From Pseudoscleropodium purum (lineage: Eukaryota > Streptophyta > Bryopsida > Hypnales > Brachytheciaceae), in NCBI GenBank assembly GCA_963969395.1, contig OZ017799.1:17548501-17612500 (forward strand): a DNA stretch of 64,000 nt, written 5' to 3'. This document shows positions 1-64,000 of the stretch, in pieces. The position numbers and the translations under genes were made by a program. Every line of letters begins with the position of its first letter. The stretch's first letter is position 1. A model generated the notes under the pieces. It did not search any database, was not told where the DNA came from, and saw nothing but the letters and a program-made list of their open reading frames with translations.

Positions 1-1719
1 TCAAACTTTTGGTCTTTTCTTTTTCACCTTTTTACTTTATTGTTAGGCTTTACAAACAAAACCCTCTAAAAAGACTATTAAATTGTAATTAGAAAGGTTG
101 TTACTAATACAATATTTTACCTTTAGAAGCCCTTAGTGCCTAAAATGCTTCAATATCTTCCTTTTAAAAGAAGTAGACATTCAAGAAAATAGCCTAGATC
201 TAGTTTGTAGAATCAATCATAAATATCCATTAGAATGAAAAGAAATCTACAAGAGGGCTATTTTAAGTCTATTCTCTAAACTATTAACTAGTGCAATGCT
301 AGCAAGAATATTATATAATTAAAGTTTAAAATAATTTAGATAACATATATTTTAAATAAGATAAAATGAGATAAAAATTAATAAAATAATATTATTTGAT
401 GTGGCTTGATAATGCCCATGCTATGTTAGATTTTTGATTGTTCAATGTTTGCATTCATTTGAACCTAAAGTTTTTTCTATTAAATTTTTAAAAATTGTTT
501 TATAAAACTATACCATGCAATTCAAGTCTTATAGTTTGCTTGGGATTTTTATTATTTTCGCAGGGGGACATTTTCATTCCCTATTGTCTAGGAATTCGCC
601 TTGGGCCTCATTCTTCTTCTAATGCCTTCTTGAATTAGAATTAAGTTCAAACCTACAATGCATGTATCAAAGACTAGCTTAAACTAGAATTAGACTTATT
701 TTATATGCAATAGGTCTCCTTCAAGTTTAGATGAACTCATAATGGAAGAATTTTGAGTTATAAATCATTTCGAGAAGAAAATAGAAAATGAAATGTTAAC
801 CTTAGAGATACAAACTCAAGTAGTGTGATGAATGACTAAAACAAAGATTGAAGAAAGTTTGTTTTTGAAATAAAAATATGCCAGAAGCTAAACGGCACAA
901 TCAGTTTGTCAATATTTTCTTCTAGTCAAAAAATTTATAGTCCACTAGATATAATAGGAGGGAACAATAGAATAGAGATGTGAGCTTGCACTTAGTGTTT
1001 AGTACCTTTTCAAAGGTCATATGAAAAGTTTCAAATTTTTCCAAATTACAAAAGTTAATTCTCCACAAAGTCAATTGCTTAAATTAATGTTGGTAAATTC
1101 CAAAAAGTTGCCCAAGTTGCGATAAAATTACAACAAAAGTTATGATATAATTTTTAATCATAATAAATTGCTCTAATGAGTTTCAAGTCATTTCGACACC
1201 AAAAAGTACTCAAATAGACAATCCCAATGATTTTTAATGAATTTTAAGCAAATTGAGCTTTTGATTAGAGCCATTGGAACATACAACATCCAAAAAAACA
1301 AGACAAAGTGGAATCTTTTCTTACTACAATAATCCTTTCAAACACTCTACACAATTCAAAATTCTTGGAAAATGTAAATTCTTTCATCTTCTATTTTACA
1401 AATTATGTATTTACTTTGACAATATGTTGACTCTTACAAGTTTAAATGACCTATATTTTTAGGCCATATAAATTATGGTTTTCTAAAGCCAATGGTGTAA
1501 TTTGTTTGATACTTAGAGCCTATAATAAATAAATAAAAATTAATATAATTGTAAATTTGACCTTTTCTAGTAGTTAGCAATTAAACAACAAATTTTTTTG
1601 GAATTAAACAAGGAGAGGCCTTAGGAAAAAGTATAAAAGGTTACCCCTTCTCTCCGGAAACCACCACCTTTCTAATATTGAACCTTTGAAGTTTTGTATA
1701 TATAGTAATTTTTGGCCAA
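1..1719. other. AT-rich intergenic DNA, no gene seen
   Basis: No reading frame here has domain-like composition; the few open frames are short and rich in Phe, Lys and Leu, as random AT-rich DNA gives. No terminal repeats or RNA genes were recognised. Confidence 0.6.
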
Positions 1720-1847
1720 TTTGACCAATTTCACAAGAAAAAAGGAGCTTGAAGAGAACTACAAAACTAAAGCAACAATAACGTTTGACCAATTTCGCAA
1801 GAAAAATAGAGCTTGAAGAGAGCTACAAAACTAAAACAACAATAATG
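1720..1847. repeat. 64-bp tandem duplication
   Basis: Two adjacent 64-bp units (1720-1783 and 1784-1847) both begin TTTGACCAATTTC and contain GAGCTTGAAGAGA and ACAACAATAA. They differ at about six positions. The duplication is noncoding. Confidence 0.85.
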
Positions 1848-2067
1848 TTGCATAATGAATTTTTTTCAATTTTTTTTCATAAAATTTCATAATTTCAATC
1901 CCTATTGATCAAAATCTAACAAGATAAGCTATTCCTTCTCAATTATTATTTTTATTTCTTTGTGCAACAATGACATCATTGCTAGTCCAACTTTGGAGGC
2001 TTTTTGAAGCCTCATTTTCTTGTAATGGTTGTCCACATGGTATTTTTTGAGTATATTTGCTCATATC

Positions 2068-3010
2068 TTAACCCCTTAAGGACCGAACTACGTTTTTTGG
2101 TTGTATTGAAAATTTGGACAAGCCATTGTGACTAGAAATTTGCATATTTAAGGCTGAAATTGTAGTAGAAGTTGTAGACGAGGAATATCTTTCATATGCA
2201 ACAAATTTAATGACATTTGGAAATAGGAGTCAAAAGTTATAGCCTAATATGTAGTTTGTTTTTCAACTTAGGCAGTTTGGGCAAGTAGAAAAAATCACTC
2301 TTTTCATAAATCACTCTTTTCATAAAATTTGAAATTCGTTTTCTAGACTTATATATACAAGGAAAGCTTTGAATCATTCCATTTTGATAAACGAGTCCAA
2401 AGTTATGAGGATTTTTTGTTTGTGGGCAATAATGGATTCCCAACTCTAAAATAAACTTTGAAATCCTTTATTTTACCCAATTTTCAATATTTTTGAAAAA
2501 AAAATAAATCCTAGGATGTAAATTTTTTATTACAACATTTCAACCATTGCGAATGAAAATTTTCAATTCCATACTTTAATTCTTAATAATTTAGTATTTT
2601 GAATCATTCTCTACTACTACCTACTTACTATTTTTTTCCTATATGTTGTACAATTCCAAATGATCTGAAATTTTTCAAGCATGTATCTAACATACCTTGA
2701 AGAACAAATCCAAAGAGTTGCAATCATTTTGAACATTTTTTCATAAAAATTTGACCTTGTGAAGTTCAACTACCCGCTTTTTTGCAGGGACAAAAAAATG
2801 ATTTTTGTCACTTCAAATGTTAATATCTTGCAATCTATACGGTGGAAATTTCTGAAATTTTTTTCACATCTTTTCAAACTAGTTTACTACAAGATCCTAT
2901 GATTACATGTGTCCAAAAATTTTTGTTTTTTTAATTTTGAAACTTGTCCAAGAAATGGCAATTTTGGAGTGTTTTTAGCAAAAACATAGTCCAAGAACTT
3001 TAGAGGTTAA
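2068..3010 (+). mobile_element. TTAA-bounded ~0.94-kb nonautonomous element, copy A
   Basis: The segment begins TTAA-CCCCTTAAGGACC and ends with the imperfect inverse, CTTTAGAGG-TTAA. The interior matches copies B (23303), C (26522) and D (59695) in the same orientation and F (21663) and G (about 7950) inverted. Shared landmarks are 'GAATCATTCCATTTTGAT', 'TAGTATTTTGAATCATT' and 'GCAATTTTGGAG'. No transposase-like frame is present. It looks like a nonautonomous DNA transposon using TTAA targets. The family assignment (piggyBac-like or Kolobok-like) is inference. Confidence 0.7.
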
Positions 3011-5340
3011 TGTTTAGCACGCTTTTTAAAGGATGTAAGGGTCCTTTCAAACTTTGGCTCATTGATTCTCATTTACATGTTTTTGTGGCCTTTGCTTACT
3101 AAAGTTTGCATTATTGTGTTTTTATTCAAGTTCTTGAATCATTGTTTTATAATCGTTGAATTGCACTGTTTAACTATTTTGCATGGAAATTTTCATTTTG
3201 GAGAATTCTCCCTAAAGCCTTGACCAATGTACAAGATTTTTGTCCATATTTTGTCCAAATACAAGTTATATGTTTATTCCCTAACCAATAGCAAAGCTCT
3301 AGCTTTGCATGCAATATTCTACACATCATAATGCTCACTTTATTTATTTATTTATTTTGTTGTTTTTTCCCTTGCAATCATCTATGGTAAATTTTTGAAT
3401 CCATATCCTCCAATTTATGTATTAAGTGTTCAAAAAGCTCCATTTCAAACATTTCTTTGTCCCTTGTGTTAGAATAACTTTTCCTTTGTCAAACCAAAAT
3501 GTTAGTTGAATTCCAATTCTCTCTACCAATTAAAATTCATACTGACTCCAATTACGGCTAGGGTACAATCTTAGTTTAACAACCAATTAAGTAATAATTT
3601 TGAGTTTAAAAAATCCTAATAGTAGTAGTTGCAACAAATAATTGCTAGTCCAATGGATTGAGATAGTTATAAGAGTCTAGCTCATGGGAGTCCTTTGAAT
3701 TAGTTGGGCAATCCAATAGTTGGAAGTCCCTCAAGTGAACATTACAAAAAATTTTGGCCCAATAGTGGATTGTTTAACTTTCTAGAATTGTGCAAATCCA
3801 AGGAAATAAAAAGGTTTGAGAAAAGTATTTTAGTCCCTAGTCTTGTGTGGTACACACCGTCATCATGTGAATTTTTTTGTAAATTAACATTTTTTCTATA
3901 TTTACACATTAGCATGCAATCAAACGGCCCATTGCATTACATGTTTTTTTGGAGGCTTGGAGGGCCATTTTAAGCCTATTGTTGGTGTTGTTCCCTTAGC
4001 AGTCCGGAAACAACCATTGCTAGAATTTTTTTATAATTTAAAAAAAGTTGAGTTTTTTCTAAAAAATAAAAATAAAATAAAAATTGATGTGGCAGTCTCT
4101 TTGCTACATTAGGCAAATGTTGCAGGGCAATTCCTAAAGTCTGGAAATCCAACAAAATGTAGGAGAACTAGCAACCTTTTAGGCGTCTAAAAAACATATA
4201 ATGGTTGGGTCCTGATTGCTCTAATGCTAGTCACAATCGTCTAGGGATTAGGATTTTTTGGGTCATTTAGTCACAATCATCCAATAGTCAATAGTCTATT
4301 TGGCGGAACAATTACCAAAGTCCAATTAATGGGGTCCCTTGGGTCAGCTATTTTGGGTATTGGATAGGTAAGGAATTATAAGAGTCCAACCCATCAACTA
4401 CCCCTTCTTTTGTACATGGGCTTCTTCTTTGATAATTGATTCTTTGTCACACCAAACCTCAAAGTTCAAGATGTATTTTGATACCAAATAAGAGAAATAC
4501 TTGACTTTCAAACCCTATTTTTAGGGGATTTGAGGCATGCATTGTTGGCTCAATTTAAATGTGTCCTTCTATTGTATCATCATTTCTTTAATTATAGCAA
4601 ATTTTTCAACATTCCAAGTATCTTGGCAATGAACTTGCAATGCATTTATTAACCATTGAACTTGGCCATTTTGTCATAGCCAAGCCTACCTTTATCACTC
4701 TTATATGCTGACGATTGATTACATGCAGACATTTAGTCAACAACTACAATGTTGAGTTCTTTATTGTTGTTATGAATGTTGCCTTTGAAGAATATATGTA
4801 TACAAGAGCTCCAAAGGCCACCATAACTCTTCTAAACACTTGAATTTGGGATTGAAATATGGTACTTGTCAAAATCCTCCTCTTTCAAATCTTCCAAATT
4901 TGAAATCCTTCCTTTTTCTAGTTGTTGGATGTCAAAGTAGTCATTATCAACACTCTATCATTCTCTTGTGTATGAGTATTAATCAAAATTAAAAATCACA
5001 AGAATGGGGGGCACATAAAGAGGTATTGGTTAGTCAATAAGTAAACTTTGCAATACTTGCAAGTAGTGAACTTTGAAGTGGTGGAGTACTAAATGTTATA
5101 GATTGAGGAAAAAATCTAAAAATCTATCACACCAATAGCTTGTCCCATGTAAGATATAAGAATGAAAATTCAATTTTATATGAGCCCCTATGAACCACCA
5201 TATTGGTTTACCATTTAAAAACATGAAAATATAAACACTAGGTGTAAATTTGCAAGTCCGAAAGTGTCAGTACCATAGATAAAGCCATAACCACCAATTA
5301 GGAGTTTTTTAGTACATAGGAATAGTAACATGGAGAGGTT
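3011..5340. other. Intergenic, AT-rich, no gene seen
   Basis: No supported gene. A loose direct similarity links about 3640-3690 ('GTTATAAGAGTCTAGCTCATG') with about 4355-4400 ('ATTATAAGAGTCCAACCCATC'), suggesting an old repeat. Short open frames lack any recognisable motif. Confidence 0.5.
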
Positions 5341-5900
5341 GGGATAAAAATCTAGAAAATGCCATTAGGAGAAAATGAAGGGAAAATTCTAGGAAAAAAA
5401 TAAGAGAATGAAAACTAAAAAGATGATAAGCAAGATTTGGTAGAATAACCAAATTAAGCTAACAGTAAAATGATGACAAAATAAAAACCAAAAATGCAAA
5501 TCTAAAATGAAAACAAAACACTACAAGTAGAAATGAAACTAGAATCAAATTGCAAACTAAAAAGATATAAAATATAAAAGATAGAAAAGGAAATTAAAAA
5601 ACAAAAGACTAAAAGTAGAAAATGGAACTAAAAGTAAATTGAAAACCATGAAAAAAATCAATAATAAAAAAAACACAAAAGAAGTTAGCGAAACTAAAAC
5701 TATTATTAAAATATTAGTGTATTGAGTGACAAACTAAAATAGTGCTAGAAACACTAAAATAAGAGTTTTTTTAGTAATTTAGAGTGTTTTACAACAATTT
5801 AAGGGGTATACACTAAACTAGTGCATTTACAATAATTTGGCGCAATTTTCACTAATTTGGCATATTTTACACTAATTTAGCAAATTAACAATAAATTAAG
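5341..5900. repeat. A-rich low-complexity tract and ~20-bp minisatellite
   Basis: About 5341-5720 is strongly purine-rich, with recurring AAAACTAAAA and AAAATGAAA words. About 5745-5900 repeats a degenerate unit of the type 'ACACTAATTTGGCATATTTT' several times. No coding potential. Confidence 0.7.
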
Positions 5901-6752
5901 GTGGAATGAAAGTAGTTAGTCCATTAGGGAATTTCATATAGGAAAAATTAGGGCTTGGAGAGTTGGAGCCTTGTCTCTATGAATTTTCTTTGAATTTTTT
6001 TTGTATGTGTTTTGAAGGTATAGTAGGCATTTGAAGTATGAATTGCAAAAGATTAGGAGAGGGGAAGAATAGGAACAATTTGGTGAGTAGATTTCATTGT
6101 TTTATGGAAGAAAATGGATGAAAATAGAAGTTTTTAAGGTTAGATGAGAAATTGCTTGAGAAGATGGGGGAAATTTTGAGTTGAGATTTGGACTACCAAT
6201 TTCACCAAGCAATAGCGGAGGATGGCGATTCAGATGGAGCTAAAAATTGGTAGAAAGATGTGCCTTGAAGTAGCTTTCAAAAAAGTTTAGGCTCGATCCA
6301 TTTGGAACACAAATAAGGTAAAAGTGGCTAATTTAGTGTGAAGAAGTCAACTACTGCCACTAAGGAAGACTACCACCTTTGGTGAGCAATTGCAAAAGAC
6401 TAGCATAGTCAAATGGTGTAGATTTGGGAAGGATGAAGATGAAAAATTTAGCTTTTTTAGAAAGTTATGGTTTGCCTAATTTGGAACAAGGACAAATCAA
6501 AGACAAAGTGGTTGAATTAGTGTAAGGAGGTTTGCCGCCTTATTTGTGGTGAATTATGTTGTTTATCTTATTGTTCTTATGATTCTAATTGAATTTAAAT
6601 GTAACGATGATTACAAATATTTGATTGAGTTTCAATTGGATTGCATGATTGGGATGCCTAAGAAGAATATATGAATAATGAGTTCATTTTTTAGGTTTTG
6701 GGAGCAAGTGTGGAAACTTTGACCAAATGGGGTTAAAATTAGGGTTTGTTGG
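5901..6752. other. Intergenic, no gene seen
   Basis: The stretch is slightly more G-rich than its surroundings (many TGGA and GGTGAG words) but has no open frame of interest on either strand. It ends at the left terminus of the TTAA element. Confidence 0.5.
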
Positions 6753-7475
6753 TTAAGGGTGATTGCAAGAAACACTTGTCCTGTTTGGCTCAAAATGGCC
6801 TTATTTCTACAGTACTTTGACTTTTAGAATAATTTTTTTAAAAATACAATATATATATATGTATATGTGTGTGTGTGAAAAAATTCAAACCTAGAAAAAT
6901 TTATCTCTAAAAATTATGCACAACAAAAGAAGCCTAGAAAAATGCAAGAAAATAGATGCTTTTGAATTTGATTTTTGGAAAATAGTCAAAAAATTCAAAA
7001 AATTCAAAGAAAAAAAATTCATTTTTCTAATCTTTTCTTTGGTCCCATGTAAACAAAAAAATCATCATAAAATTTTTTCCCCTCTTCATAGTACTTGTGC
7101 AAATAGTGTCCACTTTCAATCCATATGAAGCCCTTACACTGGGTTATTTGCCAAAAATCTCATCATATCTCTTAGAATGTTAGCCCACCTACAACATAGC
7201 AAAACCTTGGCTTCAGAATCACATTTTTGGTCCCCAAATAGGACTGAGAACCCCCAAAACAACCAAGGTAGACACCCAATTGGGGCCACCTTAAAAATAG
7301 TAAATTATTATTTTTTTAAATTGAAAAATTTCCTCAATGCCTAAATCAACAACATGCACCTCTCCTCCAAATTTAAGCTAAAATAGACTTAAACCACAAA
7401 AGTTATGAGGAAAAACACCTCCAAGGAGACCAAGGGGATACAAAAAGGACAAGTGTTTCTTGCAATCACCCTTAA
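6753..7475. mobile_element. TTAA-flanked MITE with perfect 25-bp terminal inverted repeats
   Basis: Bases 6753-6781 and the reverse complement of 7447-7475 are identical over 29 positions. The outermost four on each side are TTAA (target duplication), so the inverted repeats are 25 bp starting GGGTGATTGCAAGAAACACT. The element is about 715 bp inside the TTAAs. It contains an (AT)n/(GT)n microsatellite at about 6848-6878 and no transposase. Perfect termini imply a fairly recent insertion. TTAA targets are typical of piggyBac-like and Kolobok-like transposases, so an autonomous partner should exist elsewhere in the genome. Confidence 0.88.
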
Positions 7476-7949
7476 GTGATTGAAAAAAATACCATTTAAA
7501 TTGATTAAAAGAAGTAAATATCTTAGTCTTGGATTCAAAAAAATAAGTAAAAATTGCAAGTTAAAAAATGAATGTAGACTAGTGTTATCTTAGAAGATGT
7601 GCTAGAATTATTGTAGAGGGGACAATTTGGGTCATGTTTGGTCTTCATTTTGAATTTTAAGGTGATTTTTGGCATGAGATGTGCCGCAATCCATTAGGAT
7701 TCATGTTGAATGCTTATGTGGCATGAAAAGTAGCATTTTAATTATGAATTTTGGATGTGCTACCTTCTTTTCTGCTTTAGAATTTTTGAATCCTTTTGAA
7801 ATTTTGGACTAAAATTATCATTAGAGTTAATTTCTTGGAAGGCAAGATAGTTTAGGGGTCCCATAAATTCTCCACTAGCCAACTCTAAGGGTTTTCATTC
7901 TTGCTATGGTGAAAAACTCTCATAACCCCTACAATGATACAATCTCAAG
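7476..7949. other. Intergenic, no gene seen
   Basis: AT-rich sequence between the MITE and a degenerate member of the ~0.9-kb TTAA family. No coding signal on either strand. Confidence 0.5.
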
Positions 7950-8770
7950 GCTAGTTTTTCATAAAAAACATTCAAAATTGTCATTTTCAATGCAAACAAC
8001 AAAAACTTTAAGCATTTGTCTCTTTGGCATATCCAGTTGTAGGGGCTTGAAATAAACTAGTATAAAAATTTCTAGAAGAAATTTTAAGAACTTTAACTAT
8101 ATTAATATCATAATCTAAGCATTTTAAATATAAGAAACAAGTTTTTTAGTTCCTAGCTAACTAACTTGATTAGATTTTAAAGTTTTGAATCTTTTTAATT
8201 AAAATTTTTTGCACTACAAATTGGGAATTAAATTTTTTTTTTATATTGAAGAAATGAGTTGAGAGTTCTAAAAAGAGAATTCCAAAAAAAATTCTGTGAT
8301 TTTCATTCTTTAAAAATTGTTAAATCAAAGTAGGTATAAGATAAAAAAAAAAAAACTAAATTGTTGATAGCTCTAAAATGGAATTGAAACAAACCAATAA
8401 TGAAATTGTTGTAGAAAACAAACTAAACCATGTGTAACTTTCTTTTTGAATCGTTAAAATTGAATTTGAAAATGAATCTAATATATTAATTTCTGAAGAA
8501 TTTGCTTAAAATTGCTACAAAATAAGAAGCTTCATAATTTTCACATCACATATTCAAATGGAATGAATCAAATCTTTGCACCTAGACAAAAATATAATCT
8601 ATAATAAATAAACTTAAATTTAGTTTTTTGTTGCCTACCTTCTCCTATTTGGGGCTTATAGTTATAAGGACATAACTTTTGTTCCCAAGCACAAATTGAA
8701 ATTAAATTTACATTCATAGAAAGTTTATTAGTTTTCCTATTTTGAAAAAGAATTCAGAAAGTCTTGCCAA
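7950..8770 (-). mobile_element. Degenerate TTAA-family element, copy G (inverted)
   Basis: The interior aligns with copy F at 21663-22570 in the same inverted orientation. Shared words include 'TTTTTTGCACTACAAA', 'GAGTTGAGAGTT', 'AAATGGAATGAATCAAA' and 'CATAACTTTTGTT'. Both termini are too eroded to define ends, so the limits are approximate. Confidence 0.6.
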
Positions 8771-8989
8771 AAATTGAGATTAAAGGTAATCAAAGGGACT
8801 CTTCTAAAATGTTGTGAAACAAAATGCCACAAATATAAATGTAGCCAAAAAAATTACAAAAGTTTTATTTCAACCAACTAGACTACAAAAACTTCAATTA
8901 TATTAGAGGGTTGTTGGTTTCATTTCCAAAATCAATCAATCTTCATTTGTTCTTCATTTATACTAGTGTACCTTGTGCTACTGCTACAA

Positions 8990-9560
8990 TTTAATAAAAT
9001 AAAATAAAAATATTTTAAAGATTTTTTTAATTCATAAAAACTTCAAAATTCTTTAACTTTCACATTGTAGGTCCCAATGCCATGAAACAATGTCTGTACA
9101 TCCCTCCTTGTTGAGAGCTTTCTAATAGTACCAAGAACACAACTAGAGGACACGGTTTTGAAGATCTCACCATAACAAACAAAACAAACAAATAGCTTCA
9201 TTTAATGTGTGGACTCGTGTGCCCTTTGCCATTGCCACAACCAAAATAAAAGTAAAAATAATTTTCTAATTTTTTTGAAATTTAATATCTTTTATGAATG
9301 AAGCAGTGCAAGGACTTTATTGCATTGTGAGAGGTGTTCTTGATACCAATAGAAAGCTTTATATATGAAGGAGTGCAAGGTCTATGTTTTGTGGTATTTG
9401 GGCATGTGATGTGAAATTCATGATTTTTCCAATCCAAAATAAAAGATAATTTTATTCAATTTTTTTATTCATAAGTTTTTTGAAATTCAATAACTTTCAC
9501 ATTGTAGGTCCAAAGATCACAAAACAATGTCCATGCACCTCTCCTTGCAAAGAGCTTTCC
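8990..9560. repeat. Degenerate ~220-bp tandem repeats
   Basis: About 9035-9130 and 9462-9560 both contain 'AACTTTCACATTGTAGGTCC', then 'AACAATGTC' and 'AGAGCTTTC'. An intermediate, more diverged unit lies at about 9240-9440. Each unit is preceded by an AAAATAAAA-rich stretch. Noncoding. Confidence 0.65.
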
Positions 9561-11191
9561 AATCTATTTAATATTCTTTAAGAACAAGCTATTTCATACT
9601 CTTGAATTCTCAAGGCTAGGGACTCTTTACTTCTCATGGATTGTCTTCTCATGGATTGTGTCACTTTTCAATGTAAACTTTTGAGTGCAAGCTCCACAGA
9701 GATGTGCATCTACCACCGATACTAGTTGTAAGTTTTACAGACAAAACATAACATAAACTCGTTCCAAGTCGAATCCAGAAAACAAGCCCTTCAGTTCAGA
9801 CACACGACTTCAATTACCAGAGAAATATCTCAATCTCGGAGTCATTCAGATGATTAGAATACAAGTTCCAGTGAATTACAGTGCAATCTCCAAACTCGAG
9901 GAAAGTCTACAGAATCGGCTGTAAGCATGACATTAAATTGACTTTCTCAAAACTGAGATCGATGTGCAAGCAGTTCTTCCTTAGAAAGGTAGAGCAGGTC
10001 TAGATTTAAGTTCGGTGGATACGTACAATTGCACAACACCTCACCCAAAACACAGAATATATCAGCAAATTTATCAGAAAATGTTTACAGTTAGAATCTG
10101 AGGAATGAGGATTCGGTTGGGTGACGGAGACTGCACACAGCAACCTCACTTTATTAGTCATTGTTGGCGGAAATGAATTGAATAGTCACTAAGGGCGTTG
10201 CAGGTGCAGCGGCTGGACTGCTATATAAGCCAGACACATACGATAACACATGGCTTTCTTCTAGTAAAGGATGGCTCAGGGATTTTACGATAAGCATACC
10301 AGCAGTGTCTACCAAATGCTTCAGAAATCAAAACCGTAAATAATTAGTATCCATCTTAGTTTCAAAACTGAGAGAAAGGTTTCTAACTTACACCGATCGT
10401 TGATGAAGCCATAGATGTTGGAAGCTGTGTACAGCGACTTGCTTGCATTCTGTGTACGTAATCACTCACAGTCATGGCAACTGATCCCTCTGGTCACAAA
10501 TGTAAACATAGTAAAACATGACTGCAAGGATCCGTACGTATAAACCCCAAAACTAAACGAGTGCTTGCAAGTCGTTCTGCAAGAGGTGAAGCGACAAAAG
10601 GCTGCGGTTGTGCTGAGAAGACTTCGCAGGCAATGTCCAGGGTGAATTTGTGACCGAGAAACCACTAGCAAATGCAGCTGACATGTCGAAAGGATTAGCG
10701 ATACTCTCCTTGTTCATTAAGAAGGCAGCCTTTCAACAACCAGGTAAAAAATCAAAATGCAATCGCAAGTTGCAAAGATTATAATTCAAGCATTCCATCC
10801 AGACATCAACAGTTCTTTTGCTTAACAACATCACAGCCAGACGCTCAAAAATAATCCACTGTTGACTACGACGGGATTGTATACGTGATTGCACAATAAC
10901 TAACGCTAAGATATCCTCCATGCAAAAGATGAATTTCATGCCTCAGTCATTTACAATCCTCCATGCAATCCAGCCACTGAACTCTTTAATCCCGTCCTTT
11001 CAAGATGTGCAACTTGGTGCTCTGCTCCGTTGCAAGAGAGGCTACCCGTCGTTGACTGTCTTGAGGTTGGTTCCTCGAGTGCTAACAATATCCGATGACT
11101 CTGAAAATTCACCTTACTTAGGATGGAAAGCTGGTTGATAAAGTTGAGGTTTCAGGTTTAGGGTTTCGACAACTGGAATTAGGTCAAGCTC
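9561..11191. other. GC-elevated non-repetitive segment downstream of MPDU1
   Basis: Base composition rises clearly at about 9700, and low-complexity runs disappear. No frame encodes a recognisable protein. A good minus-strand 5' splice site (GGT|GTAAGT) lies at about 10385-10395, and a plus-strand TATA box at about 10221. This could be a spliced 3' UTR of the minus-strand MPDU1 gene, a noncoding transcript or a decayed gene. No choice can be made from sequence alone. Confidence 0.4.
10221..10230 (+). promoter_or_regulatory. Possible TATA box before a 22-codon frame
   Basis: CTATATAAGC sits in GC-richer DNA. About 50 bp downstream, ATGGCTCAGGGA opens a 22-residue frame (10271-10339). The box matches the plant TATA consensus; whether it drives anything is unknown and the small frame may be chance. 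Confidence 0.25.
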
Positions 11192-11935
11192 TTACTCCAC
11201 CTTCCATAGCTTATCACGGTCATCTTCTTCAGGTACCTCCTCCAGAGTCGAACCATAATTCGCAATTTGAGCACACACCACACCGTTTGTCAACACCCCA
11301 AGAAGACTCCCAACAACCATACTGAACGGCGCACTCTCCTGAATGCTGGTAAATGTGCGAACACCACATCCCGCGAACGCTAAAAAATTCGTCAAGAAGC
11401 TCAACTGCCCGGTGTTCTTGCTCTTCCAATTCTGATAAATCTGAGGAATCCTCGCTGCGAAGAAGATAGCATGCTGACACGCATACAACGCCTCAAATAG
11501 ATTCGCGTCCAGTCTCCCCGCCAGCAAACTCGGCGCGAGAGCGCAGTAGAGCGCCGACTTGAGCAGCATGAACGGGCCACGCTTCGGCGAGTAGTGGTAG
11601 ATCAACATCAACGTCAGCAAGCTCTGCATGAGAATGAACACGAGCTCCCCGTACGCCGAGAATGGCAGCTGCTTGAACAGACAGTAGGACAAAGCGATCG
11701 TGAACCCCGCGGCTTCAAGCTCGAACGATGTCACGCTCAAACCCTGGATGCTCCGGTTCTTCAGAATCAAGTAAATCTGAGGCAACTTCAGAAACACTGA
11801 TCCGGCAACAATGCCGTACCCTAAAACCCTGGACAAAAGCGGCATAATGCACTCCTGCCCGGGAAGCTCCTGCTTTGCGTAAGACTCCACCAAACAGGAG
11901 ACATCCACTCCTGCGAACTCCGTCTTCGTGGTCAT
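11192..11935 (-). CDS. MPDU1: Mannose-P-dolichol utilization defect 1 homolog (PQ-loop membrane protein)
   Basis: An intact 247-residue protein in one open frame. It matches the MPDU1/Lec35 family, whose plant members are of about the same length. It has several hydrophobic membrane segments and the two diagnostic PQ loops: KLPQIYLILKN near residues 50-60 and RIPQIYQNWKSK near 162-173, each followed by a G-L/Q-S turn. MPDU1 sits in the ER membrane and is needed for use of dolichol-phosphate-mannose and -glucose in N-glycan, GPI and C-mannose assembly. The first ATG is followed by a short hydrophilic stretch and the conserved 'DVSCLVESY' region, so the start fits. The tail is acidic, then KLWKVE. 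The frame has no introns and no lesions, so the gene is probably functional. An intronless structure might be native to the lineage or reflect an old retrocopy. Confidence 0.93.
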   Translation of the reverse strand: MTTKTEFAGVDVSCLVESYAKQELPGQECIMPLLSRVLGYGIVAGSVFLKLPQIYLILKNRSIQGLSVTSFELEAAGFTIALSYCLFKQLPFSAYGELVFILMQSLLTLMLIYHYSPKRGPFMLLKSALYCALAPSLLAGRLDANLFEALYACQHAIFFAARIPQIYQNWKSKNTGQLSFLTNFLAFAGCGVRTFTSIQESAPFSMVVGSLLGVLTNGVVCAQIANYGSTLEEVPEEDDRDKLWKVE

Positions 11936-12115
11936 GGCTCAACCTGATTTCGACAAGAAAAAAAAAAGACTCTTGGTTCGATCGAAATTTGGCAATGAAA
12001 CTATCGCGATTGTTGGAAATGCCGAAGGTCCAATCCAAACCCTAATCAGAGTGCGAGTCGGAGGCGACGAACTGGGACTCCCTTTGACCTATTCAGTCGC
12101 ACTATGGTCGTAGCG

Positions 12116-12123
12116 TCACGTCA
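12116..12123 (-). promoter_or_regulatory. UPRE/CRE-like bZIP box upstream of MPDU1
   Basis: On the gene's strand the sequence reads ATGACGTGACGC, containing TGACGTGA, about 185 bp upstream of the MPDU1 ATG. TGACGTG(G/A) is the unfolded-protein-response element recognised by XBP1-type bZIP factors, and plant ER-stress bZIPs bind ACGT-core boxes of this kind. MPDU1 acts in ER glycosylation, so ER-stress control is plausible but inferred. Confidence 0.4.
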
Positions 12124-12129
12124 TACAGG

Positions 12130-15100
12130 GCCGTTCTTTGTAAACCTCGCCCTCCCTAATTGCACACTCTCTGATAGCAAATTCTATAAGGGCGTCGTCA
12201 GTGGGATTGGAATACTGGCCCCTCCAAATAAATTTCTAACTTTCCAACAGTTTACAATTAGAACTTGAATTTATTATCAATGGAAGCGCTCTGAAATTAC
12301 TTTGAATAGATCCATGAAAACTCAAATTTAGATATTAGACAATCATAATAAACCCTTTCAAAAGAAAGCAAAATCATGCCAATGACAAGGAATTTTCACA
12401 ACCAGGTACCCATATGTTGTGATTCATGCTTGCTTTGAAGACGACCTTTTGTAAATATTCATAGATTCTCTATGGAATTCAAATTTAGGGAGTTCGTTGT
12501 CCACTTTGTCATTAATACAAATGCCCTTAATTGCTACTTCATCACAACTCATACTTCTAACCACCTGTTCAATTATTTAGAGAGCTCATAAGAAGTTTTG
12601 ATCCAACGTCTTTGCTACCAGAGCTCATAAGAATCGGTTCACTTGAAGTTGCCCAAAAAACTTTATCCACAATAGTTTGCATTACCAATTTCCATGACAT
12701 TGTTGCTGTGGGTATTTGACAAGGCATGTGACGAAGTGTAGTGTCGTCTCCACGGCACTGAGTGGGGGCATTTGTTGTGCCTGCTGCTGAGTTGTGCCAA
12801 CTATGTTCAGTTTTCCTTCTCAAATTGAGGACAAATCTCAACTCTGGCCTCCTACTCAATACCAAAGGAACAATTTCTTCAACGCAACACCGTCCTGGCA
12901 CATTCTGTTTGAGTTTTTAAGACCTTTATGTAGATTAATTGAGTCTCAATTTTTGGCGCAGAATCTCGCCTATGTTATTACCGAAATTGATGATTAGCTC
13001 CATTTTGGAGAACTGTTTCGACAAAAATTGTGCTTCAATTTATGGCTTTCCAACGCAGATTGCAGTTTCGGGAAAGTAGCTACGAGTTCTGCAAGGCTGC
13101 AAAAAAAAAGCTACAAAACTAGTAGTGAAGGCAACGCATGGAGAGTGGGTGATGTAATTGTGATTTGTGATCTGATACTCTTGCTAGGCAAGCTCTATGT
13201 CAGCTTCACATGTTCACTCTTTCGCCTTCCTCACGCTGGACACTATAACAGACTTCGTTAGATTTGGTGAGCGCGTTTTTCATCTCCACTTTTTCCCTGT
13301 GCTGGCCAGCTTTTTCATTCCCGGTTCTCAAACTTCGACATTTATGGTTTGAAATATCTGAATTGGGGAAGCAATATATAGTTGAATCTTTCGCCAATCA
13401 GTCTACACAAGGCAGAGAATATCATATGGCCGAGGGTTGGTATTGTACATGTTCACAAATGACAATGTTAGTAGCTTCATATTTTCACCCTACTTCCATA
13501 GTATTTCATGACTTTTAGAAGTTGAAATAGACGGATCCTAATGTTGGAAGTTGAATACCCTGTTGTTGGAAATCCTTGAGTTATAAGAACCTTTATTGTC
13601 ATCAATGGAAGGTTGTAGGGATAAAAGGGAGGGAGGGAGGTTGTAGGGAGAGGCTTGTGGAAAAGGGGGTGGCAACTTTGTGATTCCAAAAAGCTATGTT
13701 TCACAATGGACTTGGATTTCTTGGTTGCTTAGAGTACAACAACAAGGGAAAGCTGTTCCAGAAAATGTGGTTTCTACCTACTTACATAGGAGTGAAAGCA
13801 ATGATCGTAAAACTTAGCAAAGACAATTCCAACTCTAAAAAACTCAAGAATTTCTTTTCTAATTTCAAAACAAGATGAAAGTCTAGTCGAAGATGAGCTC
13901 AAGATTGTTCATCAAATACGTTGGATTCCATTTTCAAAGGTCTTGTTGGAAATGTAGACACCAAAGGAAGGTTGGAGTGGAAGCTTAGGATATATGCAGA
14001 AACCTTGAAGATTCATCTCTCTAAACGAGGGCAAATTAAATATATGAACACTATTTAAACCCAAAACTATGCAAACAATAATAAATGTCCAATAAATGAC
14101 TTTGAATTCACATTAAGAAGAATTCATCTATGAATTTGATAATTTTTGGCTAAGTCCCTCAATGATATATAGGCTTTGTCCTTCTAGACTTAACAATATG
14201 AAATAAGATCCATCAACAAAACGGCTACATAGATCACTTCATGTCATTTCAATCTACATTCTATAAAGTAATTTTCATTTACACACTTTATTCATTTGAG
14301 TCTATTTAATTTGTTTTTTCTTTGATACTTTGAACCACTTGAACTTGTTCTATTCAAAGGCTTAATTTTTACTTTTGAAAAAGTGTCAAGATGGTAGTCA
14401 ATTAAAATTTTATGAAGTGTTGTATTTCTACATCCATCCATCTCTTAGACCAAAAAGCACTTTGATTTAACTAAAGATTATTATACTAGTTCTTTAACAT
14501 TTGTACAATATAGATTATGAAGACTTTGTTTTGTAAATATTCTATAATTCAAAGGACAATGGTAGGTTTGAACCCCAAAAGTAATTTTTTTAGTTCAAAA
14601 AATGCCTTTTCAAATTGACTTGAATAAAAAAATAAAAATAAACATTTCAAAAATTACTATTATTAAAACTTACAATTTCTAACTCAAAAGGGAAAAAAGT
14701 GATGAAAATCACAAATATTCAATCTTTAACATACTTTAGAAGGAATTTTCAATTTTTTTGACTTCGGATTTTATTGTTCAAAAATATTGTTTTCTAAACT
14801 AGTTGGTCTAACTATATAAATATGATCTATTGATCATATTTTACAAGAAAATTATTTATTTATATATTTTGAAATTTGGAGTTTATTCCAAGAGTATAAC
14901 TAAGAATAAACAGCATAAAGTCAAGGGCTAAGCCCTAAAGCAAGAGAATAAGTGAGGAGTAAAACCTCGACACAACACAAATACAACTATTTTTGAGTCA
15001 TCATTAAATTCTTCTTCTAAGTTGCATTTTACAATGAGGTAGAAACACCCATTCTCGTCCCTACCTCCATTCTTGAATCCTAGATTATCACCAAATTTGT

Positions 15101-15780
15101 CCATGAACATCCATTAAAAGTGTCCTACAAATGTTTAATTTTCATTCACTAACGCATTTGAAAGACACATACTTAATTCTCATTCACTAACAACTGATTT
15201 TTGCAAATTTTGGTTCAAGGTATACCTTTGGGACAATTTCAATGGTCTAGAGAACCAACACTTTGAAAAATCATAGAAATTACATACCATGTCCAAAAAG
15301 TCTAATTTTTTTTTTAATATTCATGATTTTCACTTGCTAGTACTACTGAAATATTATTTTTCAAGAGAAAGTGCCTCCAACTATGTTGAATTGCTTAAAT
15401 TGATAGTTCTGGGTGTTTCCAATGTACATCTTCACAATTTTGGAAATCTCGACTATCCCTAGTCTCAGCAAGGTTAAATTAGGTGTACTATCCAGCGATC
15501 ACAAATCTGGATAAATTTCACTCATTTTCTACATAATTTTTTCATGCCCTCAGAGTAAACTTTTAAAAAATCTTCCAAAAATGAACATTTGGCTAATTAC
15601 TCTGAACCCATTCTGTAATCACTGGTACTATCCTTTCTATGATCACAATTCACAAACCATGGTCAAGTTTGTCAGTAAGGTACACTGCCTAATTGTGGCA
15701 ACAATCCCAAGTCAAGTCAACAACAATCTGTCCGCAATCTGTCAATGACGCGAACATGTGTACGAAGGAATCAAATCAAA
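12130..15780. other. Intergenic between the two genes, no gene seen
   Basis: About 12130-13520 keeps the higher GC of the gene island but offers only short frames with no recognisable domain; 'AGAGCTCATAAGAA' occurs twice at about 12580-12630. A purine-rich run lies at about 13620-13680. From about 13700 the DNA returns to the AT-rich background. Confidence 0.5.
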
Positions 15781-15899
15781 TGCATGACTGTTTCAATTCG
15801 GATATCCACAATCATGGCGGGTAAGGAATCTTTTTCCGGTGGTTTTCAGCGGCTTGGGATGGCTTGAATCCGATAACTTAACTTATTCCTGAAGGTGGC

Positions 15900-17390
15900 C
15901 AACAATACTCAATCATGCCGTGTCTCGTGAGTTTTCTAAGTTTTCTCACTGATTTCCACACGCATGCAGTCTTCACTAATTGTATTTTTCTAACAGTCAC
16001 TGCATCTCTGTTTCCCGTATCATGAATCATCATTCCAATGACTCCATGTCAATCAGGTTGGAGACTGAAGAGACTCTAAGTTGATGGGAGCAAGTGTAGA
16101 ACTTGATTTTGAGTAAATTAAGGCGTATTGTACAGAGCCCTCCCAAACAGAATGTTGTTCCTGACAGTGGCAGTGATGGGTGAGTGGACGACATTCCTTT
16201 AGCAGCAGGGCACTGTACAGTACATGAGAATATTGGAATGGAAGCGGCATTTCCAACACCGAATATGCTGAAGACCCAAAAGCAAATGCGGGAAATATCC
16301 CACGAAGCTCCCTGGCTCTTGCAGTGGTGAGCTTCTGCAAAACCTCTTGCTGGCCGGCTTAACAAGTTGGCTGCTTCATCAACTGGAAATCGCCAACGAG
16401 ACCTGACGATCACTTATGAGTTTTCTTACGTTTTCTAGACGCATTCAATTCTCAATAATTCGTTTCGTATCATTCAATGCATCCCACCCACATCATGAAA
16501 TATCTTTCCAACAATAAAGAACTCCAAGCCATTCCGATCGGAGGCAGAAGGGACTGACTCCAATGCGGGTACCAGTATTGTAGTTCAGATTGAGTGTATT
16601 ATCCTAGTAAGCTTGTAGATGAGAAAAATGGAGTTCTAAAGGGGTTTCCATCTCCGAAATTGCTAAAGACCTAAAATTAAATGCGGAAATATCCCACGAA
16701 ACTCCCCAATGCAAGGTTGTGAGCTCATTCAGTTGAACGGGTTCGTCTGCTTCAACGAAGTCACCAACGACACCTGACTCAGACTCATGAGTTTTCCAAA
16801 TCTTCTTTCATTTGTGTACACATTTTATCCTCACTAATTTCTGTTTACTGTAAGCAGTCCATGCATCTCTCTCTCCCATGCAGAAATATCGCCAAGCCAT
16901 GCAAGTCGGAGACAGAAGAGACTCCACTGCGAGCAATGCAGAACTTCAGATTGAGAAGATTCTTGTACATGAGAAATTTTTAAATGAAAGACTCAGCTCC
17001 ACAAGGGTTTCCTACTCCGAATAAGCTAAAGACCAATAACCACAAACACTAAACCCACAGCGCTCCCTATTGCAGAGCGGTGAGCTTCTGCAAATTCTCC
17101 TTCTGTCCAAACACATTCGTCTACCACAACGAAGTCGCCAGCGACACCCTACTCAGACTCGTGAGTTTTCTTACATATCTACAGGCATCCCATATCGTGA
17201 AACATCTTTCCGACAATAAAAGAACATTGGTCATGTCAATCAGATCGGAGACAGAAGAGACTCCAATGCGAGCAAGTATCAAACTTCATATTAAGTGAAT
17301 TACTATACATGAGAAAATTGAATTGAAAAATCGATGGTCCAAACGTGTTTCCTACTCCGAAAATGCTAAAAGACCAAGAACCAAATGAAG
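15900..17390 (-). pseudogene. Tandem degenerate copies of the 3' end of the 17395-17988 gene
   Basis: Three blocks read on the minus strand repeat the last ~25 codons and 3' flank of the neighbouring gene. The copy at about 17080-17160 encodes VSLATSL, then a TAG in place of the lysine codon or nearby, then TNVFGQKENLQKLTALQ and stop. The copy at about 16715-16790 encodes VSLVTSLKQTNPFN then stop. The copy at about 16315-16400 is frameshifted but keeps LQKLTT. Spacing is about 320, 370 and 390 bp. Each block also repeats the flank, with 'GGAGACAGAAGAGACTCCA'-like and 'TTTCCTACTCCGAA'-like words. A partial fourth flank may start near 15900. These look like serial tandem duplications of a gene tail. 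Confidence 0.7.
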
Positions 17391-17394
17391 CTCC

Positions 17395-17988
17395 CTATTG
17401 CAAAGTGGTAAGCTTCTGCAAATCCTCCTTCTGCCCGAACACATTCGTCTGCTTCAGCGACGTCGCCAACGACACCTGACTCATCAACAAACTCTCTCCG
17501 ACCTGCATCGACGTCGACCTCGCTATCGGAAGCTCACTCACCGTCCTCCTCAGATCCCCTCCACCACTCTCCCCAGTGCTAGCGCACGGCCGCACCATCC
17601 CCAACGCCAAGCACATCACCAGCGCCCGTCGTCGAGACATACGAGAGTTCATCTTCCCCGCCGTCTTGCTCCGGCGCCCACGGGAGGGTGTCCCTTCTTC
17701 AATCACGGAGTCCACTGCGTCCAGAATCTCTCCGGACGTGGTGGCAATGTCTTCCCCGACTTTGGTGATGGCGCTCTCCAGAGAATTAACTTCATTCAAC
17801 TGGGTGGAGCTTGCTTTGACGGGCTTACGTGACTTCGTACGACGCAGTCCAGAGCCTTCGAAAGAGGGCTTCGCGGGCAAGGGAACTAAACCTTGTGGAT
17901 TGGAAAGGGAGGACTTCCGAGCGGAGTCGGAGGATGTGAGCTTGTAGCTTGCTGTGTGGGTGACGGAAGAACTCGCGCTCAACGCCAT
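17395..17988 (-). CDS. Unrecognised protein, probably plastid-targeted
   Basis: The frame encodes 197 residues from the ATG giving MALSASSSVTHTASYKLTSS, a Ser/Thr-rich, acid-free N-terminus typical of a chloroplast transit peptide. An upstream ATG would add 16 residues. Residues 61-98 form a short acidic helical stretch. Residues 118-138 read SRRRALVMCLALGMVRPCAS: twin arginines, a hydrophobic run and an A/C-x-S end resembling a thylakoid-lumen (Tat-type) transfer signal, which would leave a mature part of about 60 residues ending LQKLTTLQ. No named family was recognised. The frame is intact and GC-richer than its surroundings. Its tail is duplicated downstream. It could also be one exon of a larger gene. 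Confidence 0.6.
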   Translation of the reverse strand: MALSASSSVTHTASYKLTSSDSARKSSLSNPQGLVPLPAKPSFEGSGLRRTKSRKPVKASSTQLNEVNSLESAITKVGEDIATTSGEILDAVDSVIEEGTPSRGRRSKTAGKMNSRMSRRRALVMCLALGMVRPCASTGESGGGDLRRTVSELPIARSTSMQVGESLLMSQVSLATSLKQTNVFGQKEDLQKLTTLQ

Positions 17989-18044
17989 CGCAAGAACAGA
18001 AAGTTTGATTGCAGGGATCGGGATCCTGAAGTGCAAGGGCTTGC

Positions 18045-18190
18045 AAGCTTTGCAACCCTAATTGCAATGGATTGCAAGCTTTCGGAACCCCTAATTGCGA
18101 ATGGCTTGCAAATGGATCCCGAAGCTTTGGATCCCGAACAGCACTGGATAGCAAACTTGGATGCCCCAATTGCGAATCCTGCAATGGCTT
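18045..18190. repeat. Short imperfect tandem repeat upstream of the plastid-type gene
   Basis: Degenerate ~34-bp units contain 'TTGCAAGCTTT', 'CCCTAATTGC' and 'AATGGCTTGCAA', repeated three to four times, with GGATCC/GGATCCCGAAGCTT interspersed. They lie in the probable promoter or leader of the minus-strand gene ending at 17988. Confidence 0.55.
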
Positions 18191-18782
18191 AGCTTATAGC
18201 TCAGTAAATTTTGGATCTTGGGGCGTCAAAGACATGGAGTGTGCTGAGACTCGTGGCGAGGTGACAGTGGGGGCATCTATCTCGCCGTCATTTGCAGGAC
18301 ATGTGGCTTCAGATATTTTGTGAGCCGATGGCTTACAACCTCTGGTTGATGAGGAATTTTTCTTTCCTTTTTTATTTGTGTTTTTTTTTTGTTAACTTAG
18401 TGGACATGGTTTTCTGTGTTGGTCAGAGCCAGTGACCGACTTGATGGACGGAGCTGCTGTTGTCCTGCGCTTGGCTGGGGCTGTGCATTGCACATGGGCT
18501 TTCTCTACCGTTGGTTTTCGTTTTACGTTTTGGGGAAATGGAAAATGATGAAAGAGCTTTTGGACCATTTGGCTGGTTGGGCCACTGGTTGGGGCAATTG
18601 TTCCGCCATCTTCGAACTGAAAAAGCCGAAGGCCACTTGCGGGTAGTTCACTTGCTTGAACCATCAAACCAAGTGACTATGGAAATCATCCCTTTTGGTA
18701 CCATTGGAATCATTTGGTTTGAAAAAAAAAATCCAAAAGCACTCATTGGAAGTGAAACTAGTGTTGAAGACCTCTTCTTTTC
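18191..18782. other. GC-moderate intergenic, no gene supported
   Basis: Several overlapping open frames exist on both strands, but none shows a motif or conserved composition. The GC-rich character fades by about 18750. Confidence 0.4.
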
Positions 18783-19985
18783 ACTACACTATCCACTCAA
18801 AACATGGCTCCCCAATGGTTTGCATTAGTTCTCCCCCTCCTCTCTCAAAAAATTTATGAGCTGTTGATTTTTTTGAAAAAAAATGCTTACCCCAAAAATT
18901 GACGTTGATTTCTCAAAAAATCACAAGATGTTGATCTTGTGAAATTTAATCTGAGCCGTTCAAATATAAAATACAAATATTGAATACAAATACGAATACG
19001 GCTACGAGTTCTGGATATGAGTACTAAATATGTGTATTGAATACAGATATTGAATATGGATACTGAATATAGATATTAAATACAGGTATTAAATATGGAT
19101 ACTAAATACGGATATTGAATATGGGTACTGAATACAGGCACTAAATACAAGTATTAAATACGGATACTGAATACGTATATTGAATACGGGTACTAAATAC
19201 ATGTATTAAATACGTATACTGAATATGGATATTGAATACGGTTACTAAATATGGATACAATATTGGAAACGGGATCAATTGTCCCATATTGTTTGTCAAG
19301 AACTTTGATTCTGAAGATTACAAGAGGGGGTGGGGGTGGGGGGTGAGATAAAAAAATTTAAAGCAAATTTTAAATGATAGGTGGGGGTGGGGGTGAGATA
19401 AAAAAATTTAAATCAAATTTTAAATGATAGGTGGGGGTGAGTAGGGGTGGTAAAATAAAAATTGAAGGGGGGAGTGTATAGTGACGCAAAGTGTCACTAT
19501 ACACCTTGAGTGCCTAATAACTATAACTACAGATATGGTTCCACTATCCACTCAAAAGATGGCTCCCCCATGGTTTGCATTAGTTGCCCCCCCTCTCTCA
19601 AAAAATTTATAGGCGGTTGAGATTTTAAGAAAAAATGCTTACCATCAAAATTGCTGTTGATTTCTCAAAAAAATCACAAGCTCTTGATTTTGTGAGATTT
19701 AATCTGAGCCGTCCAAATATGAAATGTGAAATGAATATTAGATACATACACAGTATCAGATATGGATATAGGATGAATACTAAACACAGGTACCGAATAC
19801 AAATATAATACTAGATATGGATACACGATGAATACTAAATATGGGTATCGGATACAAATATAGTATTGGATATGGATATAGATACGGGATGAATATATAT
19901 TGAATACAATACCAAATATGGATACGGGAGGAATTATCTCATATTGATTGTCACTATATTGGTTTCTGAAAATTACAAGAGAGGG
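18783..19985. repeat. Tandem duplication with two variable minisatellites
   Basis: Two units, about 18783-19335 and 19544-19985, share an opening 'CACTATCCACTCAAAA-ATGGCTCCCC' block, then 'GGTTTGCATTAGTT', 'CTCTCAAAAAATTTAT' and 'TTTAATCTGAGCCGT'. Each continues into an array of TACGGATATTGAA-like words (about 18966-19265 and 19725-19935) and ends in 'CATATTG-TTGTCA' and 'ATTACAAGAG'. Between them, 19325-19440 repeats a G-rich ~54-bp unit, (GGGGGT)n + GAGATAAAAAAATTTAAA, twice. The arrays differ in length between the units. Confidence 0.75.
19474..19504. other. Perfect 12-bp-stem hairpin
   Basis: GTGTATAGTGAC (19474-19485) is followed by a 7-nt loop and its exact reverse complement (19493-19504). 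It lies between the two tandem units. With no T-run or coding neighbour it is not an obvious terminator; it may be a decayed element end. Confidence 0.6.
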
Positions 19986-20348
19986 GAGGGGGCTATAAAT
20001 GAAAATCTTAAAATCTTAAAAATCCAAAAATGAGCCCAAAAATGGAATCACTTTTTAGGTGGAGTAGTGGGTCCTCTCCTCACTAAACAATGAAATTGGG
20101 TTGCATAAAGAATTAGATTGCCTTATTGAGAGAAGCTACCTCATGACTCATTGCTTGGCCACATAGAGGCACATGCAATTCTTTAAACTCAAGCTGTGAA
20201 CTAGTACACCAACCCATGCAATACACATGGTTCCTATTTACTACATCCTTCTACAATAATTACACATATTTATATAGTGTAGAATGTCAAGCAATTAGTC
20301 TAGGGCAACCTAATTTCACTATTTAGTCTAGTGTATTTCAAGAATGAA

Positions 20349-20611
20349 TAGTTGTACTTCTATCCTACATAGAAGAATTCTCTATAATTTATTGATAAAA
20401 AAATGGATGCAATGTCCTTTAAAGGTGACCCCTTGAAGCATGTTAAGGTTGAAAAGTGGTTGAAGGATGACTTCATTCTTCACTATGTGGAAACAAAGAT
20501 TGTACTTATTGGTTCAATAATCAAAGAAATTTTGGTAACTCCAATAATTGGTCATTGGGGGTTGTATCCTTTAATGGTTAACTATGAAACGATGTTGAAG
20601 ACATTAAAATC
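20349..20611 (+). repeat. Direct repeat, coding-like, copy 1
   Basis: This ~260-bp block recurs at 21019-21276 with about 88% identity by eye. A 76-residue frame (20403-20633) opens MDAMSFKGDPLKHVKVEKWL. The second copy has an in-frame TAG at the matching tryptophan codon (KVEK-stop-L). It looks like a piece of an old retroelement or gene; the family is not recognised. Confidence 0.55.
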
Positions 20612-21018
20612 CTGGAAGTCCAATTTTGCTTAGTTAGAAGCCAATCTTTTTGACTAAATTGGCAATTGTTAGGCAGAATTGGCCAAGCCTCCTAATTATG
20701 CCATATAACTATCATTTGAATTTTTTTTATTTGAGTCGCAATAACGATAAAGAAATATTTTGTATCAATCTTGTGTAATAAAATCTTCTCATCCTTGAAA
20801 TTCAATCATCACATTCAATCATGAATCAAAACCAAAGCTTATAGTAAAACATCCACAATACAACTAATCACAAAAATTCACACAGCTTTTGAGTTTACAA
20901 TTATTAAATTGTGTATACAAAAACCTTGGCCACTCCAAATCTCTTACACAATTTCGAATGGTTCTCACTAAATCTATGGTTGTTTCAAATCATCTCATTA
21001 ATTCTAACACGAATTTAT

Positions 21019-21276
21019 AGTTGTATTTCTGTCCTACATAGAAAAATTCTCTATCATTTATTGGCAAAAAAATTTGGATGCAATGTCCTTTAAAGGTGAC
21101 ACCTTGAAGCATGCTAAGGTTGAAAAGTAGTTGAAGGATGACTTCATTGTTCCCTATGTGGAAACAAATATTGTACTTATTAGTCCAATAATTAAAGAAG
21201 TTTTGGTAACTACATTAATTGGTCACCGGGGGTTGCGTCCTTTAAGGGTTAACTATGAAACAATGTTGAGGAAATA
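21019..21276 (+). repeat. Direct repeat, coding-like, copy 2
   Basis: Second copy of the 20349-20611 block, 670 bp downstream in the same orientation. It shares 'TGCAATGTCCTTTAAAGGTG', 'TTGAAGGATGACTTCATT' and 'GGGTTAACTATGAAAC'. A stop and indels break the frame, so it is not a functional gene. Confidence 0.55.
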
Positions 21277-21662
21277 AAGTCTTTGATGGATGAGAGAATG
21301 CACTTGTTGATCCAAAAAATGAATCATGTTTTGGGAGGTACCTACCATTGAGGCGATCCCTTTTTATGATTAATCCTCAAAGGATAAGGTCCCCATGACC
21401 AAGGTAGTCACCAAAATACTCTTGATTATTGAACCAATAGGTGCATTATTTGTTTCTACAGTTATTAGTGAAGTCATCCATCAAACAATTTAGGTCTACA
21501 ATATCTTTACATGGTTAAGTTACGTTTCTCACAAGTATAACTTGCAATAGAAAGCATCGCCAACAATTTCTATATGTACAAGCAGAGGACAGTTAGGTTT
21601 CTACAACAAATTTAGGTGGGTCCCAAGTTTTTTTCTTAGAATTAGATGATACAAAAAGTACA

Positions 21663-22570
21663 TTAACTCCTAAAGGATCGAGGCCTTTTTTTTTGCCAAA
21701 AAACACTCAAAACTGCCATTTCTATGGCAAAAGGTAAAAAAAAACTTAAATTGTTTTTTCTTCACATCTAATCATAGAATCTTACACCTAAATATTATAA
21801 AAATGTGTGGAAAAAATTTCAGAATTTTTGACTGCACAGATTGCATAATATCTGCATTTAAAGTGGAAAAAACAAGTTTTTTAGCACATTGTGGGACTAA
21901 ATTTTTTAACTTTGAACATTTTTAACTTTAATTTTTTGCACTACAAAGTTTTGAGCTTTAAATCTTTATGGTATAAAATTGAGTTGAGAGTTTAAAAAAA
22001 ATTTAAAATATTAAGAAAAACTTAATTTTTATTCTTTAAAAAAATGCTAAATAGAAGTAGGTACAAGATAGAAGTAAAATCTAAAATATTCATATCTCTA
22101 AAATTAAATTAAATTGCACTAATCCCAATGGTGAGAATTTTTTAGCAAAAAAAGATTGACCATATGAAACTTTTTTTTTGAAAAATTGTAAAAATTGCAT
22201 TCAAAAATGAATCCTACAAGTTATTTTTTCAAAAAGATGCTCTAATTGCCCAAAAAACAAAATTGTCCATAACTTTCTCATAAATAATCCAAATGGAATG
22301 AATCAAAGATTCACATGTACACAAAAATATAATCTATGAATAATTTTTTTTTTAAATTTTTTTTTGCTACCCCCGGTCTTGTGTTTTGAGCTTATTTGGG
22401 CATAACTTTTGTTTCCGGGTACTGATTGAAAAAAATTTACATTCCCATGAAGCTAATCAATTTTTCTATCTTCAAAAAAAGTTTCAAAAAATAAGGAAAA
22501 AATTTCAGCTTGTAGTACCTGCTGGAAATCCCATTTGTCCCTAAAGGGACAATGGTCCTTTAGGGGTTAA
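21663..22570 (-). mobile_element. TTAA-bounded ~0.9-kb element, copy F (best termini)
   Basis: TTAA occurs at both ends (21663-21666, 22567-22570). The inverted repeats are CTCCTAAAGGATC on the left and CCCCTAAAGGACC on the right read inward, matching at 11 of 13. The body is the reverse orientation of copies A-D and aligns with copy G. There is no coding capacity. A TTAA duplication plus CCCCT-type termini defines a nonautonomous cut-and-paste element. Confidence 0.78.
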
Positions 22571-23302
22571 TTTGTATTGCAAATTTTGGAACCTGCTTTA
22601 GGTTAGGGAATGTCTCTATTGAATAGACATTCCATAAAACAAGGCACTTGCTTGTTGAGCCAGTCGTTTCAAAAAATGTCCTTTCATCTTGAAATGACAT
22701 GCCTATGACCATTAGATTGAACTTCAAAACTCTCCAAGAATAATTAAAGGAGAAATACTTTGTCATTAATTACCACCTTCTACTACTCTACTAGTCATCT
22801 AAACATTACTTATTGGCATGAATTTTTTGAATTTTTATACTTATGTATTTGTACAAATATATTATTACCTCTATTTCATCAAAATTGATTGTAAATGAAG
22901 GTTACCTTTGAAAATTCAAGAATTACTTAAGATGAATGAAAAGTACTTTGGACAAATCATTGCCCCAAAGCACTTTGCTTGTCATCAAGAACTTTGGAGT
23001 GTTTAGGCTTTAACTTCAAACCAAATTTTGCAAACCAAAAATATGCTTAAAGAAAAATAATTTCTACCATTATTATGCCACCATTATATTCATGAAAAAC
23101 TAGTATTTGATAGACATACCAATCCCTACAAATAAGGATTTTTCTTGAGACATGAAGAATATATATATATGTGGGTCTATTAATTGCAAACTTTTCACCA
23201 AGAGTTTGTCATTGTTTCTATTGTTGGACAAATGAAAATGTTCTTATTTCCAAAAAAGGATATTAGTAGGAAATATATAAACCATATGCCAGAAAAGGAG
23301 AT
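22571..23302. other. Intergenic, no gene seen
   Basis: AT-rich spacer between two TTAA-family copies of opposite orientation. No feature beyond a short TA microsatellite at about 23161-23170. Confidence 0.5.
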
Positions 23303-24243
23303 TTAACCCTTGAAGGACCAAATGAGTGTTTTTTTTTGGCAATACAACGATTTTAGGCAATTCACTATAGATAGAATTTTTATTTTTTTCTTTGAAATTT
23401 TCACACAACATGTGCCCAAGAAGTAGCTTTAAGGCACAACAATTTTTATAACTTTTGACTATATGGTTAAAAAATTATCGCATGATATATAGTTTTCATT
23501 GATTTTCGGGCAACCCAAAAATTTCTTTAAAAAACAATCTTTGAAGAAATAAAAATTTGAAATTGGTTTTTTAGATTTATATATATATATGTGGAAAAAT
23601 ATGAATCATTCCATTTTAATTAATGAAATGAAAGTTATGAGGAGTTATAGTTTGTGCCTTCGCAAGCACTTTTTGGAGTCTCTATTCTAAAATATACTTT
23701 GAAGTCCTTTATTAAACTCTATTTTCAATATTTTTTGAAAAAAAATCATAGGATGTAGATTATATATTACAACATTATAACCATTGGGATTTTCATTTTT
23801 AAAATCCATAACTAAATTTGTAACAAATTTAGTATTTTGAATTATTCTCCACTTCTTTCTACTTACTATTTTTTCCTATATGTTGCATAATTTCAAATGA
23901 TCTAAAATTTTTCAAGAATGTATCCAACTTGCCTTGAAAAATTAATCCTAAGGTTAACCACCATTTGGAAGATTTTTTTTATACAACTGTGATTTTGTAA
24001 AGTGTAGTTGCCTGTTTTTTTTATAGGCCCTTCAAAAGCCATTTTGTCAATCCAAACACTAATATCTTGCAATCCACATGGTGAAATTTTTTGAAACTTT
24101 TCTCTTTTCAAACTAGCATATTACAAGATCCTATAGTTATATATGTCCAAAATGTTTTTTCTCTAAAATTTGGTTCTTATACTAGAAATGGCAGTTTTGG
24201 AGCATTTTTGGTGAAAACATAGTAAAAACCCTTTAGAGGTTAC
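23303..24243 (+). mobile_element. TTAA-family element, copy B
   Basis: Starts TTAA-CCCTTGAAGGACC and ends CCCTTTAGAGG-TTAC, the last base of the TTAA having mutated. Length is 941 bp, against 943 bp for copy A. The interior matches copies A and C along its whole length, including the TATATATA stretch after 'TTTTTTAGATTTA'. Confidence 0.72.
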
Positions 24244-25869
24244 TATAGGACTATGAAATAATATATATTTATAGAATATACTATGAATTTGAAACTCTTT
24301 AAATGATATTTTGAAAATATTCTATCAATATTTGTGAACTTTTCCACCTCAACCAAAGATAAAATAATTTTTATTGACGACTATATATTGATATTTTGAA
24401 CATTTTGAATTATACTTTGAATCAAAGATCTTGAAGTAGATAGGAAAAGTTGAGAAAAAATTTTAAAAACTTTTCGAGTGCAAAATAAATGTAGATTTTT
24501 ACATATATCTATCAAGGTGAAAATCTAGAGTTGTGACTTTCCAAATGTTCAAGTTTACATATTGAAATATATAATATCCTATTTTAGCCCTTTTTAAGTT
24601 AAAGTAATTCAAAATAACATTTTAAGAAAAATGATTGTATTATAAATGAAAGATAAGATTCGCACATCATAGCCAAATATTTATTTTGGGAAATAAATTT
24701 TAGTAAATGCTCCAAGTAGAAATATTCCTTAGGATTTATTGTCTCTATACTACAAAAAATTGAAAAATGTATTCCAAATTTTTACTTATGTTCTTAGAAT
24801 TATGTTTTGGCATCAAATTTGTTCTTTATGGATAGTGTATAGTATAATTTTACATCTAAGGACATTGAGTAGTCAAAAAGAATACTTGAATTGGTTTTGG
24901 ATACACAATGAGCTTGGAATATACTTTTATATATAAAACCTTTAAATTAACCCTAATAGCTTTAAATGGTCAATCATCTATGATAAATCATATATAAAAA
25001 ATGGACAATTTTCTATGTGTATGTACTTTAGACTTATAAAAATCAATACAAAATCCTTCAACATTCTTTTTTATAAAAAATAAATTATTTTGTAAATATG
25101 AAAATTTATGCAAAGTGTAGAATAGCTTCTTTACAAGTGAATATTGACACAATTAGAGGTGCGACTCAAAAATACAACATAAAAACATTCCTTTAAGAGC
25201 TTGCACATAAGCACATTTAATTAGAACATATGTATTTGCAATCATCATATAAGGAGAATGTGCTCACTTTCGTATAGAGATAGGTTGAGTGTAGAATGAA
25301 GGCTAAAACATTGAAATTGAGTTGAAAAATGACAATTTCATGAGTTTAATGGGTAGAGCCATAAACTTAACTCTTCAAGGACTAAAGGTTTGTTTCTATA
25401 AACCTCTTTCTACTTTATTATAGGTCAAAAGCAAACATTTTCTAGTAAATGAACAAAATGGGAAATAAAACCATCTTTTGAAATTGAACCATACAAAATT
25501 GCACTAGACCTTTAAAGGAATGTTTTCATCAAAAGAGATTACATAATGCAATATGAATACAAATGATATAATTATACATCAATTTTGAAGAATTTAATTT
25601 GACAATTTATAAACATATAATATCCATTTCTACCACTTGAATTTTGACTATTGTCTAAAATTTCATCTTACATTGATTAATACAAACAACTCTAAACATT
25701 TATTGCATTTTAGATAAATTGATGTATTTGATTAGATTTAAATACATATAGAAATTTTTGAATCATTCAATTTTTGTTATATTATAAAAGATCGCATCTT
25801 CTAGCAAAAATATTAATATAAAGTGTTATGGAAAAATTAGTTTTTGAAAGTTTTCATGAACAATTAGAA

Positions 25870-25922
<53 letters not shown>

Positions 25923-26521
25923 AAATTTTGTCTACCTCCCAAAAATCCAGGACTATACATTGGAAACTTCAGAGGCTTTATGCCGGGGGTGAAGTGGGGG
26001 GCAATGCCATAGGCCCAACCCAGCAGTGCAACCGGCCAGGTGGTAAAGCGAGCGGAGCCCGGGAATGAAGTTGAGTTGTTCCTTCCACGAGCTCCATTGG
26101 GGATGGTCATTGTTTACGGATGTGTAGTGGAAACCTTTAGGCAAGATTCATTTATTTATTATACATCTACTAAAAAAATACACAAATATCCAACATTATT
26201 TCATTTCAAAGTGTGGTGTAATACAAGGCATTCCATTGCGGTCATATATAAATATTTCTGAGTGTGCATGTGAAGAATTGGAATTTAAATTTGAACTTTT
26301 AAAACATTTTGTAGTGCTTTTGAGCTAAATAATAGAATCAAATCTAGGACCATTGGAGAGATTGAAAAGTTGAGCTTTAGCATGAAAAGATGAGACTTTC
26401 ACCAAATAGTCAACTTTCCATATCCTTCCAATTATAAGGTAGTGTCCTGTAAAATTTTAATGGAAATTGTTTAGAGAATTCAACTTCTCCCAAAAGGAAA
26501 TTGGCTTTTAAATGGTTGCTT
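24244..26521. other. Intergenic with a long (TA)n and a GC-rich islet
   Basis: No gene seen. A (TA)n microsatellite covers about 25872-25916. Immediately after it, about 25925-26115 is unusually GC-rich for this area, with 'CCGGCCAGGTGGTAAAGC' and 'GAGCCCGGGAATG'. It could be a fragment of a tRNA-derived SINE or other element, but box A and box B are not clear. Confidence 0.45.
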
Positions 26522-27490
26522 TTAACACCTAAAGCACTAATTTGAAGGGGTTTTCTATCAACATTGCAATTTACAACACCTCACTACAAATAAAATTTAA
26601 ATTTTTTATCTTCAAAATTTTCACACATGCCGAAGTACTACCTTTGAGCCCCACTAATTTTTATAAATTTTCATTAGATGCTTCAAAAGTTGTTGTATGA
26701 TATATATAGTTTTCATTGCTCAATGGGTAGCTCAAAAAACTTCTTAAAAAATCACTTTTTCCAAAAACTAAAATTTAAAATTGATTTTTTAGATTTATAT
26801 ATATATATATATCTATCTGTGTGTGTGTGTGTGTGTAAAGATTTGAATCATTCCATTTTGATTGATGAAATGAAAGATATGATGAGTTTTAGTTTGCAAG
26901 GAGTTTGTGAGCAATCATGGATTTTCTATTTCTAAAATAAACTTTAAAGTCTTTTATTTAACTCATATTTCAATATTTTAGAGAAAACAAAAAATCATAT
27001 GTAGATTGTTTATTTCCAACATTACAACCATTAGAATTGTCATTTTTCAATTATATGAATAAATTGTTAACAAATTAGTATTTTGAATCATTTTTCTTTA
27101 CATATAATTTTTTCTTGTATATTGTACAATTCCATATGATCTGAATTTTTTCAGCCATATAACAAACTTGCCTTGAAGAATGAATCCAAAAAATCTAGAC
27201 AATTTTGGACATTCTTGTGTATAAATAGGCCATTGTAAAGTACAAGTACCCATTTTTTTGTGGAGCCAAAAAGAATATTTTAAGTCACTTCAAATGCTAA
27301 TGTCCTACAATCTACACAATGGAACTTCTAAAAACATTTCCACATCTTTGCAAACTAGCATACTACAAAATCCTATGGTTACATGTGTTCAAAATATTTT
27401 TCCTAAAATTTGGTTCTTCTACAATAATAGAAATGACAATCCTAGAGCATTTTTTCCATGAAAACAAAGTAAAAAACTTTTAGAGGTGAA
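26522..27490 (+). mobile_element. TTAA-family element, copy C (eroded ends)
   Basis: The left end TTAA-CACCTAAAGCAC and the right end ACTTTTAGAGG-TGAA are recognisable but mutated. The interior matches A and B and carries an expanded TA/GT microsatellite at about 26797-26836. Noncoding. Confidence 0.65.
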
Positions 27491-29678
27491 GAATAAAGGA
27501 CTTCAATGATGTGCTCACATTTTGCAACTAACTACAACTTCAAGTTTTTATTTTTATTTGTCAGCTTTGAATTCATATGTCTTCTATTAATCATAAAATT
27601 TTTCTTTATTTTAGATTTGAAATTACAAATTCCTAGTGCTTGAGAGAAAGTGAAGAAATTCTTGACCACTATAAAGTTTGCTTAATGGAGATTCATACAA
27701 TCTATCATATATGTATATTACTTATAATTTTGTACAAGTTCAAATTGTAATATTATTGGCTACATTTTTCTATTTTATGATAATAAAAAAAACTATACAC
27801 AATGATTATGTGCCCCAAATCTCACACTTAAATAAATATTTACTCTCCATAATTTTTAAATGTTCTTACATAGAATTTAAGGTACTTTATCAATATTGAA
27901 AATTGCACACAATGTATTTTATAATTTTTGGTGATGTCTAATAGAACAACTTCTATTTATATGTCAAGAATAAAGTTCAATTTTACATCTATGTTCATTT
28001 AAATGTTACATTGGACGTTATTGCTAACATAAAAATACAAGTTTGTTCTATAAGACATTATTGAAAATTTGTCACCAAAAATTGTAAACCATCATATAAA
28101 ATATGGATTTTCTGAAGTGTTATCTATATGCTATTACTTGAGTATTGTTCACAAATGACCAAACCATTAGTCAAAATTTGTTTATTTACTACAACCAAGT
28201 ATACAAATAATTAACATTCACCACTTCAATATTAAGCATTTTGCTGGAGTGTTTTTGATGAAAGTATAGTCAAAGAACTCAAGAAGTCCAGCCTCATCAA
28301 CTTTCAGAACTTTTTACTACATAGTTAAAAAGTTCTTGTATGCTATATAGTTCTCCTTGCTTGACAAATATCTATAAAAAAACAACTTAAAAAAATAACT
28401 GTCTTCTAGGATAAAAGTTGAAATTGTTTTTGTAGATTTATATGTACATGGAAAACTTAGAATTTTGTTTTGGAAAAATACAAACAACAATGCAAAACAT
28501 CATGGTATATTTGGTATATTTCTTGAGTGCATACAAACAAAATTTTGATAGACAAGGTTCAAAAGTAGTGCATTTTGACTTTTTAAGAATCTATGCTATA
28601 ACTGTTATAAAGTTTACAAATTATACCTTTTTCATTAACATTCTAAATAAACATAAAATACATTTTTAATCTTTCATTTTCTTAGTATGTGGACGTTCAA
28701 ATTAAAATCTTGAACTATGTGAAAACTTTAAGTTCAACTTCCAAAACAACTATTGCACTTCTAGTATCCTCTTTGGCTTCCTTCTTTTTTTTTAAACAAT
28801 GTCTACTACATCGTTTAAAGATATGAAATGTGCTTATATTTTTTTTATCAAAAATTTTCTTCATTGCCACTATAAAAAAAAATATGGTTACTTCCCTTTT
28901 TTTTTCCTACTACACTACGCAATACAATATTGTATGAATTTGAAAAAGTAGAAGCAACTAATACAAAACCAAAATAAAAATTTAACATTCAAAGAAATTT
29001 AATAATTTACATGGACATGATAAATTTGTATTCCTACACATTCATTGCAACTACAATGTTTCACTATTTTTCTAAACTTCTCCAAAATTTAAACTACACT
29101 AGTCAAACCTCAATTATTAGCTTACAATAATTACTTAGAATATATATCATTTAAACTACTAGTGCTTCTTGCCATGGAGCTTCATTACATTCATACTCAA
29201 TTTCTCAGAAAAAAGATTATACATGACACTTCTTCTTACAAAGCCCATATCCACTTGTTACAACATGTATCGTACATTGTGTCCATCCTTCCCAAAGGCA
29301 TGTTTCTTTTCTTATAGTTATATCAACTTCTCTACAATTCATGTAAAGGCACTCAAAACAAATGGAATTGTCTACTACTACTTCTTGTTTGACTTACACT
29401 TTTTTTGACGTCATCACAATTAGTTGAAAACCACAAGGCTTTGGCAAAATCTATTCATTTTCATTCTTTCCTTTGCAACCTCAAATATTGGAAAAGCTTC
29501 ATATTCTAATACTTTGTTGATTTCAAATTCTTCTACAACAAATGAATTAGAAGTTTTTTTATAATAATTCTTCATGCTTTAGTCAACAAACTAATCGATC
29601 ACATTTTATTATATCTTGCATCTCATATGCCAAATTCTTGGTTCTACCTAGTTTAGAATTTTTTATGCACATAAATTT
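27491..29678. other. Intergenic with a fragment of the TTAA family
   Basis: About 28237-28460 matches internal parts of the TTAA family ('GGAGTGTTTTTGATGAAA', then 'AGTTAAAAAGTTCTTGTATG'), joined abnormally, so it is a rearranged fragment. The rest is AT-rich with no supported gene. Confidence 0.45.
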
Positions 29679-30314
29679 TTACACAATACAATTCATTGGC
29701 CTAATGCATGTATCATCAAATGGAACAAATTCATCATTCTTGATGAAATTCATACCAATGACTTTGTCAACCAAGTCTGTTTCTTGACCATTATATGATA
29801 TTCCTATTTGCTCATAATATTTTGCGGTAATACCATTGGTTAGTGGACATAATGATTGAATGGCATGGCCATCCACAATTTGCTTAGAATGCCAATATGA
29901 TTTGTGTAATTCTATAAGTACTTGTTTTGAAGTCTCCAAATTGTCACGTTCTTAGTATTTGCAAGTATTAACCTTTTGAAATATTCTTCGAGAGCAATTC
30001 TTTATGAATGTTGCTTGAACATTCTTTTGGTTTGTATTCAAATTTGTGAACTTCTGTATTTCTCGTTCATGCTAAAAACACTAGTACACATCACTGTGTC
30101 CAAACCATCTTATATCTTCTACTATGCATCCTGCTCTAGCAACATGCTCCAAAGGTCTTCCATTTGGACCATCCAATTCCTCTGAAAAGGTTCGCCATTT
30201 TTGTAGGAGTTGATGAACAACAAGTAAGTCATCATGTGACCACCCTTTTGACCTTGTGTAGTTGAAAAAATAATGAGCTACATCCACAACGTACAATCCT
30301 TTTGGACCATCCAA
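29679..30314 (-). pseudogene. Unrecognised minus-strand coding remnant
   Basis: Two minus-strand frames have protein-like composition unlike the local background: 30081-30314 (77 residues, with the phrases DVAHYFFNYTRSKGWSHDD and EELDGPNGRPLEHVARAG) and 29679-29939 (86 residues, with SYWHSKQIVDGHAIQSL). They are separated by a frame change and stops. I do not recognise the family; a decayed transposon gene or exons of a dead host gene are both possible. 'TTTTGGACCATCCAATTCC' occurs twice on the plus strand here, showing an internal repeat. Confidence 0.35.
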
Positions 30315-33300
30315 TTCCTGTGAAAAGACAAGATTAGATTGGCTAAAGATTAAAAAAAGGTAATTCTCTATCCTCTCCTATAAATCCTGAGTTACAAATC
30401 AATTCTCAATATTATTCATGAACACATCGTCTAGGTTTGATGGCATGCTGTGTTTAGAAGTAAGAGTGTTTCATTTCTTTTTTTGTTCTATAGGTACTTT
30501 CATTAGAGAAGATGGAAAAGTAGGAAATTGAGACACTGTTGTTGGTGACCTTCCTGGACTTCAAGATTAAATAAATATTTTATCTTTAATCATCTATTAG
30601 TCAAACTCTACAATAGTTGCATTGTTTTAATTTGCCAAATTAATTGTTTGTATTGAGATATGACATTGTTTTGTGGATTTCCTTCTATAATTCTTTGCAA
30701 TAATGTTGAGAAAGAGGCAAGGATTTTCTTTTACTTATGGTGTTGGTATTTTCTCTGGTGCTAGAAGCACTCTTTGTTGTCCGAATGAAATGGTCATAGA
30801 AAGTATATTGATTTCAATAGCTAATTCACATCATGTGCTTAACTAATAGATATATAGTGGAGCCAACTTATGATGAGGACCATAATTAATCAACATCTTT
30901 GACAAAGCTCTTTTCCAAAGCCAATGCAGTTTGAGCTCTTGTTGAGCACCATGATGGAGTCATTGCTACAATTGGAGTTCCAACTCATCCAAACACTAGC
31001 TATGTTGCTTCAAAGAGATGTCATCCACAGCTTTCATAGCTTATGAAGGAGACCAACCACCTTGTATAGCATCACTAGGGCAATTTGAAGTCTCTAGATG
31101 GTATAATTGAAGTATAATTGAGCTTATTATTTTGCAATAAAATGTGCAATTTTCAACTACTTTTTTGCCATCGCAGTTATCTTTTTCCATTCATTTTATC
31201 AATTGGAATTGCATCCAATCGCAAAGTTTGCTTTCATTGCATAATTGTATGCATAAATTCATCCATTCTATTAAAAATCATCCAAAAATGAGATGAAATT
31301 CATCCAACTCATGTAACAACATTCATCCAATTATCTAATAGAATTTATCCAACTTTGACCAAAAATCATCGATATTGCTACTTGTGTCATATGAAATTAC
31401 CCCTCCTAAAGTGTACAAAAATGGGGGTAATGGGGGGCATAAAGATTTGCTCACCCCTCCCCATTCTATGCACTAGTGTAAGGAATGGGTGGGTAAAAGG
31501 GGGATAATCCTTCCCAATTTTGTAGGAGGTGCCCCCCCGAAAGTTCCTAGTGATAGTATAGGGGTTTAAAAATCAAGGGAATGGTCAAATAGTTTAATGT
31601 TTTGTGGTTAAAGTCACATGTATCTTAGAATATTATGGAATATGTACATAAGATGAATACATATTTACAAATTCATTTCACTCTTATTCTCAAGGTTACA
31701 AATTTGGTGGTCTATCTATTACCAAATGAATGCTAAATACAATGAATGGAATCCTAGACCTGCCTAGTGTTTTTAAAAGAGGTAAAATATTATGGTCAAA
31801 AGTTCAGCTTAGTCAAATCATCTTATGCAAAGAATGCTCTAGGACCTAATTAATTCCAAGATAATACTTCAACTATAGTACAAATAATTCATTAATTATT
31901 CTTTTTAAATATTTGGGTCAATTGGTCCAATAGTTCCTCACCATGAGCAAAACTAATACAAAATGCCTAAGATTGTCAATTCTACGTAAAATTGTCCTAG
32001 TTAATGCAAAGTATAGAGAGTTTAAGTGTTATACCCAAAATTTTATCTTTCTCCTTAAGCTTTTCTCCCATATTTTTTAGGTCAAATGATCATGTCAAAT
32101 TGTCCAAATTTCACATAATTAGTTCCTACATGCGTTACAATATAGGACCAATTCATATTTATACTCAAACTACAAGCCTAAAACATGTACTAGAATTCTA
32201 AGACCAATGCAAACCAACACCCAAAACCACACCAAGTAACTATCCTAAAACCACCATAAACATCCCTATTCCTGTGCAATCAACACCTATAACTGTGCAA
32301 TGGACCTAAAACCGTACACTACATCCCAAATCTATGCAAATTAGGCCCAAACCATGGTAGTATACCTAAAACCAAAGATTGCGGTCCTATAGCCACTTTG
32401 AAGCCTATAAACATGCACAAATCTTTAAAAATAGTGGACTGGGATCCTATGACCATAGGTAGAAAATCCTATTACCACCCGCTCAATCCTATGACCATGG
32501 AAACCCTAATTTTAGCACAACAAGTTTCGTAATTGCCACGCCTCTTTTCTGCTTCATTGATTACAAATTTTGATTGAATCAACCAAATTTACTAAAATTT
32601 CTTCACTGCTTAATGTTGAATGTAGTTTTTATCTAATTGAAAATATCCAAAGAGGTTGGATTTGATTGTTGGGGAGGCCATTTGCTAGGTTGTGTAATTA
32701 GATTGTTACTTATTATTTTATAATAACTTAATTGATTAATTTTCATATATCAAATTCTTCTTATAATAAGAATTATCGAATAATTTCTACAATGACATCC
32801 CACTTTTAATTTTACAATTGTTTTTATTTTCTAATTTCCTTTATTGCTACGTTGGTTATGTTATGTCTACTTTTCACCAATTGATGTTAGATTTTGCAAT
32901 CAAGTACAAACTCACACAATCACTTGTCAAACCACAATACCACATAGTCCAATCACACACAACTTTTATAGATAATATTTTTATTTCTCCAAATAATTAT
33001 ATTCACATTACAAAGTTTCAAATTACCAAAGCAAAACCAAAATACTTTCCTTCCACGAGGAAGGAGCTCAAGCCTTACTTGCTTGAAAACTAATTCCAAT
33101 AGGTCTTGATCTTATCCTTGTACTCTTCATAATTGGTTACAACAGTTCACTTGACCTTTCATCTACCAACTAGATTATATCCTTATTAAACTCATCAATA
33201 GGAAATTAACTAACCAATAGAGCATATTCACACTATAATTCTTATCACCTTGGTAATTCTTTTATGTTTAGCCTACATTTTACCAATTGGACAAGTTTCA

Positions 33301-35389
33301 ACTTGTTAGACATATTACACTTGCAACTCCCCTTCCCAGTTACAAATTCGAGGAAGATTTCCAAATTTTGACAATCAATGTAGCAATTAGGTGCTGTAGA
33401 CCACTTGCAAAGTCATTATTCAATTTGTTCCAATTCTTCGAAATTGGATTCTGATTCTTATTCCATTTCTCATTTTAATTGAAGCAATTTCTCTAGCTAT
33501 CAAATTCAGACAATTTGTGGTAATTTTGCAAATCAACAATGCTAACAGTCTAAGCAATGCAACATTTCAATTTCAATATCACAGATTCTCAACTTTGTTA
33601 ATAACTAAACGATCCTTCAATTCTTTGATTGTCTCATCTTGTGCTCAATTTTGCAATCAAATAGAAAAGATTTGGCAAAACTTTACAACCTTTTAGGATT
33701 ATGAGGTTCGGTGAAGAAGGCCGAATTGGTTTCTTATTGCTATTCCCTTTTGTCAATTTTGGAGTCGCTTAATTGCTTCCCCCCCTTTTGTTGAATTTGT
33801 ACACACTTCCTTTTTGATCCACTCATTTGTAGTGATGGAATTTTGATGTTATAACACTCGATGTTTGTAGTGTTTTGATTCCACCAATTTTTATTATCCA
33901 ATCAATTTTGTTACTTACTTTCCACTCATACTCAATTTAGTTTATTTTGATATTGTCGATTGCTCAAAAAGAATGTCAAATGAAAACTCAAAGTAACTCA
34001 AAATAATTCAGTACTTACAAAATCTCACAAATTTATAAAACACTCCAAATACAAAATACAACAAAAATACACACAATTACAAAAATAATAATATACAATG
34101 TTTTCAATTCACAAGAAACTTACATTGAATTGCAATATTCCTCACAGCAAAAAATAAAATAAGGAAAATTCAAATCATACCTCATTCAAAAAGTTGTGAT
34201 CCAAAGTCATACCCCATTCATCCATCCAAATGAGAGAGAGACATATATTTCATCCATTCTAATTACAATAACCCCTTTTATATTATTTGGTGTGCTTTAA
34301 CTTTAAAACTAACTTTTTTCTATTTTTTTCTACTCAAGGGGTCCCTAATAGGCTCCTTTTCTTAAAATACTAATTTTTCCCTAAAAATTTTGTCTACATT
34401 ATGCATTGCATACAACTATTATTTTCATATTCAATATCAGTATATAATCTTTGCAATTTGTTTTAAAAAAAGTACTATTGAGTATATTGTGAAATCAATT
34501 TTAGATAATTGTAGAGTCCTTGTATTTTTACATGAAAGTTTGACTAGAAGTCTAAAAACAAAATTTGAAATGTTTGTAAAGGTTTAAAAATAATTTTTTT
34601 TTTCAAAATTTAATTATGAGATCTAAGTGCATCTAACTTAGATAAATTTTTCACTAGAATTTTAAGAGGGTGTATTCTACCAAATGAACAAAGTTGGATC
34701 CTAGAGTTCAAATTGTCAAAATCTAAATGAGAAAATGATTCAAGATTTTTAATTATGATCATCAAAAACACTCTAGTTAGATAATTCTATATCTTTAATT
34801 GCATGTTATGGATGCGTGATTGTTTAATATGAAAATCTACTCTAGTCCTGTCTAATTTGACTTCATTATCAATAGACAAAAATTGCTAATGTCTATGAAG
34901 TAATTCAAGGATTTCAATGAAAAGATGAAGTTCAAACCCATTTAAGGATTAAAGACAAACTAAGTTTCACATTCAAAATGTCAAGTGCTCCCAAATTGCA
35001 TATATATGGAGGACATATTTCTTAAACATGTGCATGGCATTGAGGTTGACAATACACTATGTAATGGCTAGGATAAGCATCACCATGTGGGATATGATTG
35101 GTTAGAATATCAAATCAATTATCATTCTTTTCATAAGTTAGTAATGTCAAATCTATCCTCTGAATAGAAGTTATTCATTGTTCTTGTTTATATGCAATCC
35201 CATGGAGCAATTGGTTTCATCAAAAAGAAGCCCATCAAACATCAAATTTGAACTTGAATCTTGGTTGTAGTTTATTGCTTCCAATATAAGATGATCGGTT
35301 TCCTTTCATCTTCATTTTTCCATAGTAATGATATGCTAGCTTTGACCATTAGATAGACAATAATATATTTACAAGACACATTAATGACA
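30315..35389. other. Intergenic with degenerate minisatellites
   Basis: No gene supported. About 31250-31375 repeats ATTCATCCAA-like words. About 31390-31560 has runs of G and C (GGGGGTAATGGGGGG, GCCCCCCCG). About 32190-32510 repeats a 'CCTAAAACCATGCA'-like motif in C-rich form. The remainder is AT-rich background. Confidence 0.5.
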
Positions 35390-35930
35390 TAATTTTGGAG
35401 TTGAAATATCAATTCAACAAGTTTGACAAAGATGGGTTTGTATTCTTAAAGATGGATGGTAGAGATATATCTCATGCTTGTGGTGTATTTGATTTCATCC
35501 AATCCCACTTGAAGCGATTGTTAGAGAGATTGCCTAAAACCATAAGGGCATGCAAAGAAGTGCAATGTTTGATGGTATTGTAGAATGCAAACAAAACAAG
35601 CCAAAACAACCATTATTGAAGTGGAACAATTTTTGTGAAAGCATTTACAAAGAAATGGAGGAGTTGAATGATACCAGAAATGAACTTGCTAAATGGTAGA
35701 AGGAGTTTGTAGCTATATCATCGAATGATGGAAGGCACATCATCTATAATGAAGAAGCAAGAGTGGTCATCACCAATACCCATTGGTTTTGTCATCATAT
35801 CATTAGAGAATTCCTACATTAATGTGCAATTGTGGATCATGAATTGGAGATGGTTTCAGTGAATGGGAGACATAGAGAAGCAATTTGATGACATTTTGGG
35901 TGTGATGATCAAACTACATCCTAGGTACTT
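35390..35930 (+). pseudogene. Unrecognised plus-strand coding remnant
   Basis: The frame opening ELKYQFNKFDKDGFVFLKMD (about 35395-35583) continues after stops and frame changes with IRACKEVQCL and, near 35850-35920, MGDIEKQFDDILGVMIKLHP. The composition is protein-like but no domain was recognised. At least three disruptions make it nonfunctional. Confidence 0.3.
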
Positions 35931-35969
35931 CATTATATCTTATAATCTATATATATATATACATGTATT

Positions 35970-36860
35970 GAGACTTTTTATTGTGGGGCTATATAACCAT
36001 TATTACACAACAGTTATGTCCCTATTTTTTCTCTAATTATGTTATAAAATTGGTCTTTACAACAAGGAGGAGGTCAAAGTTTGTCATACTTGTAGTTCAA
36101 AATGATGTGTCTTTGTACAATTTCCTATATTCCATAGTACTAGTTAAAATTGAAGTTTGACGTATTTAAATTTGTACCTATTGTAAAAGAAAAAACTCTA
36201 TGCAATTTTAAGATTGATCAATACAAGATGTACACTCTAACTACTATTGAATACAACCCAAATAAACAACATGTATATAAATACCATATATCAAACAATT
36301 TATACAAACAAATTATATAAATGAATCATACATATACATTATTAGGAAAAAAACCCCATAAAAACTGAAAACTCAGACACAAATAATATTATATTGGCTA
36401 AATCTAATTTAATTATACATTTAAAAATGCAGTGGTTTAGGGTCTCCAAATCTTACAAAATGTACTAGTAGGTAGACTAGTTTTAAAGTTTAGGGTTCAA
36501 GTTACAATACAATGATAGCTCCTACCTAATAAAATCCTAACTATATACATACATCGCAATCCAAAATGAGACGTTGTTCATTTTTTTTTGTCTATATGTA
36601 GATGGAAAATGGAAGCTCATCATACAAGTTCCTCCCTTCTCTTTTAGACTACTTCTTATGTACATTTACAAATTATGAAATATGAATCATTACAAATTTA
36701 CAATGTATTATATAATAGTTTTAATGTAGTATGGTTCAAAAAAGTAATGCTATAGTAATTTAGATATTTTTTAAATTATTAGCTTCAACATTTAAAATAT
36801 ATTCTATAGTAGGTCTTGTGTTGTTTCTAAAGTGACCACTAGTGAAGTATCCAAGAACTA
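35970..36860 (+). repeat. Dispersed repeat, copy 1 (pair at 58590)
   Basis: The segment matches 58590-59275 in the same orientation. Shared landmarks are 'CATATATCAAACAATTTA', 'ACAAACAAATTATA', 'AAATCTTACAAAATGT' and 'GTTGTTTCTAAAGT'. Noncoding and roughly 80% alike by eye; type unknown. Confidence 0.6.
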
Positions 36861-39249
36861 CATATTTATTATAAGCTGGATGATGATATTATCAATTTTT
36901 AATGAGAAACACAATTGAAGTTTGAGTTGGTTAGCAAAAGATGAATCATCAAGCTTCACCTTTGTTAGGAAAAGATTAACTTGCAAAGATGGAGTTAAGA
37001 TAATGTTGGTTGATGGATCTCACATGACTTCAAGTATTATTTTTGATTCTATGCTATTGTAGGAAAAAAATCAATATGATTTCTATGTTGATTTAGTGTA
37101 TTTTGTTTTTTCATGTTTTTGGTAATCTATTCACTATACAATTAGAGTTGTGATTCTAATAAAATTTTATAAAATAGAACATTTATTGCCAATCACAAAC
37201 AGTAATGAAGTCTTAATGTTTATTTTCAATAATAATATGTTGTGTTTCATTATTTTCTATTGTATTTTGATTTATATGTGAGATTTTATTACTTTAAATG
37301 GAATGAATCAAAATTTACAATGATTTTAATTAGTCTCTATAAAATGCTATTAATATATTGATATGATGTGCAAGTTTCTTTCTTAAAAAAACTCCAAAGA
37401 AAGAATGCTCAAGATACTTACAAGGTCTTCTAAGATATTATCAAATTTATAAATAGTGGCATTGAAATCATTTTTCAATTCCATCATAGTGATGTTGATG
37501 TACTTTTACGATTCTATCAAAGTCAAGAAAAAATATAGAAATTCCTTAAAGAAAACTATTAAATACATCAAATATCTTCAAGAGGATCTCACATTGAATT
37601 ATCCTAGAGTCCACCTTATTTAATTTGTATTGTATCCTATATGTGTGCATAGGTTGTTTAATTTCAAGGATTGTAAAAATCAATGTGTTTATGTGAAACT
37701 TAGAAATAGAGGTTTTTAAAAATGTTGTAGAAGCAATACATAACTAGAAGTTATGTGAAGATTTGGACATTGGCTATAACAAGGTGAGCATTTTATTAGG
37801 AGGCTTTGTATTAAGGAAAATAATAACCAAACAATCATAAAAGAGTATAATGGGTTCATTGGGGGAAGATTCAAGTTAGCTAGGGTTTTGGATAGTTAAG
37901 GTCATACATAGGAAAATAATATTTTATTTAGAAAATAATATGTTAATAGAATTATAAATGAGTATTAGCACTAAGATATTCATGCACAACTCATAAAAAA
38001 ATCTTTAAGTATATTAGTCAATTAACTAGTAGACAATGAATGTAATCTATGCAAATGTTGTATATTATGAACAAATTGAAAATCGCCACAAGATATTGAA
38101 ATAGGGTTCTCTCAATGTGCATCACTCGTAGCAAAAGTTATTATTATATGATTGTTTTCAAATTAATATTCAAACCATAATCTTAAATTTTATTCAATTT
38201 CCATATCCTTTTTTCTTTAATTACATTCCTTGATTAATTCCATAATGTCTCACTTTGGTCAATTGCATCCATTATCAAATTGAATAGACATCAATCTAAA
38301 ATTTTTAGTAATTCTTAATGATTATTCAATCTTATTTATTTTTATTTATACAAATCCAAACCATTAAATAATAGGAATTTCAAGTCATGACTAAATGATA
38401 ATAAATAATTATCAAATTACAACTGTTAATTAGCTACATAGACTTATTTGTCTAATAAAAAAATTCTCATGCACCATGAAAATAGTCCACAATAACTCTA
38501 ATTCTAATAATACATTTTACACTCATAATAAAATAAAATAAAAATCATTGATTACAATGCATAACATTTGCATACACAATTCACTCCATACATCATAGGT
38601 AATAGCTATTAAATTGTCTCACACTAATTTATACTCAAGCTATCTCAAATTCTTTAATTTAAATCTTACTAATTTCATTACACATTAAGACTCAAATACA
38701 AAGACATTAAATCATATGCACTTCCACTACACAAATTTAAAGTACATACATCACATTCATACTTCATTGATCACAAATTTGCACAAAAGCACATTTGATA
38801 CATTATGATAAAATTTATAATCACTCAAATTGAATTGTAGAAAAAATACATATATGAAATTGTTCATAAAAATGGGCATAGAAAATAAATGCTTGACATT
38901 CTTTTACTCTCTTAATAAAAAAAACACTTTAACTACTTATATTTGAAACCTCTTCATTGGCATCTATTCACTTATAACTATCTATGGCCATTCCTGTGAA
39001 TTACCACTTTAAACCATCAATAGTCACCTTTTAGGATTCAATGTACATAATTTGCATTCAAAATATAGGAATTTTTAGAAATAAAATTCAAACATAAATC
39101 CTTTTCATACCAAAATAATGATTTCCATATAAACTTTGAAAATTGGTATTCCAAGCTTGGCATGAAAAAATCTTTTGGAAAAGCAATCATGTGACCTACA
39201 AGACTATGACAATTTAATCCAATCTTTAGGAACTATGATCCAAAATGAT
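36861..39249. other. AT-rich intergenic, no gene seen
   Basis: No coding, repeat or RNA feature was recognised apart from general AT-richness. Confidence 0.5.
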
Positions 39250-40100
39250 CAATCCAACTATAGTGGTGAGAAAAGAGCCTTATTGACCTATCCACTTTAG
39301 CAAATAAATTGGAAAGTTGTATATGGGATTTTGGAAGACAAGTTATACAATATCACAAGGGTCCAATATAAACATCACAAAAAAGCAATGTTAGAATTGG
39401 ATGATGTCATCCAAATGACACAATAAGTTTGAACCTGGCATCAAAAAGATGCAAGGGGAACTATTGCACAAAATATGTTTTAGAATGGGTGATTTGATGG
39501 CATTCTTAGTGGAGTTGCAACAATAGCAAATTTCAAAGTTCGCTATCTTTGTAAAGTTGAGAAAAAAAGGTGGTTGACAAGATTGGTGTGTGATCTTGAT
39601 AAAATTCAACTTCACCTCATGTATAAAAGTATAGAAGGATTCTACAAGTTTCCAATTAAGAAGGTTGTACCATTAATTTTTGAACAAAATACACACTAAA
39701 GACGTTCCTTGCCATGTTAAGTTGGGGGTTGAATATAGCCACTATATTGACAAGATCAGTATACATGTTTGTAGAATGAGTGCAATGGTCTCCAATTTTA
39801 TTGGTGGTTTTGCAGCCTTGATTTTTGACATATAAGGTATCTTGGAAAATCAAATTCTTTGAAATACAATTTTGGAATCATTATCAACCGCTTTGAAAAA
39901 TCAACCATTCATCACAATTGACAAAAAGTCAAAGGCTCAAAGGTGGTTGAGAGATTTTTTGGAGCTAAGATGAAAATATAAGCTACAATTTTATGAAAAA
40001 TTTAAATAGAATGAGGTTAGATATAGAAGAATGAGTATATCTATAGCTTGGATTTTTAATAATTGCATTTTAGAGAATCAAAATGAAATTGAAGAATTGA
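39250..40100 (+). pseudogene. Unrecognised plus-strand coding remnant with many stops
   Basis: Read on the plus strand, blocks of protein-like sequence appear between stops: VVYGILEDKLYNITRVQYKH, GILSGVATIANFKVRYLCKV, YKSIEGFYKFPIKKVVPLIF. Five or more nonsense or frame changes occur. No family was recognised; a long-dead retroelement or gene is likely. Confidence 0.3.
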
Positions 40101-41027
40101 AATAAAGTGGTAGTAATGATTGAAAATTTAGATTAATCATTAGAATGTGAGGAAATTATTGAAGTAGGCTTTACAAAGTGAATGTATTTAGTTATTGTAA
40201 ATGTTGGAATAAATGATAGACAATTTTGTCTTTTTACATATTGATAGAGGTTTGATTTAGTTTCAAACCTTGAATCTTTTAAAAGATCATTTTAGATTTT
40301 TGTGAAAAGAATTTCAAACTCTTCTTTCGATATTTAGGCATTTCATTTGATTTCAAACATAGAGGTACAATTCAAATCCAACTCTAATTCTGCAATAAGT
40401 TTAAGGCGTCTTTCTTCCAACATTTAGTCTTTCCAACATTGGGACAATTCACATTCTTCTTGTAATTTGAACTTAAATCATTAATAATTTCATCTTTGAT
40501 TGAAATTTGAAAATACAACTTCCCTCTTTCAACAAAAAATTGACTTCTCTCACTCCACAAACCATCTCTTGTATCAAACAAATTATCTCTTTTTTCTTCT
40601 AAGTCTTTAGTATGATCCAATAATTGCAAATAATTTTGATGCAAATAATTCTCTCTTGATATTCTTAGCCAAAATTTTTCAAGATTTGGGTCTATCACCC
40701 TATTAGCAATTGATTTTTCAAAGATGACCCAACCTATTTAGTTATCTCCTTAGCAAAAGTGCCAAATGTTGTAGTAGAATAATTACTATTTTAGGAATTA
40801 TCCTTTTAATATAATAAATTTGATCTTAGGGAGAGTGTCAAACTAGATCAATAAACTAATAGATTTGTTTTCCAATTATTTTGAATAGGACAACCCAAAG
40901 ACAAAGAAATTTGAATCTAGCAACAACTTAGGAATGCAAGCATAACACTCCCAATTAAATTATACATTAATACGTTCAAAGAATCAACAATAGATTCTAA
41001 CTAGAATAAAATTGTTAATAAAATTTA
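40101..41027. other. Intergenic, no gene supported
   Basis: A 104-residue minus-strand frame (40384-40698) is hydrophilic and helix-prone (HTKDLEEKRDNLFDTRDGLW). It lacks any recognised motif or gene context and is left unannotated as a gene. Confidence 0.4.
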
Positions 41028-41380
41028 TGTGGATGTAAACACTAAAAAATATGTAGAAGTTAAAAATGTCATGCAGAGGTGAAATCCATGACCCTGCAAA
41101 ATTTAAAGCACTCTGGTATTTATTCTAGGACACCATGCATTTAATTTGTAAACCATGTTTAATTTCTTTTCTTAAACTTGAATCACGAATGTGTGCCAAT
41201 TCGTGTGGATGTGAATAACCAAAAAATATGTAGAAGTTAAAAATGTCACAAAGAGGTGAAATCCATGGCCCTAGGAAATTTTGAACCTTCTCGTAGTTAT
41301 TCTAGGACATGATGCATTTAAACCATGAACCATGTCCAAATTAACAAAGGAAAATTCCAATCACAAATGTGTGAGGCACA
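41028..41380. repeat. ~178-bp tandem duplication
   Basis: Units about 41028-41205 and 41206-41380 share 'ATATGTAGAAGTTAAAAATG', 'AGAGGTGAAATCCATG' and 'TTATTCTAGGACA', each followed by 'GATGCATTTAA'-like and 'AAATGTGTG'-like words. Confidence 0.75.
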
Positions 41381-41639
41381 AGCATGGAACTCCACAAGGA
41401 ACCTTTGGAAGTCAAGAGGATGTGCCTTCTATTTAGACAAGTGAGGACAAAGTAAGGGTTGGATGAGATTGAAGGTTTGAAGTTTTGTTCTAGAAATTGG
41501 ATCATAGGAAGGTCAATTAAGCTCTAAAGCTTGCCTCAGAGAGAGGCATTCATATCATCACCATTACCATCAATAAACCTTAGTGGTGTGGCTATGGTTG
41601 TAAGTGGCAAGTCCATTTGCAATAGAGCAATTTCTTGTA

Positions 41640-41820
41640 AGAAATATATGTTTTAGATGACAAATTTTAGGTGACATTCAATGTAACAACTTGTGTTTTT
41701 ATGTCAACAACAATATCTACCACTTGATGTTATAGCAGTCGTTATTGTTGACATAAAAACATAAGTTATTATATTGGATGTCATCTAAAGTTTTTCATTT
41801 AAAACATAGATTTTTTATAG
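41640..41820. mobile_element. Foldback (stem-loop) MITE
   Basis: The left arm (about 41640-41714) and right arm (about 41740-41820) are inverted complements over about 70 bp at roughly 85% identity. Both read TATGTTTTA...TTTTTATGTCAACAA toward a ~25-bp loop. The right outer end is TTTTTTATAGTGG. No coding capacity. Confidence 0.75.
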
Positions 41821-41989
41821 TGGTTCTTCCAATACAAAGAGCAAAGAAGCTTGAATTAGACTTTACAAAAAATGGAGGCTAAGAAAGTGGATTTGAGGAA
41901 ATAGGAACTAATTTTGAACTAATTTTTGGTAGAGTTTTGTGCTCTAATTTTGCATCCTTGAAATCACCAAAAAAAAATTGGATTCTTTT

Positions 41990-42180
41990 TTTCTAGAAAC
42001 AATTTTTCTAGACTCCATTTATTATTGAATAGTTCATTTTTTATGAGATTCACATTCTTGGGCTAAAACACTTGGAGGTGGACTTGTTCATTAGAAAACA
42101 TGACTTCACACATATTTTACTATTTAACCCCAAGAGTTTACGGCCAAAAGAAAGAATGTTCATCTTGAGTTTAATTTAGA
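41990..42180. repeat. Dispersed repeat fragment, pair at about 57150-57330
   Basis: Matching words in both places include 'CTTGGAGGTG', 'AACCCC(A/T)AGAGTTTA' and 'ATTTATTAT-GAATA' in the same order. The copies flank the retrotransposon on either side at similar distances but are too diverged for exact limits. Confidence 0.4.
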
Positions 42181-43747
42181 CAAATTAAATTAAATAATAT
42201 AAAGAATCTTGGTATATAACTAGGTAAGGATGTGCTTATGACCACTAAGTTCTATGCTCACTATCCATAATTCTATTTACTACCATTTTCCAATTAGATA
42301 TGAATGAAAAAATTCATATTTATTTTTCAAAGATGAAACCACATGTCTACAAGTTGTAAAATTTTCAACTTCTTTTTTGGAAAAAAATGAAATTACTATG
42401 AATTTTTTAAAAGAAAAATGAAGAAAATTCATATCAAATATCAAATATATTCAAAAATTTCAAAACTTCACTATAGATGTATAATATAGTATATAATAAT
42501 ATAGATAAATCAAAGTTACGATGTCATTTTATAATTATAAAATCAACAAACTATAATTATAGGTCCAAAGTTCATATTGGTATAAAATATTGAAATTGAC
42601 TAATTTTTCAAAATTTCTAATTGGAGTGGAAATTACACATCAGATGGATTAATTTCAGATTACATTTTTTAGTTGGATTGAAGTTTAATAAACATCATTT
42701 TTATGGCTAAAATTCACATTAAGAATAAATAGCAAGAAATGGCCGAAATATACTACAAGGGAGGTTGTGGATTTAACATCTTTTTCTTTAGAAAAGTCAA
42801 CAAAATTATAATTGACGACTTTGCAATATTGTACATTGAAAGTATACTCAAGTACCCTCCTAATAAATAAATTGGATGAATGAACATTTTTTTTCTTCCT
42901 CTAGTGTGACATGTTCAAGTCATCTATTAGACATTTAGTGTTCAAAGTATTGATACAAGGTTAAGATCTTTATTTCTATAATTTTTCATTTTCTTACTAT
43001 CCGTTTTATTTTAAACCTTACAAATAATCATGAAAATTATGCATCTTTTGAAAAAGTCGTTTGGCTAAGTATCAAATATCCTTCACTCAATTCAATACAA
43101 TAGTTTCTTCCATTTAAATTACACTTTCTATAACTTAATAAGTCAAAGTGGTCATATTAATATCATCCTTCCTTTATCATTTACAAGCTTAAAGAAAATA
43201 TCATGCAAAATAGCTATATTAATATCATCCTTTCCTCATCATTAAACACTCCCATGTCATTTGTACAATTTTCCATTTCCTAATGAATCCTCAATGCATG
43301 CTTATATATATAAACAAAAGATGACTTTTACAAGGAATTCGAACCACTTGATCATAGAGAAATAACTCTCATGAAAATTTTCTTCAATCCCCAACTCCAT
43401 CTTTATAAAGACTATCAATAATAGAAGTCTTGTCTATCAATTTTTATAATAGATTAGAATTCCTTTTTTTAATTTTTAATTTCTATCGTTGAACCATATA
43501 CTAAAGTTTTAGTCCTAGTTAGAAGTATTCTATGTATAAGTTTATATCTTTTTCAAATCTTGATCTTCAACTTGGAGTTGTCTAACATTAAGGTCCAATG
43601 CACTTATTTGAATGTAGGAGCTATCTAACTCTAGTGCATGATCTAGTTCTTTTGTCTTCATTTAGAAGTTGATTTAGTTAATTGCTTTGACAAGTACACA
43701 AATTTACCATCAAAAGACATCCATTTTCAAGCATTTAGAAGTTGTCT

Positions 43748-43931
43748 TGTTAGCATAAGTTAGTTAACTGTAGCGTTACAACAATTTATGAACTGTAGAG
43801 TCTCACCGTTCTGATAGATTAAGCGGTCTCCTTGCTTGTATAAAGCCTCAGACTTTGAACCTTTATATATATATATATAAATTTAAATTCTTTCAACTTC
43901 ATTACTTTGTTTGTTTGTATTACTTTCCACA
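43748..43931 (+). repeat. 5' LTR of the copia element
   Basis: Starts TGTTAGCATAAG and ends TTTCCACA (or two bases later). It contains 'GCTTGTATAAAGCC', a TATA-type promoter, and a short (TA)n. About 184 bp. Confidence 0.9.
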
Positions 43932-43933
43932 TA

Positions 43934-43945
43934 TGGTATCAGAGT
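43934..43945 (+). other. Primer-binding site, initiator-Met-tRNA type
   Basis: TGGTATCAGAGT lies two bases after the LTR. TGGTATCAGAGC is the standard plant copia primer-binding site, complementary to the 3' end of tRNA-iMet; the last base differs. Confidence 0.88.
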
Positions 43946-43961
43946 TCTTATTGATCCAACC

Positions 43962-44294
43962 ATGTGTTTCCCAGAGACACCAAGATCCGAACTAAATTCT
44001 GGTGCAGATGTTTTCGACTTATTAATAGTCAAAGAAGAGCGTCTTGAAGTTGAAAATAACCTCCGAATCATTAACGGGTTCTTTCAGCTTCCACTTCCAC
44101 CAACAAAACTAGAAATCATAGAAGAGCACCAAACAACGGAGCTAGAATTGGAAGTTGTGAACCACACATATGGAATTGAAGATGCACCAACTAGTTATAT
44201 TGAACTCTTAGTTCAATTTGACAAACTAAATCCTCATTTTTTTGATGATAATACAAGCTTCCTTGAACCTCCGACAATCCATCAGGAACTTTGA
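43962..44294 (+). CDS. Leader-region open frame between primer site and gag
   Basis: A 110-residue frame starts with ATG directly after the primer-binding site (MCFPETPRSEL...) and ends 4 nt before the gag ATG at 44299. It is acidic, helix-prone in the middle (EERLEVENNLRIINGF) and matches no known copia domain. It is still uninterrupted although gag-pol is riddled with stops. It may be an accessory or upstream frame of this lineage, or the leader may be open by chance. Confidence 0.4.
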   Translation: MCFPETPRSELNSGADVFDLLIVKEERLEVENNLRIINGFFQLPLPPTKLEIIEEHQTTELELEVVNHTYGIEDAPTSYIELLVQFDKLNPHFFDDNTSFLEPPTIHQEL

Positions 44295-44298
44295 TTCA

Positions 44299-44354
44299 AT
44301 GGATTCCTCTTCTACCGCAAGCTCAGCTTCTCAAGCATATATAATACCGGATAA
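44299..44354 (+). pseudogene. gag: gag, 5' fragment (copia)
   Basis: ATG at 44299 opens MDSSSTASSASQAYIIPDKC, the start of gag. Reading is interrupted at the ATGCAT duplication (44355-44360) by the DNA transposon and resumes in frame at 52474 with INPTTTYSIQL. This continuity across 8.1 kb is the main evidence for the nested insertion. Confidence 0.82.
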
Positions 44355-44360
44355 ATGCAT

Positions 44361-44377
44361 GGATGGGTGGACCAAAA
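44361..44377 (+). repeat. Left terminal inverted repeat of the DNA transposon
   Basis: GGATGGGTGGACCAAAA, exact inverse of 52451-52467. It abuts the ATGCAT target duplication. Confidence 0.92.
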
Positions 44378-44457
44378 CCGACAGATGCTGCTTCCTAGGG
44401 AGTCCATGTACTCTCAAATTTTGGAAATAAGCTGGTAGGGTCGGTTATAGGCCCTGT

Positions 44458-44467
44458 CCACGTGTCA
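44458..44467 (+). promoter_or_regulatory. G-box/ABRE-like box, left promoter
   Basis: CCACGTGTCA occurs about 100 bp inside the left end, upstream of the plus-strand gene. The same 10-mer occurs at 51855-51864 near the other gene's promoter. CACGTGTC is the plant ABRE/G-box core bound by bZIP and bHLH factors. Confidence 0.5.
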
Positions 44468-44787
44468 AAGGCTAAGTGGCCGAATAGTTAGTGGGGTAGG
44501 ACGTCCAGGCAGGCCACGTTTTGCGTCGTACGCGCGGTGAAGCAGGTTTTTGAACGTTGGGAGGATTTTGGGTGGGGGAATGGATTGGCCGTCGATTTGG
44601 ATTGACTCTGAGGATCTACGGTCGTGGCTGTCAAATTGTGTCAGTTGTCTCTCTCGCAAAGTTCAGTTCCAGAGCGATTACACGCTTTCGTAGAACTTGT
44701 CGCATTTCTGAACTTTGAGTCCACTGCAAAATGATTAGGTTGTATGCTTAGACAAACTGTTCATTTTCAGTGGGGGTTAAGGAAGAA

Positions 44788-47469
44788 ATGGCCACGATGA
44801 ATGATATTGAGGACTTGTGGATTTTAGAAGCAGGTGGGGAGGAAATGTGTAGAGGAAAGGGTGTTAAGGTTGAAGCTGGAGATCCTGCATCTTACGTAGA
44901 CTCGTATTATGCAGAGCAACCACTAATAGTGTTTGATAGGATAAACCCAGTCTCACGCAAGGTATTCGTAGAGAAGTATGGTCTGTGCAATGAGGGAATC
45001 AGTCCCAAACGTTTGAAGATAGGGTTGCACTTATCTGAGGATGATGTAGAATTGTATTTCGGGCCTTGTATCAATAGGAACGGTTACAGGTATTCCTATA
45101 CCGAGAATGAGGAATTCATAAAAGAGGTGGAGCTCAGGTGGATGATCTGCCACCAGCGGACAGGTGTGCCTAACTCTCGCATTATCAACAAGTCCGAGGC
45201 ACACGCTTGGGCTTTTGAAAAAGTGAAGGCCAGGAAGGTGAACTGGGCTGTCTTTGCAGAGTGGACGTGCCGAGACCAACTGTCCAGAGTCCAACGTGTA
45301 AGCGAGAAGGACAACGTGGGGTCCGGGAGTTTGCTTGAGGCAAAAAAGGAAGGTGCGTAAGAAAGAAGAAGGTCTCTTCCGAGCGATCCAAAACCAGGAC
45401 CTTCATTCACCACAAGAGACGTTACGGAGATAATGCCGGAGAGTAGCAACCGGCGTTTGAGCGACTTTCGTGAGAACAAATCTGTGGGTGAATGGCAGGA
45501 ATACTTGGCTACGTTAGAGAGAGAGTTGCCTTGCTCTGAAGATGTGGTGACAGCTTTATTTAAGAAGAAAGAGGCAGCAATCTTGGAGAAGGTGCGTGTG
45601 GTGAGCGAGGTTGATTATGGGAGCAGATTGTTGATAAGCACTGAAGAGAAGTTGCAACAGCTGAGGAGCCAACTTGATGAGAAAACAAAGTCAGAAACTG
45701 GATTTGAAGGGGACGATTCATCGAATCTTGAGATTAGCAATCTTATGAAGCAAATCGACTCTCAAGTTGGCGTCGTAGCTACATTTCGGCAGGTGAGTGG
45801 GCTTGGAAATGCCGATCAACATTCAATTTTGCTAAATGTAAGTAGGCGGAGGAGACTTGGATAAACGCATTGGAGAAGCTGGAAGTGTGGAGGATGCACA
45901 AGGTTGAACTCCAGCAGTAGTTGAAGAATATGAAATTGGGGCTTCAGCGCCCTGGACTATTTCCAACCCCGATGCCTTTTGTCGTGCTAGATCCAGAGGA
46001 GTGCAAGGTTCAACCAGTTGAGGTCTCCATTTCAGAGTGTCCGTTTTGTCACAGGGGTTTTGAGCCAGCTTGGGATTGTAAGCTCGCAAGTTGCAAGCAC
46101 GGTTACCATTCTTGGTGTGCATACACACACTTCTCAAAGTCCACAAGGTGTTTTCTAAAAACTTGTAATCAAGAAATGCATTCTGATTGGTGGATAATGG
46201 CTGGGGTAGTAAATCCTACAAGTTTGGGAGTTGAGGCATCTATGTGGAATGCTAAGGAGGCTATAGGAGGAGCAAGTGGCGCTGAAGGTATGATCCGCCT
46301 CTCAAAACTGTAGAAAATCTTGATTTATTTTGCATGAGTGGAGTTCTTGTTCACAAGTGACTCTGTAGGACTGTTATTGTTTTTAGGGTACTAAATTTTG
46401 CTTCACTAGAACTATGGCGTATTCAGGTGATAGTCACTATTTACTGTTAAAAAAAGAGTATGCATGTGTTCAGTCTTAGATTGTCACAGTTGAGTCCCAA
46501 ACTACCTCCTCATTGTTTAGAGACTGTTGTATACTTACTGAAACACTTTGACATTTGCAATGGTTGTGTACGCATAGTTCCTCAATGTCTACGTCTTCCC
46601 TTCAATAGTCCATATTACTAATAGTAGAGTCAATGTAATTGAGATACGACCTTCAATGGCCTTTGAATTCAAAATATAAACCCCTAGGTAGTCCATGTTA
46701 TACTGAAGTAGTTTGTGTTATCTCCAAGTAGTCCATGTTATACTCATTGAAGTCCATGTTACCAACAAAAATTCCCTAGGCCTTGCAAGTAGTCACCATT
46801 GTCGTCAAGTAGTCCCTGCGAGACCCTAAAACCTCTTTAGACGTCTAGATTCTCCAAGAATTTTGATAGCAGTTGTCTTGACAACAATTTATTTTGAAAA
46901 CCAATGATTACTGATAGCATTTGATGGAGTGCTCTACAGATTTCGGAAGAGCACCAGTCTCATACTCCACCCAGACCGGAAGACTCTCCATTCAACGCCG
47001 CTCCAGAACGGTTAGCCCCTCAGTAGGGAGTATCAAGCTTGCGAATACTCGCATGCAATCGACATTGCCAGTAACAGAACTGGAGGCCACAGTTCTGGCA
47101 TTGCCTGAAGAAGAGCCTATGATGGAGACTCCGGCTACGGCATCACGCCCGCTACCAAGTAATGAAGTTGTTTTTGGTGATAAAAGAAGAAGAGGTGTGA
47201 AGAAAAATACGATCCAAGCTACAATGGAATTAGTTGCGGAGCCCAATTCTAAAGAACAACATTGCTTCGAAGAAGACGAGGATCAAGCTACAGCAAACTC
47301 AGGCCGAAGCAAATCAGAAGACAAAGGGCATGAGGAAGGTGATGACGAGGCAGAGAATGTCTCTGCTGCAAAAAGAAGAAGGTCAGGTGGAAAAGAGAAG
47401 AAAACTCCTATTGAGAAAAGAGTATCCCAAGCAAGAATTACTCGTGCAGTTCAAAACAGGGGAAAATAA
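44788..47469 (+). pseudogene. Transposon partner gene: coiled coil, RING-H2-like finger, NLS tail
   Basis: Proposed exons are 44788-45792, 45846-46287 and 46940-47469, summing to 1977 nt (659 codons with stop). Donors are CAG|GTGAGT and AAG|GTATGA, acceptors GTAAGTAG| and CTACAG|; both phases restore the frame. The first intron would be only 53 nt, short for a plant. The ATG at 44788 follows a TTTTCAG acceptor-like site and has good context. Residues 1-190 are an unrecognised domain; about 220-385 is helical/coiled coil. Residues 400-442 (46038-46166) form C-x2-C-x14-C-x-H-x2-H-x2-C-x10-C-x4-C, a RING-H2-like zinc finger. The tail has KRRRGVKK and AAKRRRSGGKEKK nuclear signals between acidic runs. 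A TAA (45358) and a TAG (45918) interrupt it. Role unknown: it might aid transposition or act on host ubiquitination. Confidence 0.7.
46288..46939 (+). other. Inferred intron 2 of the partner gene
   Basis: GT...AG boundaries give a phase-1 join (G|AT) between the RING exon and the NLS exon. Composition drops to AT-rich inside. About 46600-46830 repeats 'AAGTAGTCCATGTTATAC'-like words several times, a degenerate minisatellite. Confidence 0.6.
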
Positions 47470-47820
47470 AGGTAAATTTTCAAAGCCATTCAATGATTGT
47501 ACCTCTACTTTGAAGGAATTCTTGTTGTTTTAAGTGCTGGTGATTGGGTCTTGTTGAGATTGCTTACATGCGGTTGGAATTTTTTGGGTAAAACCAGGAC
47601 ACGTATGTAAAGACCACCAAGACCATTGGCATCAGCTTCACCCATTTTGGCATCAGCTGCCCTGAAGCACGATGACCGTGAGCCTCACTTGAGAGATGCA
47701 ACCATAAACATTGACGGGAGCTGAGAACAAGGAATGCACTATCGGTGCATAGCTTTTTTATTTGTAGTGCAGAACATATACAGTAGTAGTTCTTCAGCTA
47801 TACAAATTTTTGAAATTTTG

Positions 47821-47905
47821 TATTAGAGCTCAAAACATCAACCTTTGTTCTAGAGCTCAAAACATCAGCCTTTGTTCTAGACCTCAAAACATCAGCCTTT
47901 GAATT
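47821..47905 (-). repeat. 27-bp repeat array related to a transposase exon segment
   Basis: Three tandem 27-bp units read on the minus strand as ADVLRSRTK/ADVLSSRTK/VDVLSSNTK. The same segment (VDVLSSRTKA) occurs once inside transposase exon 1 at about 50930-50960, with DNA nearly identical over about 25 bp (CTTTGTTCTAGAGCTCAAAA). The array lies between the 3' ends of the two genes. Confidence 0.8.
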
Positions 47906-47914
47906 TGAGGCAAT

Positions 47915-48085
47915 ATCTTTAAGTGTTGGGTGCACTTTCTCTAAATATTGAATGCAACATTTTCTCAAAGTATTTGGGTGCATATTCCCTAAGTGTTGGG
48001 TGCATTTTTCCTAAGTGTTGGATGCATTTTTTATAAGTGTTGAGTACAACTTTTGTAATTGTGCCTAAGTGCTATGAAGTAAGCA
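47915..48085. repeat. ~23-bp degenerate minisatellite
   Basis: About six units of the form CTAAGTGTTGGGTGCATTTTT, degrading at both edges, lie between the two genes of the transposon, directly beside the 27-bp array. Confidence 0.7.
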
Positions 48086-48213
48086 CAGGAAGTAAGCATA
48101 CACATTTGCAATGATTATTCCACAATATTCAAAGAGAAGTAGTGAAGTATAACATATATCATTAAAAATGGTAGCATTTTGAATTGTTTTTTCCATATAG
48201 AATACTGGGCATA

Positions 48214-51200
48214 CTATCTGAACTCCAGAATATCAAGAATTCGCTCATGGACTGCTCCATCTAATTTGTACACAGGATCATTTCCTGACACTCTATAGTC
48301 AGCTGGCACCATGGGAAATTTAACAGCTCTAATGTCCCCCAAATGGACATGAGCTATCTTTGACTTCTTCAAAAAAACGTATGTGTCAATCCCTGTTCCA
48401 TACTTCTGATAATACCTTGCTTGGACTACCATATCTCCAACTACAAAATGCTCACCCCAAGGGCATATGAATGCATCTTGAACTACGTAGGGCTTTGTGC
48501 AACAAGCGAGGAGGTAGAAACTAACACCTTCCTCATTGTCTTCATCTGCAGGAGTAGCAAAGTTATCTCCCAGCTCAAGACAAGCACCCAGAAGCTCACC
48601 ATTAGTACCAAAACCGTCCCATAACTCAAAATTGAATGCATCCTTCATTGTATCTTGGACATAAGCTACAGATTCTGGCCTCAACATCTCCATCTCCCAA
48701 TCACCACACCAAGGCGTATTAATACATTCTCCCCATTTTTCATCAATACATGCAAAACAGAAGCATGCAAGATTCCTTTTTAGTAGTTTATTCACCTCCA
48801 TTTTATTAACTGACTGCACAGAATGCAAATCCCTTGTGCCCTCTATGGTATCAATTACATACTCATGCTCCCTGTCAACATCGTCAATGTCAACCAACTA
48901 AAAGGTCCTGTGCACTGGTCGGCGATCTCCCCCATTGTAGCTCGTCTCTGGCCTTTCACTCAAATTCTCACGCAACAAATTGACAATGTCAGCTGCACAT
49001 TGCAACTTCGGACCTTGTACATCTAGTTGCTTTTGTCGGATGAATCGCTTTAGTACAGCCCCAGTTCCATCATGGGGCCCCTTTCCATGACCAGATCCAA
49101 AGAAACTCCACAAGCACTTGCAACCGTCAGTAATTTCTGGGTATCTACTGACAAAATACCAAGGAACTTTACTTTTAAACTGACTACTGCAACCATCAAA
49201 CCACACCCAATGTCTTCTAGGCTTGAAACCCGAAAGCACAAGATCCTCATAATGCAATGTGAGACAATGCTGGACAAAATAACTACCATGTGTTTTATCA
49301 TCAGATACATAGAAGTGGTATTTACACAAAGTCTTTGAGCTTTCATCAAATGGATCAGGGTGAGGGTTTCTTATCCATGAAATTTGAACAAGAATAGTAA
49401 CCTGATAACTATGCCAATGCATTGACTGAACTTCGTTTTGAACCTCAAAACTATAATTCTCTGCGAAATCAATTACAGAAACAATTGTGTCTTGAGGGAA
49501 GTTAGCTAAACACTCCCTGAATTGCCGATCTTCCCACTTCGCCACGAAACTATGTTTCACAAAAAACTGTAGCTTTGGTATGAAGTACTCTAAGAATTCA
49601 ACCGAAGTGGTATTCTTGTAAATTAACTGAAGCTTCTTCCGTACCTCCCCTTTCTTCGTAGTAACATCCTGCATTGCAAAGTGCTTCCACTGGACAAGTG
49701 CGTCAGAGTGGCCATCTTTTTCATGAGGGCAGATGGGTAAAAAGTCAATACCGCACTAGTCACATTCGCCAAAGACATAGTTTCTAGCGTGCCATTCACA
49801 GAATTCCTCACGAGGGCACAAAATAGCTTCTTGAAGCTCAGTTGTTCCACCATATATCAACTCTGATCCTTTGCAACAAGTATCATCACCCTGTAAACAT
49901 GGCTGTTTGCAAAGACAACGTGCATGACCTTCTTGCCGACACAACTCTTCACAATCACATTCACAAACCTTTGAATTGTGCAAACTTGTTTTTTGCCTCA
50001 TATAGTTGAAACCTAGCCGAAGTTCTTCCATCTCAACATGGTAGATGCAACAACAGACATTTCGTTCTTTCAACTTCCTCACAAAAAAGGTCGCAAAGAG
50101 TCAAACTTTCTTTTTCCAATAATGATGTTCGGATGGGCTGCCCTGAACCTTAAGAAAAACGCCATCTGCATTCACAAACAACCAATACAGCTCTATCAGA
50201 AAATACCTCTGAGGATCTCCATGAAAGACTCCCTAAATCCCATGTCATATTTAAAAGATTACTTTGAACTCCAACGAACTCACATGACTGACCACAATGT
50301 CCAAAGGAATTCATCAAATCTGAATACATTCCTTCAATACTCAATGGAAGTCTGATTCTTCATACTATCTCCCCGAATTTTCCAAATTGTCCTCATCTGT
50401 CTATAAGGAGGCCTACATGCCTCGATATAGTCCTCATGGGCTCACTTCAACTCCAGTAAACTCATCGAAGATTCTGAAAATGACCAGCCACTGAACTACA
50501 TTTCGAACATGTTCGAAGGAGTTCATCGATTTTCAATTATAGTTGTAAGAGTTACGAGACTGTCACTGCTTGTCACTGTAGGTTCTACTAAACCCTCAGA
50601 AACTCCTAGAACCAAACAATAGGTACTCCTTTCACTCCTCAACATCTCTGTACATTCCCACTAGACCTTTGAAGTACCAATGCAATACTCTCTCTAACTC
50701 CTCAAATACCCTGAACAATACAGAAAGACAGTACTTGTTCATCACACATTGAAGCACTCTTAAACATTACTGAAAACAAATTGTGAACGATAGAGAAGCA
50801 AACCTGAGATTCCAACAAATATTGCGCAGGCTTTTCATCCCTAACCCCAGCCTCCAAGCGTTTGGAAACAACACCTTTACGATTTGGACTCATCCTAGTC
50901 TCTGAAATCCACCAGTCAGTCACAATAGCCTTTGTTCTAGAGCTCAAAACATCAACCCTAACTTTCCTCACTGAGAGGTTCCAAGAGAACCGGTCAGCCG
51001 CATCCATCCTTTGTCGACGTTGTACTGCAGCTGCAATGTTTCGATGGTGAACTCTAAGTATCCTAGCCCTTTTCCTCAATGAGGTGGATCCACCACCACT
51101 TACTGCAGTAGTGAGAAGTGCATGTTTTGTTGCAAGTTTTGCTGCAGTGCGAGGTTGCTTAACCTCTTCCAACGACAGCACCAACCCCGACATGATGGAG

Positions 51201-51604
51201 TGCTCCACAGTTGAAAGCCTACAAGCATCCTCCGGTAATGTATCATTTGAGATCGGATGCTCCCATACCTTGCGCAATACTGTCTCCCTTGCCTTCGCAC
51301 TCAGAAATGTACCAAGGGCCTTAGACATTGTCCCCACAATCGTGGAAACAGCCCTCCTGATCGATCTGGAATCTACTTCGCCTTCGTCACTGCGTTTTCG
51401 GGAACTAAGCAACGGTACAGTACATTTTCGAGCCTCTCTAATCGACTCTTCTTTGTCCCGAAGTTCTTGTGCCCTCTTCCGACTACGGCAAAGCCTCTGC
51501 CTCTCTCTTGCGGCGACTCTCTTGATCTCTGCTACCCTCTCCCGCTCACAAGGTCCTTCCCTAATTCTTCCTTGGTGCCTCTCTCTTGCTTGAGTTGAAC
51601 CCAT
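48214..51604 (-). pseudogene. DDD-type transposase gene of the 8.1-kb transposon
   Basis: Exon 1 is 51604-50804 (267 codons) and exon 2 is 50165-48214. The intron has GT at 50803-50802 and AG at 50167-50166, phase 0. Exon 2 is 1952 nt; restoring one T in the T-run at 50083-50088 gives 651 codons, so ~917 residues. Residues 1-60 are very basic and helical (ARERHQGRIREG..., RDKEES). Later comes WWISETRMSPNRKGVVSKR, then GKRKFDSLRPF and the Cys-rich VCCCIYH...CECDCEELC...CLCKQPC...CPREEFCEWH. The core has SVIDFAENYS (D at 49468-49470), WFDGCSSQFKS (D at 49195-49197) and GSGHGKGPHDGTGAVLKR (D at 49069-49071), spacings 91 and 42. The C-terminus carries C-x-C-x2-C and C-x5-C pairs. In-frame TAG codons at 49753-49755 and 48898-48900 plus the 1-bp deletion inactivate it. 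The motif order recalls uncharacterised animal mobile-element proteins (from memory). Confidence 0.85.
50166..50803 (-). other. Inferred intron of the transposase gene
   Basis: 638 nt. The donor CAG|GTTTGC follows codon Gln267; the acceptor GAATGCAG| precedes ATGGCG. Exons join in phase 0, and the protein motifs on either side fall in the expected order. The interior has no protein-like frame. Confidence 0.7.
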
Positions 51605-51854
51605 TGAAACTCTTTCTCGTCAACTCTAAGGAGAATACAGTATACTACAACTTAGGGTGCACGAGTAGCAGGAAATTTTTTGAGCAAAAGTTGTCCATGC
51701 GCTTAGAGAGCAGAAACTCCACAAAATTGTTGCAGGACTCTGAATGAACTGCACACCCTCCCAGCCGCATCCGGCGAACCCTAAACCCTAAATTAGAGAC
51801 GATGACCAGGAACCATTGATCTTAGGGCTTGCAAAGTCAATCATTCGATTTGTG

Positions 51855-51864
51855 CCACGTGTCA
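51855..51864. promoter_or_regulatory. G-box/ABRE-like box, right promoter
   Basis: CCACGTGTCA lies about 250 bp upstream of the transposase ATG, identical to the box at 44458-44467. Conserved placement near both promoters suggests shared regulation; function not shown. Confidence 0.5.
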
Positions 51865-52100
51865 GTAGGACAGTGTGGGCCAGTCTGCCATGGCCCATCA
51901 GCGAACTCAGACAAGCTTCTTATTCCAGATTGCAACATTTTTGAGAAACACCTCTATTCCTATGAAATTCCTTATTCATTGACTTGCCATTGTAGAGAGT
52001 GTAAAATAAAACGGAATAGAAGAAAAAAAAAAAAAAAAAAATTGAAGAGAAGGTTAAGAAAATGAGTCTTGAAAATAGTCACTATTCCAAAGTGCTATAA

Positions 52101-52429
52101 AGTCCCTAGCACACAAACGAAGTTACTCTTTTTGAATTGAAAAAGTAGTATAGAATCCTTATAATGTCATCTATCCAATATTCAGTCCCTACATACACAA
52201 TAAACAACTCTTATATTCCAAATTCATTCAAATTTAACGATCTGTCATACTGTGACAGTCCCTATGTTCCTACTTCAAAAGTCCCTTATTTCAATTATAG
52301 TATCATTAGTTAAAAATAAATAACAGAGTCCTTTATATGACCAAGTATGAAACAAATTCTCTCCGTTTTTTACTTAAATGCTCAATGCCTATCATGAGCA
52401 ATAGGCCTTGCAATGACAAGGAGTCCCTA
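52101..52429. repeat. Reiterated AGTCCCT(A/T) sites in the right subterminal region
   Basis: AGTCCCTA occurs at 52101, 52184, 52257 and 52422, with AGTCCCTT at 52280, all in one orientation. The outermost site belongs to the block inverted against 44396-44409. Many transposases bind subterminal motifs arranged like this. A poly-A run lies just inside at about 52023-52040. Confidence 0.6.
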
Positions 52430-52450
52430 AAAACTGTTTTGTGACACTAA

Positions 52451-52467
52451 TTTTGGTCCACCCATCC
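52451..52467 (-). repeat. Right terminal inverted repeat of the DNA transposon
   Basis: TTTTGGTCCACCCATCC, exact inverse of 44361-44377, followed by the ATGCAT duplication at 52468-52473. Confidence 0.92.
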
Positions 52468-52473
52468 ATGCAT

Positions 52474-53278
52474 CAACCCTACCACCACTTACAGCATCCA
52501 ATTATGTGACCTAGAGTATAAAACTTGAAATGCTCCTACTTCGATCTAAACTTTGGTCCGTCATTGACGATATGGAGGCTACTCTAGCTTCTTCCGATGT
52601 TGCAGGTCTTGCAACTTGGGCACTAAAAGATGCCAAAGCTCGTTTTGATATATTCTTGCATTGTGGAGAAAAGCAACTCATTTCGTTGCATCCACTTAAG
52701 ACCTCAAAAGAAATATGGACTCATATAAAGCAACTCTACGAAAAATCCAACAAAGCTAGTCAAGTAAATTTACACAAGGAGCTATGTCACATGACTATGT
52801 TTGACACAGAAGATGTCATTAATTTCTTAGAAACTTGGTAGTCAATTCTCCAAGAAGTGGCAATTGCTGGTTGCATCTTCATGGAATCCCAACAAGTTCA
52901 CCTGTTTTTAGCATCTCTACCTCCATCATGGAGTTCGTTTATTATAACACAAAGTGGGATTATAGATCTCACATTTACAACTCTTATATCAAATATATTA
53001 CAACAAAATGATCTTAACAACACTATAACATCTAAGCAACACAAAAACACAACAAATGCCTTCTATATCAAAGGTAAATTTACCAAATCTTCTTCATATA
53101 AATCAAACTCACATGGTCAAAAACCAAATTTTTCAAAACACATTAACAAATCTAATTCTGATCATAATCTATCAGAAAATAAAATAATATGCCATTATTG
53201 TGGTATCTTGGGTCACAAAGCACTTGACTGTAGGAAAAAGAAAAGAGACCTAGGCCATGAAATTGGTTCTTCTTCGTG
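52474..53278 (+). pseudogene. gag: gag, main fragment (copia) with zinc knuckle
   Basis: The frame continues from the 44299 fragment (YSIQLCDLEYKT), then a TGA and 1-nt frameshift near 52525-52530 lead into LLLRSKLWSVIDDMEATLAS, a typical copia capsid region (UBN2-like). A TAG at 52839-52841 follows LETW. The nucleocapsid zinc knuckle C-x2-C-x4-H-x4-C is intact at 53190-53231 (CHYCGILGHKALDC). Gag packages element RNA in virus-like particles; this copy cannot make the full protein. Confidence 0.85.
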
Positions 53279-53339
53279 ACCTTATACCTATAATTTCACA
53301 CAAAAAGACCCTAGCTATTTATTTAGTGCCACTGTCACT

Positions 53340-53610
53340 ATTCTTGGTCCGTTACTTTTTTGGTTCCTAGATTCTAGCGCTAGTCAATATATGACGCCAA
53401 AGCGATCACTGTTTTATGACTTTCAAGAATTATTAACAACAAGAACCATTATTCTTGGTGACAATAATTCTCACCAAGCTACTGGTTTTGGTTCTGTAGT
53501 CATCCAGCTCCATACAAAACAACAACTACAATTCTCGGACGTTCTTTACGTTCCAAGTTTGACAAAAAATCTACTTTCCGTGGCTCAAATAACCACATCA
53601 AGGTGATCAA
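53340..53610 (+). pseudogene. copia protease fragment
   Basis: WFLDSSASQYMTP is the aspartic protease active-site region, in which the usual D-S/T-G-A is changed to D-S-S-A (a single G-to-A change). It is followed by DVLYVPSLTKNLLSVAQ, the conserved end of the domain. The frame is lost after about 53606. Confidence 0.8.
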
Positions 53611-53769
53611 GCAACACAATCCTTATCTTTAAAAAAGATCAATGTATTATAAAAACTACACCACCCAATTCATGAATACCAATAATATATTACATTCCAA
53701 AAGAATACAACTTGTATAATTTAGGTCTTGATATACCACCAACAACTCCAACTATACAACAACCATTTC

Positions 53770-54700
53770 TCAAAATATAGAAGCAGAAATTCTAAGATGG
53801 CATCAAAGACTTGGCCATATTCATATTCAATCCTTAAAAATAATACAATCCAATTCCATGGTAGACGGTCTACATGTGTTGAAGTCAAGCATTCCTATTT
53901 GTGACAGTTGTGTGTTCGGCAAACACTCCAAGTCACCTTATCCTCAAGATCCAACAACTTGTGCTATAGAGGTTTTAGCATCTAATACATACGGATCTTT
54001 GCGGTTCTATAAACACACCCTCACTTGGAGGAGCATATTATTTTCTCCTCTTCATAGACGATTTTTTGCGACACACCCATGTTTATTTTTTAAACAAGAA
54101 ATTAAAAACACTTTCACAATTTTTCAAATATAAAAACATTGTCGAAAGACATACCAACAAGAAGATCTTAATCCTGCGTTCAGGTAACAATGGTGAATTC
54201 ACATCAAAACAATTTAATAACTATTGTAACGAATCCGGTATATAATGTCAATGCACTAACCCCTACAATCTAGAGCAAAATGGCGTCTTAGAAAGAAAGA
54301 ATTGCACCTTAGTAGAATCTGCAAGAAGCATGCTTAAAGTTGAAAATCTCCCAAACTCATTTTGGGCTGAAGCAATATCTACTGCTTGTTACTTATGCAA
54401 TATTTCTCATACTAAAGTCTTAAATAATATTACTCCTTATCAACTATGGACTGGAATTCGTCCCAATTTATCACACTTAAAAGTGTTTGGTTGTCTTGCT
54501 TATACTCATATACCTAAGAATAAGCGTCAAAAGCTAGACTTTAAAACTCAAAAATGTATTTTTGTAGGCTACAGCCACCCCAATAACGTGAAAGGATATC
54601 ACTTGTATGATCTCCAATCTGACGGATTTTTCTACAATTGTGATGTTATTCTCTCTAAAGATACGATGCTAAATAGTAGTTCAAAAGAGTCCATAAATAT
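53770..54700 (+). pseudogene. copia integrase, disrupted
   Basis: The pre-integrase zinc region reads EILRWHQRLGHIHIQSL...CDSCVFGKHSKSP (H-H-C-C). The catalytic core (about 53960-54300) is split by at least one frameshift and stops. The C-terminal part at 54330-54660 is open, with SFWAEAISTACYLCNISHTK, LSHLKVFGCLAYTHIPK and CIFVGYS, the conserved post-core block. Confidence 0.85.
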
Positions 54701-54899
54701 GGACGATTATTATACCGTCATCAATGACTCTATTCCCAATCCGGCCCCACAACAAACTAGTAGACAGACTGTCCAACCTTCGTTGGAATCAACAAATGAA
54801 ATTGTACCAAAATTAGTAACCATGGGATCAAACTTTGAATCTAACATACCACAGTCATCCAATTCATTATCTAATGATTCTACTTTAGATTCATTTGAG

Positions 54900-56000
54900 A
54901 TCCCATTACCGTCAAGAACATCAAGCCTCTAAACCACAATCTCTACCTCAACCCATTCAATTGTATCCACTTCGATACACTTCTCAGCGTCAAACTTACG
55001 GTATTTGGACATCCAAAAAGTACCACAATGAAGACAATTTTGTTTATGCACTCATTACACAAGTAAGCGAATCCCTTTTAGTTCATCAGGCTCTTAGTGG
55101 CCTTGAAGCTCCCCATTGGCAGAAAGCCATGGAGTCGGAATATGAATCACTGATTAAAAATTGAACTTGGGAGCTCATGGATTTACCACCAAACCAGACT
55201 CTTATTAGCACCAAATGGATTTTTTGCCACAAATATAACTCAAATGGATCCATTTCCCGTTACAAAGCAAAATTTGTTGCACGTGGTTTTTTCCAACAAG
55301 AAGGCATAGATTATACTGATACATTTTCTCTAGTGATCAAAATGAAATCACTACGACTTCTTCTTGCTTTTGCAACTTTCTATGATTATCACATTCACCA
55401 AATGGACGCGATTATTGCATTCCTTAATGGCGTATTAGAAGAAGAATTGTATATATCTCAACCTGAAGGTTACATACTTTCTACTCAAAAATCAAAAGTT
55501 TGTAGACTATTAAAATCGTTATATGGTTTAAAACAATCCACCCGCGTCTGGTATGAAGCATTCGACAATTTCTTACAAAGCTAGAATTTTATCAAATGCC
55601 TCTCAAATACAAATGTCTATGTTCAACAAACTGGTCTTTATTTGATACTAATTGGCTTCTACATTGATGATTTGATCATCATATCCAATGATTTATTATA
55701 TTTAAATAAGACTAAGTACCTCTTTTCACAACGTTTTTCTATGACTAACACTCAAAATATTCAATATATCTTAGGAGTTCAAATTTTTTGCAATCAAACT
55801 ACAAAGACATTAATTCTAACCCAAGAAAAATATATAAACGAAATCTTAGAAAAATTCAATATGCTCAATGCCAACCTAGTAAGTACTCCCCTCGAAGCTA
55901 GCATTCGTTACTCTATACAACCAAGTCATGATCTTTTACCTCATGAACAAGCAGACATAACCAAAGTACCTCATAAGTAAGCCATCAACAGTCTCTAATA
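54900..56000 (+). pseudogene. copia reverse transcriptase, disrupted
   Basis: Conserved blocks appear in order: HWQKAMESEYESL, a TGA in place of a codon before TWELMDLP, TKWIFCHKYNSNGSISRYKA, HQMDAIIAFLNGVLEEELYI, QPEGY, LLKSLYGLKQSTRVWYEAF, a TAG at about 55582, then GFYIDDLIIIS with the catalytic YIDD at 55660-55671 and YILGVQI. Both catalytic Asp of YIDD are kept. Several stops disable the enzyme. Confidence 0.88.
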
Positions 56001-56660
56001 TCTAGTTACATGTACACGTTGGAATATAACTTTTTCGGTTCAACACTTAGTCCCAATTCATGGCAAATCTAGCACCACTTCATTGGCTCGGTGTCAAACG
56101 TATCTTACGTTACTTGAAAGGCACTAGAAATCAAGGCCTCATATATACCAGTATCAAACTTTCTACGAACAATTCTCTTCATCGACTTGTTGGCTGGTGC
56201 GATGCGGATTGGGGGGGTGACCTTGATACTTGAAAATCAGCATCTTGTTATATGTTTGAAATTGACTCATGTCTTGTATCTTGGCAAACTCAAAAGCAAA
56301 GTGTCGTTGCTCTCTTCTATAGAAGCAGAATATATTGCAGCTACAACTGCAACTAAAGAACTAATTTGGCTATAAGCAATTATCCAAGAACTTGGCTATT
56401 AACTAACTCTACCCAATACTCTTTTTTGCGACAATCAATCCTGTATCGCACTCAATAAAAATCCAAGATTCCATGATAGGTCCAAACATATAGATTTAAG
56501 ATTTCACTTCTTACGAAAAAAAGTCAACTCTCAGCTACTCTCTCTCGAATATACATCCATTTCAGACATGTGGGTAGATATATTGACAAAGTTCCTACCT
56601 AAAATAAAGCATTATACTTGCATCGAAGGCATTACTATCAATCCATCTCAAGCTCTAAAG
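56001..56660 (+). pseudogene. copia RNase H, disrupted
   Basis: WCDADWGG (about 56200), then frame changes, LSSIEAEYIAATTATKELIWL (about 56315-56375), LFCDNQSCIALNKNP and SKHIDLRFHFLRKKV follow in order, as in copia RNase H. The catalytic D-E-D positions are recognisable but the frame is broken. Confidence 0.85.
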
Positions 56661-56670
56661 CAAGGGGGTG
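56661..56670 (+). other. Probable polypurine tract
   Basis: CAAGGGGGTG follows the end of RNase H. It is separated from the 3' LTR by about 28 bp, whereas the tract normally abuts the LTR; GAAGGGTGTA just before the LTR could serve instead. A small insertion may lie between. Confidence 0.5.
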
Positions 56671-56698
56671 TTCACTAGCTATACAATTGAAGGGTGTA

Positions 56699-56811
56699 TG
56701 TTAGCATAAGTTAGTTAACTGTAGCGTTACAGCGATTCATAAACTATAGAGTCACACCGTTCTGATAGACCAAGCGGTCTCTTTGCTTATATAAAGCCTC
56801 AAGCTTTGAAC

Positions 56812-56876
<65 letters not shown>

Positions 56877-56926
56877 TAAATTCTTTCAGCTTCATTATCT
56901 TGTTCGTCTGTATTACTTTCCACACA
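56699..56926 (+). repeat. 3' LTR of the copia element
   Basis: Begins TGTTAGCATAAG and ends TTTCCACACA. It matches the 5' LTR with about 18 substitutions, mostly transitions, and carries an expanded (TA)n at about 56814-56872 that accounts for its 228-bp length against 184 bp. Confidence 0.9.
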
Positions 56927-56931
56927 CGTCT

Positions 56932-58589
56932 AATTCTAGTGCATTGTTTAGTATACTAATCCTTGTTATGAACAAAGAGCTTTCTAACTCCAATGCTCAA
57001 ATCCACCAACCAAAGATATCTATAAACTCCAAGCAATCTCTATTCACCCACTAGTGCACATTTTAGCAAGAATTAGTTCATCCATCAAAGCTCGTGACAA
57101 TTGGTTAATTAAAAAAATGTGAAAATTAAAAAAATATCAACTGTATTTTTCTAAAAACCATTTTTTTCTCCTTTTATTATAGAATAACATCTTTTTGCAT
57201 GTTTTACACTATTGAGTTGAAAGACTTGGAGGTGTAAAAAACCCATTCTTGTCAATTTGAAAATGGACTCTCAAGAATTGTTTTTACCACTCAATCCCTA
57301 AGAGTTTAGCTATGGATCCAAAAAAAAATGTAAATCTCCATTTTAGGCAAACTTAAACATAGCATAAAAAGAATCCCAAAATAAAACCTTTATTTCTATA
57401 AGTTTTCATGGTAAAATAATGATCAATTCAATTGATAACATTGTAAAATATTTAGAGTTTAGGGTTATAAAGTTCAATGGAAATTTGTGTTGTTCTTTGC
57501 ACTGTGATTTTCTAATGTACCCTAGAGTATCCAATATTTGTAATAAAATGAGCAATTTGATTGATTTCATTGTAAAAATATTATTTACATGGAGCTAAAT
57601 TTCTTAAAAGTTGAATCAATGAAGAACATTGCATGTGTAATGTGTTGGTGAAAAAAGTGAGCAAAAGAAGGTTCCCATATAATTAATTCCTAAGCATTTC
57701 TACGGACACATTGTATCCACTTGAATGATTATAAGTACAAAAATTCATCTTTTCTAGGTGTAATGATTGAATTGTCATACTAAGATTTTGTAAGTATAAG
57801 TGCAATTGATTTTGAAAATATCACAAAAAATAAATTGAATCAACACTTGCCTTTCATGGACATTTTTAGCCTATTCAATCCAATACTACCTTGTTTGATA
57901 CTCAATGCAACTACAAAGTAAATTTACTTTAGTTCTGTATAGGGTTAGGCACATGCATGTGAGTCTAATGAAAATAAAGAATTCTATCCAAAAGATAGAA
58001 GGTGGAGCTCAAAGCCCAAATGGGCAAGGCTCTTTGCTTCTGTAATCCACTCTTAGAAAATTGCCCGTTTATTTCTTGGACAAGTTTTGTGTTGCAATCA
58101 GGTTGTAATATCCAATTATGTGCTTTTGCCTTATAATTGAGCATTAAATTTTTTTCATCCAACATTGCATTTTCATCCTGATTGTTCATTCTAGTCTACT
58201 AATTTCTTATAGTGGTTTATGCTAGGCAATGCCTCTTATTGTTGGGCATTTTGTGCAAAAAAAAGCCTCCTTGTTGGCCTCTACCCTCTTTGTTGGCCCT
58301 TTTCTATGCGAAAGGCTCTCCTCCTCAAGCATTGCCCTATATAAAAGGGCAAATGTACATGTCTTACCTAGCATAATGAACTAGATTTAAAGTGCCCAAG
58401 GGCCATTCTATATAGAGTCCCTATTTGCCTGAATCAAGGTGGATTACAAAAATAAGGTGCCCTAAAATTGAAAAGAACCCCTATGGTCAAATAGTTGTGC
58501 CATTTTTCTTGGAAATGGCATAAGGAAGAACTCCAAGTACTTCTCTATACCTTGTAATTCATATATACGTGCATCTAATTTTATTATAA
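56932..58589. other. Intergenic, no gene seen
   Basis: AT-rich. About 57150-57330 is the diverged partner of the 41990-42180 repeat. 'TTCTAGTGCATTG' near 56933 and 'CTCTAGTGCATGA' near 43630 are related and lie on opposite sides of the retrotransposon, so the target itself was locally repetitive. Confidence 0.45.
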
Positions 58590-59275
58590 TGAGGGCTATT
58601 TAGCTATTATTTCACAATACATATGTCCCTATTTTTTTCCTACTTCTACTTTTCACCCATATTCCTACACCTTATGGTCATTGAAATTGAAATTTGAAGC
58701 ATTTAAACATGTCCCTACTATAATTCAAAAATTTATATGTGGCTTTAGGGTTGATTAATACAACATGTACACTCTTTGTATTATTGAACACAACCCACAC
58801 ATACACAAACATCATATATCAAACAATTTACACAAACAAATTATACATATACAATAGAAAAAAATCCATGGAAACTAAAAAGTTCACAAACACTAATATA
58901 TTGGCCAAATTGGCCAAGCGTGACTTATGCATTTACATATGCAATGCTTTAGGGTTCTAAAATCTTACAAAATGTGCCAACTTATAAATTGCTTTCAAAG
59001 TTTAGGGTTTATAATATAGTATAATGATAGCTCTTCCTTATGTAGGTCTTTCCCCTCCCTTTTAGACTAACCTTTGTATAGATTTCCAAATTATGTACTA
59101 TAGATCATTAAAATGTACTATAGTATAGTAGTTACAATACAATACACTTCAAAGAAGCAATGCTATAGTAACTTGAATAATTTTTAAACTATTAGCTCCA
59201 ATATTTATAATCTACCCTATAGTAGGTCTCATGTTGTTTCTAAAGTAATTGCTATTGAAATATCCCGAACCATAT
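58590..59275 (+). repeat. Dispersed repeat, copy 2 (pair at 35970)
   Basis: Aligns with 35970-36860 from 'TATGTCCCTATTTTTT' through 'GTTGTTTCTAAAGTAA' with many substitutions and small indels. No coding frame is shared, so it is a noncoding interspersed repeat. Confidence 0.6.
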
Positions 59276-59694
59276 TTGAATCTAGTGAAAGCATTCATGA
59301 ATAAGCCTTATAAATATTGGTACTGTTTTCAAGTATGGAATGATGAATTCAAACTTCTACACATTCAAATGAAAATTTGGTACAAGTTCCTCAGGCCTGT
59401 TTGGTTCCAAGCAAACAAATCTCTACAACTAAATAAGTTGATGTATCTTAAGATGATTGAATGGACAATGGCTTACTCATGTCTTCCAAATTACTCACAA
59501 GCTACTTTTCTCCCAAATTAATTCATGTTCTCAAAATCACAAATTAGTCAATATCATTAAATTAGAACACTTTGGGCCCTAAAATTGTGACAATCATAAT
59601 CTAATATGTAGAACAAGTATGGATTTATGTTTGAAAATGTACATCCTAAAAATTGCCAATGCCACCAAGTTAACAAATTGACCTTTAATCCATA

Positions 59695-60240
59695 AAAGTC
59701 CAAATGGCATTTTTTGGCAATATAGCAATTTTGGGCACCTCATCACAAAATTGTTTTATTGTTTTTTTCTTTGAAATATTCACTTAACATGTATCAAAGG
59801 AGTAGCTTTAAGGTATAACAATTTTCATAAATTTTGACTATATGGTTAAAAATTTATTGCATGATATTTAATTTTCATTGCTTAGTGGAGTAGCTTGAGT
59901 AGTTCAAAGTATTTCTTAAAAAATCACTTTTTAAGATATAAATTTTTTAAATTATTTTCTTAGATTTATGTGGATGTGGAAAGCTTTTCATATTCCATTT
60001 TGATTAATGGGATGAAAGTTATGAGGAGTTTTAGTTTGTGAATAGTTATTGAATTTGTAGTTTAAGATAAATTTTAGAGTCCTTTAATTAACTCAATTTT
60101 TGAAAAAAAATGAAAATTGTGGATGTACATTGTTTATTACAACATTACAACTATTGGGATTGGCATTTCTAACAATTCTTAACAACTTAGTATTCTAAAT
60201 CATAATCTACTTCTTTCTACTTACTATTTTTTTTAGGCAT
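59695..60240 (+). mobile_element. TTAA-family element, copy D, 3'-truncated
   Basis: Left end TTAA-TCCATAAAAGTCC, then the family body ('TTTTTTGGCAATATAGCAATTTTGGGCA', 'ATTCCATTTTGATTAATG', 'TTTCTACTTACTATTTTTTT'). Similarity stops at about 60240 and the right end is missing. Confidence 0.62.
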
Positions 60241-62780
60241 TAATATGAAATTTTTTTGTTTGAAATTTTTTTACAGGTATTTCCAACTTATTTCTCTTAC
60301 ATATTATGGAGAATAACAAGCTATAGGATCTCAACACATTTTTGTGTACAAAGTTTGAAAAACAAAATCTAACCATTTGGGAAGAATTGAAAATACTTCT
60401 TTTTTGGTCCAAAATAACCTTAAATTACCTAGGGTGAGGGATGGGTGGTAGGGACTTCCATTGAAATCCATGGGGTTCCTGATTCCAATCCCCATGTTGA
60501 TGTTGCTTGTGTGTTGGCGCACAAGAAGGGGGTTTGTCCCTCCACTTGATCTTGAAGGGGATATCCAAGGTGTGTAATCCACAAAATTTCTCAAGTTGGA
60601 TTGCCTTAGATGTTATCTTGTATTGGTCTAGTTGCAGCCCTTGAAGGCTATATGTTTACAAATATATATTTCTTTTTGAAATTCAACAACTTGATTTAGC
60701 AATTGGTAAGGGTTTTTATTCTGAAATTTTAGGAAGGTGTACTCTAACAAGTTAACAAAAAGATTCTAAATTTGGATATGTTAATGAATAAATATAGATG
60801 ACGATTTTAGCCTTATTTTGGGAGTGAATACTTTGAAGTAATTTTGGGCCTAAAACACCAAAAATCTTTAGGATTTAATTGCAATATTTGAAAACTCATT
60901 TACCAAATCAATAGAGAATAAGGGATGGAAAATTCTTGAAGCCAATTAAACCACTCCTAAGATAGCATGCTCTTAAAGCAACCATTTACGGGTTGTTCCA
61001 TCTTTTTCATAGGCTTCTATAGTTTCTAAGATTTTTTTCTTATTTTTCAAAAAAACATAAATGGATGTGACATCTAATACAAGTGATTTCATAATTTTTC
61101 AAGCAATATTGAATTAGTTATGATTTTCAAAGTTTTTGGTCCAAGGCATCTATTTATAACAATAGGCCTAGCAAAATCAATATACATGTGGTCTATAAAG
61201 GGAGATGGGAAAACCAAAAATAGCATGGGAATTTACAATAAGTAACAAGCAAGGGTCTTTAAAGCAACTATACTTGCATCCAATCAATACCAACCACATG
61301 ATTGCTTTAACCATCCACATTTAAACCTTAAAGTGATCTTTAAGACATTTTAAGTTACTCCCGCTTTATCTTCAATCCATTAACAGTCTATCACATATCC
61401 ATTTTAGGACCACTTGAGATTCATTTTATACTTAATTATAGGGTCCATCAAATTTAGAGCATTCTACTACAAATCTACAATTGGATATTCTAGAGTTTCA
61501 CTTTTTTTTTCTAGCACAAAATGACAGAATTGCTCCCTTTAGGAAAATGGTAAAATAATTTAGGTGAAAATCAAGGCATTTGCCTTTGATGCTTCTTTTA
61601 AAATGTAAACCACGTTTGATACTTTAGGCATAATAGCATCCACAGAGTAAGACAATTGCATAAGATTATTGCGCGTAATTGTTGATGATTGTCAAGTTTT
61701 AGGTAATATTGTCCTCATCTTAAATAGTACATTAAAAAAATAATAATATGATGGTGGTAAAAAAAGAGAGATAAAATCAAACACATTAATGTTTGGTAAT
61801 TTGAAATTGGATAATTATCATTTGTTATTTTAAGAGTCATCTTTTCCTATCCATACTAACAAGACTATACCTCTCACTATAGAAGGGATACCAATAGAAG
61901 CAATAGAGGTCTTCATCTTGAAGATTATGTTTAAAAACACACTCGAAATTACAAAGGAGACTTGACAATCATCAAGGATGACTACCTTACCTAATTGCCA
62001 TGCTCAATTAAAAGAAGTTCTAAAAATAGATGCCATACTTAGGGTTTCTATATTTTCAAAGAAATAATTGTATAGGAAAAACAAATGTGTCTATTTTTAG
62101 GCATGTGTCAAATCATATTTGCCAACTTTAATTAATTCTTTGAACGGAAATGTTGAACTCCACTACAAGGTATCATAGTATCTTGGTAATGTAACCTTTA
62201 AAAATATATATGATCCTATATTTAACACTTAAGCTTTGAAGTATGCACAAAAATATGGCAAAGATATACACCATTGAATTGAAAATTCAACAACTAACAT
62301 CTTTCATTTAGGTCATTTTGATATCTAAAACCTTATCATGTTCACTTACGACAAACATGTAGGATGCGCAATGATGACCTAAATTGGAAGTCCCTTATGT
62401 CCTTGGATCCAACTCAACATTTTTGTGAACTGTTGGATGCATCAATTCAAGTACCATGTACTGTACATCAAATACACAAAAACGACCCAATCATGTTGCA
62501 ATCCAAATTGGTTAATTGGACTTCTCAGACCTTTAAGGGCTAATTATTTGGCTCAGAATGTTGAACCTGACCACTTGGTATAATTGTAGTATCTCAGTAA
62601 CTCAGTTATGAATTGATCACACTTGAATCCCCAGTCACCATTGATGCAAATAAATAATTCAAAGTCTCAGATTTGTGCATAGGTAGCTTTCAGAGAAAAT
62701 ATCTACCCAAATCACAAATTTCAGATTTAACTTCTTCAACTAAAACCACAAAGCTATCACATTAGCATTCCTACCAAGAA
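60241..62780. other. Intergenic, no gene supported
   Basis: About 60430-60600 is GC-richer ('GAGGGATGGGTGGTAGGGA', 'GTTGGCGCACAAGAAGGGGG') and could be a fragment of a SINE or other element, not identified. The rest is AT-rich background without recognisable features. Confidence 0.4.
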
Positions 62781-62890
62781 AATTATTTCAGGGGACGTGG
62801 TACGAAGCTTGAACGAAACTGAATTTCATCCCGAAGCTTACACGTCTTTTTGCATGTCAATTGAGCGATCTGTCTCCCTATTCTCGACCC

Positions 62891-63085
62891 ATGACGAAGT
62901 CGACCTCACTGGCCCCGCGGAATAATGAAGAGTTTCTAAGCGCAACACCTAATTATGAAAACTTACAACCAGACTGTCCAAAACGATGTCCAAAACGAAG
63001 AATTCTCCAATTTGCCTGCAAATTTCATCCACTTGCCTGCAAACAGCTAAACTCCGCTGTTAATTTCTTCTTGAGCAAACCGTGA
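62891..63085 (+). CDS. Possible first exon of an unidentified gene
   Basis: The GC rise at about 62790 marks gene-like DNA. ATG at 62891 opens MTKSTSLAPRNNEEFL and runs to FFLSKP. A donor-like CC|GTGAGC sits at the stop, and an acceptor TGCACTTTTCAG|GT at about 63157 would join in frame to YGHEVGPSFTT and on into the open frame to about 63508. Composition is basic with Cys pairs (CPKRCPKRR). No family was recognised and splicing is hypothetical. Confidence 0.3.
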   Translation: MTKSTSLAPRNNEEFLSATPNYENLQPDCPKRCPKRRILQFACKFHPLACKQLNSAVNFFLSKP

Positions 63086-63229
63086 GCACTATCATAACAT
63101 TCTATCTGTGCTTCACCCTTTCTAATTACAACTTGCACTGACAATGCACTTTTCAGGTACGGCCATGAAGTTGGTCCCTCCTTCACAACCATTTGCCATT
63201 CATCATATTCTTTTCTTCAAATCTCACAT

Positions 63230-63584
63230 TTTAAACTTTTAACGTCCGTGAGGAGTGGCTTGTCGAACTCTCCAACAGACTCTCTCTTCACGATGGTCTT
63301 GAGGTGGGTCAGCGCTATGATTATTGTTGTGTCCTCTAATGATTTTCTGTATGACTTTCGCCACCTCTCTGTCCTCCCAGACTTGATTTGTCTTCCTCAC
63401 CGCGGATGTCGACGTTCTTCTCATCGTCCAGGAAGGCATGTGTGCTGCCCTCATCATCCTTTGAGCCCCACACCTCACTCGTCAACTCAGCCTTTGGGTT
63501 GTCCTTGACCTTGTTTTCCTCTTCGATTGCCTCAGGAGACTTGGCTGCACAAAACAGTGAAAATGTCACCCACTTCAGATCCAT
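63230..63584 (-). pseudogene. Possible minus-strand coding remnant at the window edge
   Basis: The minus strand reads AEL-TSEVWGSKDDEGSTHAFLDDEKN (63336-63584). Other frames give VWEDREVAKVIQKIIRG and then THLKTIVKRESVGEFDKPLL, ending near 63230. These look like parts of one protein broken by frameshifts, competing with the plus-strand interpretation of the same DNA. Unidentified. Confidence 0.3.
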
Positions 63585-64000
63585 GACCCAGGACTAAAGT
63601 TTGGTAGTAGCATCAAGTTGCAGAAAGTCTGAGATAAATGCAACATCCCTCAAATCTTGCACAGTGAGCACATAATGGTTTTGAGAATGGACGATTACTC
63701 AACATCAGAACCCAGGCAACAGTGACCCCCAAAATCTTGCACAAAGAGCACAAATTGAGTTTGAGAATGTCCAGCACCTCAACATCAGAACTGTCTTGTG
63801 TCTGATTGAAGTCGCCTGCTTATAAAACTATGAACCATCATGTCATTTTTGAGTAGGAATCCAAATAATACATTCTTCGGTGAATTGAAATTCCCTTTGA
63901 TTTGCAAACAAGATCATTAGAAAATCTTATAGCCTTTTTGATACCACTTTGACATTTTGGTAACCATTTTCTTTCATATGTGTTCCCAAGGAAGTGTGGC

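Follow-up and report, generated by a model that had tools for sequence, protein, structure and literature searches.

A decayed two-gene DNA transposon with Sola-like features in a copia gag of the moss Pseudoscleropodium purum

Sola elements seem to be among the less studied cut-and-paste transposons. Excerpts of PMC10741241 describe them as having a 4-bp target-site duplication (TSD), a DDD transposase and variable terminal inverted repeats (TIRs) of 11–1124 bp, as measuring mostly 2–9 kb with some above 15 kb, and as occurring in the moss Physcomitrella, in metazoans and also in bacteria. Physcomitrella Sola1 is entered in a table excerpted from PMC9033089, Sola2 elements have AT-rich TSDs according to excerpts of PMC3627910, and the Cryptomeria genome paper attributes 0.6% of that genome to Sola-2. 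The same excerpts of PMC10741241 give MULEs usually relatively long TIRs and 7–12 bp TSDs, Ginger a 4–6 bp TSD, 5'-TG...CA-3' ends and TIRs of 40–270 bp, and CACTA elements CACTA/CACTG ends and a 3-bp TSD. Dada is described in part of PMC3706591 as having a 6–7 bp TSD and as targeting multicopy small RNA genes. For PIF/Harbinger elements, an excerpt of PMC2836001 states that two proteins are needed for movement.

Limits of the element and its copies

The element described here lies in a window of 64,000 nucleotides of P. purum DNA, inserted in the gag of a copia retrotransposon. Comparison of nine two-ended copies in the host genome sets its limits at 44349–52479 (8131 bp):

43748–43931, plus strand: part of the left LTR of the surrounding copia, aligned in two segments at 91% identity with portions of 56699–56924
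44345–44348, no strand: left TSD, TACC, identical to 52480–52483; the 4-bp repeat is perfect in 9/9 copies
44349–44377, plus strand: left TIR, 29 bp, GGATAAATGCATGGATGGGTGGACCAAAA; GGG tip in 7/9 copies
52451–52479, minus strand: right TIR, 29 bp, GGGTTGATGCATGGATGGGTGGACCAAAA read inward, from copy comparison
52480–52483, no strand: right TSD, TACC, from copy comparison
56699–56924, plus strand: part of the right LTR of the surrounding copia, from alignment to the left one

The original prediction had placed the ends at a 17-bp inverted repeat bordered by a 6-bp duplication, ATGCAT. Outside that repeat, however, 12 more bases per side are common to all nine copies, which lie at different sites, with few point differences, and the likeness between copies ends beyond those bases on both sides. 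This makes ATGCAT a portion of the TIR and puts the earlier limits 12 bases too far inward on each side. The inverted arms are perfect over 23 nt (44355–44377 and 52451–52473) and the family ends read GG(G/A)T...ACCC, or ACCT in one copy. The direct repeats of the nine copies, each exactly 4 bp, are TACC, AGGC, ATCC, TCAA, TATG, TGCA, TGCA, TTAT and AGTA. With 44349–52479 removed, gag reads through the site (...SSASQAYIIPPLTASNYVT, then an in-frame TAG), whereas with the narrower limits it changes frame at the junction, so that the predicted continuity of gag holds for the wider limits only. In three other copia copies, 67–79% identical over the aligned pieces, gag is uninterrupted at the site. 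The exact inverted ends, the other copies and these empty sites bear out the proposal of a complete DNA transposon of about 8.1 kb nested in a copia gag.

Ten copies of the element were found in the host genome, nine of them with both ends; end searches gave only these ten, though short derivatives could escape such searches. The check proposed with the original prediction thus gave further copies with the same ends and both genes, as well as empty sites, but not the 6-bp duplications. The transposase gene is intact in none of the nine copies, and the whole predicted frame of the second gene is open in one. Both genes are broken in the copy at 44349–52479, the transposase by one frameshift (a 1-nt length change) and two in-frame stops in exon 2, the second gene by a frameshift and stops. 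Changes among the copies follow the CG/CHG decay pattern of plant-type methylation.

Transposase and second gene

As originally predicted, the element carries a convergent pair of spliced genes; a single GT-AG intron is predicted in each:

50804–51604, minus strand: transposase exon 1, 267 aa, from frame and copy comparison
50166–50803, minus strand: predicted GT-AG intron of the transposase, 638 nt (638–713 nt in nine copies)
48214–50165, minus strand: transposase exon 2, with a Cys-rich part, DDD RNase H-like core and C-terminal domain; broken here
48898–49755, minus strand: open piece of exon 2 with the triad motifs DFAENY, FDG (SDG in relatives) and HGKGPHDG
44788–46287, plus strand: second gene exon 1, with a small N-terminal domain, long coiled coil and RING-like zinc motif; broken here
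46035–46157, plus strand: RING-like Cys/His cluster, best Pfam match zf-RING_2 (E 0.0022; 18.7 bits, below the curated cut-off of 27.3)
46288–46939, plus strand: GT-AG intron of the second gene, 652 nt, predicted from frame and splice sites (612–652 nt in nine copies)
46940–47469, plus strand: second gene exon 2, with a charged tail and basic clusters, from frame and splice prediction

The same prediction held such an arrangement to be unusual for a plant cut-and-paste transposon. This is doubtful, since maize MuDR also has a pair of genes transcribed towards each other, the function of the second being unclear.

The minus-strand gene encodes a predicted product of 917 aa. Early choices of splice acceptor gave wrong frames; TGCAG/ATGGCG fits nine copies, and the CAG/ATGG start of exon 2 is also present in a copy of a sister family (R2). 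The catalytic triad is strongly conserved in the ungapped rows of a set of 124: D219 in 115/115, D310 in 118/118 and D352 in 104/107. The RNase H-like fold of the predicted core matches the catalytic domains of retroviral integrase, IstA and Mos1 over about 160–180 residues, at about 9–12% identity only. Such a core with three carboxylates is that of integrase-like DDE/DDD enzymes, although confidence in the model is low near the active site, where the stretches beside the catalytic residues (223–239 and 312–315) have pLDDT < 50. On this predicted structure, the product is identified as a transposase of the DDD type whose RNase H fold resembles that of integrases. The fold is general to DDE/DDD enzymes and to others such as Argonaute, so no family membership follows from it. 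Foldseek alone gave no match at E ≤ 0.001 in PDB or BFVD, with Argonaute chains at the top of the PDB ranking. The 285-aa core had no sequence match in PDB, and profile searches of Pfam and NCBIfam retrieved no family at its cut-off. Scans with two peptide patterns gave no transposase relatives in IMG/VR, nor in a collection of bacteria and archaea described as covering 84,980 species. Named relatives come from a moss, a streptophyte alga, conifers, a limpet, a hydrozoan and a leech.

The predicted product of the plus-strand gene is a coiled-coil, RING-like protein of 676 aa. An intron near 45800 within exon 1 was ruled out because the stretch is one open frame in another copy (L022). Its predicted model is poor (pLDDT 57). 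VIA-align lists long-helix and coiled-coil proteins for it, which has no bearing on kinship. Among its relatives, the top Pfam row, Lipase_chap (E 0.00011), lies below cut-off and was rejected as chance-like on the coiled coil. A protein search that scored the 7995 candidates with most words in common yielded at least 11 related proteins elsewhere; two peptide patterns found none in IMG/VR. A literature search found no published description of this conserved gene, which seems to be new.

Eight divergent relatives were found in the host genome and five were examined, leaving out those on C41, C43 and C42. The two sister elements with both ends measure 9632 and 12835 bp, have similar ends and both show a 4-bp TSD. 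A convergent second gene accompanies the transposase in 4/5 of the relatives examined and was not found in the 5.8 kb read of the other. In both families it lies on the same side, and between them identity is 61% (about 60%) for the transposase and 43% for the second gene. The excess of third-position differences between families in the second gene points to selection acting on its protein.

Preferred and rival readings

We consider it likely that 44349–52479 is a dead, once autonomous transposon that fits Sola, with the second gene as a probable helper and a history of burst, silencing and decay. The ends and duplication are read directly from the copies; for the enzyme steps, the predicted fold and triad suggest that the 917-aa DDD transposase would bind the 29-bp ends (GGG...ATGCATGGATGGGTGGACC), excise the element and join its ends to target cuts staggered by 4 bp, leaving the 4-bp duplication. 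Selection on the second protein was maintained while the two families diverged, and this coiled-coil, RING-like protein is probably nuclear and assists transposition, for instance by bridging the ends or countering silencing. From the pattern of changes, the family would have spread in one burst, been silenced by CG/CHG methylation and then decayed.

That the second gene is instead a passenger, a captured host gene or selfish cargo dispensable for transposition, strikes us as rather doubtful. No named family accounts for it, it diverges faster than the transposase and it was not found beside one of the five relatives, but its conserved side and orientation in two families, the third-position signature of protein selection and the related proteins elsewhere all speak against mere cargo. 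A MuDR-like two-gene element, or a divergent member of Academ, Chapaev/CMC or Ginger, is very unlikely, even though MuDR likewise has two convergent genes and Academ and Chapaev have TSDs of about 4 bp. The Ginger TSD, at 4–6 bp, would also allow it, but the 7–12 bp TSD of MULEs and the TG...CA ends and 40–270 bp TIRs of Ginger (excerpts of PMC10741241) are not seen here, and no named transposase family matches at its Pfam cut-off.

A separate, unnamed DDD superfamily that resembles Sola in TSD length by chance seems unlikely. It would accord with the failure of the profile and PDB sequence searches, with a second gene that the excerpts of PMC10741241 do not mention for Sola, with TSDs that are not AT-rich like those of Sola2 (PMC3627910, in part) and with the empty prokaryotic two-pattern scan, when Sola is reported from bacteria (PMC10741241, in part). 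Against it, TSD length, triad, size and TIR length all lie within the Sola description, the relatives in moss and animals fall in hosts described for Sola (both from the same excerpts), and Cryptomeria has both Sola-2 and a relative protein. The model of 17-bp ends with a 6-bp target duplication is refuted by the copies. ATGCAT does adjoin the 17-bp repeat at this copy, but it and six further bases per side recur in 9/9 copies with the 4-bp repeats outside, the gag frame is broken, and the two sister elements repeat the 4-bp pattern.

Tentatively, the Sola-fitting element may belong to a two-component streptophyte system, in which a Sola-type or separate DDD transposase would be coupled to a coiled-coil, RING-like partner acting in end pairing, target choice or the defeat of silencing. 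If so, it would stand as a superfamily of its own or, at the least, as an architecture new to transposons of this kind. With its precise ends and clean 4-bp duplication, a probable burst whose copies show methylation decay, and a second gene under selection beside the transposase in two families, the case raises the testable question of whether these elements, like PIF/Harbinger, need two proteins to move. The claim of an undescribed system is only partly upheld: the TSD and DDD triad are as described for Sola, while the second gene has no published description that we found.

Comparison with described superfamilies

The element shares two convergent genes with MuDR but differs in its 29-bp TIR and 4-bp TSD; its duplication, exactly 4 bp in 9/9 copies, also departs from the 7–12 bp of Mutator/MULE elements. 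It lacks the TG...CA ends and 40–270 bp TIRs of Ginger and the ends and TSD of CACTA, and with its 4-bp TSD and copia gag target it is unlike Dada. DDD proteins of Ceratodon, Klebsormidium, Cryptomeria (one protein), Taxus, Patella, Clytia and Helobdella, annotated only as hypothetical or uncharacterized and compared by protein motifs alone, have the same catalytic motifs DF(A/S)ENY, D(G/N)...Q(F/Y)K and HGK..(x)DG. By its 4-bp TSD and DDD triad the element fits the Sola superfamily; Sola transposases were compared by description only, which leaves the triad and the length of the TSD as the basis for the superfamily name. It differs from Sola2 in TSDs without AT-richness (PMC3627910, in part) and from Sola, as excerpted in PMC10741241, in its conserved convergent second gene. 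Its likeness to Sola lies in the 4-bp TSD of 9/9 two-ended copies and 2/2 sister elements, in the DDD triad within an RNase H-like core, and in a 29-bp TIR and lengths of 8131 bp here and 9632 and 12835 bp in the sister elements, all within the ranges described for Sola.

Limits of the element and its target duplication

The original prediction placed the element at 44361-52467, with 17-bp inverted ends and a 6-bp ATGCAT target duplication. An insert of ~8.1 kb with inverted ends is indeed present: its arms match perfectly over 23 nt (44355-44377 versus 52451-52473), with ORFs between them. In the host genome, the element's left 72 nt match 10 places and its right 88 nt match nine, and when these matches are paired, nine copies prove complete, the window copy among them, with lengths of 8131-8241 bp. 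The paired-end search thus yielded the further copies expected, although with duplications of 4 bp, not 6 bp. A tenth copy, in L018 (L018:8447-9001), is missing the last ~76 bp of its right end, and the sequence beyond did not match the other copies.

In the nine two-ended copies a further 12 bases are shared beyond each predicted boundary, with a few point differences, before similarity stops abruptly. Exact 4-bp direct repeats (TACC, AGGC, ATCC, TCAA, TATG, TGCA, TGCA, TTAT, AGTA) flank all nine, while equal repeats of 3, 5, 6, 7 or 8 bp from the same points occur in none of them. The element therefore spans 44349-52479, and its TIR includes ATGCAT, which is not a target duplication. The left end is GGGTAAATGCATGGATGGGTGGACCAAAA, the window copy starting GGAT, and the right end, read inward, is GGGTTGATGCATGGATGGGTGGACCAAAA.

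The copia gag was predicted to read on when the insert is skipped. With limits 44349-52479 it does so, as MDSSSTASSASQAYIIPPLTASNYVT followed by an in-frame TAG, whereas with the predicted limits the frame shifts at the junction. Empty sites, also anticipated, are found in related copia elements: besides the two halves from which it was built, a joined 200-nt query matches three further copia copies that cross the insertion site unbroken (AYSVPTLRVGNYATWSIKLEML, AYSISPLTPSHYATWSMKIEML and AYSVSALNARNYATWSIKLKML; 67-75% identity in local alignment, 72-79% in the search). Since the host copia LTR pieces (43748-43931 and 56699-56924) are ~91% identical while each transposon copy diverges from the majority by ~1%, the copia is probably the older.

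Other repeats in the window include a degenerate tandem array (19015-19258; 13/26/39/52-bp unit, GTACTAAATACGG-like) and an imperfect palindrome (41638-41817; 80% match to its own reverse complement over 183 aligned positions). Dispersed repeats at 23332-24242, 26581-27487, 2324-3009 and 59710-60232, 73-77% alike within the window, are perhaps another retroelement family.

The second gene

Convergent with the minus-strand DDD transposase gene (917 aa) lies the second gene, with a predicted 676-aa product:

44788-46287, plus strand, predicted exon of the second gene
46940-47469, plus strand, predicted exon of the second gene

Its frame is uninterrupted end to end in one of nine copies. Eleven related proteins have 40-48% identity, only candidates sharing most words having been scored. 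The predicted model of one second-gene protein, P0018 (pLDDT 57), combines an N-terminal domain with a long coiled coil. A C-terminal Cys/His cluster is RING-finger-like, scoring under the Pfam cut-off, and basic clusters in the last exon could be nuclear localisation signals.

Between the two genes a 27-bp unit is repeated ~3 times (47817-47901), and 36 nt of transposase exon 1 (50922-50957) are 89% identical to it; the spacer may hold a copied fragment of coding sequence.

Divergent relatives, probable selection and decay

A host-genome search with 858 nt of transposase core DNA matched 20 places: two short pieces, the ten known copies and eight relatives whose nucleotide identity is 67-72%. 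Of these relatives five were examined, R1 (C1; 12,835 bp) and R2 (C40; 9,632 bp) across both ends, and R3 (C40) and R4 (C48) on the left side alone. R1 and R2, elements of a sister family, begin GGGAGG on the left and GGGTGA or AGGTGA on the right, each followed by ATGCA(T/A)GGTTGAGTGGACCAA, with TSDs AGAG and GAAG. Their transposase exon 2 is ~60% identical to the element's and their convergent second gene ~41%; the gene-to-gene spacer (loci L056-L060) is ~6.4 kb in R1 versus 3.2 kb in R2. R3 and R4 have the same left end and the second gene, while the 5.8 kb read of R5 (C46) contained neither a second gene nor an R1/R2-type end. Stops interrupt all checked frames, namely the second gene of R1-R4 and the transposase of R1 and R2.

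Between L022, a copy of the element, and R2, mismatches at codon positions 1/2/3 are 0.42/0.36/0.70 in the second gene and 0.31/0.22/0.56 in the transposase. Between R1 and R2 they are 0.035/0.033/0.039 and 0.027/0.033/0.016, with no clear third-position excess in either gene. Because the excess is seen in the former comparison and is not clear in the latter, both proteins seem to have been kept by selection during family divergence, lone copies decaying freely.

The nine copies are mutually 97.6-98.3% alike, without close pairs, as after one burst. Compared with the column majority they show 774 differences, 648 of them C>T or G>A. These changes occur at 0.050 per CG site, 0.053 per CHG site and 0.0076 per CHH site, a pattern expected from CG/CHG methylation in plants.

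Comparison with known superfamilies

The element departs from MULE, CACTA, Ginger and Dada in a defining feature of each. Sola elements are described as encoding a DDD transposase, producing 4-bp TSDs and measuring mostly 2-9 kb, with TIRs of 11-1124 bp (PMC10741241); it is present in Physcomitrella (PMC10741241; PMC9033089), and bacteria are also listed as hosts (PMC10741241). A two-pattern scan of a prokaryote genome collection returned no bacterial relatives of the element's transposase. The second gene seems to be what is new in the element: among the open-licence papers listed, in one case 10 of 63 and judged by title, none links Sola to a second or accessory protein, although this weakly supports the absence of such a paper. 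The features compared, all taken from Sola's description, agree; given this agreement and the negative bacterial scan, we call the element Sola-like.
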